NCBI RefSeq assembly: GCF_021172165.1
Contig: NZ_CP089096.1
Location: 1,302,001 to 1,366,000 of the forward strand
Source of the DNA: Flavobacterium channae
Lineage (GTDB): Bacteria > Bacteroidota > Bacteroidia > Flavobacteriales > Flavobacteriaceae
DNA length: 64,000 nucleotides
Reading direction: 5' to 3'
Part shown: positions 1-64,000 of the stretch, one piece after another
Layout of the letters: every line of letters begins with the position of its first letter
Position numbering within the stretch: position 1 is the stretch's first letter
Notes under the pieces: generated by a model
Told to the model about the DNA's origin: nothing
What the model saw: only the letters and a program-made list of their open reading frames with translations
Databases searched by the model: none
Position numbers and translations under genes: made by a program

Positions 1-2619
1 ATAGCTTACGGTAACAAAGATTACTCAATGCGTGTATGGCTCGACCCCGTAAAACTCAATGCGTACAACATTACGCCAGCCGAAGTTTCAAGGGCTATCC
101 AATCGCAAAACTTAGAAGCCGCACCCGGTCGTTTCGGGGAAAGAACCGAAGAAGCCAAAGAATACATAATGCGTTACAAGGGTAAGTTTACCGAACCTGA
201 GCAATACGAAAACATTGTGATAAAAGCTACCAATGACGGTTCTATCCTACGGTTGAAAGACGTAGCAAAAGTTGAATTTGGAGCATACAGCTATGCTGTT
301 ACCAACAAATCCAATGGTAAGCAAGCGGTAACAATGGCTATCTTCCAGATGGCAGGTTCCAACGCTAATGAAGTGCAGATTGCGGTACAGGAACGAATGG
401 CGGAGTTATCTAAATCGTTCCCTAATAAAATGGAATACAATATTCCGTATGCGACAAAAGATGCCTTAGACCAATCTATCAGCCAGGTAATTAAAACCCT
501 GATTGAAGCCTTTATCTTGGTGTTCATTGTGGTGTATATCTTCTTGCAGGATTTCCGTTCTACGCTTATCCCTGCCATTGCCGTTCCAGTTTCCATTATC
601 GGTACGTTCTTCTTTATGAGCCTGTTTGGGTTTTCGATAAATATCTTAACCCTCTTTGCTCTGGTGCTGGCAATCGGTATCGTGGTGGATGATGCCATTG
701 TGGTGGTCGAAGCCGTCCACGCCAAGATGGAACACAAGGGATTAAGCCCAAGAGCAGCAACGCTTTCAGCGATGCACGAAATTTCGGGTGCGATTGTTTC
801 CATTACATTGGTAATGTCGGCGGTGTTCGTTCCGGTTGCCTTTATGAAAGGCTCAACGGGATTGTTCTATCAGCAATTCGCCCTGACTTTGGCAATCGCT
901 ATTGTTATTTCGGCGGTAAATGCCTTGACATTAAGCCCTGCTCTGTGTGCCTTGTTCCTGAAAGACCTGCACCACGGAAAAGACGGAAAGAAACTGAATT
1001 TCAAGGAACGCTTTTTTGCAGGATTTAATGTTGCATTCAACAAGCTGACGTTCCGCTATGGAAAATCAATACTATTCCTGATAAAGAAAAGATGGGTTGC
1101 CTTTGCCGGAATAGCCATCTTTGGAGGGTTGTTTATCTATTTATCAATGACAACACCTAAAGGATTTATTCCCGATGAAGACCAGAGTTTCATCATTGTA
1201 AAAATAGACCTTACACCCGGTGCTTCCAAACATCGTACAGGAGAAGTAATTGCTGATGTTGAAAAAATCTTAATCAACCACCCCGCAGTGGATAAAGCTA
1301 TGTCGGTAGAGGGATTGAACCTGTTCACTGGTGCGATGTCCTCTTCTTCGGGAACGCTTTTCGTTACACTGAAAAAACCGGAAGAACGTGGCGAAGTGAA
1401 TAAGATTGACGACGTTATCGGTCAGTTGATGGGCATTCTGTCGCAGGACAAACGTGCCAATTTCCTTGTGCTGAATACGCCAACCGTAGATGGTTTCAGT
1501 AATACAAGTGGTATGGAACTCGTGTTGCAAGACCGCACCAATGGCGAACTGCAACAGTTGGGTAATACTTCGTATGCGATGATGGGTGCATTGATGCAAC
1601 GTCCTGAAATTGCGGTTTCCTATACAACCTTTGACGTTTCTTTCCCTCAATATGAAATATCGGTAGATGAGGGAAAAGCAGCCCAGTTGGGTGTTGAAGT
1701 ATCGGATATTATGGCGACGTTACAGGGTTATTACGGAAGTTTCCAGGCTTCTGACTTTAACCGTTTCGGTAAATATTACCGAGTATTGGTACAGGCTACT
1801 CCTGAAACCCGTAAGGATGAAAGTTCGTTGAACGGTGTTTTCGTAAAGAATGCTACCGGAGAAATGGTTCCCATCAATACATTGGTAACGCTAAAACCGA
1901 TTACGGGTGCGGAAGTTGTGGACAGGTTCAACCTCTTTAATGCTTCCAACCTTACCGTAATGCCTGCACCGGGTTTCAGTACAGGACAGGCAATGACCGC
2001 TATACAGGAAGTGAGCAAACAGGTATTGCCCCCGGGCTATACTTATGATTACAAAGGTATGAGCCGTGAGGAAAGTACATCGAGTTCACAATCGACTGTG
2101 ATATTCGGCTTGTGTATTGTGTTCGTATTTTTCTTATTGTCTGCACAATACGAAAGCTATGTTCTTCCTTTTGCGGTGCTTATCGCCATTCCGGTTGGTC
2201 TTTCGGGTGTTTTCGTGGGGATAACCTTTGCACAGATTTCCAATAACATCTATGTACAGATTGCAATGGTAATGCTCATCGGGTTGCTCGCTAAGAATGG
2301 TATCCTTATCGTGGAATTTGCCGTACAACGCCGCCACGCCGGTAAGAGTTTGGTAGCTTCTGCCGTTGAGGGAGCAAAAGCCCGTTTACGCCCTATCCTG
2401 ATGACCTCTTTGGCGTTCATTACGGGATTAATTCCGTTGATTTTCGTGGTCGGTCCGTCTGCAATGGGTAACCATTCCATCGGCTATGCCGCAATTTTTG
2501 GAATGTTGTTCGGAACAATACTGGGTATTTTCATCACACCTGTTTTGTTTGTGGTGTTCCAACATCTGCACGAAAAAATCAGTGGGAAAACTGTAACCGA
2601 TGCCGATTGGGAGTTTTAA
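1..2619 (+). CDS. RND multidrug efflux permease (HAE1/AcrB type), 5' end outside window
   Basis: Inner-membrane proton antiporter that pumps drugs through a tripartite envelope complex. The reading frame is open from base 1, upstream of the first in-window ATG (base 28), so the N-terminal part lies outside and about 872 residues are visible. The porter domain comes first, then a TM block containing the GIVVDDAIVVVE segment; the two Asp at visible residues 230-231 match the proton-relay pair of AcrB TM4. A second porter half and a second TM block follow, as expected for the duplicated RND fold. The TolC-like gene begins 17 bases after the stop, so the two form an operon. G+C and codon choice (frequent GCC, CGT, GTG) are higher than in the genes after base 6274, which suggests an imported island. 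Substrate cannot be told from sequence. Confidence 0.95.
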   Translation: MAYGNKDYSMRVWLDPVKLNAYNITPAEVSRAIQSQNLEAAPGRFGERTEEAKEYIMRYKGKFTEPEQYENIVIKATNDGSILRLKDVAKVEFGAYSYAVTNKSNGKQAVTMAIFQMAGSNANEVQIAVQERMAELSKSFPNKMEYNIPYATKDALDQSISQVIKTLIEAFILVFIVVYIFLQDFRSTLIPAIAVPVSIIGTFFFMSLFGFSINILTLFALVLAIGIVVDDAIVVVEAVHAKMEHKGLSPRAATLSAMHEISGAIVSITLVMSAVFVPVAFMKGSTGLFYQQFALTLAIAIVISAVNALTLSPALCALFLKDLHHGKDGKKLNFKERFFAGFNVAFNKLTFRYGKSILFLIKKRWVAFAGIAIFGGLFIYLSMTTPKGFIPDEDQSFIIVKIDLTPGASKHRTGEVIADVEKILINHPAVDKAMSVEGLNLFTGAMSSSSGTLFVTLKKPEERGEVNKIDDVIGQLMGILSQDKRANFLVLNTPTVDGFSNTSGMELVLQDRTNGELQQLGNTSYAMMGALMQRPEIAVSYTTFDVSFPQYEISVDEGKAAQLGVEVSDIMATLQGYYGSFQASDFNRFGKYYRVLVQATPETRKDESSLNGVFVKNATGEMVPINTLVTLKPITGAEVVDRFNLFNASNLTVMPAPGFSTGQAMTAIQEVSKQVLPPGYTYDYKGMSREESTSSSQSTVIFGLCIVFVFFLLSAQYESYVLPFAVLIAIPVGLSGVFVGITFAQISNNIYVQIAMVMLIGLLAKNGILIVEFAVQRRHAGKSLVASAVEGAKARLRPILMTSLAFITGLIPLIFVVGPSAMGNHSIGYAAIFGMLFGTILGIFITPVLFVVFQHLHEKISGKTVTDADWEF

Positions 2620-2636
2620 TTCAAAATAATTTTAAA

Positions 2637-4064
2637 ATGACTTCAATTAAGAATATAACATATACCATAGCTGGAGTATTTTTTGCATCGGGCATTATAA
2701 CCTCTTGTTCCGTGCAGAAATACCAACAGCCAGCCTTGCAACTTCCCGAAACATTTAGAAACAGCGAAGTGGCGGCAGACAGCACAAATAATATTGCCCA
2801 ATTAAGCTATAAGGATTTTTTTAAAGATCCTGTACTTGTCAATCTCATTGATAAGTCAATGGAAAAAAACTACGATTTACAGGTGGCTTTAAAACAGATT
2901 GAATTTGCATCACTTGGGTACAGGCAATCAAAATGGGCGTACGCCCCAAAAATTGATGCGACAATAGCCGGAGCTACAATTAATCGACCATCGAGTAACA
3001 GTATTGTCGGACTTCAAATGAGTCAATTCGTACTGAAATATACCGAAGATTATTCTACATCCGTCAACCTTTCGTGGGAAGCCGACATTTGGGGAAAAAT
3101 CAAAGGGCAAAAAGAACAAGCCCTTACCGATTATCTTCAGACACAGGAAGCCGCAAAAGCCGTAAAGACAAGGTTGGTTTCTGAAGTAGTACAAGGGTAT
3201 TACAATCTGTTGATGCTGGACAAGCAATTGGAAATCAGCCAAGCCAATTTATCGTTTGCCGATAGTACACTTGTTATCCTGAAAAAGCAGTACGAATTGG
3301 GAATGATTACTTCACTTGCCGTACAACAACAGGAAATAACAAAAGACCAGATATTTAAAAGTATTCCTGTTATTGAAAGTTCCATCAACACGCAGGAAAA
3401 CGCATTGAGTATTCTTACTGGAACGATGCCGGACAAAATCGAAAGGCAATCTTCGCTTGATGATGTGCAGAAACCTGAAGACTTAGCTACCGGAATACCA
3501 TCGCAAATGTTGGCGTTCAGACCGGATGTAAAAAGCAGTGAGCTGGATTTCAGGAAAAGCATTTCTGCTATACACGTTGCCAAAGTGAGTATGTACCCTG
3601 CCTTGAATATAACGGCACAAGGCGGTTTGAATACTTTCAAATCAAGTAATTGGTTTAATATACCAGGTTCTCTGTTCGGATTAGTTGGCGGTACAATTGT
3701 ACAGCCGATTTTGAACGGAAAACAACTAAAGACCAGATACGAACAATCCAAGATAAGCTCGGAACAAGCAGAATTGAATTTTAAACATTCTGTGCTTAAA
3801 GCTGTGGGCGAAGTGTCTGACGCTTTGGTGCAGATTGAAAAATTAGAGGAACAACAAGCCATTGCGGAAAATTTGGTAAAACAGGCAGAAACTGTTGTCA
3901 ATAATTCCCTGACGCTTTATAAGTACAATGAAGCAACCTATCTGGAAGTTATCGTAGCACAAACCAACAAGTTGCAGATAGAGTTGGATTTGGCTTCTAT
4001 CAAAACGCAACGATTGAATGCAATAACCACGCTATACCGTTCGCTGGGCGGAGGATGGCAGTAG
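2637..4064 (+). CDS. TolC/OprM-type outer-membrane efflux lipoprotein
   Basis: Outer-membrane channel partner of the upstream RND pump. I choose the ATG at 2637 rather than the earlier in-frame ATG at 2607, which overlaps the permease gene; from 2637 the protein starts with a signal peptide ending in a lipobox (IITSC, Cys about residue 22). The rest, about 475 residues, shows the two repeated helical outer-membrane-efflux (OEP) domains, including the LRPDV-like segment (FRPDV) typical of the OprM/NodT lipoprotein family. Length fits the family. Codon use matches the permease, so it belongs to the same imported unit. A 12-bp hairpin follows the stop. Confidence 0.92.
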   Translation: MTSIKNITYTIAGVFFASGIITSCSVQKYQQPALQLPETFRNSEVAADSTNNIAQLSYKDFFKDPVLVNLIDKSMEKNYDLQVALKQIEFASLGYRQSKWAYAPKIDATIAGATINRPSSNSIVGLQMSQFVLKYTEDYSTSVNLSWEADIWGKIKGQKEQALTDYLQTQEAAKAVKTRLVSEVVQGYYNLLMLDKQLEISQANLSFADSTLVILKKQYELGMITSLAVQQQEITKDQIFKSIPVIESSINTQENALSILTGTMPDKIERQSSLDDVQKPEDLATGIPSQMLAFRPDVKSSELDFRKSISAIHVAKVSMYPALNITAQGGLNTFKSSNWFNIPGSLFGLVGGTIVQPILNGKQLKTRYEQSKISSEQAELNFKHSVLKAVGEVSDALVQIEKLEEQQAIAENLVKQAETVVNNSLTLYKYNEATYLEVIVAQTNKLQIELDLASIKTQRLNAITTLYRSLGGGWQ

Positions 4065-4083
4065 TTGTTGAGATATATTTTTT

Positions 4084-4118
4084 AACCTCATAGGAATTGT
4101 AAATCCTATGAGGTTTTA
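4084..4118 (+). terminator. Strong hairpin after the efflux outer-membrane gene
   Basis: A perfect 12-bp stem (AACCTCATAGGA at 4084-4095 pairing with 4104-4115, 8-base loop) is followed by TTTTA. It lies 20 bases after the tolC-like stop and before the next gene. The short T run makes it a plausible but weak intrinsic terminator; it could equally act as an mRNA-stabilising hairpin between co-transcribed genes. Confidence 0.6.
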
Positions 4119-4153
4119 GGCGAAAACCTCAAAATTATAAAATTGATGAAATT

Positions 4154-4813
4154 ATGTTCAAATTCCTATTAAAGAAAATATCAACACTCATAGAAGTAAC
4201 GCAAATCGTGGAAGAAGTACCCGAAACGTTTACTTTCAAATTTGCTGTTCCCGAAAATATCAAGTGGAAATTGGGAGCTTATGACCATTTTTTAGCATCA
4301 GATTTAACGGGCGATAAACCTTTTAAGGGCAATCTCGTAAGGGAAATTTCGATTATGAGCCACCCTAATGAAAACTACATTGGGTTTACAACCCGCATCA
4401 GGAGCAATGCTTCCGATTTTAAGCAAGCGTTAGGAAAATTACAGGCTGGTGATAAGATTAGGGTATTTTTCTTCGGAAGCCATATCAAACTACCCGAAAC
4501 AAATACGCCTGTTGTTTTTATCAGTATGGGCGAAGGCATTGCCACCTTTCGCCCTTTTATCATAGAACTGTTAGACAGGTATTCGGAAACCACCATTACG
4601 AACATCAATATTGAACGTAGCGGAAAATTTGTATATCAGGATGAGCTTAACGGATTGCCGGCAAACAAAATTAAAAATGTGCTGGTAACATCACGCAACG
4701 CCTTGTATGAGGGTATTGATAAAACGCTGGAAAACAAAGAAAATGTGTATTACGTTGTCGGTTCAAAACAGTTTAACAAATGTAAATCGTCAGCAAAAAG
4801 TGGACTGATTTAG
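4154..4813 (+). CDS. FAD/NAD(P)-binding siderophore-interacting-type reductase, C-terminus cut by IS
   Basis: A 219-residue protein of the ferredoxin-reductase-like fold. The N-terminal half (about 1-95) is an FAD-binding beta barrel with the RExS-type flavin segment (VREISIMSHP); the C-terminal half carries an NAD(P)-binding Rossmann-like region (VVFISMGEGIATFRPFI, then YYVVGSKQF). After VVGSKQF the family normally continues for some tens of residues, but here the last residues (KSGLI) are encoded by the left end of the IS element. The gene is therefore 3'-truncated and probably inactive or altered. It sits downstream of the efflux genes and shares their base composition. Siderophore-interacting protein is a fold-level call; the electron acceptor is unknown. 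Confidence 0.75.
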   Translation: MFKFLLKKISTLIEVTQIVEEVPETFTFKFAVPENIKWKLGAYDHFLASDLTGDKPFKGNLVREISIMSHPNENYIGFTTRIRSNASDFKQALGKLQAGDKIRVFFFGSHIKLPETNTPVVFISMGEGIATFRPFIIELLDRYSETTITNINIERSGKFVYQDELNGLPANKIKNVLVTSRNALYEGIDKTLENKENVYYVVGSKQFNKCKSSAKSGLI

Positions 4814-4860
4814 TTCAAAACTAAGAGAGTGTTTTCAAAAATTATTAACTTTGAAATAGT

Positions 4861-5214
4861 ATGAAAACACCTAAGAAAAAAACAGCAGAGAATTTCATCA
4901 AAGACATTCGTAGAAATACACGAAGAATCTTTAGTTCCGAACAGAAAATTCAGATTGTTATGGAAGCTTTACGAGCAGAAATGTCAGTTGCAGAATTGTG
5001 TCGTAAGTATTCCATTAATGAATCTCAGTTTTATAAGTGGAACAAAGAATTTTTGGAAGCAGGTAAAAAGCGTTTAGCAGGCGATGTAACAAGAGAAGCT
5101 ACGAGTGATGAAGTATCAGAGCTCAAGAAAGAAAATCAGTCTTTAAAAGTAATGATTGCCGATTTAGTTTTACGCTACGATATTGTAAAAAAAAGCTTGG
5201 ACATGCTGGATTAA
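4861..5214 (+). CDS. IS3-family transposase OrfA
   Basis: A 117-residue DNA-binding subunit. It contains a helix-turn-helix (FSSEQKIQIVMEAL... ELCRKYSINESQFYKWNKEF) followed by a leucine-zipper-like coiled coil near residues 80-105 (SELKKENQSLKVMIADL), the usual OrfA layout. The 3' part contains GTAAAAAAAAGC at 5185-5196; slipping back one base there leaves the OrfA frame and enters the frame of OrfB. Confidence 0.93.
   Translation: MKTPKKKTAENFIKDIRRNTRRIFSSEQKIQIVMEALRAEMSVAELCRKYSINESQFYKWNKEFLEAGKKRLAGDVTREATSDEVSELKKENQSLKVMIADLVLRYDIVKKSLDMLD
5187..5196 (+). other. Probable -1 frameshift site joining OrfA and OrfB
   Basis: Eight A's (5187-5194) followed by GC. In the OrfA frame the codons are GTA AAA AAA AGC; re-phasing by -1 gives AAA AAA AAG CTT and an uninterrupted frame through to OrfB, with the linker residues KLGHAGLTEKFKKY before the ORF's own Met at 5235. 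IS3 elements are known to make their active OrfAB transposase this way. Slippage by ribosome or RNA polymerase cannot be told apart from sequence. Confidence 0.8.
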
Positions 5215-5234
5215 CTGAAAAGTTTAAGAAATAT

Positions 5235-6245
5235 ATGCGACTTACAGTATCCGAAAAACAAGAAATCATTCACATGGTTACTCGTTCAGAAATTGGCGTA
5301 AATCGAACACTTCGGGAGATTGGAATCAATAAAAGTACGTTTTACAATTGGTATCATGCTTACAGCGAAAATGGTGTTGAAGGATTGCTTCCAACCAAAA
5401 GAGCAGCAAACAGGCAATGGAATAGCATTCCACAAGAGCAGAAGAATTTGGTTGTAAAATTAGCTTTAGATTATCCTGATTTGTCTTCTCGAGAATTAGC
5501 CTATAAAATCACTGATGAACAACAGATATTCCTATCAGAATCAAGTGTTTATCGGATTTTAAAGTCAAGAGGTTTAATTACAGCTCCAGCTCATATTTTT
5601 CTGAGTGCAGGTAATGAATTTACAGACAAAACAGGCTTTGTTCATCAAATGTGGCAAACGGATTTTACCTATTTTAAAATATTGGGTTGGGGTTGGTATT
5701 ACTTGAGTACGGTTTTGGACGATTACAGCCGATACATTGTACACTGGGAACTTTGCTCAAACATGAAAGCCGATGATGTAAAAAGAACTGTTGATACAGC
5801 CATTAAGAAAGCAAAATTGATAACTAAACAAAAACCAAAACTCTTGTCCGACAATGGTTCGTGCTACATTGCAAACGAATTAAAATCGTATTTAAAAGAC
5901 AATTATCAAATGCAACAAGTACATGGAAGACCCAATCATCCACAAACACAAGGAAAAATTGAACGCTATCACAGAACCATGAAAAATGTTGTAAAACTTG
6001 ATAATTACTTTGCTCCCGAAGAATTAGAAGCTGCTTTAGAAAAGTTTGTTTATCGCTATAACAATGAACGCTATCATGAATCATTAAACAACTTAACCCC
6101 AGCAGATGTCTATTTTGGAAGAGGTGAAATGATTTTAAAAGAACGTGAACGATTAAAGAAAATGGCTATTATTGGCCGAAGAAATGAGTACCAAAAATTA
6201 AAATTAACAACAAATCAAAAAAAACATTTATCTTTGAATTATTAA
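5235..6245 (+). CDS. IS3-family transposase OrfB (DDE integrase domain)
   Basis: Catalytic part of the transposase, 336 residues as a free ORF and longer as the OrfAB fusion. After an HTH segment (GINKSTFYNWYHAY) it has the rve integrase core with the DDE residues: WQTDFTYFKI (first Asp, about 137), LSDNGSCYI (second Asp, about 205) and QGKIERYHRT (Glu, about 241). All catalytic residues are intact, so the element may still be active. Confidence 0.93.
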   Translation: MRLTVSEKQEIIHMVTRSEIGVNRTLREIGINKSTFYNWYHAYSENGVEGLLPTKRAANRQWNSIPQEQKNLVVKLALDYPDLSSRELAYKITDEQQIFLSESSVYRILKSRGLITAPAHIFLSAGNEFTDKTGFVHQMWQTDFTYFKILGWGWYYLSTVLDDYSRYIVHWELCSNMKADDVKRTVDTAIKKAKLITKQKPKLLSDNGSCYIANELKSYLKDNYQMQQVHGRPNHPQTQGKIERYHRTMKNVVKLDNYFAPEELEAALEKFVYRYNNERYHESLNNLTPADVYFGRGEMILKERERLKKMAIIGRRNEYQKLKLTTNQKKHLSLNY

Positions 6246-6273
6246 CTAAATACTCTCTTAGGAAAAGTCCACT

Positions 6274-6705
6274 TTAGTTTGAAGACGTACAACTTTGGTA
6301 ATCTGTCTCAATAATTACATGAAGTAATTCTAAATTTATCAAAGTATTCAAAGCAACTAAATCAATTGGAGCAATATTGTTTCTTATTCTAAGTATACAA
6401 TATTTTAAATTTGATATTTCTAAAGCATTTAATTGATTTATCATATTCAAATTTTCGTAACGAATATCTAAAATGGTTCCTCCATTAGAATTATTAGAAT
6501 TTCTTGAAAATTGATTGGATTCTAGTTGAACTAAGTCTGTTGAATTTAAAACTGCAGAAAGTGTATTCTTAAGTTCTTGATTTGATTCAAATAAAACATC
6601 ATTACAATTATAAATTTGCTGGGCTCTTATTTTTATTGTAGAACACATTAAGAAAATAGAGCATAGAAATAATGTTCTAATTTCAATTTTTGACAAACTT
6701 TCCAT
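6274..6705 (-). CDS. Hypothetical secreted protein, C-terminus truncated at the IS end
   Basis: A 143-residue ORF with an N-terminal signal-like segment (IRTLFLCSIFLMCS, then AQQ). The body has a leucine-rich pattern (LNMINQLNALEISNLKYC, ALNTLINLELLHV) resembling part of a leucine-rich repeat. The stop codon TAA takes its last two bases from the IS terminus, so the true protein was probably longer and has been cut. I do not recognise a specific function. Its low G+C matches the chromosome to the right. Confidence 0.55.
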   Translation of the reverse strand: MESLSKIEIRTLFLCSIFLMCSTIKIRAQQIYNCNDVLFESNQELKNTLSAVLNSTDLVQLESNQFSRNSNNSNGGTILDIRYENLNMINQLNALEISNLKYCILRIRNNIAPIDLVALNTLINLELLHVIIETDYQSCTSSN

Positions 6706-6972
6706 AATAATAATTTTTAAAATTAATAATTACAGTAAGTTGATTTTAAGGTTGGGTTTAGGGGATGAAAATGAAGTTAAGTTTAATAAGAAAATAGGGG
6801 GAATGGATTATTATAACAATGCTAAATTACTCAAAAACTAATAGTTAGATACAATTAGATCAGTGTTTTCGATAAAGTGTTTAAAAAAATCTACTAACTA
6901 ACTTAAAAATAGCAAAAGCTTTAACTTCTAATTCAAAAAAAATGAGTAATTTAATTTTCTAAACTAATAACT

Positions 6973-7464
6973 ATGAAAAATTTAATACTTATTAGACATT
7001 CAAAGTCAAGTTGGGACGCACCAGTTCAAGATATTGAAAGATCAATCTCCAAGCGCGGAGTTAAAGATGCGCATTTAATTGCTGCAAAAACTCCTGAAAT
7101 TTTACCACCATCTTATATTGTATGGAGTAGTAAAGCAAAAAGGACTCAAGAAACAGCTTTTATATTTTCTCAATACCTTTCTATTCCGCTTGAAACTATC
7201 CATTTTTCAGAAGATTTATATACTTTTGATGCTAAGAGCTTAGAAAAAAATATAAAAAAATGTGAAAATTCATATGATAGTCTAATTCTTTTTGGACATA
7301 ATGAAGCTATTACAAAATTTGTTAATAAATTTGGAGACCTTTATATTGATAATGTTCCTACATCGGGTGTTGTTGCTTTGCAATTTGATACAAATGATTG
7401 GAATGATTTATCGAAAGGTAAAACCATAGCAACATTATTTCCAAGCCATTTTAAAAATGAATAA
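6973..7464 (+). CDS. sixA: Histidine phosphatase, SixA-like
   Basis: A 163-residue histidine-phosphatase-superfamily protein. The catalytic RHS motif is at residues 8-10 (LIRHSKSSWD), with the second catalytic His at about 109 (LFGHNEAI). Length matches SixA, a phosphohistidine phosphatase. Its last 8 bases overlap the start of ppk1, so the two genes are translationally linked and the phosphatase may act on phosphate or polyphosphate metabolism. The start codon is the first ATG and fits the family. The 267 bases upstream (6706-6972) contain no gene that I can see. Confidence 0.88.
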   Translation: MKNLILIRHSKSSWDAPVQDIERSISKRGVKDAHLIAAKTPEILPPSYIVWSSKAKRTQETAFIFSQYLSIPLETIHFSEDLYTFDAKSLEKNIKKCENSYDSLILFGHNEAITKFVNKFGDLYIDNVPTSGVVALQFDTNDWNDLSKGKTIATLFPSHFKNE

Positions 7465-9544
7465 TATATCAAATAACTATATCGATCGAGAAAAAAGCTG
7501 GTTAACATTCAATGCCAGAGTGCTTCAAGAAGCAAATGATGAGAGTGTACCTTTATTAGATAGATTTCGTTTTCTTGGAATTTTTTCCAATAACTTAGAT
7601 GAGTTTTTCAGAGTTCGATATGCCGCAATTCGTAGAATGAGTCTAGAAACATCAGAAACTGAAAAGATTCTTGGTGTTCCTGCCGAGCAATTGTTAAAAG
7701 AAATAACAGATATTGTAATTGAGCATCAATCTGAAAGTTTACGTATTTTGAGTGAAATTGAAAAAAAACTTGAAAAAGAAAACATTTTCATTATCAACGA
7801 AAAGCAAGTTACTAAAGAACAGGAAACTTTTATTCACGATTTTTTTATTCAAAAAGTAAGCCCGGCCGTTGTAACTATCATGTTAAATGACCTAGAGGAG
7901 TTTCCGCTTTTAAAAGATACTTCTGGTTATTTAGCTATTAAGTTAACCATGCGTTCGGCTGATGCTACAAATAAAGAAATACGTTATGCCGTTATCGAAA
8001 TTCCGCATACTATCAACAGATTCGTAGTTTTACCTTCAAATTCTGAAAAGCAATATATCATACTTTTAGATGATGTTATCCGATTAAATTTGGCAAGTAT
8101 CTTTAATATATTCGATTACGAAAACATTTCGGCTCACATGATTAAAATTACTCGTGATGCTCAGTTGGAATTTGATAGTGATTTGAGTAAGAGTTTGATG
8201 GAAAAAATTTCAAACTCAGTTAAAGAACGTAGAGTAGGTGAGCCAGTACGTTTTGTTTACGATCAAGCGATAGGAAAAGATACTTTAGAATTTTTCCTAA
8301 AAGGAATGAATATTTTAAGTTCAGATAGTATTATTCCTGGAGGAAGATATCACAATCGTAGAGATTATATGAACTTCCCAAATTTGGGTCGTTACGATTT
8401 GTTGTACAGAGAAAATTTACCATTACCCGTACCAGGTTTATCTTTAGAAGGAAGTATTTTAGAAAGAATTAAAAAGAAAGATTATCTGCTTTATGCGCCA
8501 TATCAGTCTTTTTCCTATATCATTAAATTTTTACGTGAAGCCGCTCTTGATCCAAAAGTAGCTTCAATTAAAATTACATTGTACCGATTAGCAAAGAATT
8601 CACAAATTGTAAGTTCGCTAATAAATGCTGCTAAAAACGGTAAAAAAGTAACCGTTCAAATTGAATTACAAGCACGTTTTGATGAAGAAAGTAACATTTC
8701 GTATTCAGAACAAATGCAAACCGAAGGTATCGAATTGATTTTTGGAGTAAAAGGTTTAAAAGTTCACAGCAAAATATGTGTAATCGAACGAATTGAAGAA
8801 GGAAGAGTTAAACGCTACGGATTTATCTCAACTGGAAATTTCAATGAAAATTCGGCAAAAGTTTATACAGATGTAACGCTTTTCACAAGCAATGTTGAAA
8901 TTTTAAAAGACGCTGCTAAGATTTTCGATTTCTTCGATGTAAATTATCGCGTGCACCGATACAAGCATTTAATTGTTTCGCCACATTATACAAGAAGTCG
9001 TTTTAATAAATTAATCGATAGAGAAATTTTAAACGCACTTTCGGGCAAAGAAGCTTACATCAAATTAAAGATGAATAGTATATCCGATTTTAAAATGACG
9101 GATAAATTGTACGAAGCAAGTAATGCAGGAGTGAAGATTCAATTGATTATTAGAGGAATCTGTTGTTTAATTCCTGGAGTTAAAGGATTAAGTGAAAATA
9201 TCGAAGCTATTAGTATAGTAGATAACTATTTAGAGCATTCTCGTATTTATATTTTCGGAAATGCTGGCGATCCAGAAGTGTATATTTCTTCAGCCGATTT
9301 TATGACGCGAAATTTAGATGCAAGGGTAGAAGTTACTTGTCCAATATATGATCAGGAAATCAAAAATGAATTAATTGAAACATTCGAAATAGGTTGGCGT
9401 GCCAATGTAAAAGCCCGAATTCATTCTGCCGATTTAAGAAATCAATACAGAAAGAAAGGTGATGAAAAACCATTTAGAGCACAACAAGAAATGTACAATT
9501 ATTATCAAAATAAGTTAGAAGTAATTGCCGAAGATGTGCAATAA
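7457..9544 (+). CDS. ppk1: Polyphosphate kinase 1
   Basis: Makes inorganic polyphosphate from ATP, reversibly, at the inner membrane. The 695-residue length is normal. The N-terminal region (SWLTFNARVLQEA, FRFLGIFSNNLDEFFRVR) is the PPK1 signature. The C-terminal half holds the phospholipase-D-like catalytic domains with the autophosphorylated His at 437 (KVHSKICVIE) and the second His at 594 (LEHSRIYIF). Operon sixA-ppk1-ppx: 8-base overlap upstream, 10-base gap downstream. Confidence 0.97.
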   Translation: MNNISNNYIDREKSWLTFNARVLQEANDESVPLLDRFRFLGIFSNNLDEFFRVRYAAIRRMSLETSETEKILGVPAEQLLKEITDIVIEHQSESLRILSEIEKKLEKENIFIINEKQVTKEQETFIHDFFIQKVSPAVVTIMLNDLEEFPLLKDTSGYLAIKLTMRSADATNKEIRYAVIEIPHTINRFVVLPSNSEKQYIILLDDVIRLNLASIFNIFDYENISAHMIKITRDAQLEFDSDLSKSLMEKISNSVKERRVGEPVRFVYDQAIGKDTLEFFLKGMNILSSDSIIPGGRYHNRRDYMNFPNLGRYDLLYRENLPLPVPGLSLEGSILERIKKKDYLLYAPYQSFSYIIKFLREAALDPKVASIKITLYRLAKNSQIVSSLINAAKNGKKVTVQIELQARFDEESNISYSEQMQTEGIELIFGVKGLKVHSKICVIERIEEGRVKRYGFISTGNFNENSAKVYTDVTLFTSNVEILKDAAKIFDFFDVNYRVHRYKHLIVSPHYTRSRFNKLIDREILNALSGKEAYIKLKMNSISDFKMTDKLYEASNAGVKIQLIIRGICCLIPGVKGLSENIEAISIVDNYLEHSRIYIFGNAGDPEVYISSADFMTRNLDARVEVTCPIYDQEIKNELIETFEIGWRANVKARIHSADLRNQYRKKGDEKPFRAQQEMYNYYQNKLEVIAEDVQ

Positions 9545-9554
9545 TTTAAAATAG

Positions 9555-10445
9555 ATGATTACAATAAAAAAATACGCTGCTATTGATATTGGTTCCAATG
9601 CTATGAGGCTTTTGGTTACCAATATTGTAGAGCAACCTGGATGTCAACCACAATTCAATAAGAGTTCATTAGTTCGTGTGCCAATTCGTTTAGGACAAGA
9701 TGCCTTTACTGTTGGCGAAATTACCGATGAAAACATTGACAGAATGATTGATGCCATGAAAGCTTTTAAATTATTAATGAAAGTGCATAAAGTGGAACAA
9801 TATAGAGCTTGTGCAACTTCAGCCATGCGTGAAGCATACAATGGAAAAGAAGTGGTTGATATTATTAAAAAGAAAGCCGATATAAAGATTGATATTATAG
9901 ATGGTAAAAAAGAAGCAGCTATTATTGCGGCTTCCGATTTAAAACAATTTATCAGTACCGATAAAGCCTATTTATATGTAGATGTTGGTGGTGGAAGTAC
10001 CGAATTTTCATTGTTTTACGAAGGAAAAATTATTGCTTCAAAATCGTTTAAAAACGGAACCGTTCGTTTGTTAAATAATATGGTAAACGATGTGGTGTGG
10101 CAAGAAATTGAAAAATGGATTAAAACCAACACGGAACCTTTTGAAGATATTACATTAATAGGTTCTGGAGGAAATATCAATAAATTATTCAAATTATCGG
10201 AAAAACAACAAGACAAACCGTTGTCGTATGTTTATGTGAGTTCGCAATACCAAAAATTAAACAGCATGACTTACGAGCAAAGAATTGCCGAAATAGGTTT
10301 AAACCCAGACCGTGCCGATGTAATTATTCCTGCAACTCGTATTTATTTAAATGCAATGAAATGGAGTGGCGCTCGTCATATTTATGTGCCAAAAATTGGA
10401 TTGTCTGATGGTATTGTAAAAGCAATGTATTACGGGAAGATTTGA
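9555..10445 (+). CDS. ppx: Ppx/GppA family exopolyphosphatase
   Basis: A 296-residue ASKHA-fold phosphatase that would hydrolyse polyphosphate or (p)ppGpp. The phosphate-1 loop (AIDIGSNAMRLLV) lies at the N-terminus and the phosphate-2 loop (VDVGGGSTEFSLF) near residue 140. It corresponds to the short two-domain form found in Bacteroidetes; the long C-terminal domains of E. coli Ppx are absent. Placing ppk1 and ppx together gives one operon for making and breaking polyphosphate. Confidence 0.93.
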   Translation: MITIKKYAAIDIGSNAMRLLVTNIVEQPGCQPQFNKSSLVRVPIRLGQDAFTVGEITDENIDRMIDAMKAFKLLMKVHKVEQYRACATSAMREAYNGKEVVDIIKKKADIKIDIIDGKKEAAIIAASDLKQFISTDKAYLYVDVGGGSTEFSLFYEGKIIASKSFKNGTVRLLNNMVNDVVWQEIEKWIKTNTEPFEDITLIGSGGNINKLFKLSEKQQDKPLSYVYVSSQYQKLNSMTYEQRIAEIGLNPDRADVIIPATRIYLNAMKWSGARHIYVPKIGLSDGIVKAMYYGKI

Positions 10446-10463
10446 TAAAATCATTAGATTCTT

Positions 10464-10548
10464 CAAGTCCCGTAGGGAAAACATATTGGTAGATTATTCG
10501 GTTAAAAAAAATGTTTAAACGAGTCCCGTAGGGACGATATGTAGGTAG
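10464..10548 (+). repeat. Two REP-type palindromic repeats upstream of the RAYT gene
   Basis: Two copies of GTCCCGTAGGGA followed by an ATAT..GGTAG tail: 10467-10491 (GTCCCGTAGGGAAAACATAT...GGTAG) and 10523-10547 (GTCCCGTAGGGACGATATG...GGTAG). The core TCCCGTAGGGA is a hairpin. The same units occur inverted on the other side of the transposase gene, so these are its cognate REP elements. Confidence 0.85.
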
Positions 10549-10619
10549 CATTTGGAAAAAGTGGATAAAGAAGTAAAAAATATAATTATTAATAATTCTA
10601 TAATGAAGGTATAACGGTA

Positions 10620-11081
10620 ATGGCAAACACGTATACACAAATACATATTCAATTTGTTTTTGCGGTAAAATACCGAGACGGATTAATTCATTCGTCATTC
10701 AAAGATGAATTATACCAATATATTACAGGGATTATCAAAGCAAATAATCATAAATTATTGGCAATTAACGGGATGTCAGACCACATTCATATTCTAATCG
10801 GAATGCGTCCAACACAAACCATTTCCGAATTGATGCAAATTATTAAAGCCAATAGCTCTAAATGGATTAACGAGAAAAAGTTTCTGAAAGTAAAATTTGA
10901 ATGGCAAGAAGGTTATGGAGCTTTTTCATATTCTAAATCCCATGTTCAAAATGTAATTAAGTATATCCAAAACCAAGAGGAGCGTCATAAAACGAAATCA
11001 TTTCAAGAAGAATATTTAGAATTTTTAGAAGCATTTGAAGTGGAGTATGATGAACGTTACATTTTTAAAGTGCCTATTTAA
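10620..11081 (+). CDS. REP-associated tyrosine transposase (RAYT, IS200/IS605 superfamily)
   Basis: A 153-residue single-strand-specific Y1 transposase. The HUH motif is at residues 55-57 (SDHIHILIG) and the catalytic Tyr is probably 115 (NVIKYIQNQEERHK). Length and layout fit the Y1/TnpA_REP group. REP palindromes flank it in inverted orientation, the arrangement of a domesticated RAYT, which spreads or processes REP elements and not full insertion sequences. No IS ends of the IS605 kind are evident. Confidence 0.9.
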   Translation: MANTYTQIHIQFVFAVKYRDGLIHSSFKDELYQYITGIIKANNHKLLAINGMSDHIHILIGMRPTQTISELMQIIKANSSKWINEKKFLKVKFEWQEGYGAFSYSKSHVQNVIKYIQNQEERHKTKSFQEEYLEFLEAFEVEYDERYIFKVPI

Positions 11082-11150
11082 TATCATCCCTACGGGATTT
11101 TAAACCTGTTTAGTTGTTTTGTTACCAATATTTCATCCCTAAAGGGATTT
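11081..11150 (-). repeat. Two inverted REP-type repeats downstream of the RAYT gene
   Basis: ATATCATCCCTACGGGAT at 11081-11098 and GTTACCAATATTTCATCCCT, continuing to AAAGGGATT, at 11121-11149 are the reverse-complement form of the upstream units. The second keeps the GGTA..ATAT tail and the hairpin core with one changed loop. Confidence 0.8.
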
Positions 11151-11205
11151 ATAAAATTTGTTTTGTATTATTGTATTTATTAACCTTGAATGATTTTTTA
11201 AACCC

Positions 11206-12102
11206 ATGAAGAAAATTGAAATACCAAAATTCCATGAAACATTTAATCCAATTTTAGAAATATTGAGCAATGGAGAAATGATTCATACAAGAGAATTACA
11301 GGATTTGGTTATTAAGAAATACTATTCAGATTTACCTGAGGAAATGCTTAATAAGAAAACAAAATCTGGAGAAGTATTGATCAATAATAGAATTGCATGG
11401 GGAAAATCTTATCTAAAAAAAGGTGGATATATTTTTTATCCAGAAAGAGGTCATGTTAAAATTACAGAAAAAGGTTTAAGTCAAAAGTCAAGTTTGACAT
11501 TAAAAGACGTTGAACAAGGTACAAATATTCTTGATTTTTATACAGAAGAGAATTTAAAGTCAAATAAATCTGCAACTGATATAAAAGCGATTGATAATGC
11601 TTCACCTCAAGACTTAATTGATGAAGGTTTTTCAAAAATTGAAACAGAAGTTAAGAATGATTTATTAGATAAGTTAAAAGTTATCAATCCATATTATTTT
11701 GAAAAAGTCATTCTAATATTATTGAAGAAAATGGGTTATGGAGATTTTATAGAAACTTCTAAATCTTCTGATGGTGGAATTGATGGAATCATAAATGAAG
11801 ATAAATTAGGTTTAGATAAAATTTATATTCAAGCTAAAAGATTTAATGAAAATAAGGTAAGAGAAAAAGATATCCGAAATTTTATTGGTGCTATGAGTGG
11901 AGATACAAATAAAGGTGTTTTTGTAACTACTTCTTTATTTGACAAAGGCGCAGTTGAAAAAGCTAAAAACGCTCATCATAAAATAATATTAATTGACGGA
12001 ATTAAATTGGTTGATTTGATGCACGAGTTTAATGTTGGTGTACAAATTAAATCTGTTTATGAAGTCAAACAATTAGATGAAGATTTCTTTGAAGAACAAT
12101 AG
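11206..12102 (+). CDS. Mrr-type restriction endonuclease
   Basis: A 298-residue protein with an N-terminal winged-helix Mrr_N domain (about 10-95: EILSNGEMIHTRELQDLV) and a C-terminal PD-(D/E)XK nuclease domain of the Mrr_cat/RE type IV family. The active site is read as the Asp in SSDGGIDGII (about 188-193) and the QAK in IYIQAKR (about 205), with a conserved FIGAMSGDTNKGVFVTTS segment after it. Such enzymes cut foreign, often modified, DNA and need no cognate methylase; none is seen beside it. It ends one base before dnaX, on the opposite strand. It is likely accessory DNA next to the REP/RAYT locus. Confidence 0.87.
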   Translation: MKKIEIPKFHETFNPILEILSNGEMIHTRELQDLVIKKYYSDLPEEMLNKKTKSGEVLINNRIAWGKSYLKKGGYIFYPERGHVKITEKGLSQKSSLTLKDVEQGTNILDFYTEENLKSNKSATDIKAIDNASPQDLIDEGFSKIETEVKNDLLDKLKVINPYYFEKVILILLKKMGYGDFIETSKSSDGGIDGIINEDKLGLDKIYIQAKRFNENKVREKDIRNFIGAMSGDTNKGVFVTTSLFDKGAVEKAKNAHHKIILIDGIKLVDLMHEFNVGVQIKSVYEVKQLDEDFFEEQ

Positions 12103-12103
12103 T

Positions 12104-13848
12104 TTAAACATCCAAATCAAACGTCTTTCTTAATATTTCAAGAGCTGGGTTAATTTGTTTTAAGCGTTCAAATTTTTCTTGTGGTGTAAACGCGTATTTA
12201 TTTTCAGTAGTTTCATTTACAACCACTTCAATAGTAATATCATGATTGTGTAATTTACCTCTCAAATAACCTAACAATTCTATTGAACCCGATAAAAACT
12301 CTTCTTTTGTACTCTGGTTTGGAAGTTCTAAAGTAATAACCGTACCATTTAATGTTGGATCATTCATTTGCATGTAGGTTGCCATTAAACGCTTTCCAGT
12401 ATCGGTCATTTTTTGTGCAAACTTATTCCATTGTAACAACATATCGGTTTCATTAAATGTTTCCGATGGTAATTCTTCACGGTGTCTTTGAAAAGTTTGT
12501 TGTTGCGCTTCTAGCTCTTTTTTTGCTTTTATGCTCGCTAATGAAAGTGCTGAAACTTTGTTTCCTGTTGGGTTTAAATTTGTTAAAACTGGTTTAGGAA
12601 TTTCAGGAACAACCGGTGTTGCTACTTCATTTTGAACTTCAGGAGTAGAAGTTACTACTGCTGTATTTTCAACAGGTTTTATTTCTTCAGTTGGCGCCTG
12701 AGTTTTAGGTGTGGCAACTTCGGTAATAGAGTAGGAGTTGTTTTTGTAATAAGTAGCCGGAATTATAAATTTAGCTACTTTTTTTTTTCTCCATCAAAAG
12801 TGATAGAGGCCAATTGCATTAAACATAACTCGACTAAAAGTCGCTGATTTTGACTTACTTTAAACTTCAAATCACACTCATTTGCTAATTCAATTCCTTT
12901 AATTAAGAAATCGTGCATTGCTTTGTGCGATTGTGCTGCATATAAACTTTGTGCTTGTTCACCCGCTTCTAAAAGTGGTAAAGTAGCAGGATTTTTACAA
13001 ACTAATAAATCTCTGAAATGCGATGCCAAACCAGCAATAAAATGATGTCCATCAAAACCTTTTGCTAAAATATCGTTGTAAGCAATTAGTAAATCTGGAA
13101 TTTTATTGTCTAAAATTAAATCCGTTATTTGAATGTAGTATTCAAAATCTAAAACGTTTAAATTTTCAGTTACAGCTTGTCTGGTTAAATTATTTCCACA
13201 ATACGAAACTACACGGTCAAAGATTGACAATGCATCACGCATAGCGCCATCAGCTTTTTGCGCAATAATGTGCAAAGCATCATCTTCAAAAGCAACGCCT
13301 TGTTCTTTCGCTATTTCTGCTAAATGATTTTTGGCGTCTTTTATCGTAATTCTTTTGAAATCAAATATTTGACAACGCGATAAAATCGTTGGAATAATTT
13401 TATGTTTTTCGGTAGTCGCTAAAATAAAAATCGCATGCTTAGGTGGTTCTTCTAATGTTTTAAGGAAAGCATTAAATGCCGCTTGTGAAAGCATGTGAAC
13501 CTCGTCGATAATATATACTTTATATTTTCCGGTTTGAGGTGGTATTCTTACCTGATCGATGATACTTCTAATATCGTCAACTCCGTTGTTTGAAGCAGCA
13601 TCTAATTCAAATACATTGAAAGAGAAATCTTCATACGGATCATCGTAACCTTCTTGATTTATTTTTCGAGCTAAAATACGAGCACAAGTTGTTTTTCCTA
13701 CACCTCTAGGTCCAGTAAACAATAAAGCTTGCGCTAGGTGATTGGTTTCAATAGCGTTTAACAAAGTATTAGTAATAGCTTGTTGCCCTACAACATCTTT
13801 AAATGTTTGAGGACGGTATTTTCGAGCTGATACGATAAATTGTTCCAT
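12104..13848 (-). CDS. dnaX: DNA polymerase III tau subunit, made by -1 frameshift
   Basis: Clamp-loader ATPase. Frame 0 runs from 13848 and stops at 12777-12775 after DGEKKK. Moving back one base in the A10 tract enters a frame that stays open for 224 codons (starting VAKFIIPATYYKN) to the stop at 12106-12104, giving about 580 residues. The N-terminal 357 residues are the AAA+ core and domain III: Walker A GPRGVGKTT (46-54), Walker B IIDEVHM (113-119), sensor ATTEKHKIIPTILSRC. The tail has a Pro/Thr-rich linker, then a folded C-terminal part (LLQWNKFAQKMTDTGKRL...) that would bind polymerase alpha and DnaB as in tau. The four cysteines of the E. coli zinc module are absent. A -7 box lies at 13872-13865. 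Confidence 0.88.
12757..12789 (-). other. dnaX frameshift signal: A10 slippery tract plus stem
   Basis: The minus strand reads GAA AAA AAA AAG TAG: ten A's (12788-12779), containing A AAA AAG in the correct phase, followed at once by the frame-0 stop. The bases AAGTAGC (12780-12774) can pair with GCTACTT about 15 bases downstream (12757-12763), a 7-bp stem that begins inside the slippery run. The tract also suits RNA polymerase slippage, as in the A9 run of Thermus dnaX. I see no clear upstream Shine-Dalgarno stimulator. Confidence 0.75.
12775..13848 (-). CDS. dnaX: DNA polymerase III gamma form (frame-0 product of dnaX)
   Basis: Without frameshifting, translation gives a 357-residue protein that ends at TAG directly after the lysine codons of the A10 tract. 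The end falls just after domain III, the oligomerisation collar of the clamp loader, which is where gamma ends in E. coli. It keeps all ATPase motifs and lacks the tau tail, so it could load clamps but could not couple polymerase and helicase. Whether the cell makes both forms needs protein evidence; the sequence shows only that both are possible. Confidence 0.8.
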   Translation of the reverse strand: MEQFIVSARKYRPQTFKDVVGQQAITNTLLNAIETNHLAQALLFTGPRGVGKTTCARILARKINQEGYDDPYEDFSFNVFELDAASNNGVDDIRSIIDQVRIPPQTGKYKVYIIDEVHMLSQAAFNAFLKTLEEPPKHAIFILATTEKHKIIPTILSRCQIFDFKRITIKDAKNHLAEIAKEQGVAFEDDALHIIAQKADGAMRDALSIFDRVVSYCGNNLTRQAVTENLNVLDFEYYIQITDLILDNKIPDLLIAYNDILAKGFDGHHFIAGLASHFRDLLVCKNPATLPLLEAGEQAQSLYAAQSHKAMHDFLIKGIELANECDLKFKVSQNQRLLVELCLMQLASITFDGEKKK

Positions 13849-13864
13849 AGATTCTATTGAAACA

Positions 13865-13872
13865 CAAATATA
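13865..13872 (-). promoter_or_regulatory. -7 box of dnaX
   Basis: TATATTTG on the minus strand fits the Bacteroidetes consensus TAnnTTTG and lies 17 bases before the dnaX start. Confidence 0.6.
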
Positions 13873-13931
13873 GGTTTAGAAAATTCAAAACGCAAATTCA
13901 AATTTCAATTTCAAGTTAAAAGTTATTCACA

Positions 13932-14243
13932 TTATAAAGAACCAGTATTGATTTTTTTAATGGCCAATTTTGAAATAATATTAAAATTATCATTTACAGA
14001 ATTGGCTGAAGTTCCAGATACATAAACGCCTTTTAATCCATATTTAGATACGATACCATAAACAGAAGCTTGATCATCTGGATTTGAATTGCCTTCATAA
14101 TGGTAAATATGGTTTATAGTATAGTTTTCAGGATGTAAAACGATATCTTCCTGATTTTGATTGAAATCGAATGTAAATCCTTTTTTTCTCAATTTTTCTA
14201 AGGCTTCAGAGACAGAAGCATAATGATATATAACACTTGACAT
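13932..14243 (-). CDS. Conserved small protein of unknown function
   Basis: A 103-residue soluble protein with no signal peptide. The pattern YASVSEALEKLRKKGFTFDF followed by an acidic/aromatic stretch (YTINHIYHYEG) and YGIVSKYGLKGVYVSG is a compact alpha/beta protein. Homologues in flavobacteria are sometimes labelled phosphoribosylpyrophosphate synthetase, but I see no PRPP-synthetase motif and do not accept that name. It is transcribed divergently from the RNase P RNA gene. Confidence 0.75.
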   Translation of the reverse strand: MSSVIYHYASVSEALEKLRKKGFTFDFNQNQEDIVLHPENYTINHIYHYEGNSNPDDQASVYGIVSKYGLKGVYVSGTSANSVNDNFNIISKLAIKKINTGSL

Positions 14244-14357
14244 AAGTTGTTGATTTTCAAGATTTGCGACTTATAAATTTACAAAAACTGAAGCTATAAT
14301 GCCGTAATATAATGTTAAACTTATAGTGTTAAATCATAAAATTCGTTATAAATAATG

Positions 14358-14365
14358 TACTTTTG
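14358..14365 (+). promoter_or_regulatory. -7 box of rnpB
   Basis: TACTTTTG fits TAnnTTTG and sits about 5 bases before the first paired bases of the RNase P RNA (GCAGACC). Confidence 0.7.
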
Positions 14366-14367
14366 CA

Positions 14368-14690
14368 GCGCAGACCGCCTTATCGTCCGTGTGTAAGCAT
14401 GGTAGGAAAGTCCGGACACCAAAGAGTAGCATAGCGGGTAACGCCCGTCCGCTGAAAGGCGAGGACAAGTGCAACAGAAAGTATGTACAGGTAATGCTGT
14501 AGTGAAACCAGGTAAACTCTATGCGGTGAAATGTCAAGTATATCAGCAGTTTTTGAACAATCAAAATAAGGGCTACTCGTCCGATGCTGAAGGGTAGGCA
14601 GCTTGAGTTATGTAGTAATGCATAATCTAGATAAATGATAAGGCCACACTTGTTGTGGACAGAATCCGGCTTATAGGTCTGCTTTTTTTT
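14368..14690 (+). ncRNA. rnpB: RNase P RNA (class A)
   Basis: Catalytic RNA of ribonuclease P, which matures tRNA 5' ends. Diagnostic conserved blocks are present: GGTAGGAAAGTCCGGACACC (CR-I region, 14401-14420), AACGCCCG and GAAAGGCGAGGACAAGTGCA nearby, AGTGAAACCAGG, and the 3' block ACAGAATCCGGCTTA (14660-14674). The 5' GCAGACCGCC pairs with 3' GGTCTGC (14677-14683) to form P1. A T8 run at 14683-14690 terminates it. Length about 320 nt, normal for Bacteroidetes. Confidence 0.97.
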
Positions 14691-14710
14691 GAAGTATTCT
14701 AGATTTGATC

Positions 14711-15280
14711 TTAATCTTCAAATTCCTCTTCCTCTTCATCGCTTTCAAATTCGTAAAACGAAAATACAGAACCTCCATAACTTTTTGAAAAAGAAAAATT
14801 AGTTAAATGATCTAATTTGGTGTGTTTTGAATGTTCTACAATCAGCATTCCTTCTTCATCTAAAAGTTCGTTTTCAAAAATAAGCTCAATTATTTTTTCA
14901 AAATTCTCTTGGCTTAAATCATAAGGCGGATCTGCAAAAATGATATCATAACTCGCTTTGCTCTTTTCTAAAAATTTAAAAACGTCGCTTTTTAGAGCAG
15001 TAATATCTAAATCAAGTTCTTTAGAAGTTTTTTTTATGAAATTGACACAACCCATGTCGCCATCCACACTTGTAATAGGACCTGCACCGCGAGAAGCAAA
15101 TTCATAACTGATATTTCCAGTTCCAGAGAATAAATCCAAAACTTTTAATCCGTTAAAATTAAAGTAGTTATTTAAAATATTAAACAACGATTCTTTGCAC
15201 ATATCTGTAGTTGGTCTTACAGGTAAGTTTTTTGGAGCCACTAATCTTCTCCCTTTGTGTTTTCCGGAAATAATTCTCAT
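14711..15280 (-). CDS. rsmD: 16S rRNA (guanine-966 N2)-methyltransferase
   Basis: A 189-residue Rossmann methyltransferase that modifies G966 of 16S rRNA in the assembled 30S subunit. It begins with the RsmD signature MRIISGKHKGRRL and has the SAM-binding loop DLFSGTGN (49-56) and the catalytic FADPPYDL near 115-122. The C-terminus ends in a run of Glu/Asp (ESDEEEEEFED). Its ATG overlaps the stop of the upstream DUF3822 gene as ATGA, so the two are coupled. Confidence 0.96.
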   Translation of the reverse strand: MRIISGKHKGRRLVAPKNLPVRPTTDMCKESLFNILNNYFNFNGLKVLDLFSGTGNISYEFASRGAGPITSVDGDMGCVNFIKKTSKELDLDITALKSDVFKFLEKSKASYDIIFADPPYDLSQENFEKIIELIFENELLDEEGMLIVEHSKHTKLDHLTNFSFSKSYGGSVFSFYEFESDEEEEEFED

Positions 15281-16089
15281 GAATTGTAAAGTATAAAATG
15301 TTTTCTTAGCTCAGAAGGTAAAATATCCAAATTTGTAGCTTTAGAAGAAACATCTAACAAAGCACAATTTCTAATGTATTTGTAAGCAATTTTATAGTAT
15401 GCATCGTTTTCTGAACATTCTCCAAGTATTTGAACCAAGATGGTTTCAGGATTCAGTTGAAGTTGTTCGCAAGTAAACAAAATGTAATAAATAAAATCCT
15501 CAGGGGTTTTGTATTGAAAAGAATTGAATAAAATTAATTGCTGATTTTTAACAACAATCAGTTCAAAATGTTCTTTTTGTAGATGCACAAACAATTGTTT
15601 TTCATCTTTATTTTTAGATAAATCGAGTAGTTGTTTTACCAAAATAGAATTTGAATTTTGGTATTCAAAACTTTCATACTGATCTAGTAAAAAGTTGTTG
15701 ATGTTAACAAAAGGAACATAGATGTTGTTGATTTCGTAAGGAAAAATAGCATCGTATGTAAAAAAATCAGTTTCAAAAACTTTAGTATTGTATTGTAAAT
15801 AGCTTGCTAAAAAATTAGCATCAAATAGGGAAGTGGGCACTAAAGCATTAAGATTATTGTCATGAATAACCATAACTTCATCGTACGCTTTTGTTAATGC
15901 AGGATTATCTACAAAAGTGCGCCATAATTGTTCCTCTACAACTTTATTTTTTTCAAAAAGAATTGAGGTAGTTGTAAGTACTTTATTTGAAATTAAATCA
16001 AAGACACAAAAAGAAAGTCCACTCAAGGAAACCTGAATGGACAACTTTTTATATGTTTTTTGAGTAATGTCGTTATTCGTTATTACCAT
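15277..16089 (-). CDS. DUF3822 family protein
   Basis: A 270-residue protein matching the flavobacterial DUF3822 family, which resembles the actin-like ATPase fold and is regularly found directly upstream of rsmD. The start region (LSIQVSLSGLSFCVFD) and the segment IYVPFVNINNFLLDQYESFE are typical. No signal peptide or membrane segment. It overlaps its upstream neighbour by 17 bases and rsmD by 4 bases, a tight three-gene operon. Function is unknown; context suggests ribosome or RNA metabolism. Confidence 0.85.
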   Translation of the reverse strand: MVITNNDITQKTYKKLSIQVSLSGLSFCVFDLISNKVLTTTSILFEKNKVVEEQLWRTFVDNPALTKAYDEVMVIHDNNLNALVPTSLFDANFLASYLQYNTKVFETDFFTYDAIFPYEINNIYVPFVNINNFLLDQYESFEYQNSNSILVKQLLDLSKNKDEKQLFVHLQKEHFELIVVKNQQLILFNSFQYKTPEDFIYYILFTCEQLQLNPETILVQILGECSENDAYYKIAYKYIRNCALLDVSSKATNLDILPSELRKHFILYNS

Positions 16090-16834
16090 ATTTTTTTGGC
16101 CAGTTACCAGTAAGAGATACTTCTTCTAATGAACCTAAAATGATTTGTGGACCGTTGATTTCGTCAATCGATTCAACTTTATTTTCTTGTTTAACTAACT
16201 CTTGATCTAAATCTTTTAATAAAGCATTTTTATCGATAGTAGCTTGGAAAACAGAAATGTTCATATCGTTACGGCTTACAGTACCCGTTTTCATAATTAC
16301 AGGAACTTCAACACCTCCAACTTTTACAACATTTAAACTTTTGTAACGATCAGAATTTTTAAACAATGAATCTTTAACTTTTACAGTTCCTAATTTAGTA
16401 ATGATTACTTCATCTTTAAAGAAACCTCCAACACCGTCAGCTCCAACTTTAATTCCAAAAGCAGCATTTTTAGCGTGGTCGATAACAGCTGTATCTTTTC
16501 TTGAAACGATTTCGAATTGTCCGTTTTCAACGAATTGTACTAACTCATCAAATGTATCAGCATATTTTCCGTTTACAGATTTATATCCTGTTTGTAATTT
16601 TTTAATATCAAGCATTGTTTTTACTGCTACATTGTAACGAGATTCTTTTTCTTGCTTGAATTCGATTGGTTTCATTACTGAAGCGTATATTAAATACCCT
16701 AAGAATATTGAAAGACCCCAAAGTAAAACTGAGAAAATTATTTTGTTTCCTGGTGTAACAAATTTATCAATTAGTTTAACCAATGCAAAGATTAAAACAA
16801 TTAATACGACTAAATAAATAGCAATTTCTAACAT
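16073..16834 (-). CDS. Two-TM membrane protein of unknown function
   Basis: A 253-residue protein with two N-terminal hydrophobic helices (about 4-20 and 32-52) and a soluble domain behind them. The segment MLDIKKLQTGYKSVNGKY, DTFDELVQFV resembles the start of pseudopilin-like periplasmic domains, with a predicted beta-rich C-terminal half. First gene of the DUF3822-rsmD operon; the -7 box at 16874-16867 would drive all three. No family name is certain. Confidence 0.8.
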   Translation of the reverse strand: MLEIAIYLVVLIVLIFALVKLIDKFVTPGNKIIFSVLLWGLSIFLGYLIYASVMKPIEFKQEKESRYNVAVKTMLDIKKLQTGYKSVNGKYADTFDELVQFVENGQFEIVSRKDTAVIDHAKNAAFGIKVGADGVGGFFKDEVIITKLGTVKVKDSLFKNSDRYKSLNVVKVGGVEVPVIMKTGTVSRNDMNISVFQATIDKNALLKDLDQELVKQENKVESIDEINGPQIILGSLEEVSLTGNWPKKYGNNE

Positions 16835-16866
16835 TTGATTAATTTATTTTTAGTTAAATAGGTACG

Positions 16867-16874
16867 CAAATCTA
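16867..16874 (-). promoter_or_regulatory. -7 box of the rsmD operon
   Basis: TAGATTTG on the minus strand, 33 bases upstream of the first gene of the operon; fits TAnnTTTG. Confidence 0.55.
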
Positions 16875-16919
16875 CAATTTTTTTTTCTACACAAAAGAAT
16901 TTCTTGTAAAAATCATCAG

Positions 16920-16927
16920 TATATTTG
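16920..16927 (+). promoter_or_regulatory. -7 box of the RecD-like helicase gene
   Basis: TATATTTG on the plus strand, 29 bases upstream of the ATG; fits TAnnTTTG. Confidence 0.6.
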
Positions 16928-16956
16928 AAAAATTAATATTGGCCTAAACCATTTTT

Positions 16957-18381
16957 ATGACTTACAAGCTGTTTTACAATTTATTACAACGAAATTTCCC
17001 CCATCAACCCACACTGAAACAAGACATTTTTCTTCAGAAAATTGCTGACTTTGTTATGAATTCAACAACAAATGATGTTTTTGTGCTAAAAGGTTTTGCA
17101 GGAACTGGTAAAACAACTATAATTTCAACTGTTATCAATAATTTGGCCGAAGTCAATATGAAAGCGGTGTTACTTGCACCCACAGGTAGAGCCGCAAAAG
17201 TTATTAGTAATTACTCTGGAAAACCAGCATATACAATTCACAAACGAATTTATTTTCCAAAGAAAAATAAAACTGGTGGTGTTAGTTTTACATTACAACA
17301 AAATAAATTCAAAAACACCCTTTTTATTGTTGATGAATCGTCTATGATTTCGGATAATAATCAAGATTCTAAATTATATGAGAATGGTTCGTTGTTAGAT
17401 GATTTGTTTTTTTATGTAGATGCTGGAAACAATTGCAAATTATTGTTAATAGGAGATACCGCTCAGTTACCACCAGTTAATATGAGTGTTAGTCCAGCTT
17501 TGGATATTGATTCGTTATCACTTCATTATCAAAAAAATGTACATCATATCGAATTGGATGAAGTAATGCGTCAAGCTGAAGATTCTGGCATTTTGTATAA
17601 TGCTACTCAATTACGAGAATTATTACATTCGCATTTTATTGATACGTTCCAATTTAAATTAAAAGGGTTTAAAGATATTGTTCGTTTACAAGATGGATAT
17701 GATATTCAAGATGCCATTCATCAAGCGTATGATAATTATAGTATAGAAGATACGGCTTTTATTTTGCGTTCCAATAAAAGAGCCAATCAATACAACCAGC
17801 AAATTAGAGCTTCCATTTTGTCCAAAGAAAGTGAAATTTCTACAGGAGATTATTTAATGGTAGTGAAAAACAATTATTTCTGGTTACCCGAAAATTCAGA
17901 AGCCGGATTCATCGCTAATGGTGATATTGTCGAAATTTTAGAAATCAGAAAAATTCAAGAATTGTACGGATTCAAATTCGCCACCGTAAAAATAAGAATG
18001 GTCGATTATCCGAATCAAATTCCGTTTGACACCGTTATTATGTTAGATACGATTATGAGTGAATCGCCTTCGTTGACGTATGAAGAATCAAATAAATTGT
18101 ATCAAGAAGTTTTATTGGATTACGAAGAAGAACGCCAACAATATAAAAAATTACAAAAAGTAAAAGAAAACCCTTATTTCAATGCACTTCAGGTGAAGTT
18201 TTCTTATGCCATTACGTGTCATAAATCGCAAGGTGGTCAATGGAAAACCGTTTTTGTAGAACAACCTTATTTACCCGACGGAATTGATATCGATTATGTC
18301 CGATGGTTGTACACTGCCATCACCCGTGCCGAAGAAAAATTATATTTAATCGGATTTAAGGACGAGTTTTTTGAAAATTAA
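16957..18381 (+). CDS. RecD-like superfamily 1B DNA helicase
   Basis: A 474-residue 5'-3' helicase of the AAA_30/UvrD_C_2 (RecD2-like) type. Walker A is GFAGTGKTT (46-54), Walker B LFIVDESSMI (about 122-131), motif III LLIGDTAQLPPV (about 165-176), and the C-terminal motifs KFSYAITCHKSQGGQW and YTAITRAEEKLYLIG (motifs V and VI). There is no RecB/RecC partner nearby and the N-terminal extension of true RecD2 is missing, so it is a free-standing helicase. It does not belong to a RecBCD complex as far as the window shows. Confidence 0.9.
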   Translation: MTYKLFYNLLQRNFPHQPTLKQDIFLQKIADFVMNSTTNDVFVLKGFAGTGKTTIISTVINNLAEVNMKAVLLAPTGRAAKVISNYSGKPAYTIHKRIYFPKKNKTGGVSFTLQQNKFKNTLFIVDESSMISDNNQDSKLYENGSLLDDLFFYVDAGNNCKLLLIGDTAQLPPVNMSVSPALDIDSLSLHYQKNVHHIELDEVMRQAEDSGILYNATQLRELLHSHFIDTFQFKLKGFKDIVRLQDGYDIQDAIHQAYDNYSIEDTAFILRSNKRANQYNQQIRASILSKESEISTGDYLMVVKNNYFWLPENSEAGFIANGDIVEILEIRKIQELYGFKFATVKIRMVDYPNQIPFDTVIMLDTIMSESPSLTYEESNKLYQEVLLDYEEERQQYKKLQKVKENPYFNALQVKFSYAITCHKSQGGQWKTVFVEQPYLPDGIDIDYVRWLYTAITRAEEKLYLIGFKDEFFEN

Positions 18382-18389
18382 TACTTTTG
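18382..18389 (+). promoter_or_regulatory. -7 box of kdsB
   Basis: TACTTTTG lies directly after the helicase stop codon and 19 bases before the kdsB ATG, so kdsB can be transcribed independently. Confidence 0.6.
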
Positions 18390-18408
18390 TAATCAAACAA
18401 AATCAAAA

Positions 18409-19134
18409 ATGAAAATAATAGCTGTAATTCCTGCTCGATATGCTTCTACACGTTTCCCTGCAAAATTAATGCAAGATTTGGGAGGCAAAACCGTAATTCT
18501 TAGTACGTATGAAGCAGCTATTTCTACCAATTTATTTGATGATGTTTTTGTGGTGACGGATTCCGATTTAATTTATAACGAAATTATTTCGAATGGAGGC
18601 AAAGCCATCATGTCGATAAAAGAACATGAAAGCGGAAGCGACAGAATTGCAGAAGCTGTTGAAAATATGGATGTTGACGTTGTAATTAACGTTCAAGGCG
18701 ATGAACCTTTTATCAATAAAAAACCGCTAGAAGAATTAATCGAAGTATTCAAAAACGATACCGAAAAGAAAGTTGATTTAGGTTCTTTAATGTTTCAAAT
18801 ATCTGATAAAGAAGAAATTAATAATCCGAATAACGTAAAAGTAATTACTGACCAACAAGGATTTGCTTTATACTTTTCGCGTTCGGTAATTCCTTATCCT
18901 AGAGAGGAAAATGTAGGAGTTCGTTATATGAAACACATCGGAATTTACGCTTTCAGAAAAGAAGCTTTGATGGATTTTTACCGTTTACCAATGTTATCGT
19001 TAGAAGCTTCTGAAAAATTAGAACAACTTCGTTATTTAGAATACGGAAAACGTATTAAAATGGTAGAAACTTCACATGGAAGCATCGGAATTGATACTCC
19101 AGAAGACTTAGAAAGAGCTAGAAAATTATTGTAA
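18409..19134 (+). CDS. kdsB: 3-deoxy-manno-octulosonate cytidylyltransferase
   Basis: Activates Kdo with CTP to give CMP-Kdo for lipid A/core assembly in the cytoplasm. The 241-residue protein has the nucleotide-binding [13 protein letters not shown] (8-20), the substrate-binding NVQGDEPF (94-101), and the C-terminal [13 protein letters not shown]...[11 protein letters not shown] segment of KdsB. It overlaps the convergent methyltransferase gene by 9 bases. Confidence 0.97.
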
Positions 19135-19788
19135 TTTTTTTATAGTAAACAATTCGTTATGCACTTCAATTTTTGGATATAATCTTACGGAATAATTACT
19201 ATCAAATTTATTCTTATAATCAACATTTCTTCTTCTGTCTTGATAACCTAAAACCATAGTATTAAACAAGATAAATCCATTTACATTAAGTAAAAAGTTA
19301 ATACGATTAATAAAGAAATCTTCAAATAGAAAGTTGGGCATTGTAGTATCTTGAAAGATATCGATAATGATTAAATCGTATTTTTCTTTGGTTTTTAAAA
19401 CGAATTCAAAAGCGTCGTCATTCACAATTGAAACATTGGTATAATTTCCTAATCCAAAATATTTTGTTGCTAATTCAATCACATCGGCATCAATTTCAAC
19501 TCCTGTAATTCTACCTTCAAATTTGATTTCTTTTTTTAGGGTTTCGATAACACTTCCTCCAGCAACACCTAAGACTAAAATAGAATTAAAATTCTGAATT
19601 CGTTCATAACCAATGTATTTTAACCCTTTTTTAAGCACACGTTGCAAGCTTCCGAAAGAATAATTGGTATTCTCCGAATCCAAAACCAAATACCCATTAT
19701 TCCAGGTAACTTCAAGGTTTTTACTGTAAACCGATTTCTTTTGATGAATTTTTACAGGTAATAAAAAACTAAGTAAGCGCTTAATCAT
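19126..19788 (-). CDS. Spermidine-synthase-like methyltransferase-fold protein
   Basis: A 220-residue Rossmann protein related to spermidine synthase. It has the SAM/dcSAM-binding loop [10 protein letters not shown] (about 70-79), an acidic residue at the end of strand 2 (GVEIDAD) and the DLIIIDIF strand-4 motif. The aminopropyltransferase gatekeeper pattern (DG...E) is not evident, so polyamine synthesis is unproven. Similar small proteins are widespread in flavobacteria. Convergent with kdsB. Confidence 0.78.
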
Positions 19789-19819
19789 GTAACTTTGTTT
19801 GTAATCGTAAATATAATTT

Positions 19820-19827
19820 TATTTTTG
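19820..19827 (+). promoter_or_regulatory. -7 box of the acyltransferase gene
   Basis: TATTTTTG, 17 bases upstream of the ATG at 19845; fits TAnnTTTG. Confidence 0.5.
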
Positions 19828-19844
19828 TCTCAAAATAGCCTCTC

Positions 19845-20402
19845 ATGAAACAAATTATATACAAATTTATTTTCTGTAAAATTTTTGGATGGAAAGTAGT
19901 TGGTACAATTGCACCAATAGTCAAAAAATGTGTCATTATAGCCGTTCCTCATACAAGTTGGTGGGACTTTTTTCTAGGGATTTTCTCTCGTGGAATTCTA
20001 AATTTAGAAATTAATTACGTGGCTAAGAAAGAATTATTTGTATTTCCTTTTAATTATTTCTTTACTTGGACAGGTGGAACGTCTTTAAATCGTCAAAAAA
20101 ACGAGAATAAAGTCGACACTATCGCAAAAATATTTCATAAAAAAGAAGTTTTTAGATTAGCTATTGCTCCTGAAGGAACACGAAAAAAAGTTACCGAATG
20201 GAAAACAGGTTTTTATTATATGGCACTAAAAGCAAATGTTCCAATAATTCCTGTAGCGTTTGATTATGGAAGAAAACAAGTCGTTTTTTACGAACCATTT
20301 TATCCAACAGGAAATTTTGAATCGGATATTAATTTTTTAGAATCGTATTATAAAAATGTTGTGGGTAAAGTTCCAGAATTGAGCTACACACCAAAAGAAT
20401 AG
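19845..20402 (+). CDS. PlsC-family 1-acylglycerol-3-phosphate acyltransferase-like protein
   Basis: A 185-residue acyltransferase. The catalytic HX4D box is HTSWWD (36-41) and the glycerol-phosphate-binding box is APEGTRKK (about 113-120), both intact. The length is short and there is no clear N-terminal TM helix, as in the compact bacterial 1-acyl-sn-glycerol-3-phosphate acyltransferase-like family. It acts at the inner membrane; the exact acyl acceptor cannot be read from sequence. Confidence 0.87.
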   Translation: MKQIIYKFIFCKIFGWKVVGTIAPIVKKCVIIAVPHTSWWDFFLGIFSRGILNLEINYVAKKELFVFPFNYFFTWTGGTSLNRQKNENKVDTIAKIFHKKEVFRLAIAPEGTRKKVTEWKTGFYYMALKANVPIIPVAFDYGRKQVVFYEPFYPTGNFESDINFLESYYKNVVGKVPELSYTPKE

Positions 20403-20492
20403 TTTAATTTACAGTTGTTTAAATAATTTTTAATCAAATAAAACCAAGAAGAATAGTTTTTCGTAAATAAAGTAAATCAAAACTTTTAACAA

Positions 20493-21530
20493 ATGAAAAA
20501 ACTATTTTTACCTCTGGCTTTAGTTATCATTTTAACTACATCGTGTAATGATGACGATTCTTCAATGACAACTCCTGATCCGATTCCAGTTGATCAAACT
20601 CCAACACCGGCTCAAGAATTAAAATTAATTACCACAAGTAATACATCAGGAAAAATTTCATTTACCGATTTATTAGCAACAACGCCTACCGCAAAAAGTT
20701 TTACAATTAGTTCAACTGATGCTGATGGTGTATATTACGATAATTTCAAAGACCAAGTTGTTTTAGCTTCTAGAACAAATAATAGAGTAGAAGCTTATGG
20801 TGGTTTACGAAATGCTATCATAGGTGGCGCTACTACAATAGATTTATCATTTTCTTCTTCATCAGATTTTACCAATGCAAGAGAAATTGCAGTATCGGGC
20901 GATAAAGTTGTTGTTGCGCAAGATCAAAATGCAGGAAATGGAAACATTAGTAAATTTTATGTTTACCAAAGAAATACTGCAGGATTCACACTTTTAAATA
21001 CCTATACAGTTGATATAAAATTATGGGGAATCCATCTTGATGGAACAACTATGTATGCAATTGCTGATAACACTAGTGATTTAGTTGTATATAATAATTT
21101 CTTTGCTAATGCTACAGGTTCAATTTCAGCTTCTAAAAGAGTTACAATTGAAGGTTTAACAAGAACACACGGAATCACATATTCTCCTCAAGACGATGTA
21201 ATGGTGTTGTCTGATGTAGCATCAGCAGCTAGCGCAACCGACGGTGGTTTAGTAGTTATTAATAATTTTACTACTGTACTAAACTCTACAAATAATTTGG
21301 GAACAATTGCTATGAACAATCAAATTAGAGTGTACGGTCCTAATTCTATGTTAGGAAACCCTGTCGACGTTGCCTATGATCATGTTACAAATTCTATTTA
21401 TGTAGCTGAACGATTAAATGGCGGCGGTTTAGTTTTAAAATTTGCTTTCCCAACAATGTCTGGAGATGCAACGCCACAAATGAATAGAGTGGAAGCTGGT
21501 GTAACAGCAGTTTATTTACACAGAAGATAG
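20493..21530 (+). CDS. Secreted lipoprotein with a beta-propeller-like repeat body
   Basis: A 345-residue protein with a lipoprotein signal (ILTTSCNDDDSS, Cys about 18), followed by an Asp/Ser and Pro/Thr-rich linker. The Asp residues after the Cys suit surface export in Bacteroidetes. The body repeats strands such as VYYDNFKDQVVLASR, MYAIADNTSDLVVYN and SIYVAERLNGGGLVL, the look of an NHL/lactonase-type propeller. No catalytic motif is recognised. It is a single gene followed by a strong terminator. Confidence 0.8.
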   Translation: MKKLFLPLALVIILTTSCNDDDSSMTTPDPIPVDQTPTPAQELKLITTSNTSGKISFTDLLATTPTAKSFTISSTDADGVYYDNFKDQVVLASRTNNRVEAYGGLRNAIIGGATTIDLSFSSSSDFTNAREIAVSGDKVVVAQDQNAGNGNISKFYVYQRNTAGFTLLNTYTVDIKLWGIHLDGTTMYAIADNTSDLVVYNNFFANATGSISASKRVTIEGLTRTHGITYSPQDDVMVLSDVASAASATDGGLVVINNFTTVLNSTNNLGTIAMNNQIRVYGPNSMLGNPVDVAYDHVTNSIYVAERLNGGGLVLKFAFPTMSGDATPQMNRVEAGVTAVYLHRR

Positions 21531-21553
21531 GTTAGTTATTTTATAATAGGTTT

Positions 21554-21588
21554 AAAAGCTTCAGGATTTATATTCTGAAGCTTTTTTT
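21554..21588. terminator. Bidirectional intrinsic terminator
   Basis: The stem AAAAGCTTCAG (21554-21564) pairs with 21575-21585 across a 10-base loop, with a T run after it on the plus strand and A's before it. It serves the lipoprotein gene and, on the other strand, the XRE gene whose stop overlaps it. Confidence 0.85.
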
Positions 21589-22048
21589 ATGGTTTGTAGT
21601 TTTTAAAAGTACCATTTTTAAAAAAAATCACAATCCTTTCAATTTCTTGATTATTTGGACTTTCAAAATTCGAAATTTCATTTACTCTTTTTTCAGAGGA
21701 AGCTATTACCGAAGTTTGCTCAATTGTTGAAAATAAATCAGGCTCAGAAGTGTTTATTTCTGATTTAGAATTTTCTACTTGAATTTTTTCAACTTCATTT
21801 TGAAGTGGAGAAGGAGCATCCGATTTTGGAAAAGTTCCATTACCATTTAAAATCCAATACAAATCTACCTCAGGAAAAACATCAATAACTTTTATTATAA
21901 AATCTAAACTTGGTTTATTTCTACCAGAGAGTAGGTGAGACAAACTAGAACGTTGTACATTAATTTTATCTGCAAAAGCTGAAGCAGATAAATTGTAATA
22001 TTCAAGTATAATTTCCAAACGTTTTATAAAATCATCGATGTTTACCAT
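21587..22048 (-). CDS. XRE-family transcriptional regulator
   Basis: A 153-residue DNA-binding protein. The N-terminal Cro/C1-type HTH spans about residues 5-62 (SASAFADKINVQRSSLSHLLSGRNKPS...), followed by the flavobacterial segment VDLYWILNGNGTFP and a variable, Glu-rich tail. The start codon lies inside one of a set of palindromes TTTAC-N4-GTAAA, and a further copy overlaps the likely -7 box at 22085-22078, so I infer autorepression. The divergent neighbour is an M14 carboxypeptidase whose promoter carries the same sites. Confidence 0.9.
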   Translation of the reverse strand: MVNIDDFIKRLEIILEYYNLSASAFADKINVQRSSLSHLLSGRNKPSLDFIIKVIDVFPEVDLYWILNGNGTFPKSDAPSPLQNEVEKIQVENSKSEINTSEPDLFSTIEQTSVIASSEKRVNEISNFESPNNQEIERIVIFFKNGTFKNYKP

Positions 22049-22337
22049 TGTAAATAATGTTTAAATCATAAATAGTTACAAATGTAAACAATAAGTAAGA
22101 ATTAACAAAGTTTACAATTGTAAAAAGTTGAAATAATATTAAATTTTAACTTTACTTAATAATATTTAATTATATGATTATTAAGATATTAATAAATATA
22201 AAATATCAAATGTTAATATTGTAAATACCTGCATTTAGCCATGCTAACAAGGTGGCTTTTATTAGTTTACAAAAGTAAATTAAAAGACTTTTTTTGGTGT
22301 TTACAAATGTAAAAATAAAGTTGTTTACATTTGTGAA
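22041..22337. promoter_or_regulatory. Operator cluster TTTAC-N4-GTAAA between the XRE and carboxypeptidase genes
   Basis: This 302-base intergenic region contains no gene but at least six copies of a 14-bp palindrome: 22041-22054 (ACCATTGT centre), 22075-22089, 22111-22124 (TTTACAATTGTAAA), 22266-22279, 22300-22313 (TTTACAAATGTAAA) and 22324-22337; a degenerate copy is at 22212-22225. The centres of the last three are 34 and 24 bases apart; the first three are spaced 34 and 36. The copies at 22075 and 22324 contain TACATTTG, the -7 box, in the direction of the XRE gene and the M14 gene respectively. A dimeric repressor bound here would block both promoters. Confidence 0.8.
22326..22333 (+). 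promoter_or_regulatory. -7 box of the M14 peptidase gene, inside an operator
   Basis: TACATTTG fits TAnnTTTG and is embedded in the palindrome at 22324-22337, 18 bases before the ATG at 22351. Confidence 0.65.
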
Positions 22338-22350
22338 TCAAAATTAGAAC

Positions 22351-23505
22351 ATGAATTATTTACAATTAGCAACAGATTTTATTCAGCCAAAACTCAAAGG
22401 AAAATACATTCACTTAGAAACAATTTTACCAATATTAAACAATTTAAATTCGGATTTTAAAGTATCGGAAATTGGAAAATCAGTTCAAGACAGAGCTATA
22501 TATAAAGTTGAATTTGGTGTTGGGAAAACAAAAATTTTGATGTGGTCACAAATGCATGGAAATGAATCTACAACCACTAAAGGACTGTTTGATTTTTTTA
22601 ATTTTCTACAATCAGATTCAGAATTGGCTAAAAATATAAAGGAGAATTACACCTTATTATGTATTCCAATGTTAAATCCTGACGGTTCTTATTTATATAC
22701 TAGAGAAAATGCGAATGCAGTAGATTTAAATAGAGATGCGTTTTTAGCTACTCAACCTGAAATGAAGGTATTACATGCTATTTATAATAGTTTTCAACCA
22801 GACTTTTGTTATAATTTACATGATCAGCGTACTATTTTTGGTACAGAGGGTTTTAATTTGCCTGCAACAGTTTCTTTTTTATCTCCAGCTTATAATGAGG
22901 AGAGGGCTTATAATGACGTTCGTTTAAAAGCAATTCAGGTTATAAATAAAATGAATGACTTTTTACAACAATATATTCCGAATCAAATAGGGCGTTTTGA
23001 TGATAGTTACAACGTGAATTGTACTGGAGATTATTTTACAACACAAAATACACCTACAATATTATTTGAAGCGGGGCATTACAATAATGATTACGATAGA
23101 GATTTGGTTAGAAAATTTGTTTTTATTGCGCTTTTAAGTTCGTTTACTGTTAGTTACGAAAACGTTATAGTTGATAACGAATTGACTAAATATTTGAATA
23201 TTCCTCAAAATAATAAAAGTTTTTATGATTTTATTTATAAAAATGTCAAAATTATTGATAATAATGAGGAAAAAATAATTAACTTTGCAGCTCAATACTC
23301 TGAAGTAGTTTCTGAAGGAGAATTAAAATTTGTAGCTGAGATTGTTAAAATTGATGATTTACAAAATTTTAATGGACATGAAGAATACGATTGTTCAGGC
23401 GGTTTATTTTCGGCAAATGGTGATAATTTCCCAAAAATTGGAGATAAAGCTAGTTTTTTTATAAATAATTTAACAGAATTTAACAACGGAGTAAAAATTA
23501 TTTAA
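22351..23505 (+). CDS. M14-family zinc carboxypeptidase-like protein
   Basis: A 384-residue peptidase of the M14 fold without signal peptide, so probably cytoplasmic. Zinc ligands are the HGNE motif (His69, Glu72 in SQMHGNEST) and the His of CYNLHDQRTIFG (about 158); substrate-binding residues are in NPDG and VDLNRDAF (about 108-130). The catalytic Glu is probably in ILFEAGHYNND. A C-terminal region of about 100 residues follows the peptidase domain. It is divergent from the XRE gene and shares its operators. Confidence 0.87.
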   Translation: MNYLQLATDFIQPKLKGKYIHLETILPILNNLNSDFKVSEIGKSVQDRAIYKVEFGVGKTKILMWSQMHGNESTTTKGLFDFFNFLQSDSELAKNIKENYTLLCIPMLNPDGSYLYTRENANAVDLNRDAFLATQPEMKVLHAIYNSFQPDFCYNLHDQRTIFGTEGFNLPATVSFLSPAYNEERAYNDVRLKAIQVINKMNDFLQQYIPNQIGRFDDSYNVNCTGDYFTTQNTPTILFEAGHYNNDYDRDLVRKFVFIALLSSFTVSYENVIVDNELTKYLNIPQNNKSFYDFIYKNVKIIDNNEEKIINFAAQYSEVVSEGELKFVAEIVKIDDLQNFNGHEEYDCSGGLFSANGDNFPKIGDKASFFINNLTEFNNGVKII

Positions 23506-23563
23506 TAAATTTGCCTTAAGTATTGAATTTAAATCAAAAATTTAACAATTATTATAAGCACTT

Positions 23564-24043
23564 ATGAGTAAGTTTCGTTTAGATGAAGTAGATCATCAAA
23601 TTTTAGACATGTTGATTGATAATACGAGAGTTCCTTTTACAGATATCGCAAAAAAATTATTAATTTCTGCTGGTACTGTACATGTTAGAGTTAAAAAAAT
23701 GGAGGATGCAGGTATTATTCAAGGTTCTTCATTAACTTTAGATTATGAAAAATTAGGATATTCTTTCATTGCGTATGTTGGGGTTTTCTTACACAATACG
23801 TCTCAAACTAAATTTGTATTAGAGAGAATTAATCAGATTCCATTCGTAACTGTTGCTCACGTAACTACTGGAAAATTTAATATTTTCTGTAAAATTAGAG
23901 CTAAAGATACTAAACACGCTAAAGAGGTTATCTTTATGATTGATGACATCGAAGGTGTTTACAGAACTGAAACAATGATTTCTTTAGAAGAAAGTATCAA
24001 TGACAAAAAACGATTGATGCATACAATTTTTAAAGAATTGTAA
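23564..24043 (+). CDS. Lrp/AsnC-family transcriptional regulator
   Basis: A 159-residue regulator with an N-terminal winged HTH (about 5-50: DEVDHQILDMLIDNTRVPFTD... ISAGTVHVRVKKMEDAG) and a C-terminal RAM/AsnC ligand domain (about 65-145). The ligand is probably an amino acid. It stands 58 bases after the carboxypeptidase gene and is followed by its own terminator; the pair may link peptide breakdown with amino-acid sensing, but this is inference. Confidence 0.93.
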   Translation: MSKFRLDEVDHQILDMLIDNTRVPFTDIAKKLLISAGTVHVRVKKMEDAGIIQGSSLTLDYEKLGYSFIAYVGVFLHNTSQTKFVLERINQIPFVTVAHVTTGKFNIFCKIRAKDTKHAKEVIFMIDDIEGVYRTETMISLEESINDKKRLMHTIFKEL

Positions 24044-24049
24044 TATATG

Positions 24050-24073
24050 AAGCCTCTTAATGAGGCTTTTTTT
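24050..24073 (+). terminator. Intrinsic terminator of the AsnC/Lrp gene
   Basis: AAGCCTC (24050-24056), 5-base loop, GAGGCTT (24062-24068) and a run of T's to 24073. Confidence 0.9.
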
Positions 24074-24088
24074 ATACATTATATTGAA

Positions 24089-24598
24089 ATGAAAAATTTA
24101 CAATCAAATGAATTTGCTCCTTATTATGAGAACTACATTAAATTAGTTCCCGAGCAAGATATAGTAAAAGGGCTAAAACAGCAAAAAGAAGAATTATTGC
24201 ATTTTTTTAAGTCTATTCCTGTGTTTAAACATGAGTTTCGTTATGCAGAAGGAAAATGGACTATTAAAGATATTATTTTGCATTTGATTGATGCAGAGCG
24301 CATCTTTGCTTATAGAGCTTTACGTATTGCTAGAAATGACGGTACAGCTTTACCTGGTTTTGAAGAAAATGATTATGTGGTTTTTGCAAATGCAAATGAT
24401 AGGGAATATGAAAGCTTATTAGCAGAATATGAAATTGTAAGAAATGCGACTATAAGTTTGTTTCAAAATTTTTCAGAAACAGAATTATTACGAATAGGAA
24501 CGGCTTCAAATTGCAGTGTTTCTGTTCGTGCAATTGGTTATATAACCTTAGGGCACGAATTGCATCATAAAAACGTCATTTTAGAAAGATATTTATAA
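24089..24598 (+). CDS. DinB-family protein
   Basis: A 169-residue four-helix metal-binding protein of the DinB/YfiT family. The three His ligands fit HLIDAERIF (first) and GHELHHKNVI (second and third). I take the ATG at 24089 (MKNLQSNEF), because the longer ORF start at 24047 lies inside the terminator hairpin of the upstream gene. Proteins of this family act in DNA-damage response or as thiol-dependent transferases; the role here is unknown. Confidence 0.85.
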   Translation: MKNLQSNEFAPYYENYIKLVPEQDIVKGLKQQKEELLHFFKSIPVFKHEFRYAEGKWTIKDIILHLIDAERIFAYRALRIARNDGTALPGFEENDYVVFANANDREYESLLAEYEIVRNATISLFQNFSETELLRIGTASNCSVSVRAIGYITLGHELHHKNVILERYL

Positions 24599-24601
24599 AA
24601 T

Positions 24602-24631
24602 AAAAGGGATTCAAATTGAATCCCTTTTTTA
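24602..24631. terminator. Bidirectional terminator between dinB-like gene and acidic-protein gene
   Basis: GGGATTC (24606-24612) pairs with GAATCCC (24618-24624), flanked by A's on the left and T's on the right, so it works on both strands for two convergent genes. Confidence 0.9.
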
Positions 24632-25000
24632 TTAATCTTCGTCGTCTTCGTCTTCTGAATCTTCGATATCATCTGAATCATTAGTTTCATCTTCATCGTC
24701 GTCATCTTCATCGATATCTAAATCTTTTAATCCTGCGATTTTTTCATCTGGTACAGCTACAACGTCATCTTCAATAATATCATCTTCATCGTAGTTTTCA
24801 ATTCTATCAGCTAATTTAGTACTTACTTTTACTAAGTAAATTGTATCTTCTGTACGAACTTCTACAGCTTCAACAGTTTCATTTTTAGCATTTTTAAAAC
24901 GAATAACATCAGAATCGTCATATCCGTCAGGAAATTTCTCAACTAGCAAGGTTAAGATTTCATTTGTTAATTTAGCGTAATCAACAATAACTCTTTTCAT
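24632..25000 (-). CDS. Small protein with a highly acidic C-terminal tail
   Basis: A 122-residue protein: a folded N-terminal part of about 80 residues (RVIVDYAKLTNEILTLLVEK, YLVKVSTKLADRI) and a tail of nearly only Asp and Glu from about residue 95 on. The layout, basic-neutral domain plus acidic tail, recalls the RNA-polymerase delta subunit, but I cannot show homology. In databases such proteins of flavobacteria are often named DNA primase, with no supporting motif. It has a -7 box at 25036-25029. Confidence 0.82.
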   Translation of the reverse strand: MKRVIVDYAKLTNEILTLLVEKFPDGYDDSDVIRFKNAKNETVEAVEVRTEDTIYLVKVSTKLADRIENYDEDDIIEDDVVAVPDEKIAGLKDLDIDEDDDDEDETNDSDDIEDSEDEDDED

Positions 25001-25028
25001 TGGGTAGGTTTTAATCTTGTATTTTGTT

Positions 25029-25036
25029 CAAATGTA
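25029..25036 (-). promoter_or_regulatory. -7 box of the acidic-protein gene
   Basis: TACATTTG on the minus strand, 28 bases before the ATG; fits TAnnTTTG. Confidence 0.6.
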
Positions 25037-25087
25037 CTATCCTAAAACTAAATTTTCAAACAAATTGAAATATTTTTTTCAAAAAAA

Positions 25088-26062
25088 TTACCAGCCTAAA
25101 ACGTATGCAAACATTAATGGTGCAACTATCGTAGCGTCAGACTCAACGATAAATTTAGGAGTTGCAATATCTAATTTACCCCAAGTGATTTTCTCATTTG
25201 GAACTGCTCCTGAATACGAACCATAACTAGTTGTTGAATCAGAAATCTGGCAGAAATAGCTCCAAAATGGTACATCATGCATTTCCATATCTTGATATAA
25301 CATAGGTACTACACAAATAGGGAAGTCTCCAGCGATACCTCCACCAATTTGGAAAAATCCAATTCCTTTTCCTTCACAGTTTTTAGTATACCAATCTGCT
25401 AACCACATCATATACTCAACACCACTTTTCATTGTAGTAGCTTTGAATTCTCCTTTGATACAGTAAGAAGCAAAAATATTACCCATTGTACTGTCTTCCC
25501 ATCCAGGAACTACAATTGGCAAATTCTTTTCAGCTGCAGCAACCATCCAAGAATCTTTAGGATCAATTTCATAGTATTGTTCTAATACTCCAGAATTAAT
25601 CATTTGGTACATAAATTCATGTGGAAAATAACGTTCACCTTTAGAATCTGCATTGTTCCAAATGTCGAATAAGTGTTGTTGTAATCTTCTGAAAGCTTCT
25701 TCTTCAGGAATACAAGTATCAGTTACACGGTTGTAATGGTTTTCTAATAAATCCCATTCTTCTTGTGGTGATAAATCTCTATAATTAGGAACTCTTTTAT
25801 AAGAATTATGAGCAACTAAGTTCATGATATCTTCTTCTAAATTAGCTCCAGTACAAGAAATAATATGTACTTTATCTTGGCGAATCATTTCGGCTAATGA
25901 TTTCCCTAATTCAGCTGTACTCATTGCACCAGCTAAAGTAATCATCATTTTTCCGTTATCTAATAGATGCTCTTCGTATCCTTTTGCTGCATCAACTAAG
26001 GCTGCAGAATTGAAATGAAGGTAATGTTTCTCAATAAATTGACTAATTGGTCCTTTGCTCAT
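25088..26062 (-). CDS. Deoxyhypusine-synthase-family protein
   Basis: A 324-residue member of the deoxyhypusine synthase fold (NAD-binding). Visible family segments are TLAGAMSTAEL, ISCTGANLEEDI, GGGIAGDF and NEKITWGKL near residue 295; the last holds the Lys equivalent to the eukaryotic catalytic Lys of WGK. Bacteria lack eIF5A, so the enzyme more likely transfers a 4-aminobutyl group between polyamines, as homospermidine-type synthases do. It lies 11 bases after the decarboxylase gene in the same operon, which supports a polyamine role. Confidence 0.88.
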   Translation of the reverse strand: MSKGPISQFIEKHYLHFNSAALVDAAKGYEEHLLDNGKMMITLAGAMSTAELGKSLAEMIRQDKVHIISCTGANLEEDIMNLVAHNSYKRVPNYRDLSPQEEWDLLENHYNRVTDTCIPEEEAFRRLQQHLFDIWNNADSKGERYFPHEFMYQMINSGVLEQYYEIDPKDSWMVAAAEKNLPIVVPGWEDSTMGNIFASYCIKGEFKATTMKSGVEYMMWLADWYTKNCEGKGIGFFQIGGGIAGDFPICVVPMLYQDMEMHDVPFWSYFCQISDSTTSYGSYSGAVPNEKITWGKLDIATPKFIVESDATIVAPLMFAYVLGW

Positions 26063-26073
26063 TATTTCTTATT

Positions 26074-27483
26074 TTATTGTTCTTTCTTTTTGTTGTATCC
26101 TAAAATTTCTAAAACGTCTTCGGCTTTTTGTTGCTCAGAAAAGACTTCTGTTGCAATAATTCCGTTTTTGTCCTTATCAATTAAAATATGCTTTGGTTGT
26201 GGTAAAATACAGTGACTTAATCCTCCAAAACCACCAATTGTTTCTTGATAAGCTCCAGTGTTAAAGAAGCCTATGTATAAAGGTTTTTCTTTATTGTATT
26301 TTGGTAAATATACCGCATTCATGTGTTGTTCTGAGTTGTAATAATCGTCACCATCACAAGTGAGTCCACCTAAAAGCACCCTTTCGTAAGTATCATTCCA
26401 TCGGTTAACGGCCATCATTACGAATCGTTTGTTGATTGCCCAAGTATCTGGTAAAGTAGTGATAAATGAAGAGTCAATCATGTTCCAGTTTTCTCTGTCA
26501 TTTTGCTTTTTCTGATACAATACTTGATATAAAGCACCACCTGCTTCTCCTACAGTAAACGAACCAAACTCAGTAAAAATATGAGGAACATCTACTTCTG
26601 CATCGTCACAAGCAATTTTGATTTGATTTAAAATTTCGTCTACCATATATTGATAGTCGTAATCAAATGCTAATGAATTTTTTATAGGGAAACCACCACC
26701 AATATTCAAACTATCTAATGTAGGACATTCCTTTTTTAAAGCAATGTATACTTTCATACATTTTAATAATTCATTCCAATAGTAGGCTGTATCTCGAATT
26801 CCAGCGTTAATAAAAAAGTGTAACATTTTAAGTTCTACTTTTTTATTGTCTTGTATTTGTTTTCTGTAGAATGGTACGATGTCTTTATAACCAATTCCTA
26901 AACGAGAAGTATAAAACTCAAATTTAGGCTCTTCTTCGGCAGCAATTCTAATTCCAATTTTGAATCTTCCGTCGATTTGTTCTTGTAATAAGTCTAATTC
27001 TTCGAAATTATCAATAACCGGAATTGTGTTTTTATGTCCATTATTAATTAATCGTGCAATGTTTTCAACATATTGAGCTCTTTTAAAACCGTTACAAACA
27101 ACAAATGTGTTTTTGTTGATTTTTCCTTGCTCCATTAAGTTTTCTACAATATTAATATCAAAAGCAGATGAAGTCTCAATATGAATGTTGTTTTTTAAAG
27201 CTTCGTTTAAAATGAATTCAAAATGCGAACTTTTTGTACAGTAGCAGTAGAAGTATTTAGCTTCATAACCGTGTTTTTCCATAGAATTACGGAACCACAT
27301 TTTAGCACGATTGATATTTTGAGAAATTTTAGGTAAGTAGGTGAATTTTAAAGGAGTTCCATATTCTTCAACTAATTTCATTAAATCAATACCATGAAAC
27401 TGAAGTTCATCTTTGTTTAATGTGAATTCTTCTTGAGGAAAATAAAAAGTCTGATTAATTAAGTCGTAATATTTAGTGTTCAT
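26074..27483 (-). CDS. speA: PLP-dependent decarboxylase, arginine-decarboxylase type (alanine-racemase fold)
   Basis: A 469-residue fold-III decarboxylase. The PLP Lys is in YCYCTKSSHF (about residue 84), a glycine-rich phosphate loop in NIGGGFPI, the TEFGSFTVGEAGG segment follows, and the catalytic Cys is in GGLTCDGDD (about 394). It is shorter than E. coli SpeA (about 650 residues) because the inserted domains are missing, but flavobacterial proteins of this length are assigned as arginine decarboxylase. Agmatine is the expected product. Operon with the deoxyhypusine-synthase-like gene. The symbol is by family, not by proof. Confidence 0.82.
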   Translation of the reverse strand: MNTKYYDLINQTFYFPQEEFTLNKDELQFHGIDLMKLVEEYGTPLKFTYLPKISQNINRAKMWFRNSMEKHGYEAKYFYCYCTKSSHFEFILNEALKNNIHIETSSAFDINIVENLMEQGKINKNTFVVCNGFKRAQYVENIARLINNGHKNTIPVIDNFEELDLLQEQIDGRFKIGIRIAAEEEPKFEFYTSRLGIGYKDIVPFYRKQIQDNKKVELKMLHFFINAGIRDTAYYWNELLKCMKVYIALKKECPTLDSLNIGGGFPIKNSLAFDYDYQYMVDEILNQIKIACDDAEVDVPHIFTEFGSFTVGEAGGALYQVLYQKKQNDRENWNMIDSSFITTLPDTWAINKRFVMMAVNRWNDTYERVLLGGLTCDGDDYYNSEQHMNAVYLPKYNKEKPLYIGFFNTGAYQETIGGFGGLSHCILPQPKHILIDKDKNGIIATEVFSEQQKAEDVLEILGYNKKKEQ

Positions 27484-27541
27484 TTTTGAATAAAAGATTA
27501 AAATTAAAAAAGCTTAAAAGTATACTTGATTAATTTTAATT

Positions 27542-27721
27542 TCAAACCCTAATATTTGCAAATCGAATCAATAATTTTTCATTATATGTCTTCAAATGCT
27601 GGAATAAATCAATTATATGGAAGCAGAAAACAGAAAAAAACAAACGATCAATAATAAATAAATCGGTATTCCTATTATTTAGAATTCGGTTGTAATTGTT
27701 TTTATTGTTGTTTTCTTTCAT
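27542..27721 (-). CDS. Possible 59-residue leader ORF upstream of the decarboxylase
   Basis: A 59-codon ORF (start MKENNNKNNYNRIL, end FANIRV) fills most of the 294-base gap before the decarboxylase. A -7 box (TAACTTTG, 27734-27727) ends 6 bases before its ATG, so the transcript would start at or next to the start codon and be nearly leaderless. The composition (Asn-rich, then hydrophobic/aromatic) resembles no family I know. It may be a regulatory leader or just an open frame in an AT-rich 5' UTR. Confidence 0.3.
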   Translation of the reverse strand: MKENNNKNNYNRILNNRNTDLFIIDRLFFSVFCFHIIDLFQHLKTYNEKLLIRFANIRV

Positions 27722-27726
27722 GCCTG

Positions 27727-27734
27727 CAAAGTTA
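27727..27734 (-). promoter_or_regulatory. -7 box of the decarboxylase operon
   Basis: TAACTTTG on the minus strand fits TAnnTTTG. A start here gives a 5' UTR of about 240 bases for the decarboxylase gene. Confidence 0.55.
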
Positions 27735-27777
27735 AAAAATAAAATGGCTATAATTTAAAGAAAAATTAAAAAAATAA

Positions 27778-28845
27778 TTAAATCGTGTAATCTTCAAAAG
27801 CTTTAAAAATCAAATCATTATCAGCTTCTTGATTGATTTTTATTTTTCCAATTCCATCAAGCAAAGCAAATTGAACTTTTCCAAATTCATTTTTCTTGTC
27901 GTAAATTAATAACTCTATGATTTGATTGATGTCTTCTTGATTAAATTCAACACGCTCAAAAATATCATTGATAATGTATTTTATTTCATGATATTCTTCG
28001 TTTGAAATGAGATTTTTTTCTTTAGAAATATAACTTTCCAATATCATTCCAACAGCAATTGCTTCACCGTGAAGTAAACTTTGTTTTTCTTCGTTTTCTA
28101 AAAAATAACTCTCAATTGCATGTCCAAGAGTGTGACCAAAATTCAGTGCTTTTCTAATGCCATTTTCAGATAAATCTTCGCAAACAATGGTGTTTTTTAT
28201 TTGAATTGATTGATGAATTAACTCATTTAAATCATCTGTATTCAAGTCAGTTAAATTTTTAAATTTATCCCAATATGCTTTATCAAAAATTAAACCATGT
28301 TTTAACATTTCTGCCAAACCAGAACGCATTTCGTTTTGTGGTAAAGAAGCTAAAAATTCTGTATCAACAATTACTGCTTTTGGTTCTCTAATGATTCCGA
28401 TTTGGTTTTTTAGGTTACCTAAATCAATTCCATTTTTACCACCAATTGAAGCATCAACCATAGATAACAATGTGGTAGGAATATTTATAAAATCTATTCC
28501 TCTTTTAAATGTACAAGCGACAAATCCACCTAAATCAGAAATTACACCACCACCTAAATTTATTAGAATGCTTTTACGATCACCTCCTAATTCAGACAAC
28601 GCCGACCAAACTTCAGTACATGTTTGAATGTTTTTGTGAATTTCTCCAACTTCTAATTCAATAATTTCAATTTCAATTTCAGTAGCCAAATTATTTAATA
28701 AATGAGGTAAACAGTATTGAGACGTGTTTTCATCTACCAAAATGAAAATTTTAGAATAGGAAGAAGTTGTTAAAAACGAAGCTAATTTTTCGTAGCCAGT
28801 TTCATTAAAATATACAGAATAATTAGTTGCTTGAATAGTTTGCAT
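27778..28845 (-). CDS. aroB: 3-dehydroquinate synthase
   Basis: Second step of the shikimate pathway: DAHP to 3-dehydroquinate, NAD and metal dependent. The 355-residue protein has the NAD-binding ILINLGGGVISDLGGFVA segment (about 94-111), FINIPTTLLSMVDASIGGK (about 118-136) with the catalytic Lys/Asp, GLAEMLKHGLI and the zinc-binding NFGHTLGHAIE (about 237-247). Divergent from the proline dehydrogenase gene. Confidence 0.97.
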   Translation of the reverse strand: MQTIQATNYSVYFNETGYEKLASFLTTSSYSKIFILVDENTSQYCLPHLLNNLATEIEIEIIELEVGEIHKNIQTCTEVWSALSELGGDRKSILINLGGGVISDLGGFVACTFKRGIDFINIPTTLLSMVDASIGGKNGIDLGNLKNQIGIIREPKAVIVDTEFLASLPQNEMRSGLAEMLKHGLIFDKAYWDKFKNLTDLNTDDLNELIHQSIQIKNTIVCEDLSENGIRKALNFGHTLGHAIESYFLENEEKQSLLHGEAIAVGMILESYISKEKNLISNEEYHEIKYIINDIFERVEFNQEDINQIIELLIYDKKNEFGKVQFALLDGIGKIKINQEADNDLIFKAFEDYTI

Positions 28846-28909
28846 GAAAATGTGTAAAATTTGGTTGCAAAATACGTCATTTTTTATTTATTATTCGATA
28901 AGTGTGCAG

Positions 28910-28917
28910 TATATTTG
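28910..28917 (+). promoter_or_regulatory. -7 box of the proline dehydrogenase gene
   Basis: TATATTTG, 23 bases upstream of the ATG at 28941; it lies inside the longer ORF, which supports the later start. Confidence 0.6.
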
Positions 28918-28940
28918 TATCACTTTTTATTAAAAATACA

Positions 28941-30107
28941 ATGAACACTTTATTTAACAATACAGAAGTTGCTTTTGCCTTGAAAAGTGACACCGAATTA
29001 GAAAGAGCTTATTTTTTATTCAAATTAATCGATAGTCAGCCATTAGTTAGAATCGGTACCGCAGTTACAAATTTTGCTTTAAAAGCCCATTTACCTGTTG
29101 AAGGATTAATTCGTTCTACCGTATTTGATCACTTTTGTGGTGGTGTTAATGAAGATGATTGTCTTCGTGTAGTGGATAAAATGTTTACAAAAGGAGTTTC
29201 TTCTGTATTGGATTATTCGGTTGAAGGAAAAGAAGAAGAAGAGCAATTTGAAGCAGCTTTGGCAATGACATTAAAAACAATTGAGTTTGCTAAAGAGCGC
29301 GAAGCTATTCCGTTTGCGGTATTTAAACCAACAGGTTTTGGACGTTTGAGTTTGTATGAAAAAGTAGGTGAGAAAGCTATCTTAACTAATGATGAACAAG
29401 CAGAATGGGATAGAGTAGTAGCACGTTTTGATAAAGCTTGTAAATTAGCATTTGATAAAGATGTTTTATTGTTAATTGACGCGGAAGAAAGTTGGATGCA
29501 AGATGCAGCTGATGCTATTGTGGCTGATATGATGCGAAAATACAACAAACAAAAAGCTATTGTTTTTAATACTTTGCAAATGTATCGTTGGGATCGTTTG
29601 GATTATTTGAAAGGTTTGCATGAGCAAGCAAAAAATGAAGGTTTTTATATTGGAATGAAATTGGTTCGTGGGGCTTACATGGAAAAAGAAAATGATAGAG
29701 CAGCAGAGCGTGGATTAAAATCTCCAATATGTGTTTCGAAAGAAGCAACAGATGTTAATTATAATGCTGCCGTGGTATATATGGTTGAAAATATAGACAA
29801 AATGGCAATTTTTGCTGGAACCCATAATGAAGAAAGTTCGTATAAGTTAATGCAATTAATGGAAGAAAAAGGAATTGCTAAAAATGACAAACGTATTTTC
29901 TTTGGTCAATTATTAGGAATGAGCGATAATATTAGTTTTAATTTGGCTGCTAATAGTTATAATGTTGCTAAATATTTACCATTTGGTCCTGTAAGAGATG
30001 TTATGCCATATTTAATAAGAAGAGCGGAAGAGAATACTTCGGTTGCAGGACAGACAAGTAGAGAGTTAACATTGATTAAAAAAGAAAAGGAGAGAAGAAA
30101 ATTATAA
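28941..30107 (+). CDS. Proline dehydrogenase (monofunctional)
   Basis: Flavoenzyme that oxidises proline to pyrroline-5-carboxylate. From the ATG at 28941 the protein has 388 residues and forms the PRODH (beta/alpha)8 barrel; motifs include GMKLVRGAYMEKE, IFAGTHNEES and the C-terminal LPFGPVRDVMPYLIRRAEEN segment that binds FAD/substrate. I reject the ATG at 28902 because the -7 box at 28910 lies downstream of it. No P5C dehydrogenase is fused or adjacent. Confidence 0.93.
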   Translation: MNTLFNNTEVAFALKSDTELERAYFLFKLIDSQPLVRIGTAVTNFALKAHLPVEGLIRSTVFDHFCGGVNEDDCLRVVDKMFTKGVSSVLDYSVEGKEEEEQFEAALAMTLKTIEFAKEREAIPFAVFKPTGFGRLSLYEKVGEKAILTNDEQAEWDRVVARFDKACKLAFDKDVLLLIDAEESWMQDAADAIVADMMRKYNKQKAIVFNTLQMYRWDRLDYLKGLHEQAKNEGFYIGMKLVRGAYMEKENDRAAERGLKSPICVSKEATDVNYNAAVVYMVENIDKMAIFAGTHNEESSYKLMQLMEEKGIAKNDKRIFFGQLLGMSDNISFNLAANSYNVAKYLPFGPVRDVMPYLIRRAEENTSVAGQTSRELTLIKKEKERRKL

Positions 30108-30180
30108 TATTTTCTTAAAGTTGTTTTTTTTTACAAATAAAAGATTAAATTTGATTCATTAATCATAAAACTTTTATAGT

Positions 30181-30927
30181 ATGAAAAAAACTTTACTTTT
30201 ATTTACTTTATTTTCTGCATTTTCATTTGCTCAAGTAAATGTTAACATAACTGGTCCAATTACATTTGGTGGTGCCTCTTTTGGAATGTTATATGATGCA
30301 GGAGATTTACAAGGTACCTTAACTAGTGTAACAATTACAGCAACATTAACAGCATCTGTAAATGAAACTTATGCAGATGATTTAACAATTGCTGTTGCAG
30401 ATGGAAATTCATTATCAACTGCAAACTTTCTTTTTCAAGGTGGAGGATATTCTAATTTTGGAGCTCCAGATCGTCAATCTTGGCCAAATGGCGGTTCAGA
30501 TGTTGTTGGAACTGTTGTATCAGGAACTATAACTTTAGCTTCAGGAATTGATTTTACAGCTAACCCAGCTTATGCAATTTTTTTAGGTAATGGTTATGCA
30601 GATGCTCAAACTCCTACGAATTCTGGAACTTGGAGCAATATTTCAATTACATTAAATGGTGTTACTGAAACACCTGCTTCTGCGAGTGACTTTAATTCAA
30701 ACTCATTTACAATTTATCCTAACCCAGTATCTAATGTTTTAAATATCTCTAATTCAAATAATTTTGATGTTAAAGGTATTTCTATAACAGATATCAATGG
30801 TAGAGTAGTTAAAAATCAAACAGGTTCATTAACTCAAGTTAATGTAGCTGATTTAAATGCAGGAGTTTATTTTGTAACTATCGAAGCTTCTGAAGGAAAA
30901 ACAACTAAGAAATTCATCAAACAATAA
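30181..30927 (+). CDS. Secreted protein with type IX sorting domain
   Basis: A 248-residue exported protein: signal peptide (LLLFTLFSAFSFAQ), a beta-sandwich-like body of about 150 residues (VNITGPITFGGASFG... DDLTIAVADG), and a C-terminal T9SS type A sorting domain from about 172 (FTIYPNPVSNVLNIS ... NAGVYFVTIEASEGKT-KKFIKQ). It would be secreted or attached to the cell surface by the type IX system. The body resembles proprotein-convertase-P-like domains but no enzyme motif is present. Confidence 0.9.
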   Translation: MKKTLLLFTLFSAFSFAQVNVNITGPITFGGASFGMLYDAGDLQGTLTSVTITATLTASVNETYADDLTIAVADGNSLSTANFLFQGGGYSNFGAPDRQSWPNGGSDVVGTVVSGTITLASGIDFTANPAYAIFLGNGYADAQTPTNSGTWSNISITLNGVTETPASASDFNSNSFTIYPNPVSNVLNISNSNNFDVKGISITDINGRVVKNQTGSLTQVNVADLNAGVYFVTIEASEGKTTKKFIKQ

Positions 30928-30952
30928 TTTCTTTTAAATAGATTTAAAATAG

Positions 30953-30985
30953 AAACGACCAGCTAATTACTGGTCGTTTTTTTTC
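30953..30985. terminator. Bidirectional terminator overlapping a small gene's stop codon
   Basis: AAACGACCAG (30953-30962) pairs perfectly with 30970-30979, 7-base loop, then T's on the plus strand. The minus-strand 47-residue ORF ends inside the loop (stop 30969-30967). Confidence 0.88.
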
Positions 30986-31110
30986 TTTTTATCACTGTTC
31001 ATCATTAGCATTATAGCGCCAACTAATCCTAGACACACCAACGTAAAAACAATAATCATAATAAATGTTCCATTACTGTGTGAATAAAGTGGTAATAATA
31101 AATTTGCCAT
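30967..31110 (-). CDS. 47-residue single-span membrane protein
   Basis: A small ORF, MANLLLPLYSHSNGTFIM..., with one TM helix (IIVFTLVCLGLVGAIMLMM, about 19-37) and a short Lys-rich cytoplasmic tail (NSDKKKKNDQ). The positive-inside tail, a clear terminator at its 3' end and a compact layout support a real gene. Small membrane proteins of this look occur in many flavobacteria; the function is unknown. Confidence 0.6.
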   Translation of the reverse strand: MANLLLPLYSHSNGTFIMIIVFTLVCLGLVGAIMLMMNSDKKKKNDQ

Positions 31111-31183
31111 AGTTACAAAGGTTAGAATTTACACAAATATAAATGTAACCATTTATTTATTACCTGATAATTATCATGTAAAT

Positions 31184-31606
31184 TTATTCGAGAAATTTAG
31201 CTTTTAATTCAGTTGTTGGAATCATGCAAGCGTCTTTTTTACCATACCATTTGTAGCGATTTTTTGCTACATAATCGTAAACGAAATCTCTTATTCCCGT
31301 CGGTAATATCGTAAAAACAGTTGCTAAAGTAAAAATACCACTCAATCCTTTTGCAATTTGCAAAGCAGCTGTTGATTTGTAATAATAGGAAATTCCAGGT
31401 TCATACAACACGATACTATCCGTATGAATAGGATTAATTCCAATATGTTTTAAAATTTTATGTCCTAATTCTGACTGTAATGATACAAATCTGAAAACAT
31501 CTTTTTTATCATGTTTTATGACATATTGAACTGAAGTATCGCATAAATTGCAAACGCCATCAAACAATATTATCTTTTTATCTAAAGGTAAATCTTGTAT
31601 TTCCAT
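31184..31606 (-). CDS. DCC-family thiol-disulfide oxidoreductase-like protein (DUF393)
   Basis: A 140-residue protein with the family signature FDGVCNLCDTSVQYVI (Asp-x5-Cys-x2-Cys, residues 15-30) and the DUF393 C-terminal YDYVAKNRYKWYGK motif. The CxxC pair gives a thioredoxin-like redox fold. Substrate unknown. It is the gene immediately downstream of mutS2 on the same strand, 59 bases apart. Confidence 0.88.
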   Translation of the reverse strand: MEIQDLPLDKKIILFDGVCNLCDTSVQYVIKHDKKDVFRFVSLQSELGHKILKHIGINPIHTDSIVLYEPGISYYYKSTAALQIAKGLSGIFTLATVFTILPTGIRDFVYDYVAKNRYKWYGKKDACMIPTTELKAKFLE

Positions 31607-31665
31607 AAATTAAGTTCAAGTTCAATAACAATTTCAAAATTTAAAATATATTATTCTATATTGAG

Positions 31666-33834
31666 TTATATTGGTTGTACATATTCCAATTGATCTAAAC
31701 TAACTTTAGAAGTGAAAATACCATAATTTACAGTTGCTTTTGTTTTTTCAATTGTATCAATTGTACCAATAGCTTTTCCGTCTTTCATGCGCACACGATC
31801 ACCAACTTTTAGAATGACTTTTGGTTTGTTTTCTTCTTCAATTTTAGCTTTAATTTTCTTTTCTTTTTTTACCGCTCTAATTTCTTCGACTTTGACTTTT
31901 ACTTCTTCTTCGACTTTTTTCTGAATGACTTCTTTTACTTTTTTCTCTTTTGCAGTAAGCTTTTTACGTTTTGAATTTTCAATTTCAACCATTTTTAAAA
32001 ACTCACCAATTAAAGTCTTTTTGTCTTTGTTGTTAAAGTAACTCTCCGAAATATCATCAATCTTTTGACCAATGTAAATCAAACGTTGGTTAGCATCATA
32101 CAGTTCTTGATAACGCTCTAATTTATCTTGAATTTTAGCATTTATGTTCTCCATTTTCTTGCTTTCTTCACGTGCTTTACTTTCTTCTTCTTTTAAAGTA
32201 AGAGAGGTTTTTTCAAGTTTTGAACGTTCTTTTTGAAGTGTAGCAATGGTTTTATCAAAACGAACTTTTCCACCCTCAATTTTCTTTTTAGCACGATTAA
32301 TTAATCCGTATGGAATACCATTTTTCTGAGCAACTTCAAACGTAAAAGAACTACCAGCTTGACCTAAAATTAGTTTGTACATTGGTTCTAGCGATTTTTC
32401 ATCGAACATCATATTAGCATTAGAAGCATAAGGCAGTTCGTTAGCTAATATTTTTAAGTTGCTGTAATGTGTTGTTATAATTCCGAAAGCTTCTCGAGCA
32501 TAAAATTCTTCCAAGAAAGTTTCAGCTAAAGCACCTCCTAATTCGGGGTCAGAGCCTGTTCCAAATTCATCGATTAAAAATAAGGTTTTTGCATTACATT
32601 TCTTCAAGAAGTAATTCATATTCTTCAATCGGTAGCTGTAAGTACTTAAGTGATTTTCAATAGATTGATTGTCGCCAATATCTGTTAAAATTCTATCGAA
32701 TAAAAACGTTTCACTACGCTCATGAACCGGAATTAATATCCCGCTTTGTAACATTAATTGAAGTAATCCAACGGTTTTTAATGAAATCGTTTTTCCTCCC
32801 GCATTTGGTCCCGAAATCACTATAATACGACTTTTATTATGTAATTCGATGGTTTGCGGATAGGTAACCGCTTTCTTTTCTTTATTGTTTAAATACAAAA
32901 TAGGATGGAAGGCTTCTCTAAAAAATAATCGTTTTTCTTCGATGATATTGGGAAGGATTCCATTGATTTTGTTAGCATATTTGGCTTTCGCAGCAATAAC
33001 ATCAATATCACTTAAAAAGTCTTGATAAGCTGCTATTGTTTCCGTAAACGGACGGATTTCATTAGTCAAACGCTTTAAAATTCGCATGATTTCTTCACGC
33101 TCTTCATATTCTAAATTGTTTAATTCACGCGAATAACGTTGGGCTGCTTCTGGTTCAATATAGGCAATACTTCCTGTTTTAGAACTTCCTAAAATAGCAC
33201 CTTTTACTTTTCTTCGATACATCGCTAAAACAGCTAAAACTCTACGATTTTCAACTACTGTTTCTTTAATGTCATCTAAATAACCTAACGAATTATATTG
33301 GCTCAATGCCATACCAAAACTTTGGTTGATTTTACCTCGTACCACATTAATACTTCGTCGAATATCCACTAAATCAGGCGAAGCATTGTCTTTGATGATT
33401 CCAAATTTATCAACCACTTCATCAATGCGTTGGATAATGAGTTTTACAACATCAATTTGCGATGCTTTTTGATATAGATTGGGATAATAATCTTCAAATT
33501 TCTTTAAAAATTGAATCATTGTTATCGCCGTTTCCGAAAGGTTCGCAATTTTTTTGAAACTACCCACTTCAAGAAAACTATCTTCGATAGCTAAGAATTT
33601 TAATTCGTAGTTGATATTCTCAAATCCGTGATTTGGAATGGCGTTATTATTGGAAAATGAGGATAAATATTCGGAAGTTTGCTTTAAGTTAATTAGCAAT
33701 TCTTCTTTATTTTTAAACGGAGTTATTTCCATTGCTTTAGCTTCTCCAATATCGGTGTTGCAGCGACTAGCAATGGTTTCTAAAATCGTATTAAATTCTA
33801 AATCTTGTAGCGTTTTTTCTGTAATCGAAATCAT
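31666..33834 (-). CDS. mutS2: MutS2 family DNA/ribosome-associated ATPase without Smr domain
   Basis: A 722-residue SMC-like ATPase: N-terminal clamp/lever domains (about 1-320), Walker A SGPNAGGKT (341-349), Walker B LFLIDEFGTGSDP (about 412-424), then a long Lys/Glu-rich coiled coil (about 520-660), and a KOW-like C-terminal domain (VILKVGDRVRMKDGKAIG). The C-terminal Smr nuclease domain of Bacillus MutS2 is absent, as is common in Bacteroidetes. It would act in recombination suppression or ribosome rescue. A -7 box is at 33861-33854. Confidence 0.93.
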   Translation of the reverse strand: MISITEKTLQDLEFNTILETIASRCNTDIGEAKAMEITPFKNKEELLINLKQTSEYLSSFSNNNAIPNHGFENINYELKFLAIEDSFLEVGSFKKIANLSETAITMIQFLKKFEDYYPNLYQKASQIDVVKLIIQRIDEVVDKFGIIKDNASPDLVDIRRSINVVRGKINQSFGMALSQYNSLGYLDDIKETVVENRRVLAVLAMYRRKVKGAILGSSKTGSIAYIEPEAAQRYSRELNNLEYEEREEIMRILKRLTNEIRPFTETIAAYQDFLSDIDVIAAKAKYANKINGILPNIIEEKRLFFREAFHPILYLNNKEKKAVTYPQTIELHNKSRIIVISGPNAGGKTISLKTVGLLQLMLQSGILIPVHERSETFLFDRILTDIGDNQSIENHLSTYSYRLKNMNYFLKKCNAKTLFLIDEFGTGSDPELGGALAETFLEEFYAREAFGIITTHYSNLKILANELPYASNANMMFDEKSLEPMYKLILGQAGSSFTFEVAQKNGIPYGLINRAKKKIEGGKVRFDKTIATLQKERSKLEKTSLTLKEEESKAREESKKMENINAKIQDKLERYQELYDANQRLIYIGQKIDDISESYFNNKDKKTLIGEFLKMVEIENSKRKKLTAKEKKVKEVIQKKVEEEVKVKVEEIRAVKKEKKIKAKIEEENKPKVILKVGDRVRMKDGKAIGTIDTIEKTKATVNYGIFTSKVSLDQLEYVQPI

Positions 33835-33853
33835 TTTTCTTTTTCTCTTAGGT

Positions 33854-33861
33854 CAAAGTTA
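33854..33861 (-). promoter_or_regulatory. -7 box of mutS2
   Basis: TAACTTTG on the minus strand, 20 bases before the ATG; fits TAnnTTTG. Confidence 0.55.
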
Positions 33862-33895
33862 CAAAGTAATAAATCCATATTGCAACAGAAATTTA

Positions 33896-33903
33896 TATTT
33901 TTG
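33896..33903 (+). promoter_or_regulatory. -7 box of ung
   Basis: TATTTTTG, 15 bases before the ung ATG at 33918; fits TAnnTTTG. Confidence 0.5.
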
Positions 33904-33917
33904 GTAAAAATTATAAA

Positions 33918-34583
33918 ATGTTTATCAAAAACCCTACTTGGCAAGCCTTATTAGCTACTGAGTTTCAGAAGCCATATTTTGTTGAACTCATGCATCAAGT
34001 GGAGCAAGAATATGCTAATAGCACTTGTTATCCGCCAAACGAATTGATTTTTTCTGCTTTTGAACAGTTTGATTTTCAAGATACGAAAGTGGTAATTATA
34101 GGACAAGATCCGTATCATGGAACTGGAGAGGCGAATGGTTTATGTTTTTCGGTGAATGATGGTGTAGCGATTCCACCTTCGTTGAAAAATATTTTTACTG
34201 AAATTAATAACGAATATGATAGAATTCTTTTTCCAACTTCGGGTAATTTAGAACGTTGGGCAAAGCAAGGAGTATTGTTGCTAAATGCTGGTTTAACGGT
34301 AAGAAAAGATCAGGCTAATAGCCACAAGCACTTGAAATGGAATGTTTTTACCGATGCTGTAATTAATTTGATTAATCAGAAATCTGAAAATGTGGTTTTT
34401 CTTCTTTGGGGCAGTTTTGCTCAGAAAAAAGGTAAACTTATCGATCGAAATAAACATTTGGTATTAGAAAGTGGACATCCATCACCCTTAAGTGCTAACC
34501 GAGGTATGTGGTTTGGAAATAACCATTTTAAATTAACGAATGCATATTTGAGAGAAAATGGGAAAGGTGAGATTGAGTGGTAA
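33918..34583 (+). CDS. ung: Uracil-DNA glycosylase, family 1
   Basis: Removes uracil from DNA in base-excision repair. The 221-residue protein has the water-activating motif IGQDPYHG (61-68, catalytic Asp64) and the minor-groove/His motif GHPSPLSANRG (His187), plus LLLNAGLTVR. All key residues of family 1 are present. It is divergent from mutS2. The cassette-like region with palindromic spacers begins directly after its stop. Confidence 0.97.
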   Translation: MFIKNPTWQALLATEFQKPYFVELMHQVEQEYANSTCYPPNELIFSAFEQFDFQDTKVVIIGQDPYHGTGEANGLCFSVNDGVAIPPSLKNIFTEINNEYDRILFPTSGNLERWAKQGVLLLNAGLTVRKDQANSHKHLKWNVFTDAVINLINQKSENVVFLLWGSFAQKKGKLIDRNKHLVLESGHPSPLSANRGMWFGNNHFKLTNAYLRENGKGEIEW

Positions 34584-34614
34584 CGTTTTGTGTCTTAAAA
34601 ATGTGGTGTAAATG

Positions 34615-34711
34615 CAACACCAATCCATAACATATATAACAAAACATTCCATTCAGCAGCGGATTTTCCGTAGGAAATCTGGAAAGTAGTTATTGAAGTA
34701 AAACGGTGTTG
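34615..34711 (-). repeat. 97-bp imperfect-palindrome spacer, copy A
   Basis: Bounded by perfect 7-bp inverted ends, CAACACC at 34615 and GGTGTTG at 34705-34711. An inner hairpin is present (GATTTTCC, 3-base loop, GGAAATC). It shares the block ATATAACAAAACATTCCATT and the following CAGCAGC with copy B, and both copies are exactly 97 bp. It lies directly after the SGNH-hydrolase gene. Confidence 0.7.
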
Positions 34712-34720
34712 TGTAAAGTT

Positions 34721-35557
34721 TTATTCCGCAACTTGTTTTAATAGTTCCGCAATTTTTGGTTCGATTTCTCCGTTAAATTTTAATTCATAAGCTTTTTTGT
34801 TTGTTAACATTTGATAAAAAACACAAGCGTTTAAAAAAGCTCCATATTTGTTAGGATGACTATTATCTTCATAAAGTTCAATTTCGGGATAATTTGTCAA
34901 AACCTCGTAAAATTTGTTTCCATTGTCAGATTTTAACAAGTTGTTTTTCCGTGCAACTGAATCGTAAGATTCATTAATTAAATTGATTTCTTGTTCTAAA
35001 TTCTCAAGAATAGGCGAACAACATCTTTCTTTTAATATTGATTTGTCTATCATTCTTGATGGATAGCAATATTGTTGAGGATATTCGTTTTTGGATGGCC
35101 AAGTGTTAAATAGTATGAATTTACAATTCGGATTAGAAACCAATTTTTTGATTTCAGAAATTGCTTTGTTTGTAATAAGCTCACGGTTTTCAGGAATTAA
35201 AACACTTATAGTTCCAGTTTGTAAAATAACTATATCCCATTTTTTCTCAGCAATCTTAATTTCCGTTTCTGTTTTTTCGCCTTCTTCTTTTTGCCTTGTA
35301 TTAATTCCGTTTTCCGTTCTCGATGTTATTATATCAGATAAATGTCCATCTAATGATTGTCCAGGAAAAGTGCTTTGTTCAACTCTTATATTGGGGTTTG
35401 TTTCATTCAGCATTTTTTGTAAAGTCTGTGGCATATCGTAGAAATATGTTAAGCTGTTCCCAATAAATAATACATTTATTTCTTTCGCCGTTTTTTTATG
35501 TTGCGACTTGCAGCTAATTGTAGTTAGTGTTATTAAAATCAGCAGAATTTTTTTCAT
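34721..35557 (-). CDS. SGNH/GDSL-type hydrolase lipoprotein
   Basis: A 278-residue exported lipoprotein (LITLTTISCKSQ, Cys about 16) with an SGNH-hydrolase layout: block I VLFIGNSLTYF with the nucleophile Ser (about 34), a block III-like segment LQTGTISVL, and block V EDNSHPNKYGAFL with the Asp and His of the triad. Likely an esterase or acetylhydrolase acting on a glycan or lipid in the envelope. It is the first gene of three on the same strand separated by palindromic spacers, and it looks like accessory DNA. Confidence 0.75.
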   Translation of the reverse strand: MKKILLILITLTTISCKSQHKKTAKEINVLFIGNSLTYFYDMPQTLQKMLNETNPNIRVEQSTFPGQSLDGHLSDIITSRTENGINTRQKEEGEKTETEIKIAEKKWDIVILQTGTISVLIPENRELITNKAISEIKKLVSNPNCKFILFNTWPSKNEYPQQYCYPSRMIDKSILKERCCSPILENLEQEINLINESYDSVARKNNLLKSDNGNKFYEVLTNYPEIELYEDNSHPNKYGAFLNACVFYQMLTNKKAYELKFNGEIEPKIAELLKQVAE

Positions 35558-35619
35558 AAATCATGGTTTTTCTCTAATTACTAGCAACGTTCTGCAACTT
35601 GCTCTTAGTGGTGTTGAAC

Positions 35620-35716
35620 CAACACAAAGCCATTACGAATATAACAAAACATTCCATTCAGCAGCTGATTTTTGGTAAGAAAATTCTGAATTATTCATTG
35701 AAGTAAAATGCTGTTG
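35620..35716 (-). repeat. 97-bp imperfect-palindrome spacer, copy B
   Basis: Same length as copy A and about three-quarters identical by eye. Ends are CAACAC at 35620 and the inverted GCTGTTG at 35710-35716. The shared core ATATAACAAAACATTCCATT (35639-35658) is identical to copy A. A small extra hairpin (GTGTTG-AAC-CAACAC, 35611-35625) overlaps its left edge. Confidence 0.7.
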
Positions 35717-35728
35717 TGTAAAGTTTTT

Positions 35729-36199
35729 TTAGTTCGTTTCAAGTTGTCCAATTTTCTTTTTTGTTAAATTAATTTTTAATTGTAAAAAACAATTTCCACC
35801 ATCATCGACGTCAACTAAATATTCTCTCCAATTTTCAGCTGGTTCTTCACAAAAACAATTAATATAAACTTCTTTTTGTCCATTTTTGTTTATGTACACC
35901 AAATATTGTCTATGATAATTTTCAAGATTTATATAATCTGTACCAAAGTGAATTGTTGGGTTTCTTTTTTCACTTTTATTGTATTTATTAACTTTTTTTA
36001 CCAATTCGTTTTCAGCGTAAAGAAATTCACTTAAAGATAGTTTACTTTCAGTACAGTTTTCAAAATAAGTTTTAGAATTCTTTTTAAATGGTAGTATTGC
36101 AACTTTCGAAGTGTCAATCGTTTTTATCGCAGGATTTATTACTTGTGAAATACAAGAATTGTATAGTAGCAAAAGTAAAAATATCTTAAAATTATTCAT
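35729..36199 (-). CDS. Hypothetical exported protein
   Basis: A 156-residue protein with an N-terminal signal (FKIFLLLLLYNSCISQV); a lipobox-like Cys is possible at residue 16. The mature part is Lys- and Tyr-rich with a short hydrophilic pattern (YLVYINKNGQKEVYINCFC) and no motif I recognise. It is the middle gene of the cassette-like array. No relatives can be proposed from sequence alone. Confidence 0.55.
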   Translation of the reverse strand: MNNFKIFLLLLLYNSCISQVINPAIKTIDTSKVAILPFKKNSKTYFENCTESKLSLSEFLYAENELVKKVNKYNKSEKRNPTIHFGTDYINLENYHRQYLVYINKNGQKEVYINCFCEEPAENWREYLVDVDDGGNCFLQLKINLTKKKIGQLETN

Positions 36200-36213
36200 C
36201 AGGCTAAAATGTT

Positions 36214-36349
36214 ACACAACGTTCCCACGTTTTGCGAGGTTGCGAGCTTCGTAACCGAGTATTTTCTGTTACCACTAAACTTCTTGCGAAATGTAAATGT
36301 GAATTTACTACAAAATTCGTAATCTTGCCAAATGCGTGTTGTACGTTCG
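36214..36349 (-). repeat. 136-bp imperfect-palindrome spacer, copy C
   Basis: The left arm CACGTTTTGCGAGGTTGCGA (36227-36246) pairs with bases near 36318-36338 (TCGTAATCTTGCCAAATGCG) with few mismatches and G-T pairs; the outer bases ACACAACG and CGTGTTGT are also related. The sequence differs from copies A and B but position, size and folding are alike. attC-like folding is possible, but no canonical attC core could be fitted. Confidence 0.55.
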
Positions 36350-36352
36350 TTT

Positions 36353-36985
36353 TTATATTTTCTGTTTGATAATATAGATTTTTTCTTTGTTCAATTCTTC
36401 TTTTCTAAAGTTATAATTAAGAAAAACTATATCATTGATAACTTGCATTCTTTTCGTTCGTTCTTCGTTTAGTTTTTTGGATTTATAGTTAAGAAATGCT
36501 TCAATACATTTGTCTGTTTCATCTCCACAATCTAAAACTACAATAAATTTATAATATTCAGTTTGGTTAATTTTACATTCCTTATATTTCAGTTTATGTG
36601 CATCAACAAATAAATTTTTTTTCTGAATCGCACTGAATCGATTATTTTCAGTTGTTATACATTTCACTTCAGCTAATATTTTGATTGGATTTTCAAAGTC
36701 AATATCAAAACCTTTTGTATTTGGACCAATCGCGTCAACCTTCGTTTTCAATTCAAGTTTAGTTTCATCAGAAAACCCAAATTTCTCACATAATGTATCT
36801 ACGAAACTCAATGTTAACTTTAGTGTTAAAACATTATTTATGTCACTCAAAGTTGATTTAAGACGGAGATAATTATTTGTCGTGAACTTTTCAGTAAAAT
36901 TTGAATAATTACCTGTTAAAACACCTAAAGTATTATCTATTTTATCGTTTAGATATTTTAATCTAGTTTCAAAATTCTGATTCAT
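36353..36985 (-). CDS. Hypothetical protein with a possible PD-(D/E)XK nuclease core
   Basis: A 210-residue soluble protein. Residues about 92-111 read KGFDIDFENPIKILAEVKC: an Asp, a hydrophobic strand and an E-x-K, the spacing of a PD-(D/E)XK site. The preceding helical part and the following Lys-rich tail are not assigned. It is the third gene in the cassette-like region. A restriction-type or defence function is possible, but this is only motif-level evidence. Confidence 0.55.
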   Translation of the reverse strand: MNQNFETRLKYLNDKIDNTLGVLTGNYSNFTEKFTTNNYLRLKSTLSDINNVLTLKLTLSFVDTLCEKFGFSDETKLELKTKVDAIGPNTKGFDIDFENPIKILAEVKCITTENNRFSAIQKKNLFVDAHKLKYKECKINQTEYYKFIVVLDCGDETDKCIEAFLNYKSKKLNEERTKRMQVINDIVFLNYNFRKEELNKEKIYIIKQKI

Positions 36986-37073
36986 TTGTTTTTAATTTAG
37001 TTTTCGTTTCGTTGGGCTAAAATGAAGCACATCTAATAAATATCATCAACTTTATACAACAATTTATATAAAA

Positions 37074-37607
37074 TTAATTCACCGTAAACTCTAAAGTATT
37101 TGACGGTATACCCGCTGTTGTGGTTTTAATTGTTACCATCACGGCATTTTCAGAATTCAAAGAAGCAATTTCAGGTTCAATTTTAATACGATATTGACCT
37201 GCCGTTAATGTAATATCAACCTCATATTCGTAGTTGGTATCTAACGCGTCTAAAACGGGTATACCAGAAATATAGCTCCCCACTTGGTTTTCACCTTCAA
37301 TTACCGTTATGTTTGATGGTGCTATAAATTCCCAAACACCATTTGCGTTCTTTTTTTCTAAAGTGTAATTAAAAAAGAACTTTCTTGAAGTAGTTGTTAA
37401 ATATAAATCAAATGGATTGCCTCCAGATTGTGGTAATATCCTTGGATAAAAACAAGAAACATTTACTTGGTTTCCTGATGCATTTACCTCAATTAAATTA
37501 TTTGAAATAACGGTTGTTGCCGCAAAAAATTCATCATCATTTTCAGTGCATCCTGTAAATAATAAGGCGATGATTGCTATTTTTAAAAAGTATATGTGTT
37601 TTTTCAT
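37074..37607 (-). CDS. Hypothetical lipoprotein with an all-beta domain
   Basis: A 177-residue protein with lipoprotein signal (IIALLFTGCTENDDEFF, Cys about 20) followed by acidic residues that favour surface export in Bacteroidetes. The body has alternating hydrophobic strands (YEVDITLTAGQYRIKIEPEI) like an Ig or carbohydrate-binding fold. It precedes, by transcription, no obvious partner except the upstream barrel gene 11 bases away, with which it forms an operon. Confidence 0.72.
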   Translation of the reverse strand: MKKHIYFLKIAIIALLFTGCTENDDEFFAATTVISNNLIEVNASGNQVNVSCFYPRILPQSGGNPFDLYLTTTSRKFFFNYTLEKKNANGVWEFIAPSNITVIEGENQVGSYISGIPVLDALDTNYEYEVDITLTAGQYRIKIEPEIASLNSENAVMVTIKTTTAGIPSNTLEFTVN

Positions 37608-37618
37608 GATGGTTTCAA

Positions 37619-38212
37619 TTAAAATCGGTATCCTAAATTTATTCCTAAACGTGCAACAGTAGAAGGGCTATCTTCATTGAATAAGTTTTTCCCAATTCCA
37701 ACCGTTAAATCTAACAAAAAGCTTTCTTTAAAATACAGTTTGTATCCTATAGAACCTCCAATAGCCACATCGTTATAATCATTTTTGGTAACTACTACAT
37801 AATCTGCAGAACCATTATTTAACGTAGTTAATTCTTTAAATTCTCCACCGTTAACATTCACAAAACCTTCTAAGTAATATAAATTAGTAGCGCTTTTAGA
37901 CATGGCATAACGTACATAAGGTATTACTTGATAATCAATTAATGTACGAGTATCGTCTGTTAGAAAATCATCGGTTTTACTTTTTTTATTGAAAACGATT
38001 CCTGTAACACCGACAGAAACATTTTTGTTTAGAAAACGTTCATATGAAATGCCTAACCTTCCATTTGCAATTAAGTTTAATGCATCTAACTTAATTTCGT
38101 TTTTTTTAGATAAAACTAGTGGTACTATCGAATCATTTATAGGCTTTTCGTTAGTTTGAGAAAAAGCACTAAAGCCAAGGAAGAGTGCAAATAAACAGCT
38201 TATTTTTTTCAT
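37619..38212 (-). CDS. Small outer-membrane beta-barrel protein
   Basis: From the ATG at 38212 the protein has 197 residues: a signal peptide (ISCLFALFLGFSAFSQ) and amphipathic beta strands ending in RLGINLGYRF with a terminal Phe, the mark of an outer-membrane barrel. The pattern DALNLIANGRLGISYERFL resembles DUF3575-like barrels. I prefer 38212 over the ATG at 38254, which would place 14 residues in front of the signal and overlap the neighbour. Confidence 0.8.
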   Translation of the reverse strand: MKKISCLFALFLGFSAFSQTNEKPINDSIVPLVLSKKNEIKLDALNLIANGRLGISYERFLNKNVSVGVTGIVFNKKSKTDDFLTDDTRTLIDYQVIPYVRYAMSKSATNLYYLEGFVNVNGGEFKELTTLNNGSADYVVVTKNDYNDVAIGGSIGYKLYFKESFLLDLTVGIGKNLFNEDSPSTVARLGINLGYRF

Positions 38213-38250
38213 ATATAGGGATAATATTTCTGTAAATATAGAAAATATTA

Positions 38251-39180
38251 TCAATTAAAAGTAAGAGCTCCTAAAATTTCTTCACTCATAAATTTACCTC
38301 CCGGATATGTGGCAGTATAGTCTAAATTCATCCAAATTTGACCTCTTTCATCAATGTGATAATGAATTTGTTGGTTATGACTTTCTTGCTTAAAAAGTTC
38401 TTCCTTAATAAGGTAAATTGCGGTTTCTAAATCGTTCTTGTTACCAATTAACATTTCAGGATATAAATGACCACCTGTGTGAATAATTCTTGGTGTTCCT
38501 CCAACTGCTTTAATACAAGCTGCCATAAGAATAGCATGATCGTCGCAATCACCTGAAAAATGTTGCAAACTTTCGGAAGCATAAGCAATGTATTCTCTTC
38601 CTTTTGGATCATTAACATAATTCCAGTGATTTCTAATTTCTTTAAAAACAGCAAAACATTGAATCATTCTACGGGTTTCACCTGTTTGCTTAATTTCTTT
38701 GAAATGCTTTGTAGTGGCATACAAGGCAAAATTTCTAACTTTTGGATTGGTGAAATCTACAGCATCAATAATTTTAGATTTGTTAGGAAAAGGGAGCAAC
38801 TTGGCAATAATTAAATCTTGAGGATTTGGATTTTCACTCATAGAATAAATCATGTAACGATAATCTTCAAAAACTCTATTAAAGCCATAATTTCCAAATA
38901 AGGTTCCATAAACCAAAGCGATTATATAGATAAAAATAATTAAGATAATTATGGTTTTTACCAATCGCAACAGTAATTGAATCGCAACCACAATCACTAC
39001 AAAAATAATTATTCTATCAAAATGTATTACCCAGTCTAAATCTACTAAATTTTGATGGGCAATTAAAAAGGTAGGTATAGCAATAAGAATATTTAAAACA
39101 AATATGACAACATTATCCCATGGCTTCGGTAAAGAAAGCTTTTCTTTGAGTTCTGCTATAGTGGGAATTTTAATTGTCAT
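38251..39180 (-). CDS. Membrane protein with transglutaminase-like domain
   Basis: A 309-residue protein with three hydrophobic helices in the first 95 residues (about 24-42, 53-75, 76-95) and a soluble transglutaminase-like cysteine domain behind. The triad is read as Cys212 (SGDCDDHA), His238 (TGGHLYPE) and Asp about 284 (MNLDYTAT). Possible roles are peptide bond cleavage or crosslinking in the envelope; the substrate is unknown. Confidence 0.85.
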   Translation of the reverse strand: MTIKIPTIAELKEKLSLPKPWDNVVIFVLNILIAIPTFLIAHQNLVDLDWVIHFDRIIIFVVIVVAIQLLLRLVKTIIILIIFIYIIALVYGTLFGNYGFNRVFEDYRYMIYSMSENPNPQDLIIAKLLPFPNKSKIIDAVDFTNPKVRNFALYATTKHFKEIKQTGETRRMIQCFAVFKEIRNHWNYVNDPKGREYIAYASESLQHFSGDCDDHAILMAACIKAVGGTPRIIHTGGHLYPEMLIGNKNDLETAIYLIKEELFKQESHNQQIHYHIDERGQIWMNLDYTATYPGGKFMSEEILGALTFN

Positions 39181-39207
39181 TTCGTTTAAAACGATAAAAA
39201 TACGGAA

Positions 39208-40053
39208 TTATTTAAGTATCGACTCTTTTGGAAGTTTTTTCTCGATAATTTGAAGCTTCAAAAGCTGTTCCATTATTTTATCTAATGTTGGGTTCGTCAT
39301 TTGTTTTTGGGACCAACGCGTTAATTTTAACCATTCCTGAATTGCTTCTATTTTTTGGTTGTATTTGGAAGCTAAGGTTCTGTCAATGCTTGGAATCATT
39401 TTAAATTCCTCAGTTGTCGTATTGATTATATCTAAAATTTGTTCAATTACTTTTGGATATTGCTCCAAAACTTCATTACGAACTGCAATTACAAAACAAG
39501 GCCATGGAGTAGGGCAGTCGGCAATTCTTCTAAAAATACCATTATCCACTAATGGTTGTGTCATAAAACGTTCCCACATGAAATAATCCGCTTTTTCTGA
39601 AGTCAGACTTTCAACCGCGCCATCAATGGTATTTACGATTTCGAATTGTAGATTTTCAGTATTCCAATTCTGATTTTGCGCATTCACAATACTCATCAAA
39701 TGCGAACCCGAACCCATGCGAGAAATGGCTATTTTTTTGTTTTCTAAATCGGAAAGTGTTTTATAATTAGAATTAGCAGCAACGTGAATTCCCCAAATTA
39801 AAGGGCTTTGCACATAAACTTGTACAATCTTACTCGGATTTCCAGCAGCGATGTCTTTGATAATACCTTCGGTAAGAATTACAGCAATATCGGTTTCTCC
39901 ATCACGAAGCATTTGACACATTTTACCTGTTCCTTCTGGAACATCAGTCCATTGTAAATCGATTCCCACGGCTTCAAATTCGCCATCTTCGATACACATG
40001 TGCCAAGGTAAGTTGAAATGCTCTGGGACGCCTGCAATCTTTATAGTTTTCAT
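39208..40053 (-). CDS. Periplasmic-binding-fold protein (NMT1/ABC-substrate-binding-like) without signal peptide
   Basis: A 281-residue type II binding-protein fold (IKIAGVPEHFNLPWHMCIED... GETDIAVILTEGIIKDIA... KKIAISRMGSGSHLMS). There is no export signal, so it is probably cytoplasmic, and no ABC transporter genes are close. Related proteins include thiamine-precursor-binding ThiY and menaquinone-pathway MqnA/MqnD-like enzymes; the sequence does not decide between these. Confidence 0.78.
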   Translation of the reverse strand: MKTIKIAGVPEHFNLPWHMCIEDGEFEAVGIDLQWTDVPEGTGKMCQMLRDGETDIAVILTEGIIKDIAAGNPSKIVQVYVQSPLIWGIHVAANSNYKTLSDLENKKIAISRMGSGSHLMSIVNAQNQNWNTENLQFEIVNTIDGAVESLTSEKADYFMWERFMTQPLVDNGIFRRIADCPTPWPCFVIAVRNEVLEQYPKVIEQILDIINTTTEEFKMIPSIDRTLASKYNQKIEAIQEWLKLTRWSQKQMTNPTLDKIMEQLLKLQIIEKKLPKESILK

Positions 40054-40096
40054 AGTTTTTAATCTAAAATCGAAACTTGATGTTGAAAAAGTCTAT

Positions 40097-40153
40097 GGAA
40101 CACAGATTTAAAAAAATTATTTAAATTTTAAAAATTTCTTAAATCTGTGTTCC
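40097..40153. repeat. 57-bp palindrome with GGAACACAGATT ends
   Basis: Perfect 15-bp inverted ends: GGAACACAGATTTAA at 40097 and its complement at 40139-40153, with an AT-rich centre (loop of about 27 bases). Degenerate copies flank the GxxExxY gene at 41430, 41505 and 42010. Confidence 0.85.
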
Positions 40154-40159
40154 TTTTGA

Positions 40160-41026
40160 TTAATTTACTAATTTATTCAATGTATATTCAATCAACTCAT
40201 CTACAGCTTTATATGGATCTTCACTGAAAGTACCAGTTGCACGGTTAGCGATGATAGCATTTAACGATAAACAGTTATGACCTAATAATTTTCCTAGACC
40301 ATAAATAGCTCCAGTTTCCATTTCTAAATTAGTCATTCGCGTTCCGTTGAAATTGAAACTATCCATTTTAGCATTTAACTCAGGATCTTGAATGCCTAAA
40401 CGCACCACACGACCTTGTGGACCGTAAAATCCGCCAGCGGTTCCTGTGAATCCTTTGAAAATTATTTCGCTTTCTAAACGTTTTTCTAGAGTTTTACTGC
40501 AAGAAATCACGTACGGACGACCTTTTCTCATGTCCCAATTTGTTTGAGCAATAAACGCTTCTTCCATTTCAGTTTCCGAAATTTCATCAATTAAATAAGA
40601 GCGAAGCATATTGTCTAATCCTAAACCATACTGACTCATTACAAAACTATCAACTGGAATATCCACTTGTAACGAACCCGAAGTTCCGATACGAACAATG
40701 TTCAATGAAGTTAATTCTTTTTTAACGGTTCTTGTTGCTAAATCAACGTTTACCAACGCATCTAATTCGTTCATTACGATGTCAATGTTATCTGGACCAA
40801 TTCCAGTTGAAATAACCGTAATTCTTTTGCCTTTGTAAGTTCCTGTTTGTGTTTTAAATTCGCGTTTTTGAGTAGTAAACTCAATAGAATCAAAATGTTT
40901 TGTAATTTTTTCAACACGATTTTGATCACCTACGAAAATGATATCATTTGCAATTTGTCCTGGTTTTAAATTGATGTGATAAACACTTCCGTCAGGGTTT
41001 AATATTAATTCTGAATCTTTAATCAT
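40160..41026 (-). CDS. Nucleoside phosphorylase (PNP/UDP family)
   Basis: A 288-residue phosphorylase of the uridine/purine phosphorylase family for nucleoside salvage. Features: IIFVGDQNRVEKI at the start of the domain, the phosphate-binding NIVRIGTSGSLQ (about 109-120), and the NLEMETGAIYGLGKLL motif (about 242-257) with the sugar-binding Met-Glu pair. Uridine phosphorylase is the best guess. A complete palindrome of the GGAACACAGATT type lies after the stop. Confidence 0.88.
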   Translation of the reverse strand: MIKDSELILNPDGSVYHINLKPGQIANDIIFVGDQNRVEKITKHFDSIEFTTQKREFKTQTGTYKGKRITVISTGIGPDNIDIVMNELDALVNVDLATRTVKKELTSLNIVRIGTSGSLQVDIPVDSFVMSQYGLGLDNMLRSYLIDEISETEMEEAFIAQTNWDMRKGRPYVISCSKTLEKRLESEIIFKGFTGTAGGFYGPQGRVVRLGIQDPELNAKMDSFNFNGTRMTNLEMETGAIYGLGKLLGHNCLSLNAIIANRATGTFSEDPYKAVDELIEYTLNKLVN

Positions 41027-41084
41027 TTTTTAATTGTTTATTGTTAATAGTTTGTTGTTTTGTTTGTAGTTCAACCATTAACTT

Positions 41085-41417
41085 TTAACCACCAACTCTT
41101 TTAGTTTTGAATCCTTTGTCTTGCAAAATTTTCATGATTTTATCACGATAATCGCCTTGAATGATTATTTCGCCATCTTTAAAGCTTCCGCCAACAGCCA
41201 ATTTGCTTTTGATTTCTTTTGCTAAGATTTTAAAATCTTCTTCTTCGCCTTCGTAACCAGAAATTATAGTGGTAGGTTTTCCTTTTCGCTTTTCATATTT
41301 ACAAATCATTGGTTCTTTTTGAACGAATAACTCATGAGGAATATCCTCAGTAGCTTCCGGTTCGTTAGAAACTTTATGGTCTGGAAATAGTTTATTTAAT
41401 TGTTCGCTTAAATCCAT
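41085..41417 (-). CDS. SUI1/YciH-type translation initiation factor
   Basis: A 110-residue eIF1-like protein. The C-terminal SUI1 domain is clear: KRKGKPTTIISGYEG (about 42-56), then FKILAKEIKSKLAVGGSFKD, and GDYRDKIMKILQDKGFKTKRVGG. It would bind the small ribosomal subunit and influence start-codon selection. The N-terminal 35 residues are variable and acidic. Confidence 0.92.
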   Translation of the reverse strand: MDLSEQLNKLFPDHKVSNEPEATEDIPHELFVQKEPMICKYEKRKGKPTTIISGYEGEEEDFKILAKEIKSKLAVGGSFKDGEIIIQGDYRDKIMKILQDKGFKTKRVGG

Positions 41418-41429
41418 TTTTAATTTTTT

Positions 41430-41476
41430 GGAACACAGATTAGAAAAATTTTAATAATCTCTATAATCTGAATGAT
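41430..41476 (+). repeat. Degenerate GGAACACAGATT palindrome
   Basis: The left arm GGAACACAGATT (41430-41441) is intact, the centre is AT-rich (GAAAAATTTTAATAATC) and the right arm is reduced to AATCTGAAT. It lies on the 3' side of the GxxExxY gene. Confidence 0.7.
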
Positions 41477-41504
41477 TTAATTTTAATTAATTATTTTATT
41501 TTTT

Positions 41505-41558
41505 GAAACACAGATTTGAGAAATCTTAAAAAATCAATAAATCTATATAATCAATATT
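41505..41558 (+). repeat. Degenerate GGAACACAGATT palindrome, second copy
   Basis: GAAACACAGATTTGAGAAAT (from 41505) matches the left arm with two changes; the right arm is eroded. It ends 9 bases before the stop codon of the GxxExxY gene. Confidence 0.65.
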
Positions 41559-41567
41559 CAAATTTAA

Positions 41568-41963
41568 TTATCTTTTTTTCTTCTTTAAATCGTTTGTGAA
41601 AATTTTTCTAATGAATTGCGGGTCTTTCCCAAAATTTAAAATTAAGCCAACTTCACAATCGGTTGCTTTTAAATAATTTAATAATTGATTTTCATGAATA
41701 TCGGTTAAGTATTCAACGCATTTTAATTCAACAATTATAGAATCATTTATAATTATGTCTGGGATATATTCTCCAACAATTTCATTTTTATAATATACAT
41801 TCACTTTTTTCTCAGAATCAATTTTATAACCATTATTCTTGAGTTCGATTAGCAATGCTTTATGATATACTTTTTCTAAAAAACCAAAACCTAATTCATT
41901 GTAAACATTGTAATAAATCCCAATTATAGATTTAGTTAATTCTTGATGCGGAAAATTTTTCAT
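41568..41963 (-). CDS. GxxExxY protein (PD-(D/E)XK-like)
   Basis: A 131-residue protein of the GxxExxY family. The signature is ELGFGFLEKVYHKAL (residues 19-33). The second half carries GEYIPDIIINDSIIVELKC, an Asp then E-x-K, as in PD-(D/E)XK nucleases. Copies of a GGAACACAGATT palindrome flank it, two on one side and one inverted on the other. The family is frequently seen with repeats of this kind; enzymatic activity and role are unproven. Confidence 0.88.
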   Translation of the reverse strand: MKNFPHQELTKSIIGIYYNVYNELGFGFLEKVYHKALLIELKNNGYKIDSEKKVNVYYKNEIVGEYIPDIIINDSIIVELKCVEYLTDIHENQLLNYLKATDCEVGLILNFGKDPQFIRKIFTNDLKKKKR

Positions 41964-42009
41964 AATTACTTTGTATGGCGTTTAAATATTTAATTTTTAT
42001 TAATTTGAA

Positions 42010-42061
42010 AAGGGATTTAAGAAATTTTTAAAATTATTAAGATTTCTTCAATCTGTGTTCC
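42010..42061 (-). repeat. GGAACACAGATT palindrome, inverted copy
   Basis: The right arm AATCTGTGTTCC at 42050-42061 is intact; the centre (AAGAAATTTTTAAAATTATT) matches the other copies; the left arm is eroded to GGGATTTAA. It lies upstream of the GxxExxY gene, in opposite orientation to the copies at 41430 and 41505. Confidence 0.75.
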
Positions 42062-42142
42062 AAAGGCAAACCTGTTATTGTGTTTAAAAACAAAAAAGAC
42101 ATCAAGAAAACTCAATGCCTTTTCTATCCATTATAAAATTAT

Positions 42143-43096
42143 TTATTTCTTAATCAATCCTAATTCAATTAATCTTTCAGTTAAAAATTCACCAGCAGTG
42201 ATGTCTTCGTATAACTTAGGATTTTTTTCATCGATACATTCAGATAAGCAATTTAAACTCATGTCACTTACTGGATGCATGAAGAAAGGAATTGAATAAC
42301 GAGAAGATCCCCACAATTCTCTTGGTGGATTAACCACTTGGTGAATTGTAGATTTTAATTTGTTATTAGTGTGTCTAGATAACATATCTCCAACATTAAT
42401 CATCAATTCGTCAGGTTGTGCAATCGCATCAACCCATTCGCCATTGTGATTTTGTACTTGTAATCCTTTTCCTTGTGCACCCATTAATAAGGTAATCAAG
42501 TTGATATCACCGTGAGCTGCTGCGCGAACGGCACCATCTTTAGGTTCATCAGTAATAGGAGGATAGTGGATTGGTCTTAGAATACTGTTACCATCTTTGA
42601 TAAATTTGTCAAAGTACAATTCATCTAATCCGATGTAAAGTGCTAAAGCTCTTAAAACATAAACACCAGTTTTTTCTAGCATTTGATAAGCTTCTTTACC
42701 AACTTCGTTGAATTTAGGTAATTCAGTTACATCAACATTATCAGGATATTCTCCAGCCCATTTAGAACCTTCAGAAACATACTGACCAAAATGCCAAAAC
42801 TCTTTTAAATCTCCAGCTGAGCGACCTTTAGCATGTTCTTTACCAAAAGAAACATAACCTCTTTGTCCGCCAATACCTGGAATTTCGTATTTAGCTTTGG
42901 TTTCAAGTGGAAGATTAAAGAAGTTACGCACTTCTGAATACAAACCTTCTACTAATTTGTCATCTAAAAAATGACCTTTTAATGCTACGAAGCCAATTTC
43001 TTCGTAGGCTTTTCCGATTTCATTTACAAATTTTTGTTTACGTGCCGGATCATCCGACAGGAAATCACGTAAGTCAACACTAGGAATTTGTTGCAT
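42143..43096 (-). CDS. 2-oxoglutarate/Fe(II)-dependent oxygenase, isopenicillin N synthase-like
   Basis: A 317-residue oxygenase. N-terminal DIOX_N domain (IPSVDLRDFLSD..., about 1-120) and C-terminal 2OG-FeII domain with the metal ligands His195, Asp197 and His252 (AAHGDINL, STIHQV) and the 2-oxoacid-binding Arg266-Tyr-Ser (SSRYSIPFF). All are intact. Substrate unknown; in flavobacteria it is a conserved single-copy gene, so a housekeeping role is likely. Confidence 0.9.
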   Translation of the reverse strand: MQQIPSVDLRDFLSDDPARKQKFVNEIGKAYEEIGFVALKGHFLDDKLVEGLYSEVRNFFNLPLETKAKYEIPGIGGQRGYVSFGKEHAKGRSAGDLKEFWHFGQYVSEGSKWAGEYPDNVDVTELPKFNEVGKEAYQMLEKTGVYVLRALALYIGLDELYFDKFIKDGNSILRPIHYPPITDEPKDGAVRAAAHGDINLITLLMGAQGKGLQVQNHNGEWVDAIAQPDELMINVGDMLSRHTNNKLKSTIHQVVNPPRELWGSSRYSIPFFMHPVSDMSLNCLSECIDEKNPKLYEDITAGEFLTERLIELGLIKK

Positions 43097-43317
43097 ACTT
43101 AAACTTTATTGTTAATAAATCAAATGGGCTTTAACCCAAGTAAATACAAATGTAAATAAATATTTTAATATCAAAAAAGTAAAGTTATTAACATTTAAAA
43201 AATGTATTTTATTTAAACTCAACAGATTGCTTTTGAAGGTTTATTTAGATTGTAAATTTAACATCTATTTTGTGTTTTATTTTTTATAACATTTTGCTTT
43301 CAAAATGTTATTTTTAT

Positions 43318-43325
43318 TACTTTTG
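43318..43325 (+). promoter_or_regulatory. -7 box of the fused E1 dehydrogenase gene
   Basis: TACTTTTG, 26 bases before the ATG; fits TAnnTTTG. The remaining AT-rich 254-base gap (43097-43350) shows no gene. Confidence 0.6.
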
Positions 43326-43350
43326 AGCAAAATTTAATCGTTCCATTATC

Positions 43351-45327
43351 ATGAACTTTGAAAGAAAAGATTTATCGAATTCACAACTACTTGATTTATA
43401 TAAGAAAATATTAAAACCAAGACTAATTGAAGAGAAGATGTTGATTCTTATCCGTCAAGGGAAAGTATCAAAATGGTTTTCAGGAATCGGACAAGAAGCG
43501 ATATCTGTTGGTATTACTTCAGTTTTGGATAAAGATGAATATATTTTACCAATGCACCGAAATTTAGGTGTATTCACTACAAGAGAAATTCCGTTGCATC
43601 GCTTGTTTTCACAATGGCAAGGAAAGAAAAACGGATTTACAAAAGGTCGTGATAGAAGTTTCCACTTTGGAACCCAAGAATACAAGATTATTGGAATGAT
43701 TTCGCATTTAGGTCCACAATTAGGAATTGCTGACGGAATCGCTTTAGCTAATAAATTAAGAAAAAATGGTAAAGTTACTGCTGTTTTCACTGGCGAAGGA
43801 GCAACATCTGAAGGTGATTTTCACGAAGCATTGAATATTGCTGCTGTTTGGGAATTACCGGTTTTATTTGTGATTGAGAACAATGGTTATGGATTATCAA
43901 CTCCAACAAATGAGCAATACCGTTGCGAAAACCTTGCTGATAAAGGTGTAGGTTACGGAATGGAAAGTCATGTTGTAGATGGAAATAACTTGTTAGAAGT
44001 TTATCATTTGATTTCGGAACTAAAAGCTTCAATGGTAGATAATCCACGTCCTGTTTTATTAGAATTTAAAACGTTTAGAATGCGTGGTCATGAAGAGGCG
44101 AGTGGTACGAAATACGTTCCGCAAGAATTAATGGACATGTGGGCGGTAAAAGATCCTGTAGAAAATTATAGAAGTTATTTGAAAGCAACAGCTGTTTTAT
44201 CGGATGAAGAAGATGAAGCAATTAGAGCTGAAATTAAGAAAGAAATTGATACCGATTGGGCTAAAGTTCAGGAAGAACCTGCAATCGTAGCCTCTTTAGA
44301 AGAAGAATTAGGTGATGTTTATAAACCTTATGATTTTGAGGAATTTAATCCATCTTCAGAAGTAGAAAATATCCGTGTGATTGATGCGATTTCGAATGGT
44401 TTACGTCAGTCTATGGAACGCCATGAAAATTTAGTTATCATGGGACAAGACATTGCAGAATATGGTGGAGCTTTCAAAATTACAGATGGTTTTGTAGCGC
44501 AATTTGGTAAAGAAAGAGTTAGAAATACACCAATTTGTGAAAGTGCTGTTGTTTCAGCTGCAAATGGTTTATCAATTAATGGATATAAAGCGGTAATGGA
44601 AATGCAATTTGCTGATTTCGTTTCAACAGGTTTTAATCCAATAGTAAACTTATTAGCAAAGCAACATTACAGATGGCAAGAAAAGTCAGACGTAGTGGTG
44701 CGTATGCCTTGTGGTGGTGGTACACAAGCTGGACCTTTCCATTCGCAAACAAATGAGGCTTGGTTTACCAAAACACCAGGTTTAAAAGTAGTTTATCCAG
44801 CATTTCCTTATGATGCGAAAGGATTGTTGAATACTGCTATTAATGATCCAAATCCAGTATTATTCTTTGAACATAAACAATTATATAGAAGTGTTTATCA
44901 AGATGTTCCAAAAGATTATTACACATTGCCTTTTGGAAAAGCGTCTTTAATTAAAGAAGGAAATGATGTAACGATTATTTCGTTTGGAGCAGGGGTGCAT
45001 TGGGCATTAGAAACGTTAGCAAACAATCCAGAAATTAAAGCAGATTTATTAGATTTAAGAACATTACAACCAATGGATTGGGATGCAATTTATGCTTCAG
45101 TTAAGAAGACAAATAAAGTAATTATTCTGCAAGAAGATACGTTATTTGGTGGAGTTGCTAGTGATATTTCAGCTATGATTATGGAAAACTGTTTTGAGTA
45201 TTTAGATGCTCCAGTAAGAAGAGTTGGAAGTTTAGAATCGGCTATTCCATTCATGAAAACATTAGAAGATCAATATTTACCTAAAGGTAGATTTGAAAAG
45301 GAATTAAAAGAATTATTGGCTTATTAA
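43351..45327 (+). CDS. 2-oxoacid dehydrogenase E1, fused alpha and beta subunits
   Basis: Thiamine-diphosphate enzyme of a pyruvate or branched-chain 2-oxoacid dehydrogenase complex. Residues about 1-320 are E1-alpha with the ThDP motif GEG (148-150) to NN (177-178) and MRGHEEASG; about 340-658 are E1-beta (VIMGQDIAEYGGAFKIT, VVRMPCGGGTQAGPFHSQ). Such one-chain E1 enzymes are common in Bacteroidetes. E2 and E3 are not in the window. The sequence is closer in look to the branched-chain type (alpha-ketoacid) than to pyruvate E1; this is not decided. Confidence 0.92.
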   Translation: MNFERKDLSNSQLLDLYKKILKPRLIEEKMLILIRQGKVSKWFSGIGQEAISVGITSVLDKDEYILPMHRNLGVFTTREIPLHRLFSQWQGKKNGFTKGRDRSFHFGTQEYKIIGMISHLGPQLGIADGIALANKLRKNGKVTAVFTGEGATSEGDFHEALNIAAVWELPVLFVIENNGYGLSTPTNEQYRCENLADKGVGYGMESHVVDGNNLLEVYHLISELKASMVDNPRPVLLEFKTFRMRGHEEASGTKYVPQELMDMWAVKDPVENYRSYLKATAVLSDEEDEAIRAEIKKEIDTDWAKVQEEPAIVASLEEELGDVYKPYDFEEFNPSSEVENIRVIDAISNGLRQSMERHENLVIMGQDIAEYGGAFKITDGFVAQFGKERVRNTPICESAVVSAANGLSINGYKAVMEMQFADFVSTGFNPIVNLLAKQHYRWQEKSDVVVRMPCGGGTQAGPFHSQTNEAWFTKTPGLKVVYPAFPYDAKGLLNTAINDPNPVLFFEHKQLYRSVYQDVPKDYYTLPFGKASLIKEGNDVTIISFGAGVHWALETLANNPEIKADLLDLRTLQPMDWDAIYASVKKTNKVIILQEDTLFGGVASDISAMIMENCFEYLDAPVRRVGSLESAIPFMKTLEDQYLPKGRFEKELKELLAY

Positions 45328-45347
45328 TTTCACAATAATAAATTATT

Positions 45348-45375
45348 AAAAAGACATCTTCGGGTGTCTTTTTTT
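45348..45375 (+). terminator. Intrinsic terminator after the E1 gene
   Basis: AAAAAGACA, 8-base TCTTCGGG loop, TGTCTTTTTTT: an 8-9 bp stem with a T run, 20 bases after the stop. Confidence 0.88.
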
Positions 45376-45450
45376 ATGGCATATTTGATTTACTATTTAT
45401 TTTAAATCCGTAATACATTTAGTACATTTACAAAATCGAATCATTTTCTT

Positions 45451-46614
45451 ATGAATAAATTATTTTTTGGATTGTTTCTGTTATTCTCAAGTTTTATTTC
45501 GGCACAAAATAAAATTTATACTGTTTCTACAAAACATCTTTTTTTGGCTGATGAAAGTAAAACAAGTAATACAGCGGATAGTAAAATTAAATTGAAATTT
45601 TCAAGCCTAGATAATGGCAATTACTTTGTTTTTAATCGTTTGCTTTACGGAAATAAAACAGGTAAAGTTTTAGCTTATTTTAAACCTTTTAATGCCGTGG
45701 TTGTTCGCTCTCAAAATAAATTATCATATTTTACATTTAAAGAAGCATTTCCAAAAGGAGGTTTTTACAAAGCAAACATTTCAAAATTAATGTTTGGTCA
45801 ACAAGCCAATTTATATGCTTTTGATAATGATGTAATTGATATTAAACTTTGGGTGGCACCAGGTGTACAACCAAAATCTGGTTTTGAAGGTTATTTAAAC
45901 GACATGGGATTGCTACAAAATCTTCCAAAGAACAGTAACATAGTTGCGGTAACTATTTTGGGAGTAGAGTTTGATATTTCGGATTTTAAAGTTGATGAAG
46001 ACAAGAATTATAAAAGTAATTTGAATGATATTTTAGTCAGTTTTAAAGAACCAAAAGATTCTCTTATGGCTTGTTTAAGGGAAACAAAAGCAAATGAAAA
46101 ACCATTAGATATCTCCGAAAGCAAAATAGCTTTGTCGTTTGATTATAAAATTACTTCAAAAGTTTCGGCTCAGGATAGTAAAGGAAAAAGTATTTATGAA
46201 ACGGATATTTTGATTTATGCCAATAAAGACAATTCAATTACGCTACAGATTTTAGATAAATCAAACACATTTGTTTATACCAATAGAAAACTAGGGCAAA
46301 TTATCGAAGGAACTTATGAAAATGGGAAATTAACCATGACGAAAGGAATTAGTTTTGATACAAGAGATTGTTTGAAATTGAATGAAAAAGTGATTGGTAA
46401 AAGTTTGAAAACAACAAAACTAATTGCAGGATATGACCATGAATTTGGTTTGTTTTTGCTAGAGAAAAATAGTGACGACTTTCCTGATTTTCAAAATCAA
46501 GTTAGTTCTAAAGGATTTTTATCAAAACGTATTTATTTGAATAAAGATCTTGAAAAACAAGAATATACAAGTGAAATCGAATTGGGAACTTTTAAATTTA
46601 ATTTAGAAAAATAA
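45451..46614 (+). CDS. Hypothetical exported protein
   Basis: A 387-residue protein with a signal peptide (FFGLFLLFSSFISAQ). The body is a mix of short beta strands without recognised motif (KLWVAPGVQPKSGF, ITLQILDKSNTFVY). Its stop overlaps the ATG of the next gene by one base (TAATG), so it is translationally coupled to the WG-repeat protein. Function unknown. Confidence 0.75.
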   Translation: MNKLFFGLFLLFSSFISAQNKIYTVSTKHLFLADESKTSNTADSKIKLKFSSLDNGNYFVFNRLLYGNKTGKVLAYFKPFNAVVVRSQNKLSYFTFKEAFPKGGFYKANISKLMFGQQANLYAFDNDVIDIKLWVAPGVQPKSGFEGYLNDMGLLQNLPKNSNIVAVTILGVEFDISDFKVDEDKNYKSNLNDILVSFKEPKDSLMACLRETKANEKPLDISESKIALSFDYKITSKVSAQDSKGKSIYETDILIYANKDNSITLQILDKSNTFVYTNRKLGQIIEGTYENGKLTMTKGISFDTRDCLKLNEKVIGKSLKTTKLIAGYDHEFGLFLLEKNSDDFPDFQNQVSSKGFLSKRIYLNKDLEKQEYTSEIELGTFKFNLEK

Positions 46615-47741
46615 TGAACAAGAAATTATTGCAGCTATTTTTATTAGTAACCGTTTTTGGTTTTTCTCAGAACAGCCAACTGATTCCGTTTGTTTCGTCT
46701 TCTAAATGGGGATTTAGTGATAAAAGCGGAAAAGTGATGATTCAACCTGTTTATGATAGTGTTGGTTTTTTCAATACGAGTTCGGTTGGATTGAAAGATT
46801 TGACATTTGCCTATGTGTATCAAAACAAAAAGATGGGTGTAATTGATTTGAAAAACAAAATATTACTGCCTTCAACATATCAATTTGTGAGAAATGTTAA
46901 TAATACATTCCATTTTATTGCTACTAATGAACAAGGGAAATCGGGGTTAGTTTCGGCTGATAATCAGATTGTTTTACCTTTTGAGTATGATGCAATTGAT
47001 GATATTTTAAATGGTTCTTTTATTCTTAAGAAAAATAATAGAATAGGATTAGCAGATGCTTATGGAAAAATTGTTATTCCGGTTGTTTATGATCAAATTG
47101 TATTTGTAGATGAAGATAAAGGTACTAAAAAATGTCGTTGGCGTGTAAACAATGAAAAGATTACACAATATCTTTTTACCGCTATTTATGAAGATCCGAA
47201 TGATGAAATCATGTATAGTGTTGATGCACTTGAATCAATAGAAACCACTGTTGCTAATTATACTTCAGATGAAAACTCAAAAGATTTTGAAGAAAAAATT
47301 CCCATTCGATACCAAAGTGATTTATTTCTCTTAAAGAAGAAAAACTTATTTGGCTTTTCGGATGTAAAAGAAAAAATAGGATTTAAGCCTAAATTTAAAC
47401 AGTTGGAGTACTTTTTTAATTTGAATGACTTTAAAAAAGGTAGAAAACATTATTTAATTATTGAAGAGAACAATAAAAAAGGATTAGTTGATGGTAAAGG
47501 AAATGTATTGCTTCAAGCTGAATATGATAATTTTGAGAAAAAATATCACTATTTAGAAGTAAGTAAAGAATTTAAAAAAGGTGTTTTCTTTTTGTCGACA
47601 AATCAAATTGTTTTTTCTGATTTTAATGAGATTAAAACTGCTATTAAATTAGATGATGATTTTGTAGTTGCATTGGTTACAAATACTGAAGACAATAGTT
47701 ATTATTACATTGGTGAAAACGGTGTGATTTATAAAAATTAA
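46614..47741 (+). CDS. WG-repeat protein, exported
   Basis: A 375-residue protein with signal (LLQLFLLVTVFGFSQ) and several WG-type repeats of about 40 residues: WGFSDKSGKVMIQPVYDSV, MGVIDLKNKILLPSTYQFV, SGLVSADNQIVLPFEYDAI, IGLADAYGKIVIPVVYDQI, KGLVDGKGNVLLQAEYDNF. WG repeats fold as a beta-propeller-like array; a binding role in the periplasm or on the surface is plausible. Middle gene of a three-gene operon. Confidence 0.9.
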   Translation: MNKKLLQLFLLVTVFGFSQNSQLIPFVSSSKWGFSDKSGKVMIQPVYDSVGFFNTSSVGLKDLTFAYVYQNKKMGVIDLKNKILLPSTYQFVRNVNNTFHFIATNEQGKSGLVSADNQIVLPFEYDAIDDILNGSFILKKNNRIGLADAYGKIVIPVVYDQIVFVDEDKGTKKCRWRVNNEKITQYLFTAIYEDPNDEIMYSVDALESIETTVANYTSDENSKDFEEKIPIRYQSDLFLLKKKNLFGFSDVKEKIGFKPKFKQLEYFFNLNDFKKGRKHYLIIEENNKKGLVDGKGNVLLQAEYDNFEKKYHYLEVSKEFKKGVFFLSTNQIVFSDFNEIKTAIKLDDDFVVALVTNTEDNSYYYIGENGVIYKN

Positions 47742-47743
47742 AA

Positions 47744-48562
47744 ATGAAGAATATGAAATATTTAGTTTGTTTTTCAATGTTTTTTGTTGTTTTGTTAAGT
47801 TGTTCTAATAATCAATTGCAAAACGATCCAATCCCAAATCATGAAACTTTTACAATTGCTTCTAAACTTCTCAGTGAAAACAGAGTAATAAATGTTTGGT
47901 TTCCTGAAAATTATAAAAATTCATCAGATTCATTACCAGTTTTGTACATGCTTGATGGTGGCATAAAAGAAGATTTTCCGCATGTTGCCAATACTTTAGC
48001 AGAATTAATTAAGAGTAATAAAATTAAGCCAATTATTTTAGTTGGTATTGAAAATACACAAAGAAGAAGAGATTTAACTCCGCCAACAACAGTTGCAAAA
48101 GACAAAGAAATTGCTCCAGTAGTAGGTGGTTCGGCAATATTCAGACAATTTATTAAAGAAGAATTGATTCCTGAAGTAAACACAAAATTTAGAACTACAG
48201 CTAAAAAAGGAATTATAGGAGAATCGTTAGCCGGACTTTTTATCACCGAAACTTTTCTAACAACTCCTGATTTATTTGACTTTTACATTGCTTTCGATCC
48301 TTCATTATGGTGGAATAACAAACAATTGGTAAAAGATGCGGCTAACTATTTAAAATCATTTCCGAAAACCAATAAAACATTTTGGTTTGCGGGTTCTAGT
48401 GCAAAAGATATCTTTAAAAACACCAATACGTTAAATGAAATATTGAGTAAAAATGCGCTTCCAAATTTAAAATGGCAATATTCACCAGAAAAGAAAGAAG
48501 AGCATCACACCATTTTTAGAGCTACAAAAGAAAAAGCTCTGATTTGGACATTGAATCAATAA
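47744..48562 (+). CDS. Esterase, alpha/beta-hydrolase (enterochelin-esterase-like), lipoprotein
   Basis: A 272-residue exported lipoprotein (VVLLSCSNNQ) with the EstD/Fes-like hydrolase fold. The nucleophile elbow is IIGESLAGL (Ser about 163). An oxyanion/loop segment PVLYMLDGG lies near 66-74 and EEHHTIF near 248 supplies the His. Starts 3 bases after the WG-repeat gene stop, in the same operon. Substrate may be a siderophore ester or another small ester. Confidence 0.85.
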   Translation: MKNMKYLVCFSMFFVVLLSCSNNQLQNDPIPNHETFTIASKLLSENRVINVWFPENYKNSSDSLPVLYMLDGGIKEDFPHVANTLAELIKSNKIKPIILVGIENTQRRRDLTPPTTVAKDKEIAPVVGGSAIFRQFIKEELIPEVNTKFRTTAKKGIIGESLAGLFITETFLTTPDLFDFYIAFDPSLWWNNKQLVKDAANYLKSFPKTNKTFWFAGSSAKDIFKNTNTLNEILSKNALPNLKWQYSPEKKEEHHTIFRATKEKALIWTLNQ

Positions 48563-48642
48563 AATGTGATACAAATAGTACAAATAAATTTTTGTAATCA
48601 TTTTAAAATAACTTAAATTCGATAAACTTTAAACAAAATTTT

Positions 48643-49332
48643 ATGAACTCAGAAAACAATGTGGTAGTTTCTTATGCAACGGATGCAGACAGAGCTACTT
48701 TTTTCAAAAAGACATATAGTCATGTTGCCTATGCTATTTTAGCTTTTATGTTAGTAGAAGCTATTTTATTGCGAATTGTTCCAATGGATTGGATATTAGC
48801 AATGATGGGAGGGAAATTCGTTTGGTTATTTATATTAGGATTATTTTGGTTAGGTTCAACTTTATCAGACCGTTTGGTTTTTCATCCTGATAGAGATAAG
48901 CAATATTTAGGCTTAGGATTATATGTATTATTAGAAGCCATTATTTTCTTACCAATGATTGCTATTGCCGTTTTATATTCGGGTGGCGAAATGATTATGC
49001 AAGCAGCTATCATTACTTTATTCATGTTTTCTGGATTAACTGCTGTTGTTTTTATGACAAAAACCGATTTCTCTTTTTTAAGAACAGCTATCACAATTGG
49101 AGGATTTGTTGCTTTGGGAGTAATTGTTGTAGGAGCAATTTTTGGATTTAATTTAGGATTATGGTTCTCAGTTGGAATGGTTGTATTAGCATCGGCTAGT
49201 ATTTTATACCAAACAAGTCAAATTAAAGACCAATTCAGTACAGATCAATACGTGGGAGCTTCATTACAATTATTTGCTTCTATTATGTTATTATTCTGGT
49301 ATGTATTGCGAATTTTAATGAGCAGAAAGTAA
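48643..49332 (+). CDS. Bax inhibitor-1/YccA family membrane protein
   Basis: A 229-residue protein with seven hydrophobic helices, the BI-1 (TMBIM) fold, acting in the inner membrane, possibly as a pH-gated Ca2+ leak or a modulator of membrane proteases. Family segments are FFKKTYSHVAYAILAFM at the start and YQTSQIKDQFSTDQYVGAS before the last helix. Length typical. A terminator follows. Confidence 0.9.
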   Translation: MNSENNVVVSYATDADRATFFKKTYSHVAYAILAFMLVEAILLRIVPMDWILAMMGGKFVWLFILGLFWLGSTLSDRLVFHPDRDKQYLGLGLYVLLEAIIFLPMIAIAVLYSGGEMIMQAAIITLFMFSGLTAVVFMTKTDFSFLRTAITIGGFVALGVIVVGAIFGFNLGLWFSVGMVVLASASILYQTSQIKDQFSTDQYVGASLQLFASIMLLFWYVLRILMSRK

Positions 49333-49354
49333 TTGCTTTTTTAAAATATATTTA

Positions 49355-49386
49355 AAACCCTGAAATACTAAATTTCAGGGTTTTTC
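49355..49386. terminator. Intrinsic terminator after the BI-1 gene
   Basis: AAACCCTGAAAT (49355-49366) pairs with ATTTCAGGGTTT (49372-49383), 5-base loop, T run after; 12 perfect pairs. Confidence 0.9.
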
Positions 49387-49409
49387 GTTTTAAAGCAATA
49401 ATTTGTTTT

Positions 49410-50026
49410 ATGCGAATAATTCTACTTGTATTTAGCTTTATTTTATTTTCTTGCCAATCTAAAGAAACTAATCAATTAACAGTTGGTATTCAGCCTTATG
49501 GAATATTTCCAGAAGATAAAACCGATACCATCGCTAAAACTATTGCTGATTTTTATCAAATTAAATCTGTTGTTCTTCCTGCTAAAGAATTATATAAAGA
49601 AGCTTTTACAGAAGTTAAATCACCGCGATATCGTGCAGATAAAATGATTCGTCTACAGAAAGAAAATAAAGTGGATACTTTAGATTATATATTGGGATTA
49701 ACGACAAAAGATATTTCAATAACCAAAAAAGACAAATGGGGAAAAGTTAAAGAACCAACCTATAAATATGCTGATTGGGGAATAATGGGACTTGCTTATT
49801 GTCCCGGAAATAGCTGATTGTTTCTACTTTTCGCATTAAACATTCGAATCAAAAGAAACATTTTACGCGCTTTAAAAAAGTTGCTGTGCATGAATTTGGA
49901 CACAATTTAGGTTTACCACATTGTTCTGATAAAACTTGCGTTATGACGGATGCTGTGGAAAGTGTACAAACAATTGATAATGCTAAATTAGCGTTGTGTG
50001 GGAAATGTAAAGCGCAATTGAATTAA
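49410..50026 (+). pseudogene. Archaemetzincin-like zinc peptidase broken by one-base deletion
   Basis: The first frame (49410-49817) encodes a signal/lipobox (FSFILFSCQS) and the N-terminal part to AYCPGNS, then hits TGA. The frame one base behind continues from about 49815: IVSTFRIKH, then VAVHEFGHNLGLPHC, SDKTCVMTDAV, CGKCKAQLN, ending at 50026. HEFGHNLGLPHC plus the following Cys-x4-Cys and CxxC pattern is the archaemetzincin signature, so the catalytic half is intact. Restoring one base near 49815 gives a Cys at the break (GNSC-IVSTFR) as in the family. It is either a recent pseudogene, an assembly error, or recoded. Confidence 0.85.
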
Positions 50027-50241
50027 TACTTTTTATTATTAATCAAAATAAAGATTAGAATAATAATTGGGATTGAAAAAGCAAATTTTATCGAAAAGGT
50101 TTTTAGTAATAAAATTGAAACCAATCCTATGACTAAAAACCCTACGATGTGTAAAAGACCCTTTTTGAAGTTTTTTTCATAATAACCATCTACCAAATAA
50201 AAAAGCAAAGGAACAATTGTTATTAATGAAAGTAAACTCAT
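50023..50241 (-). CDS. Small membrane protein of unknown function
   Basis: A 72-residue protein with two or three hydrophobic segments (LLSLITIVPLLFYLVDGYY; LLHIVGFLVIGLVSILLLK; FSIPIIILIFILINNKK). The hydrophobic pattern and positive tail are convincing for an inner-membrane protein. It overlaps the end of the archaemetzincin gene by 4 bases on the opposite strand and starts 9 bases after the stop of the maleate isomerase gene, so it may be the last gene of the catabolic operon. Confidence 0.6.
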   Translation of the reverse strand: MSLLSLITIVPLLFYLVDGYYEKNFKKGLLHIVGFLVIGLVSILLLKTFSIKFAFSIPIIILIFILINNKKY

Positions 50242-50250
50242 ATCAAAATA

Positions 50251-51000
50251 TTAATATTTTCCACTCAATAATTCACCTCCAATAGCTGATTTTGCTTCAA
50301 TATTTAATTTTTTCATCATTTCATACGTAGTACAAACGGCTGCAGAAGTAACCGGAATGCCACATTCTGCCTGAATTAAATCGATGGCCTCTAAAGAAGG
50401 CATTTGCACACAAGCTGAAGCTACTAAAACATCTACATCCGTTAAATCCAATTGTTTGTAGATTTCCAATAAATTCATTGGGTTTTGAGCTGCAACTTCT
50501 AAATTATCAGGAATTTCCAATGCAATGCTTTCTTTTACTTTTATACCTTGATGTTCGATATAATCCACTACTTTGTCCGTTAATGGACGCATATACGGGG
50601 TAATAATGGAAATTTGTTTGGCACCTAAAACTTTCAATCCATTAATCAAAGCACCAGCAGAAGTTACAATTGGAGTAGGGAAGTCATTCGCTACGGTTTC
50701 TTGGTGTAAATTTACTTCTGAAACACAATGATAACCGCGCCCCATACTCATAATTGCAACCAAACAAGCGTAACCCATAACATCTATGTGAGCATCAGAT
50801 AATTCTTGAGCACATTTTAAACTCATTTTATCCATAGCTTCCAGTTCTTCTTTGGTTACTTTTTTCATTCGCATTCTACTGCTATGAAAAGTAAAGCGTT
50901 CTGGTAAAATCGTTTCTCTTGAACGGAAAATTGCTGGAATTTCCGTTTCCATTGTAATATTTGAAGAAGGAACAATTTGTCCTATTCTGTATTTTTTCAT
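50251..51000 (-). CDS. Maleate cis-trans isomerase-like protein (Asp/Glu racemase superfamily)
   Basis: A 249-residue enzyme of the maleate isomerase/arylmalonate decarboxylase family; it would turn maleate into fumarate. The two active-site cysteines are Cys79 (MGYACLVAI) and Cys197 (VASACVQMPSL), with spacing matching MaiA-type isomerases, and the N-terminal RIGQIVPSSNITMETE binds the substrate carboxylate. The gene ends the ring-cleavage cluster, which supplies the expected substrate. Arylmalonate decarboxylase has only one of these cysteines, so isomerase is preferred. Confidence 0.87.
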   Translation of the reverse strand: MKKYRIGQIVPSSNITMETEIPAIFRSRETILPERFTFHSSRMRMKKVTKEELEAMDKMSLKCAQELSDAHIDVMGYACLVAIMSMGRGYHCVSEVNLHQETVANDFPTPIVTSAGALINGLKVLGAKQISIITPYMRPLTDKVVDYIEHQGIKVKESIALEIPDNLEVAAQNPMNLLEIYKQLDLTDVDVLVASACVQMPSLEAIDLIQAECGIPVTSAAVCTTYEMMKKLNIEAKSAIGGELLSGKY

Positions 51001-51002
51001 TA

Positions 51003-51914
51003 CTATATTTCTTTTACTGTATTTACAATTGTTCCGATTCCTTCAACAGTTGCTTCTACTACATCACCATTGTACATCCATTCTTGAGGATCACGACCGG
51101 CACCAACACCTGCAGGAGTTCCGGTTGCAATGATATCACCAGCTTCTAAAGTAAAAACGGTACTTAAATCTTCAATCAAATCATTAATATTGAACAACAT
51201 GAATTTTGTATTTGAATTTTGTTTTTCAACGCCATTTACTTTTAATGATAAATTCAAGTTGTGAGGGTTTTCAATTTCGTCTTTAGTTACTAAAATTGGT
51301 CCCATAGGAGCAAAAGTATCTTGACCCTTAGAAACAATCCATTGTCCTTCACGACGACAATCACGTGCCGAAATATCGTTAATAACCGTATAGCCAAATA
51401 CATAATCTAATGCTTCAGATTTTGGTACGTATTTCCCTTTCTTTGAGATAATTACAGCTAATTCAACTTCCCAGTCCAATTGTTCTGTTAGCTTGGTATT
51501 TTTGATAATCTCCGTATTAGTTGCCGTTACTGTAGTTGGTGGTTTTGAGAAGATAATTGGTTTGGCTGGTAATTTTCCTGTTGTATCTAAAGTACGAGCA
51601 CTTTCGGCAATATGTTCAGTATAATTTAATCCAATTCCAATAATATTTTTACGAGGTTTTTCAATAGGTGCCATGAAAATAACATCATCTATTTCATGAG
51701 CGATTTCCTCGAAGAAATTCTCTGGTGTATCTGCAATTAAATCTGTGATTTCTTCAATAATTTCATATCCCAAATCAATTAATTCTAACATGTCGTTTGG
51801 TAACGGGAAATTGGAAACATCTCCAAAATCTTGCATGTCGATTACTTGATTGTTGTGAATGAATCCTAATCGTGATTCGTTGTTATCTTTAGTTGTATAA
51901 GTAAGTAATTTCAT
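51003..51914 (-). CDS. Fumarylacetoacetate-hydrolase-family protein
   Basis: A 303-residue FAH-fold hydrolase. Mg-binding residues are Glu149 and Glu151 (LDWEVELAVI) and Asp180 (VINDISARD), and the catalytic His is His101 (LNYTEHIAE). In gentisate-type pathways this family hydrolyses maleylpyruvate or fumarylpyruvate. It is placed between the dioxygenase and maleate isomerase genes, so I infer hydrolysis of the ring-cleavage product to pyruvate and maleate (or maleamate). 8 bases from the dioxygenase gene. Confidence 0.88.
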   Translation of the reverse strand: MKLLTYTTKDNNESRLGFIHNNQVIDMQDFGDVSNFPLPNDMLELIDLGYEIIEEITDLIADTPENFFEEIAHEIDDVIFMAPIEKPRKNIIGIGLNYTEHIAESARTLDTTGKLPAKPIIFSKPPTTVTATNTEIIKNTKLTEQLDWEVELAVIISKKGKYVPKSEALDYVFGYTVINDISARDCRREGQWIVSKGQDTFAPMGPILVTKDEIENPHNLNLSLKVNGVEKQNSNTKFMLFNINDLIEDLSTVFTLEAGDIIATGTPAGVGAGRDPQEWMYNGDVVEATVEGIGTIVNTVKEI

Positions 51915-51921
51915 TTGTATT

Positions 51922-53040
51922 TTATTGTTGTATTGTTTGATGTCCGTTGTTTTCTGTAAATTCTCTTCCTTGGAATAAGCCTAGACTTTCAATCACTGGT
52001 AAATCATTGAAGTTGAATAAACAAGCATCTTCTATGTCTGAAAGATTATGATGTTCGTGCCAAGCCCAACTCGGAACACAGAAAATATCGCGTTCTTTCC
52101 AATCGAAACGTTTTCCATTGATGATGGTATATCCTTTACCTTTTGCACATTGGTAAACGAAAGAACCCGTATGTTTATGTGCTTTCCCTTTAAAACCAGC
52201 TGGTAACAATTGCATAGCAGCTCCCATAGTTTGCATCACATGTCCGCCAGTTAATGGATTTGAATATTGCATAAAAATTCCATCAAATGGATTTACTTCT
52301 GTTACTTTTTGTGCTTCTAATAATGCTGGATATACATTTTTCCAAGAATATTTGAATAATGGTGAATACGGTTTATCCCATGTTTGATCAGCAGGAATCA
52401 ATCCAGCACAACCATAAGTGATTGGTGAAAAGTTTAATGGTTTTACCAATTCTTGTTTACCTTCATAAACTGCATAATCATTCGCTTCTAAGGCATTCAC
52501 TAACGGAATATCCAATCCGTCTTGCCAAATACAGGTTTTTCCACCTTCTTCAACTCCGTGTTCGTGCCAAGTTGAATTTGGTGTAATCACAAAATCATTT
52601 ACTTCTAGCATGATTTTATTGCCATCGACTACAGTATATCCTTTTTCGCCTTCCATAATAAAACGTAGGGCAGAAGCTTTATGACGATGCGCTGAAGTAA
52701 ATTCACCTGGTCGTGTTACTTGAATTCCTGTATATAACCAACCTACAGCGGCCGAAACGTCTTTTCTTTTATCATTTACCAAATACACAACGCGTCTTCC
52801 GGCTTGTTCAGGCGTTACCAATTCAGATGATTTTAAAACCAATTCTCTTAAATCATCATATTTCCAGAGCATTGGAACAGAAGTAGAGCGGGGTTCCCAA
52901 GGTTCAATGTCGTTGGCAACTGTCCATAAAGCACCAGCACCAAGACTTTCTAATTCTTTGTAATACGCTTTTAGTTCGTCAGATTCTTGAACTCTTGCGC
53001 GTCCGTAAATATCATCAGAATATTGATTTTCTTCCATCAT
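51922..53040 (-). CDS. Bicupin ring-cleavage dioxygenase, gentisate 1,2-dioxygenase-like
   Basis: A 372-residue protein with two cupin domains, length typical for gentisate 1,2-dioxygenase (Fe(II), ring opening between C1 and C2). The N-terminal cupin holds the iron ligands His118, His120 (SAHRHKAS) and His159 (TWHEHG). The C-terminal cupin has a similar pattern (KAHKHTGS, AWHEHH). The gene overlaps the nitrilase ATG by one base (TAATG on the minus strand). Gentisate is one possible substrate, 5-hydroxyanthranilate another. Confidence 0.9.
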   Translation of the reverse strand: MMEENQYSDDIYGRARVQESDELKAYYKELESLGAGALWTVANDIEPWEPRSTSVPMLWKYDDLRELVLKSSELVTPEQAGRRVVYLVNDKRKDVSAAVGWLYTGIQVTRPGEFTSAHRHKASALRFIMEGEKGYTVVDGNKIMLEVNDFVITPNSTWHEHGVEEGGKTCIWQDGLDIPLVNALEANDYAVYEGKQELVKPLNFSPITYGCAGLIPADQTWDKPYSPLFKYSWKNVYPALLEAQKVTEVNPFDGIFMQYSNPLTGGHVMQTMGAAMQLLPAGFKGKAHKHTGSFVYQCAKGKGYTIINGKRFDWKERDIFCVPSWAWHEHHNLSDIEDACLFNFNDLPVIESLGLFQGREFTENNGHQTIQQ

Positions 53041-54020
53041 TATCTTTTGTTAAATTCGTCGTGATCGTTTATAAAAGTGATTTTTCGAGTCGGAGCAGTG
53101 TTTACTCGTAAATCGAAAATATCAAATCGATTGTAATGCCCTAAAATATCGTGCATTTGTTTCGGTTGTATACATTTTGCTAAATCAATATCGGCATAAA
53201 CCATTCCTTCTTCATCAATTAATGGTTGCCCAATAACAGCACCATTTGGACCAATAAATCCAGAGAAAGCAGAACTTTTTCTATCCAATAATTCATCAAC
53301 ATTTGGGACATCAGCTCGTAAAGCATCTTTAATTTCTTGCGAAATTGTAGAGCAAGAAACGATTGTAAATAGTTTTCCTTCGAAAGAATGCGCAGCAGCA
53401 CGAATTTTAATTGCTTCCGCCATGTCGTAATCGGGTGGTGCTACTGGAAGTGAAATATAATTCGCAATATGAATCAATTCACCTTGAGAAAGTAGCGTAA
53501 AACGCGCTAAAGTGTTCGTGTTCTCGCCACAAGCAAGAGTTCCAATTGGACCAATTTCAGTGTCGTAAACTTTTAACGAAGAACCATCACCAGAAGACCA
53601 AGTTAGTTTTTCAGCCCATGTTGGAACTAATTTTCTATGTTTTCCAACAATAACGCCTCTATTATCAATAATTAAATTGGTATTGTAAATTTCGCCATAG
53701 CTTTTGCCTCGTTCGTTGATTCCCATCACAATATGAATATCATTGTCTTTAGCAGCTAAGCATAGTTTTTTAATTTCTGGACCTGTAACATCAACCGAAT
53801 TTTTATACAATTCTTCATACCATTTACTACCCTGAACCGGAGTCATAATCCAATTCCAGTAAGGATATCCAGCGATAAAAACCTCTGGAAAAGCGATTAA
53901 TTTTGCGCCGTTATTGCTAGCTTCTTTAATGAAAGAAATAGCTTTATCCACTGTTTTTTCTACATTTAGAAATACAGGTGACGTTTGAACGGTTGCTGCT
54001 TTGAATTTTTTGAATTCCAT
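53040..54020 (-). CDS. Nitrilase-superfamily C-N hydrolase
   Basis: A 326-residue hydrolase with the Glu-Lys-Cys triad: Glu46 (IAFPEVFIAGYP), Lys130 (VGKHRKLVPT) and Cys164 (GTLACGENTNTLAR). The CGEN form of the nucleophile motif is typical of true nitrilases and related amidases. It lies within an aromatic catabolic operon, coupled to the dioxygenase gene. Salicylate/gentisate degradation needs no C-N bond cleavage, so its presence points to an amino-substituted substrate; the reaction it would perform here is hydrolysis of an amide (see finding). Confidence 0.9.
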   Translation of the reverse strand: MEFKKFKAATVQTSPVFLNVEKTVDKAISFIKEASNNGAKLIAFPEVFIAGYPYWNWIMTPVQGSKWYEELYKNSVDVTGPEIKKLCLAAKDNDIHIVMGINERGKSYGEIYNTNLIIDNRGVIVGKHRKLVPTWAEKLTWSSGDGSSLKVYDTEIGPIGTLACGENTNTLARFTLLSQGELIHIANYISLPVAPPDYDMAEAIKIRAAAHSFEGKLFTIVSCSTISQEIKDALRADVPNVDELLDRKSSAFSGFIGPNGAVIGQPLIDEEGMVYADIDLAKCIQPKQMHDILGHYNRFDIFDLRVNTAPTRKITFINDHDEFNKR

Positions 54021-54026
54021 ACTAGT

Positions 54027-54107
54027 ATAATTACGAATTTAAAATTACAAATTATGAATTGAAAACGAGTCTAAATCGTAATTCATAATTGGTAATTCAT
54101 AATTTTT
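54027..54107. repeat. AT-rich imperfect palindrome with AATTACGAATT/AATTCATAATT units
   Basis: TAATTACGAATT and AATTATGAATT in the left half and two AATTCATAATT copies in the right half can form a long hairpin. It fills the 62-base gap between the nitrilase and thioesterase genes and overlaps the 3' end of the latter. The same units flank the four-helix-bundle gene. Confidence 0.6.
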
Positions 54108-54502
54108 GTTTTCATTTCTTCACTAAAAGGTTCGGCTTTGATACCGTTTCTTTCCGGGTTGAAAGCAACGTTGACTAAAGTAACTTCGCCTTCTAAAACG
54201 GTGTTTTTAGATTCATTTACAAACTGAAATCCGCAAAGAATAGAAGAGTTTTTTAATTCTTTTACCCACAATTTTTTGGTTAACATTTCACCTAAACGAG
54301 CAGCATTTTTGAATTGAATTTTTAAATCAACCGTTGGAATTCCATTGGTTTCGTGCATTTTTGAAAAAGGACGATCTAAAGCTTCTTCAAACCAATCTTC
54401 TACTAAGCAATTTAGCATTTCTAAAAATCGGGGATAGAAGACAATTCCAGCATAATCAACATGTTGGAAACGTACTTTTTCTTGTTTTGTGAATTGACTC
54501 AT
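54083..54502 (-). CDS. 4-hydroxybenzoyl-CoA-thioesterase-type (4HBT) hotdog thioesterase
   Basis: A 139-residue hotdog thioesterase. The motif VRFQHVDYAGIVFYPRFLE (10-28) contains the catalytic Asp16 of the 4HBT family. Its place after the ligase gene suggests release of the hydroxylated aromatic acid from its CoA thioester before ring cleavage. The first gene pair (ligase-thioesterase) is 17 bases apart. Confidence 0.88.
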   Translation of the reverse strand: MSQFTKQEKVRFQHVDYAGIVFYPRFLEMLNCLVEDWFEEALDRPFSKMHETNGIPTVDLKIQFKNAARLGEMLTKKLWVKELKNSSILCGFQFVNESKNTVLEGEVTLVNVAFNPERNGIKAEPFSEEMKTKIMNYQL

Positions 54503-54519
54503 TATATATTTCTTGATAC

Positions 54520-56100
54520 TTATTTCAACTTAAATCTCTGTATTTTTCCAGTTTCCGTTTTCGGTAAACATTCTACGAAATTAATCACTCTTGGATATTT
54601 ATATGGAGCAGCTACTTCTTTGAACCAGTGTTGAATACTATTCTTCATTGTATCTGTCGCTTTAGTATAATCGTGTAATACAATATGCGCACAGACTAAC
54701 ATTCCTCGTTCTTCATCAGGTAAGCCAACCACGGCACATTCCAAGATATCTTCGTGGGTTAAAAGTACGGATTCTACTTCAATTGCCGCAATATTATAAC
54801 CCGAAGAAATGATCATATCATCGCCACGAGCTACAAAATGAAAATATCCTTCTTCATCTTGACGGAAAATATCGCCTGTGATGTTCCAACCGTTTTCTAC
54901 GTATTCTCTTTGTTTTTCTTCTCGATTTAAGTATTTACAACCTGTAATTCCACGAACGGCTAGTCTTCCAGCTTCGTTTCTTGGTAATTCGTTGCCTTGT
55001 TTGTCAATGATTTTGGCTTCGTAACCAGTAATGGCTTTTCCTGTAGCGCCCGGTTTCATGTTCTCTTCATTGGATGAAATAAAAATATGTAACATTTCGG
55101 TAGCACCAATGCCGTCTATGATTTTTAAACCCGTAGTATCATACCAATCTTGCCATACTTTCAATGGCAAAGTTTCGCCTGCAGATACACATTTTCTTAA
55201 ACTCGAAATATCGTAATCTTGCACTTTTGTGGTGATAATACGCCATGCAGTAGGAGCAGTAAAGCAAATCGTTATTTTAAAATCTTGAATTGCTTTCAAT
55301 AATAAATCTGGACTAGGTTTTTCAATTAAAAATGTGGAAGCTCCGAAATACATTGGAAATAATACCAATCCGCCCAAACCAAAAGTAAATCCTAATGGTG
55401 GACTTCCCGTGAAGATATCGTTTTGTGTGGGTTGTAAAGAATAGTTTGGAAATGCTTCGCAAATATTCAAAATATCTCTGTGATAATGTGCTGTCATTTT
55501 AGGTAAACCCGTAGTTCCAGAAGTGAAGCCAATCAAAGCAATTGAATCCGATTTGGAATGATAGTTATCGAAAGTTTTCGGTTTAGAAGCCATTAATTCC
55601 TCCAATTGTGAATTGCCATAAAAACAGGTTTGTTTTAGAAAATCTAATTTAACTAAATGTATTTCTTCTTCCAATTCCTTATCACACAATACATGTGAGA
55701 TTTCAGCACAATCGATAATGGTAGTTAATTCTTTGCAACGAAGTAATGGCATGGTTGCCACGACAATTCCTCCCGCTTTTAAAATGGCGAACCAACACGC
55801 AACCATCATCGGATTATTAGCCGAACGAATTAAAACACGATTACCTGATTTCAAACCTAAATCATCGACCAAAACATGAGCAATTTGATTCGCTTTTTCA
55901 TACAAATCTTGATACGTCCAAGTCTCCTCAAACGTACGAATACAACTATTATTTCCACGACCTTCTCGAATATGATTATCTAGTAATTTATCCACACAAT
56001 TCAACATTTCTGGTTGTTGGAATTGCGGTAAATCCAAAAAGGTATATTCTGGTTGTAATTCCAGAGCTGATAAGCTATTATGAGCGAAATTATCCTTCAT
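54520..56100 (-). CDS. Aryl-CoA ligase (benzoate/2-aminobenzoate-CoA ligase type)
   Basis: A 526-residue AMP-forming ligase that activates an aromatic acid with CoA and ATP. P-loop-like motif FTSGTTGLPK (192-201), A5-like GIGATEML, A7/A8 segment NITGDIFRQ...FHFVARGDDMI, and the C-terminal catalytic Lys region PKTETGKIQRFKLK. The sequence resembles the 2-aminobenzoate/benzoate-CoA ligases, which supports an ortho-substituted benzoate such as anthranilate or salicylate. Confidence 0.9.
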   Translation of the reverse strand: MKDNFAHNSLSALELQPEYTFLDLPQFQQPEMLNCVDKLLDNHIREGRGNNSCIRTFEETWTYQDLYEKANQIAHVLVDDLGLKSGNRVLIRSANNPMMVACWFAILKAGGIVVATMPLLRCKELTTIIDCAEISHVLCDKELEEEIHLVKLDFLKQTCFYGNSQLEELMASKPKTFDNYHSKSDSIALIGFTSGTTGLPKMTAHYHRDILNICEAFPNYSLQPTQNDIFTGSPPLGFTFGLGGLVLFPMYFGASTFLIEKPSPDLLLKAIQDFKITICFTAPTAWRIITTKVQDYDISSLRKCVSAGETLPLKVWQDWYDTTGLKIIDGIGATEMLHIFISSNEENMKPGATGKAITGYEAKIIDKQGNELPRNEAGRLAVRGITGCKYLNREEKQREYVENGWNITGDIFRQDEEGYFHFVARGDDMIISSGYNIAAIEVESVLLTHEDILECAVVGLPDEERGMLVCAHIVLHDYTKATDTMKNSIQHWFKEVAAPYKYPRVINFVECLPKTETGKIQRFKLK

Positions 56101-56134
56101 TAATTACGAATTTTAAATTACGAATTACGTAACG
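56101..56134. repeat. AATTACGAATT repeats, 3' side of the four-helix-bundle gene
   Basis: TAATTACGAATTTTAAATTA and a second CGAATTACG at 56101-56129, overlapping the stop codon region of the four-helix gene. Same units as at 54027 and 56469. Confidence 0.6.
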
Positions 56135-56471
56135 TTTTTTGAATAGAACCAATTATTCTAAGTAACTCATCAACATCTTTAAGTAAGCTGTCTGCTTCTT
56201 CAATTGATAAATAATCAGTATCTTTTAATAATCTAATCCAATAATGAGTTTCTCTTGCTTCTTTATAGGATATGGTTAATTTGGCGAAAAAATCTTTTCC
56301 TGATTGTCCTCCAATAGCTTCTTCAATATTAGCACCAATAGAAGTTCCACATCTTAGAAGTTGTTTACTTAAAACAAACTCTTTTTTCTGTTCAGATAAA
56401 TATTTAAAAACCTTAATTATTCGTACCGCAAACGCATAACTTTTTATTTGAACAACGTTATCATTTTTCAT
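56118..56471 (-). CDS. Four-helix-bundle protein (23S rRNA intervening-sequence-type)
   Basis: A 117-residue helical protein of the four-helix-bundle family, related to the S23/IVS-encoded and Avd-like proteins. Family segments are SYAFAVRIIKVFKYL, LRCGTSIGANIEEAIGGQSG and KLTISYKEARETHYWIRLL. It is inserted between the aryl-CoA ligase and the monooxygenase genes, and AATTACGAATT-type repeats flank it on both sides. It has no visible link to the catabolic function. Confidence 0.9.
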   Translation of the reverse strand: MKNDNVVQIKSYAFAVRIIKVFKYLSEQKKEFVLSKQLLRCGTSIGANIEEAIGGQSGKDFFAKLTISYKEARETHYWIRLLKDTDYLSIEEADSLLKDVDELLRIIGSIQKTLRNS

Positions 56472-56505
56472 AATTCGTAATTTCTAATTTCTAATTCGTA
56501 ATTAT
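56469..56505. repeat. AATTCGTAATT repeats, 5' side of the four-helix-bundle gene
   Basis: Copies CATAATTCGTAATT and CTAATTCGTAATT separated by TTCTAATTT; they overlap the four-helix start codon and are the inverted form of the units on the gene's other side. Confidence 0.6.
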
Positions 56506-58845
56506 TTACTTCTTATTACTTTTAGGTTTTAATGCTTTTTTCATTCCTTCCATTTGCTTTCTTTCAGCAGCTTTTAGCGGATACAAATGTGAAACGCCCA
56601 TTTTATATTGATTTGGAATATCATTTGCTTGAAATTGTTCGTAAGCTTGCGCGTTTCTTACGAAATTAGAATCCAACAATAATGGTCTTCCTAAAGCGAC
56701 TAAATCAGCTCTTCCGTTTAGAATAATCGTATTGATTTGGTCGATATCTTGAATGTAGCCAGCGGTTATAGTTGGAATATGAACAGTATTTCGAACGGCA
56801 TCCGAAAAAGGCGTTTGCCACATTCTTCCCGTTAATGGTTTTTGACCTGCCACTGTATTTCCTGTTGAAACATTGATGATGTCTGCTCCAGCATTTTTGA
56901 AAGCAGTAGCAATAGTGATTACTTCTTGTTCTGAAATTCCATTTTCTGCCCAATCGGTTGCTGAAATTCGCACTGAAATTGGTTTTTCAGTTGGAAATAC
57001 TTCGCGAATGGCTTTAAATACTTCTAATGGATATTTTAAACGATTTTCGATGTTTCCACCAAATTCATCCGTACGAATATTAGTTAATGGTGATAAGAAA
57101 GAAGCTAATAAAAAGCCGTGATGTGCTTGCAATTCGATCATATCAAAGCCTGCTTCGTTTGCATTTTTTGTAGCTTGAACAAATTGCGCTTTAATTTCTG
57201 CCATATCTTCCAAAGTCATTTCCTTTGGAGTAGCGAAATTGTCATTAAATGGAATAGGAGAAGCGGAAATTAAATTCCAATTATTTTCAATTGGTCCGTT
57301 TCCTTCCCAAGGTTTTTTTGTTGCGCCTTTTCGTCCCGAATGACCTAATTGAATTCCGATTTTACTTGAAGTATTATCATGAATAAAATCAGTTATTTTT
57401 TTCCATTGGTATAATTGTTCCTTAGTATAAATTCCAGCACAACCGTCCGTGATTCTTCCGGTTTCAGAAATGGCGGTCATTTCGGTAATGATTAAACCAA
57501 CACCACCAGTAGCGCGACTTCCATAATGTACCAAATGCCAATCAGAAACTAAACCTTCTGTTGCAGTATATTGTCCCATTGGCGCCATAACGATGCGATT
57601 TGGGAGTTCTAATTCTCGTAATTTAAAAGGAGTAAATGCAGCGCTTTTGCCTTCGAGAACCTCAGGCAACGCATTTTTATTTGAACTGTTGGCTGAGGCA
57701 CTCGAAGCCAATTGTTCTTGATAAAATTCGTTCAATACTTTATCGGTAAACGAACTATCTCTCAAACGTAAATTCTCATACGTTACTTTTTTAGAGCGTG
57801 TCATACAACCAAACGCAAATTGTTGGAATGGATGTTGAATGTGACGATCCATATTTTCAAACCAATCTAACGAAACTACGGCAGCATACTGAATCATTTC
57901 TACTGTATTTCTTCTAGTTTTATCATATTGTTCAAAAGCAGCTTGCACATTATTTGGATTCGCAATTACAGCATCCGATAATCCAATAGCACAATCCATT
58001 GCTAATTTGGTTCCTGAACCAATAGAGTAGTGGGCTGTAGCTTTGGCATCACCTAATAAAACAATGTTGTTATGATACCAATTTTGATTCGTTACATGTG
58101 GAAATTGTCTCCAATGCGATTTATTGGATATCAGCGGATGTCCGTCTAATTCGTCTTTGAAGATTTCTGCGATTTTAGTCATTGTATCTTCTTCATTTGT
58201 AACTTCAAAACCGTGTTTTTGCCAAGTTTCTTCACTACATTCAAAAATCCAAGTACTCATTCCTTCTTCATATTGATAGGTATGCGCAACAATGGTTCCT
58301 TGAGGTGTACTTCTGAAAAAATAAGTAAAAGCATCTAAAGGCTTTGTAGAACCTAACCAAACGAATCTGTTTTTCTTTAATTCGATTTTTGTACCAAATT
58401 CTTTTTCATATTTTGTTCGAACAGCACTTGCAATTCCATCTGAAGCCAAAATAATGTCAGAATCTGCGAATTGTGATAAATCCTCAACATTTTGTTCAAA
58501 GTGAAGATTTACACCTTCTTCTGTACAACGTTGATGTAATAATTTTAATAATGTTTTTCGTGAACAACCGCAAAAACCGTTTCCAGCAATACTTACTTCT
58601 TCACCATCGCGAGCCACAATAATATCATCCCAATAGGCAAATTTGCTACGAATAAGTTCATACGATTGCATATCGCGTTTTAGAAATTCACCTAAGGTTT
58701 CATCTGAAAAAACAACGCCAAAACCAAAACTATCATCAGGTTTGTTGCGTTCGTAAATATCAATCTGGCAATGAGGCATTGCTTTTTTGGTTAATATTGA
58801 GAAATATAATCCGCCTGGACCACCACCTATAACTGTTATTTTCAT
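56506..58845 (-). CDS. Fused FAD monooxygenase / old-yellow-enzyme (2-aminobenzoyl-CoA monooxygenase/reductase type)
   Basis: A 779-residue two-domain flavoenzyme. Residues about 1-390: class A FAD monooxygenase (FAD loop GGGPGGLYF at 7-15, LLGDAKATAHYSIGSG near 265). Residues about 410-765: OYE-like FMN domain (NRIVMAPMGQYTATEG, QLGHSGRKG). The same fusion is known from 2-aminobenzoyl-CoA monooxygenase/reductase of Azoarcus and from salicylyl-CoA 5-hydroxylases. Both use an aryl-CoA, which fits the neighbouring ligase. It would 5-hydroxylate the ring. Confidence 0.92.
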   Translation of the reverse strand: MKITVIGGGPGGLYFSILTKKAMPHCQIDIYERNKPDDSFGFGVVFSDETLGEFLKRDMQSYELIRSKFAYWDDIIVARDGEEVSIAGNGFCGCSRKTLLKLLHQRCTEEGVNLHFEQNVEDLSQFADSDIILASDGIASAVRTKYEKEFGTKIELKKNRFVWLGSTKPLDAFTYFFRSTPQGTIVAHTYQYEEGMSTWIFECSEETWQKHGFEVTNEEDTMTKIAEIFKDELDGHPLISNKSHWRQFPHVTNQNWYHNNIVLLGDAKATAHYSIGSGTKLAMDCAIGLSDAVIANPNNVQAAFEQYDKTRRNTVEMIQYAAVVSLDWFENMDRHIQHPFQQFAFGCMTRSKKVTYENLRLRDSSFTDKVLNEFYQEQLASSASANSSNKNALPEVLEGKSAAFTPFKLRELELPNRIVMAPMGQYTATEGLVSDWHLVHYGSRATGGVGLIITEMTAISETGRITDGCAGIYTKEQLYQWKKITDFIHDNTSSKIGIQLGHSGRKGATKKPWEGNGPIENNWNLISASPIPFNDNFATPKEMTLEDMAEIKAQFVQATKNANEAGFDMIELQAHHGFLLASFLSPLTNIRTDEFGGNIENRLKYPLEVFKAIREVFPTEKPISVRISATDWAENGISEQEVITIATAFKNAGADIINVSTGNTVAGQKPLTGRMWQTPFSDAVRNTVHIPTITAGYIQDIDQINTIILNGRADLVALGRPLLLDSNFVRNAQAYEQFQANDIPNQYKMGVSHLYPLKAAERKQMEGMKKALKPKSNKK

Positions 58846-58848
58846 ATT

Positions 58849-58885
58849 TTTAATTGATAATTAGCAATTGAGAATTGATAATTAA
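58849..58885. repeat. TTGATAATTAGCAATTGAG repeat unit
   Basis: Two TTGATAATTA units around AGCAATTGAGAATT between the monooxygenase and SRPBCC genes; AT-rich, similar in type to the other intergenic repeats of this cluster. Confidence 0.45.
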
Positions 58886-58900
58886 TTTTTTGAGTAAATT

Positions 58901-59356
58901 TTATTTTTTCATGAAATCAAAAGCGCCTTTACGCAAATTGATTCCGTATTCTAAATATGCTTTTAAACAACTTAAAAAGTTAGACCAACCGAATGAATTT
59001 CCAGAAAGCCATTTTAAACCTGCTTCAGTATTCTCCATGCTTTTCTCAGTAATGGTAACTAAAGTTGAATTGTTTTCTTTTTCTGAAAGCGTAATCTCTA
59101 CTAATAAGTCGATTCCGGAATTTTCCCAATAGAATGAAACGTATTTATTGTTTTCTATTTTTTCTACTTTAACAGGGCATTCAAAATCAAATTCAGGGAA
59201 TTTCCAAATGATATTGGTGCCTTCTTCCATTCTTCCTGTACTAGTTGCAATGAAATAATTGGCCATTTTTTCTGGATTTACAATAGCTTCAAAAACTTCA
59301 TTAATTGTCTTTTGAATTTGCATTGCACATTTTATTTCTAATTGATCAGGACTCAT
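58901..59356 (-). CDS. SRPBCC/AHSA1-like START-fold protein
   Basis: A 151-residue protein of the AHSA1/SRPBCC fold (IQKTINEVFEAIVNPEKMANYF ... FPEFDFECPVKVEKI ... WLSGNSFGWSNFLSCLKAYLEYG). These proteins bind hydrophobic ligands. It lies between two flavoenzyme genes of the catabolic cluster, two bases upstream of... the next gene's coding end, so it is co-transcribed, but a role in the pathway is not established. Confidence 0.83.
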   Translation of the reverse strand: MSPDQLEIKCAMQIQKTINEVFEAIVNPEKMANYFIATSTGRMEEGTNIIWKFPEFDFECPVKVEKIENNKYVSFYWENSGIDLLVEITLSEKENNSTLVTITEKSMENTEAGLKWLSGNSFGWSNFLSCLKAYLEYGINLRKGAFDFMKK

Positions 59357-59358
59357 AA

Positions 59359-59964
59359 TTAACCTCTTTTAATTGAGAATATTTCACCTAGTTTGCTATA
59401 ATTAGAACCTGCTAAACGAGCAACAGGTTTGTAGGTTTCTAAATTAATTCTGTGATTTTCCATTAAAATTGAATCGTCAATATGTATGGTAATAATTTTA
59501 CCAATAATAATACAAGCACCACCATTTTGATGATTTTCGATAAAATAATGATGTACCATTTCACATTCAAAATGAACTAAACTTTCTTTAACGCGTTTTG
59601 GTGTAACGTAAATAGAATCAATTGGAGTAACTCCAGCTAATTGGAATTCATCAACATCAGAAGATACACTTTGCGATGTGGTATTCATTTGTTCAACCAC
59701 ATCTTCAGTAACTAAATTGACAACAAATTGCTTGTTATAAAGAATGTTATTTAGAGTGTCTTTGTTTTTATTTCCAGTTCTTACGGTTGAAAACATTACG
59801 TGTGGAGGATCTTCACTTACTACATTAAAAAAAGAAAAAGGAGCAAGATTGTTAATTCCGTTTGAATCAACTGAGGAAATCCATCCAATAGGTCTTGGAA
59901 TTACTGTACCAGTTAAAAGTTTATATAATGCCGAAGATTCGGTATTTTTTATATCGAATTGCAT
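59359..59964 (-). CDS. Flavin-reductase-family (split-barrel FMN-binding) protein
   Basis: A 201-residue protein with the flavin reductase/DIM6-NTAB fold (LLTGTVIPRPIGWISSVD, NLAPFSFFNVVSEDPPHVMFS at its start). It is the first gene of the ten-gene minus-strand cluster, two bases before the SRPBCC gene. It may supply reduced FMN, or act itself as a hydrolase or oxidoreductase on a pathway intermediate; several members of this family are found in aromatic clusters with unknown role. Confidence 0.85.
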   Translation of the reverse strand: MQFDIKNTESSALYKLLTGTVIPRPIGWISSVDSNGINNLAPFSFFNVVSEDPPHVMFSTVRTGNKNKDTLNNILYNKQFVVNLVTEDVVEQMNTTSQSVSSDVDEFQLAGVTPIDSIYVTPKRVKESLVHFECEMVHHYFIENHQNGGACIIIGKIITIHIDDSILMENHRINLETYKPVARLAGSNYSKLGEIFSIKRG

Positions 59965-60195
59965 GGTTTGTGTTGTTTTTACAAATTAAATAAAATAACT
60001 ATACTTTTTCATAATAAAAGTAGATTTTTTTTAATTTTTCAAAATTGAAAATCGAGTAATAATGGGTTAAAATTATAGTATTCATAATTTTAGTAAATAA
60101 AAAATGAAAGATTTATAAAAATAAATTCAATTTTTTTACGATATTATTTTTTGTGTATTTTGCAAAATTAGTATATTTATGCAAAAATTATATAT

Positions 60196-60615
60196 ATGGA
60201 AATTTTGTTTTGCCCTAAATGTCAAAGTAACACCATTGTTAAAAGTGGAATAATAAAAGATAGACAACGTTATTTATGCAAAACTTGTAACTATTATTTC
60301 ACAGTCAATAAATTAGGTAAGAAGATAGATGATTACTATGTAACTAAAGCGCTTCAACTGTATTTAGAGGGTTTAAGTTTTAGAGAGATTGAACGAATTA
60401 TAGGCGTTTCGCATGTTTCTATTAGTAATTGGGTAAAAGAGTTTAAAATTAAGAAACCACCACATCCAAATTACCATCCTACTTATAAGATTTTTAAGCA
60501 TAATGAGTTGGTAGAATATCTTCAAAACAAAGAACAATTATCTGGTGCGGGTATGATTATTACAGAACTAGGAGATAAGTTTATGCTAATAAAATGGGAA
60601 CGTTTTAAAGATTAG
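60196..60615 (+). CDS. Zinc-ribbon/HTH protein related to IS1 InsA (probable regulator)
   Basis: A 139-residue protein with an N-terminal C4 zinc ribbon (FCPKCQSNTIVKSG, then YLCKTCNYYF, residues 4-35), followed by an HTH (GLSFREIERIIGVSHVSISNWV, about 55-76) as in InsA-type DNA-binding subunits. No catalytic subunit, DDE domain or inverted repeats accompany it, and the C-terminal region is novel. It sits just before the porin/symporter operon, so a domesticated transposase acting as regulator is likely. Confidence 0.82.
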   Translation: MEILFCPKCQSNTIVKSGIIKDRQRYLCKTCNYYFTVNKLGKKIDDYYVTKALQLYLEGLSFREIERIIGVSHVSISNWVKEFKIKKPPHPNYHPTYKIFKHNELVEYLQNKEQLSGAGMIITELGDKFMLIKWERFKD

Positions 60616-60713
60616 CTATACTTTTTTACAAAATTATATACTCTAATTTTTTTCATTAACATAATTTATGAATTTAGTCAAGCGGAAATGCAAGACTAAC
60701 CAAAACTTAAATT

Positions 60714-61952
60714 ATGAAAAAATTACTAATTTATGCTGGATTACTTTTTTCAGCTTATTCCTTTTCTCAGGGTTCACCTGATTATGGTGGAGGACTAAAG
60801 GTAAATATTAATGAAGATGGTTCTAAATATTTTAGAATTATTTCATGGGCTCAATTTTGGGCACAATACAATGCTGATAAACCTCTTGACGCTAATGGTA
60901 ATGAACAATCTGAAATAGATTTTAGTGTTCGTAGAGCAAGGGTTTTACTTTATTCTCAAATCAGTCCTAAATTTTTAATTGTTACTCATTTTGGATTAAA
61001 CAGTCTTAATGGAGATAACATGAGTCCAACAGGAACTGGTAATAATTCACAATTATTTTTACATGATGCTTATGTACAATATAACTTAGGCAAAACAAAC
61101 AAACACTCTATCGGAGGTGGTTTACATTACTGGAACGGAATTTCACGTTTAAACAACAGTAGTACTCTAAATATTTTAACTTTAGATAATTTCCGTCAAG
61201 GTTGGGCAACATTAGGTTTAGCCGATCAGTTTGCACGTCCTATAGGTGTATTTGCTAAAGGAGCTTTCGGAAAATTCCAATATAGAGTTTCAATCAATGA
61301 TGCTTTAACAAATAACTTATCAGCAACTACTGTTCCTGTAAATGGTGGAGCAGCAACTTACACTGGAAGAAGATTATTAGGAGGGAAAGAAGCAGGAAAA
61401 ACTTTTGCAGGTTATTTTGAATATAATTTTCTAGATCAGGAAAGTCAATTTTTGCCTTACAAAGTAGGTACTTATTTAGGAGATAAAAAAGTATTCAACA
61501 TAGGAGCTGGATTTTTTGCCCATCCAAATGGTTCTGTTGTAGCAGATGCTGGTGGAAATTTAAGCGGAGAAAATGTTTCGATATTTGCGGTTGATGCATT
61601 CTATGATGCTCCACTAGGAAAAGGTAGTGCAATAACTGCTTATGTAATGTATCAAAATTCTAACTACGGTAAAGATTATGTTTTAGGCACAACTTACGAA
61701 ACAGGTTCAATTCTTTACGGACACGTAGGTTATGTAATTCCTTCTACAAAGCCAACTAAATTCCAACCTTATGTTTCTTTTGCAAACAGACAAATTGATG
61801 CTTTAGATGATAACGCAACGCAATTTGGTATTGGAGGAAATGTTTTCTTAAAAGGACACCATTCTAAATTATCATTAGAATATCAAAACTTAAAATACGC
61901 AGAAGCAGATGCAGTTGGAACTGTAACGCTACAAGCAATGATTTATTTATAA
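60714..61952 (+). CDS. Outer-membrane porin
   Basis: A 412-residue outer-membrane beta-barrel protein: signal peptide (LLIYAGLLFSAYSFSQ) and a long barrel, ending in QAMIYL. Segments such as IDFSVRRARVLLYSQISPKF are typical of phosphate-selective-porin-like proteins. It is the first gene of an uptake operon with the sodium:solute symporter, so it probably lets the same substrate, such as acetate or another short organic acid, cross the outer membrane. Confidence 0.87.
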   Translation: MKKLLIYAGLLFSAYSFSQGSPDYGGGLKVNINEDGSKYFRIISWAQFWAQYNADKPLDANGNEQSEIDFSVRRARVLLYSQISPKFLIVTHFGLNSLNGDNMSPTGTGNNSQLFLHDAYVQYNLGKTNKHSIGGGLHYWNGISRLNNSSTLNILTLDNFRQGWATLGLADQFARPIGVFAKGAFGKFQYRVSINDALTNNLSATTVPVNGGAATYTGRRLLGGKEAGKTFAGYFEYNFLDQESQFLPYKVGTYLGDKKVFNIGAGFFAHPNGSVVADAGGNLSGENVSIFAVDAFYDAPLGKGSAITAYVMYQNSNYGKDYVLGTTYETGSILYGHVGYVIPSTKPTKFQPYVSFANRQIDALDDNATQFGIGGNVFLKGHHSKLSLEYQNLKYAEADAVGTVTLQAMIYL

Positions 61953-61975
61953 AAAACAATCTAAAACTAATTAAT

Positions 61976-62233
61976 ATGAGTGATCAAAAACACGCTACGG
62001 CATATTGGAAGGAAAATTTAAGATACCTTCTAATATTATTGAGTATTTGGTTCGCTGTTTCATATGGAGCAGGAATTCTATTCAAAGACGCATTAAATGA
62101 AATCAAATTGGGAGGATTTCCATTAGGATTTTGGTTTGCACAACAAGGTTCAATCTATGTCTTTGTTATTTTAATATTTGTTTATGTTCGTTTAATGAAC
62201 AAACTAGACAAAAAATATGGTTTTGACGAATAA
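61976..62233 (+). CDS. DUF4212 sodium:solute symporter small subunit
   Basis: An 85-residue protein with two TM helices (YLLILLSIWFAVSYGAG; FWFAQQGSIYVFVILIF) and the DUF4212 pattern AYWKENLRYL, LGGFPLGFWFAQQGSIYVF, RLMNKLDKKYGFDE. DUF4212 proteins are coupled to a large symporter subunit encoded next to them; here the symporter follows 27 bases later. Confidence 0.93.
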   Translation: MSDQKHATAYWKENLRYLLILLSIWFAVSYGAGILFKDALNEIKLGGFPLGFWFAQQGSIYVFVILIFVYVRLMNKLDKKYGFDE

Positions 62234-62260
62234 TTAATTATAACTTATAAAAAAAATATC

Positions 62261-64000
62261 ATGGATGTACTTACTTGGACCTACATCATTGTTGGGTTAA
62301 CATTTGCATTATATATAGGAATTGCAATTTGGAGTAGAGCAGGTTCTACTAAAGAATTTTATGTTGCTGGTGGAGGCGTTTCTCCTTTAGCAAATGGTAT
62401 GGCTACTGCAGCCGATTGGATGTCTGCCGCATCATTTATCTCTATGGCCGGAATTATCTCATTTGCTGGTTATGATGGAGCCGTTTATTTAATGGGATGG
62501 ACAGGTGGATATGTATTATTAGCCTTATTATTAGCGCCATATTTAAGAAAATTTGGAAAATTTACGGTGCCTGATTTTATAGGAGAGCGTTATTATTCTA
62601 ACACTGCAAGAACTGTAGCTGTAATTTGCGCATTAATTGTTTCATTTACTTATGTAGCAGGTCAAATGCGTGGAGTAGGAGTTGTATTCTCTAGATTTTT
62701 AGAAGTTGAAATTGAAACAGGTGTTGTAATTGGGATGATCATTGTACTTTTTTACGCTGTTTTAGGTGGAATGAAAGGAATTACATATACGCAAGTTGCA
62801 CAATATTGTGTATTGATTTTTGCTTTCATGGTTCCTGCGATATTTATTTCAATTCAAATGACAGGAAATCCAATTCCACAATTAGGAATGGGTGGTACAG
62901 TTGCTGGTAGTGAAACTTATCTTTTAGATAAACTAAACGGATTATCTACTGAATTAGGTTTTGCAGAATACACAAATGGTTCTAAATCAATGATTGATGT
63001 TTTTGCAATTACTTTAGCTTTAATGGTTGGAACTGCAGGGTTACCACACGTAATTGTACGTTTCTTTACTGTTAAAAAAGTAAAAGATGCTCGTAAATCT
63101 GCAGGATGGGCTTTATTATTAATTGCAATTTTATATACTACTGCACCAGCTGTTTCTGTTTTTGCTAAAACAAATTTAATTGAAACTGTAAGTGGTAAAG
63201 AATATTCAGCTATGCCAAAATGGTTTACAAACTGGGAAAAAACAGGGTTATTAAAATTTGAAGATAAAAACGGTGACGGAAAAATTCAATATTATAATGA
63301 CAAATCAAAAGATGAAGTATTTTTAGCTGCTCAAGAAGCAAAAGGATTAAAAGGAAGTGAGTTAACTATTGATAATGACATCATGGTGTTAGCAAATCCT
63401 GAAATTGCTCAATTACCAAACTGGGTTATTGCATTAGTTGCTGCAGGAGCTTTAGCAGCTGCTTTATCAACTGCTGCTGGTTTATTATTAGTAATTTCTT
63501 CTTCAGTATCTCATGATTTAATTAAAAAAATGATCAATCCAAACATATCTGAAAAAGGAGAACTTTGGTCTGCAAGAGGAGCTGCAGCAGTTGCAGTTGT
63601 AATTGCAGGTTACTTCGGAATTAATCCTCCAGGATTTGTTGCTGCGGTAGTAGCTTTAGCATTTGGTTTAGCGGCTGCATCATTCTTCCCGGCAATTATC
63701 TTAGGTATTTTCCATAAAAGAATGAATAAAGAAGGTGCTATTGCCGGAATGGTTGTTGGTTTATTATTAATGCTTTTCTATATGTTGAAATTCAAATTTG
63801 GATTATTTGATGGTGGGAAAGATGCTGTTGACGGTTTAAAAGCAAGCTGGTGGTTTGGAATTTCACCAGAAGGTTTTGGAACAGTTGCAATGGTAGTAAA
63901 CTTTATAGTTGCATTTGTAGTTAATAAATTTACTCCTGAACCACCACAAGAGGTTCAAGATATTGTTGAACACATTCGTATTCCTTCGGGAGCTGGTGAA
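62261..64000 (+). CDS. Sodium:solute symporter (ActP/acetate permease type), runs off window
   Basis: The frame starts MDVLTWTYIIVG at 62261 and is open to the last base, giving 580 residues so far; the 3' end is outside. It is an SSS-family transporter with many TM helices; signature segments are KEFYVAGGGVSPLANGMATA (about 31-50), ADWMSAASFISMAG and GTAGLPHVIVRFFTV. It resembles cation/acetate symporters. Operon with the porin and DUF4212 genes. Confidence 0.9.
   Translation, partial: MDVLTWTYIIVGLTFALYIGIAIWSRAGSTKEFYVAGGGVSPLANGMATAADWMSAASFISMAGIISFAGYDGAVYLMGWTGGYVLLALLLAPYLRKFGKFTVPDFIGERYYSNTARTVAVICALIVSFTYVAGQMRGVGVVFSRFLEVEIETGVVIGMIIVLFYAVLGGMKGITYTQVAQYCVLIFAFMVPAIFISIQMTGNPIPQLGMGGTVAGSETYLLDKLNGLSTELGFAEYTNGSKSMIDVFAITLALMVGTAGLPHVIVRFFTVKKVKDARKSAGWALLLIAILYTTAPAVSVFAKTNLIETVSGKEYSAMPKWFTNWEKTGLLKFEDKNGDGKIQYYNDKSKDEVFLAAQEAKGLKGSELTIDNDIMVLANPEIAQLPNWVIALVAAGALAAALSTAAGLLLVISSSVSHDLIKKMINPNISEKGELWSARGAAAVAVVIAGYFGINPPGFVAAVVALAFGLAAASFFPAIILGIFHKRMNKEGAIAGMVVGLLLMLFYMLKFKFGLFDGGKDAVDGLKASWWFGISPEGFGTVAMVVNFIVAFVVNKFTPEPPQEVQDIVEHIRIPSGAGE

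Follow-up and report, generated by a model that had tools for sequence, protein, structure and literature searches.

An operon of Flavobacterium channae predicted to degrade anthranilate by ring cleavage via 5-hydroxyanthranilate and maleamate

Ten open reading frames of Flavobacterium channae, all on the minus strand and separated by short gaps (50251-59964 of the window, the 64,000-nucleotide stretch of contig NZ_CP089096.1 that was analysed), probably constitute an operon that lets the cell grow on anthranilate or dispose of it by a ring-cleavage route. In the proposed pathway, the ligase LIG would convert anthranilate to 2-aminobenzoyl-CoA, and the FAD half of the fusion enzyme MOX would add a hydroxyl at C5; the product would stay aromatic because the substrate-binding site in the ene-reductase half of MOX has been partly lost. 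The thioesterase TE would release 5-hydroxyanthranilate from the CoA ester, and the cupin CUP would open its ring at the bond linking the carboxyl-bearing and the amino-bearing carbons, which would make the ring nitrogen an amide. FAH would split off pyruvate to leave maleamate, NIT, which could also act ahead of FAH, would hydrolyse maleamate to maleate and ammonia, and MI would isomerise maleate to fumarate. All these substrates and products are predictions from gene content, gene order, kinship and the change in the OYE (reductase) half of MOX.

The first gene, FR (59359-59964), encodes a flavin-reductase-like protein (Pfam Flavin_Reduct); it is present in 70 of 80 related loci, and distant copies of 30-38% identity occur in six proteobacterial cupin loci. 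It is followed by an accessory gene for an AHSA1/SRPBCC protein (58901-59356, AHSA1 family match), which is not conserved (12 of the 80 loci). MOX (56506-58845), a fusion of FAD_binding_3 and Oxidored_FMN (OYE) domains, is predicted from PRK08255, motif comparison and a tree to be a 2-aminobenzoyl-CoA 5-hydroxylase with an impaired reductase half. The IVP gene (56118-56471), encoding a four-helix bundle of the 23S_rRNA_IVP type (TIGR02436, 110 bits), is full length in 9 of the 80 loci and a fragment in one, and is probably an insertion outside the pathway; the first-pass annotation had described ten same-strand genes with one insertion. Next come LIG (54520-56100), an AMP-binding protein, and TE (54083-54502), a thioesterase by its 4HBT family match, with relatives of 30-47% identity in Caballeronia and Sediminicola. 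The remaining genes are NIT (53040-54020), CUP (51922-53040), FAH (51003-51914; FAA_hydrolase, PF01557, 231 bits) and MI (50251-51000), coding for a nitrilase-family C-N hydrolase, a two-domain cupin, a fumarylacetoacetate-hydrolase family member and a predicted maleate cis-trans isomerase, respectively. A small divergent ORF on the plus strand (60196-60615), DNA-binding-like by eye and without a Pfam match at E 1e-4, may be a regulator; of the 65 eligible loci, 24 have it as their divergent neighbour.

The order and strand FR-MOX-LIG-TE-NIT-CUP-FAH-MI are kept in 63 of the 80 related loci, namely those holding all eight genes, and in the remaining 17, many of which end at a contig boundary, the partial gene set has the same order. 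The arrangement is not due to chance. The 80 loci were chosen via a NIT match, and NIT is present in them by construction. In the genus sample the cluster NIT is found in 51 of 121 genomes. The family sample gives 10 matches of 199 past E 1e-60, of which the close ones are the F. channae genome itself and G135 (65%), the other eight being 41-44% identical; in the phylum-wide samples the NIT and MOX matches (5 of 296 each, including the F. channae genome) are confined to the same genus and therefore add no phylogenetic depth.

The family closest to CUP is that of the gentisate 1,2-dioxygenases, although its score against TIGR02272, the model of that enzyme, is 307.5 bits, under the cut-off of 442.1. 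The closest solved relative, 3bu7 (GDOsp), bears the name gentisate dioxygenase, and its structure was reportedly published as that of a gentisate 1,2-dioxygenase. The 3bu7 cupin apparently sits within a NIT-CUP-FAH-MI cluster of Ruegeria pomeroyi and belongs to the same clade as CUP (L108); the Ruegeria cupin matching it is 59% identical to CUP. CUP retains both cupin histidine sets shared with the Sediminicola cupin, and the iron-ligand histidines together with Arg127, His162, Trp172 and Asp174 (SDO numbering, mapped by eye). The pocket is compatible with gentisate, since it retains the residues reported as contacts of the ring carboxyl and 5-OH (PMC11264262). This cupin clade is split from four gentisate-dioxygenase-like rows by 21 positions, each conserved in 22 or more of 23 rows. 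CUP is predicted to be a 5-hydroxyanthranilate 1,2-dioxygenase whose product would be an amide.

If CUP were an ordinary gentisate dioxygenase, the operon could serve salicylate, with LIG forming salicylyl-CoA, MOX gentisyl-CoA and TE gentisate, and NIT in a side role. This is unlikely. The names point that way, since the MOX relatives are called salicylyl-CoA 5-hydroxylase/oxidoreductase by NCBI and 3bu7 is called a gentisate dioxygenase, but MOX, like CUP, scores under the curated cut-off of its family (994.4 bits against 1078 for NCBIfam PRK08255, the bifunctional salicylyl-CoA enzyme). The sister clusters contain genes for an isatin-hydrolase-like cyclase and IorAB, and the gentisate-dioxygenase-like loci (four of 13 other records, those among the best 30 of 84 listed) have no nitrilase (0 of 4) and no maleate isomerase match.

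LIG shares 46-52% identity with the ligases adjoining six His-type MOX genes, and on this basis is predicted to be an anthranilate-CoA ligase; four of the six clusters hold beta-oxidation-type genes and two are of other make-up (Arthrobacter, Rhodococcus). Judged by plasmid and gene order, the Arthrobacter ligase appears to be the one reported as active on anthranilate (PMC3534580). The comparative evidence favours anthranilate over salicylate as the substrate. The first-pass proposal of anthranilate is strengthened by this kinship to 2-aminobenzoyl-CoA clusters and by the sister clusters, which carry isatin-hydrolase-like and IorAB genes, the substrate of LIG itself being a prediction.

The substrates of nitrilase-family enzymes are nitriles and amides rather than ring amines, and none of the ten genes belongs to a family known to include aryl-amine deaminases. 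Both points argue against deamination of 5-hydroxyanthranilate to gentisate before cleavage by CUP, as proposed for Nocardia opaca, which is slightly less probable again than the salicylate pathway. In its favour are the likeness of CUP to 3bu7 and two reviews, according to which N. opaca forms 5-hydroxyanthranilate and then gentisate, and the indole-degrading Alcaligenes In3 also yields gentisate (PMC4539516, PMC6221969).

With its FAD hydroxylase-OYE fusion, MOX has the architecture that a 2-aminobenzoyl-CoA monooxygenase/reductase requires. Within the OYE half, Gln573 stands in place of the first of the two substrate-binding histidines, and Phe578 in place of the Tyr that follows them. The Gln is found in all 71 Flavobacterium-type loci with the motif (in 9 of the 80 loci the available DNA lacks it), and CUP is visible in 69 of them, L036 and L086 showing none; four further loci (L133-L136), all with Gln, were excluded from the counts as possible duplicates of genomes among the 80. 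The six other cupin clusters also have Gln (6/6), whereas the His is retained in all nine MOX-type fusions that do not adjoin this cupin. On the MOX trees, which comprise eight Flavobacterium-type loci and the F. channae locus and leave out L143, three His/Gln changes are needed and a single Gln clade is rejected (p 4.7e-6); for the association with the cupin, three independent changes are too few to reach significance (sign test, p 0.25).

This His-to-Gln change in the OYE half of cupin-linked fusions is a new observation, and it fits a weakened reductase half of MOX. Leu mutants of the OYE histidines in AfOYE1 retained about 30% activity (PMC10787880), so a domain with Gln may still be active; of the earlier suggestion of a silent OYE half, a weakened half gains support. 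The classical monooxygenase/reductase route, with ring reduction followed by beta-oxidation-like steps, is very improbable here: MOX is the same fusion as in the known Azoarcus pathway (PMC4539516), but the OYE His is lost, and the ten genes include no enoyl-CoA hydratase, acyl-CoA dehydrogenase or RidA, all three of which occur in the MOX clusters of Paracoccus, Ruegeria, Comamonas and Deinococcus. As a repeated one-residue marker, the change might sort proteins annotated as 'salicylyl-CoA 5-hydroxylase/oxidoreductases' into ring-cleaving and ring-reducing enzymes.

NIT retains Glu46, Lys130 and Cys164, the Glu-Lys-Cys triad of the nitrilase superfamily. Its best-scoring models are nitrilases, its score against TIGR04048 (Nit6803 nitrilase) being 235.4 bits, under the cut-off of 502.6. 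Maleamate amidases of the NicF/Ami type belong to the isochorismatase fold family; NIT is not of this type, its family being CN_hydrolase. The F. channae genome has no match to the isochorismatase family PF00857, which leaves NIT as the best candidate for maleamate hydrolysis, and its tie to CUP across phyla is consistent with this predicted role. An upper-pathway role for NIT, as a nitrile hydrolase or another amidase that merely travels with the cupin, is hardly credible: its best models are nitrilases and relatives 45-56% identical to the Caballeronia NIT lie in loci without a cupin match (L122, L127, L128), but in the examined loci NITs at least 59% identical to that of F. channae or Caballeronia adjoin CUP, FAH and MI in three phyla, beside differing upper genes. 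MI, of the maleate isomerase/Amdase group, has the maleate cis-trans isomerase 4fq7 as its closest solved relative (319 bits, full length), and Cys79 and Cys197 align with the cysteines of that enzyme, so that the two catalytic cysteines are kept; the view that the pathway ends in maleate gains support from this kinship. The claim that all active sites are intact holds for the residues compared in NIT, MI and CUP, and not for the OYE half of MOX.

The lower cassette of NIT, CUP, FAH and MI is also present in Sediminicola, Caballeronia, roseobacters, Shinella and Embleya. The order in Caballeronia SBC1 is IorA-IorB-TE-MOX-CUP-FAH-NIT-MI-MarR-cyclase; none of the 18 genes listed there encodes a ligase, and tblastn with LIG gave no match. 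In Sediminicola, the surroundings of MI-FAH-CUP-NIT include StyA/StyB-like genes, an SDR, MOX, IorAB and a gene resembling isatin hydrolase (PDB 5nmp, 368 bits over 247 residues), and no ligase match was seen in the cluster. The isatin-hydrolase-like cyclases of the two are 65% identical. We infer that IorAB-type oxidation of isatinate with CoA could yield 2-aminobenzoyl-CoA and so replace the ligase in both; this step is weakened as support by a preprint, in whose accessible text the nine genes iadC-K2 suffice to form anthranilic acid and iadA is not named (PMC12633357). Plasmid loci of the cupin clade (15 of the 17 records at least 54% identical to CUP among the best 30 of 84; a Novosphingobium record and a partial Leisingera match are missing) carry a nitrilase-family gene in 13 of 15 cases, eight orthologous and five from a different subfamily, of which one lies about 6 kb off; L111 and L116 have none within the available stretch. 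Nine plasmid records have the cupin cassette and no adjacent MOX: seven are without MOX in the same record, and in two a His-type MOX lies unlinked to the cassette, a tenth (Embleya) being outside this count.

By a narrow balance, we favour the view that CUP, FAH, NIT and MI form a mobile four-gene cassette of Bacteroidota, Pseudomonadota and Actinomycetota which takes 2-aminobenzoyl-CoA arising from tryptophan, indole or isatin. The fusion would have joined cupin clusters three times, its reductase half being disarmed at the same His each time in a switch from ring reduction to ring cleavage, and these would be the missing genes of the 'gentisate-type' route.

Anthranilate is a product of tryptophan and indole. 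A kynureninase gene linked to the cluster, as the first-pass annotation had suggested, was not found; the gene lies elsewhere (G000:C1:462326-463564) and occurs in 117 of the 121 genus genomes, against 51 for NIT. TDO is present in 112 of the 121, and the co-occurrence of the two, both being near-universal and not tracking the cluster, is uninformative. Among the recurrent extra families of the 80 loci no kynurenine gene was recognised from the starts of representative sequences. With kynureninase and TDO present anthranilate can arise, and since the F. channae genome also has a 3-HAO family gene, the kynurenine enzymes may serve NAD synthesis.

The 'gentisate-type' anthranilate route is said to have been proposed in 1968 and 1983. 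According to a 2018 review it had no known gene (PMC6221969), and in the accessible parts of openly licensed papers, which are weak evidence of absence, no gene assignment was found for the cleavage of 5-hydroxyanthranilate to maleamate. The present cluster would offer candidate genes for this route and tie it to the breakdown of indole and isatin in other phyla, with a new substrate predicted for a dioxygenase and a new function for an enzyme of the nitrilase family. The aerobic 2-aminobenzoyl-CoA pathway of Azoarcus evansii shares the anthranilate-CoA ligase and the fused FAD/OYE enzyme; the F. channae cluster differs from it in the lack of beta-oxidation genes, in the OYE His-to-Gln change and in predicted ring cleavage via a cupin. 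With the gentisate pathway and 3bu7 it has in common the cupin family, the iron-binding histidines and ring cleavage followed by FAH, but its predicted substrate carries an amino group, and a nitrilase and a maleate isomerase come downstream in the route. The lower nicotinate/nicotine pathway of P. putida S16, with its maleamate amidase and maleate isomerase, likewise leads from maleamate to maleate and fumarate (PMC3812094), and MI is close to 4fq7; here a nitrilase-family enzyme replaces the isochorismatase-family amidase, and maleamate would come from anthranilate. Finally, the StyA/StyB-like, SDR, isatin-hydrolase-like and IorAB genes of the sister clusters are shared with the iif indole and iad auxin degradation systems; whereas these are routes down to anthranilate, the cupin cassette would be the route onward.

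The cluster is real, conserved and patchily distributed. All ten same-strand genes of the first-pass annotation are present as minus-strand ORFs, running from 59964 down to 50251 in a complete, single-contig genome of 2.8 Mb: genes for a flavin-reductase-like protein (FR), an AHSA1/SRPBCC protein (AHSA1), the FAD monooxygenase fused to an OYE (MOX), a 23S_rRNA_IVP four-helix bundle (IVP), an AMP-binding ligase (LIG), a 4HBT thioesterase (TE), a nitrilase-family C-N hydrolase (NIT), a two-domain cupin (CUP), an FAA_hydrolase protein (FAH) and a predicted maleate cis-trans isomerase (MI). The named close relatives of NIT are mostly from Flavobacterium, and as only 51 of the 121 Flavobacterium genomes sampled have the gene (E up to 1e-100), the trait is patchy. 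Related loci were taken from a NIT-seeded pattern scan as the best 80 of 414 relatives, the presence of NIT being thus by construction. FR, MOX, LIG, TE, NIT, CUP, FAH and MI all occur with order and strand kept in 63 of the 80 loci, and the other 17 contain a subset of the eight in unchanged order. AHSA1 (12/80) and full-length IVP (9/80) are rare and therefore look like accessories.

The IVP gene (56118-56471), located between MOX and LIG and missing from some of the closest loci (L012, L013), is a mobile or easily lost insertion. Between LIG and TE, 24 of the 75 loci with both genes carry a glutamate-synthase-domain gene (L089:7539-9155 and 26 other members, one member scanned), perhaps with a role in ammonia assimilation. 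A small divergent protein (60196-60615) without a Pfam match, whose sequence suggests by eye a DNA-binding protein of the zinc-ribbon/HTH kind, is an operon neighbour in 24 of 65 eligible loci. Distant counterparts of the FR gene (59359-59964) also occur in other bacteria, within their cupin clusters, although a single-component monooxygenase would not be expected to require a flavin reductase. Three MAG records titled Rhizobium (L073), Sphingobacterium (L083) and Bifidobacterium (L090), with nitrilases 86-87% identical to NIT, are probably mislabelled or contaminated.

The gene content of sister clusters points to the substrate. In Sediminicola luteus one strand carries FR, IclR, an LLM monooxygenase, MI, FAH, CUP and NIT, and the opposite one SDR, StyA-like, StyB-like, MOX, an isatin-hydrolase-like gene and IorA; next come IorB, a gene that by eye resembles a desaturase, and TE. 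No LIG match was found within the three stretches examined. The Caballeronia SBC1 locus, searched for LIG with no match, has the order IorA-IorB-TE-MOX-CUP-FAH-NIT-MI-MarR-cyclase. In Ruegeria, Shinella, Sagittula and Sulfitobacter THAF37, NIT-CUP-FAH-MI is encoded on the strand opposite to IorA, IorB and TE; a cyclase-family gene lies within the stretch shown in three of the four, and three have acyl-CoA ligases, whose identity to LIG is only 22-32%. The iif indole genes are described as including a two-component oxygenase and an SDR (PMC6221969). The simplest common product of an isatin hydrolase and a 2-oxoacid:CoA oxidoreductase would be 2-aminobenzoyl-CoA. Because a preprint reports nine genes, iadC-K2, to suffice for anthranilic acid (PMC12633357), any role given to IorAB is tentative. 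LIG is 46-52% identical to the ligases adjoining six MOX genes with His as the first OYE substrate-binding residue (His-type); genes for enoyl-CoA hydratase and acyl-CoA dehydrogenase are present in four of these six clusters, and one adjoins tryptophan 2,3-dioxygenase. Anthranilate, from which the first-pass route led through 5-hydroxyanthranilate and maleamate to fumarate, is the best-supported substrate by sister clusters and LIG kinship, and both signature reactions, cleavage of 5-hydroxyanthranilate by CUP and hydrolysis of maleamate by NIT, stand as testable predictions. Between the window and Caballeronia, identities are 65% for NIT, 63% for CUP, 65% for MI and 53% for FAH, against 44% for MOX and 30% for TE; judged by sequence, the lower cassette (NIT, CUP, FAH, MI) is common to the clusters, the upper part to a lesser degree. 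A point against comes from nine records of the plasmid collection in which the cassette lacks an adjacent MOX (Embleya and the strains' other replicons left out): seven gave no MOX anywhere in the record, and the other two, Ruegeria and Shinella, have one unlinked His-type copy each.

For the nitrogen step, 15 plasmid loci with a cupin of the CUP clade were compared with four gentisate-type loci. A nitrilase-family gene is present in 13 of the former, the two exceptions being Cupriavidus L111 and Sulfitobacter alexandrii L116, but in none of the latter. Eight of the 13 have orthologous NIT, all with MI; the other five (L112, L113, L115, L118, L121) have a second nitrilase subfamily (31-34% identity), in one case ~6 kb from CUP, and no MI match was found in them. 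The occurrence of the same cupin beside two different nitrilase subfamilies suggests that C-N hydrolysis is required alongside it. In the five loci with the second subfamily, a flavin-reductase-like gene accompanies nitrilase and cupin. The window's genome was also searched for the isochorismatase family, with no match.

In thermophilic-like OYEs a His pair is described as binding the substrate (PMC10787880, PMC4589676), and in the window's MOX Gln573 takes the place of the first His. Gln occurs in all 71 loci with the motif found among the 80 related ones, 69 of which also have CUP (none seen in L036 and L086 within the DNA examined), and the same holds for Sediminicola, Caballeronia SBC1, Cupriavidus and three Novosphingobium loci, each of which has CUP. 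His is found in the Arthrobacter, Paracoccus, Ruegeria, Comamonas, Gemmatirosa, Rhodococcus, Caballeronia SBC2 and Deinococcus fusions, eight loci without a CUP or NIT match at E 1e-3, and in the unlinked Shinella copy, that is, in 9/9 fusions not beside CUP. A tree built from 23 fusions shows at least three changes of this trait, still three after removal of the motif columns, and a single Gln clade, a group named only after the tree was seen, was rejected (p_AU 4.7e-6). Cupin linkage was matched by three of three pairs (sign test p 0.25, significance being unreachable with three). The earlier suggestion of a silent OYE half gains from this replacement; 'weakened' is safer wording than 'dead', because Leu mutants of the His pair in one OYE are reported to retain ~30% activity (PMC10787880).

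CUP and the cupin of Ruegeria pomeroyi share 59% identity, and the latter matches PDB 3bu7 at full length (901 bits); GDOsp, the published 'gentisate 1,2-dioxygenase' of that entry, seems to originate in a NIT-CUP-FAH-MI cluster. The gentisate-binding residues described for SDO/GDO (PMC11264262) are retained in CUP, including Asp174, reported to contact the 5-OH (PMC10306065). Among 21 positions setting 23 cupins of the CUP clade apart from four gentisate-type cupins, Glu160 (Asp in 4/4 gentisate-type cupins) and Gln173 (Leu in 4/4) adjoin active-site residues. This pattern would fit 5-hydroxyanthranilate or gentisate alike.

Both compounds are reported as anthranilate intermediates in Nocardia opaca, and gentisate in indole-degrading Alcaligenes (PMC4539516, PMC6221969); the relevant passage of a 2018 review gives the gene as not known (PMC6221969), and no gene assignment for 5-hydroxyanthranilate ring cleavage was found in the literature searched. 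Arthrobacter Rue61a is described as forming a presumed hydroxyanthraniloyl-CoA ester on anthranilate and as not growing on 5-hydroxyanthranilate itself (PMC3534580). The clusters of Arthrobacter (L129:5481-12394) and Rhodococcus (L138:4972-12376), where a small single-domain cupin, FAH, a thioesterase and RidA accompany a His-type fusion, possibly represent a third variant.
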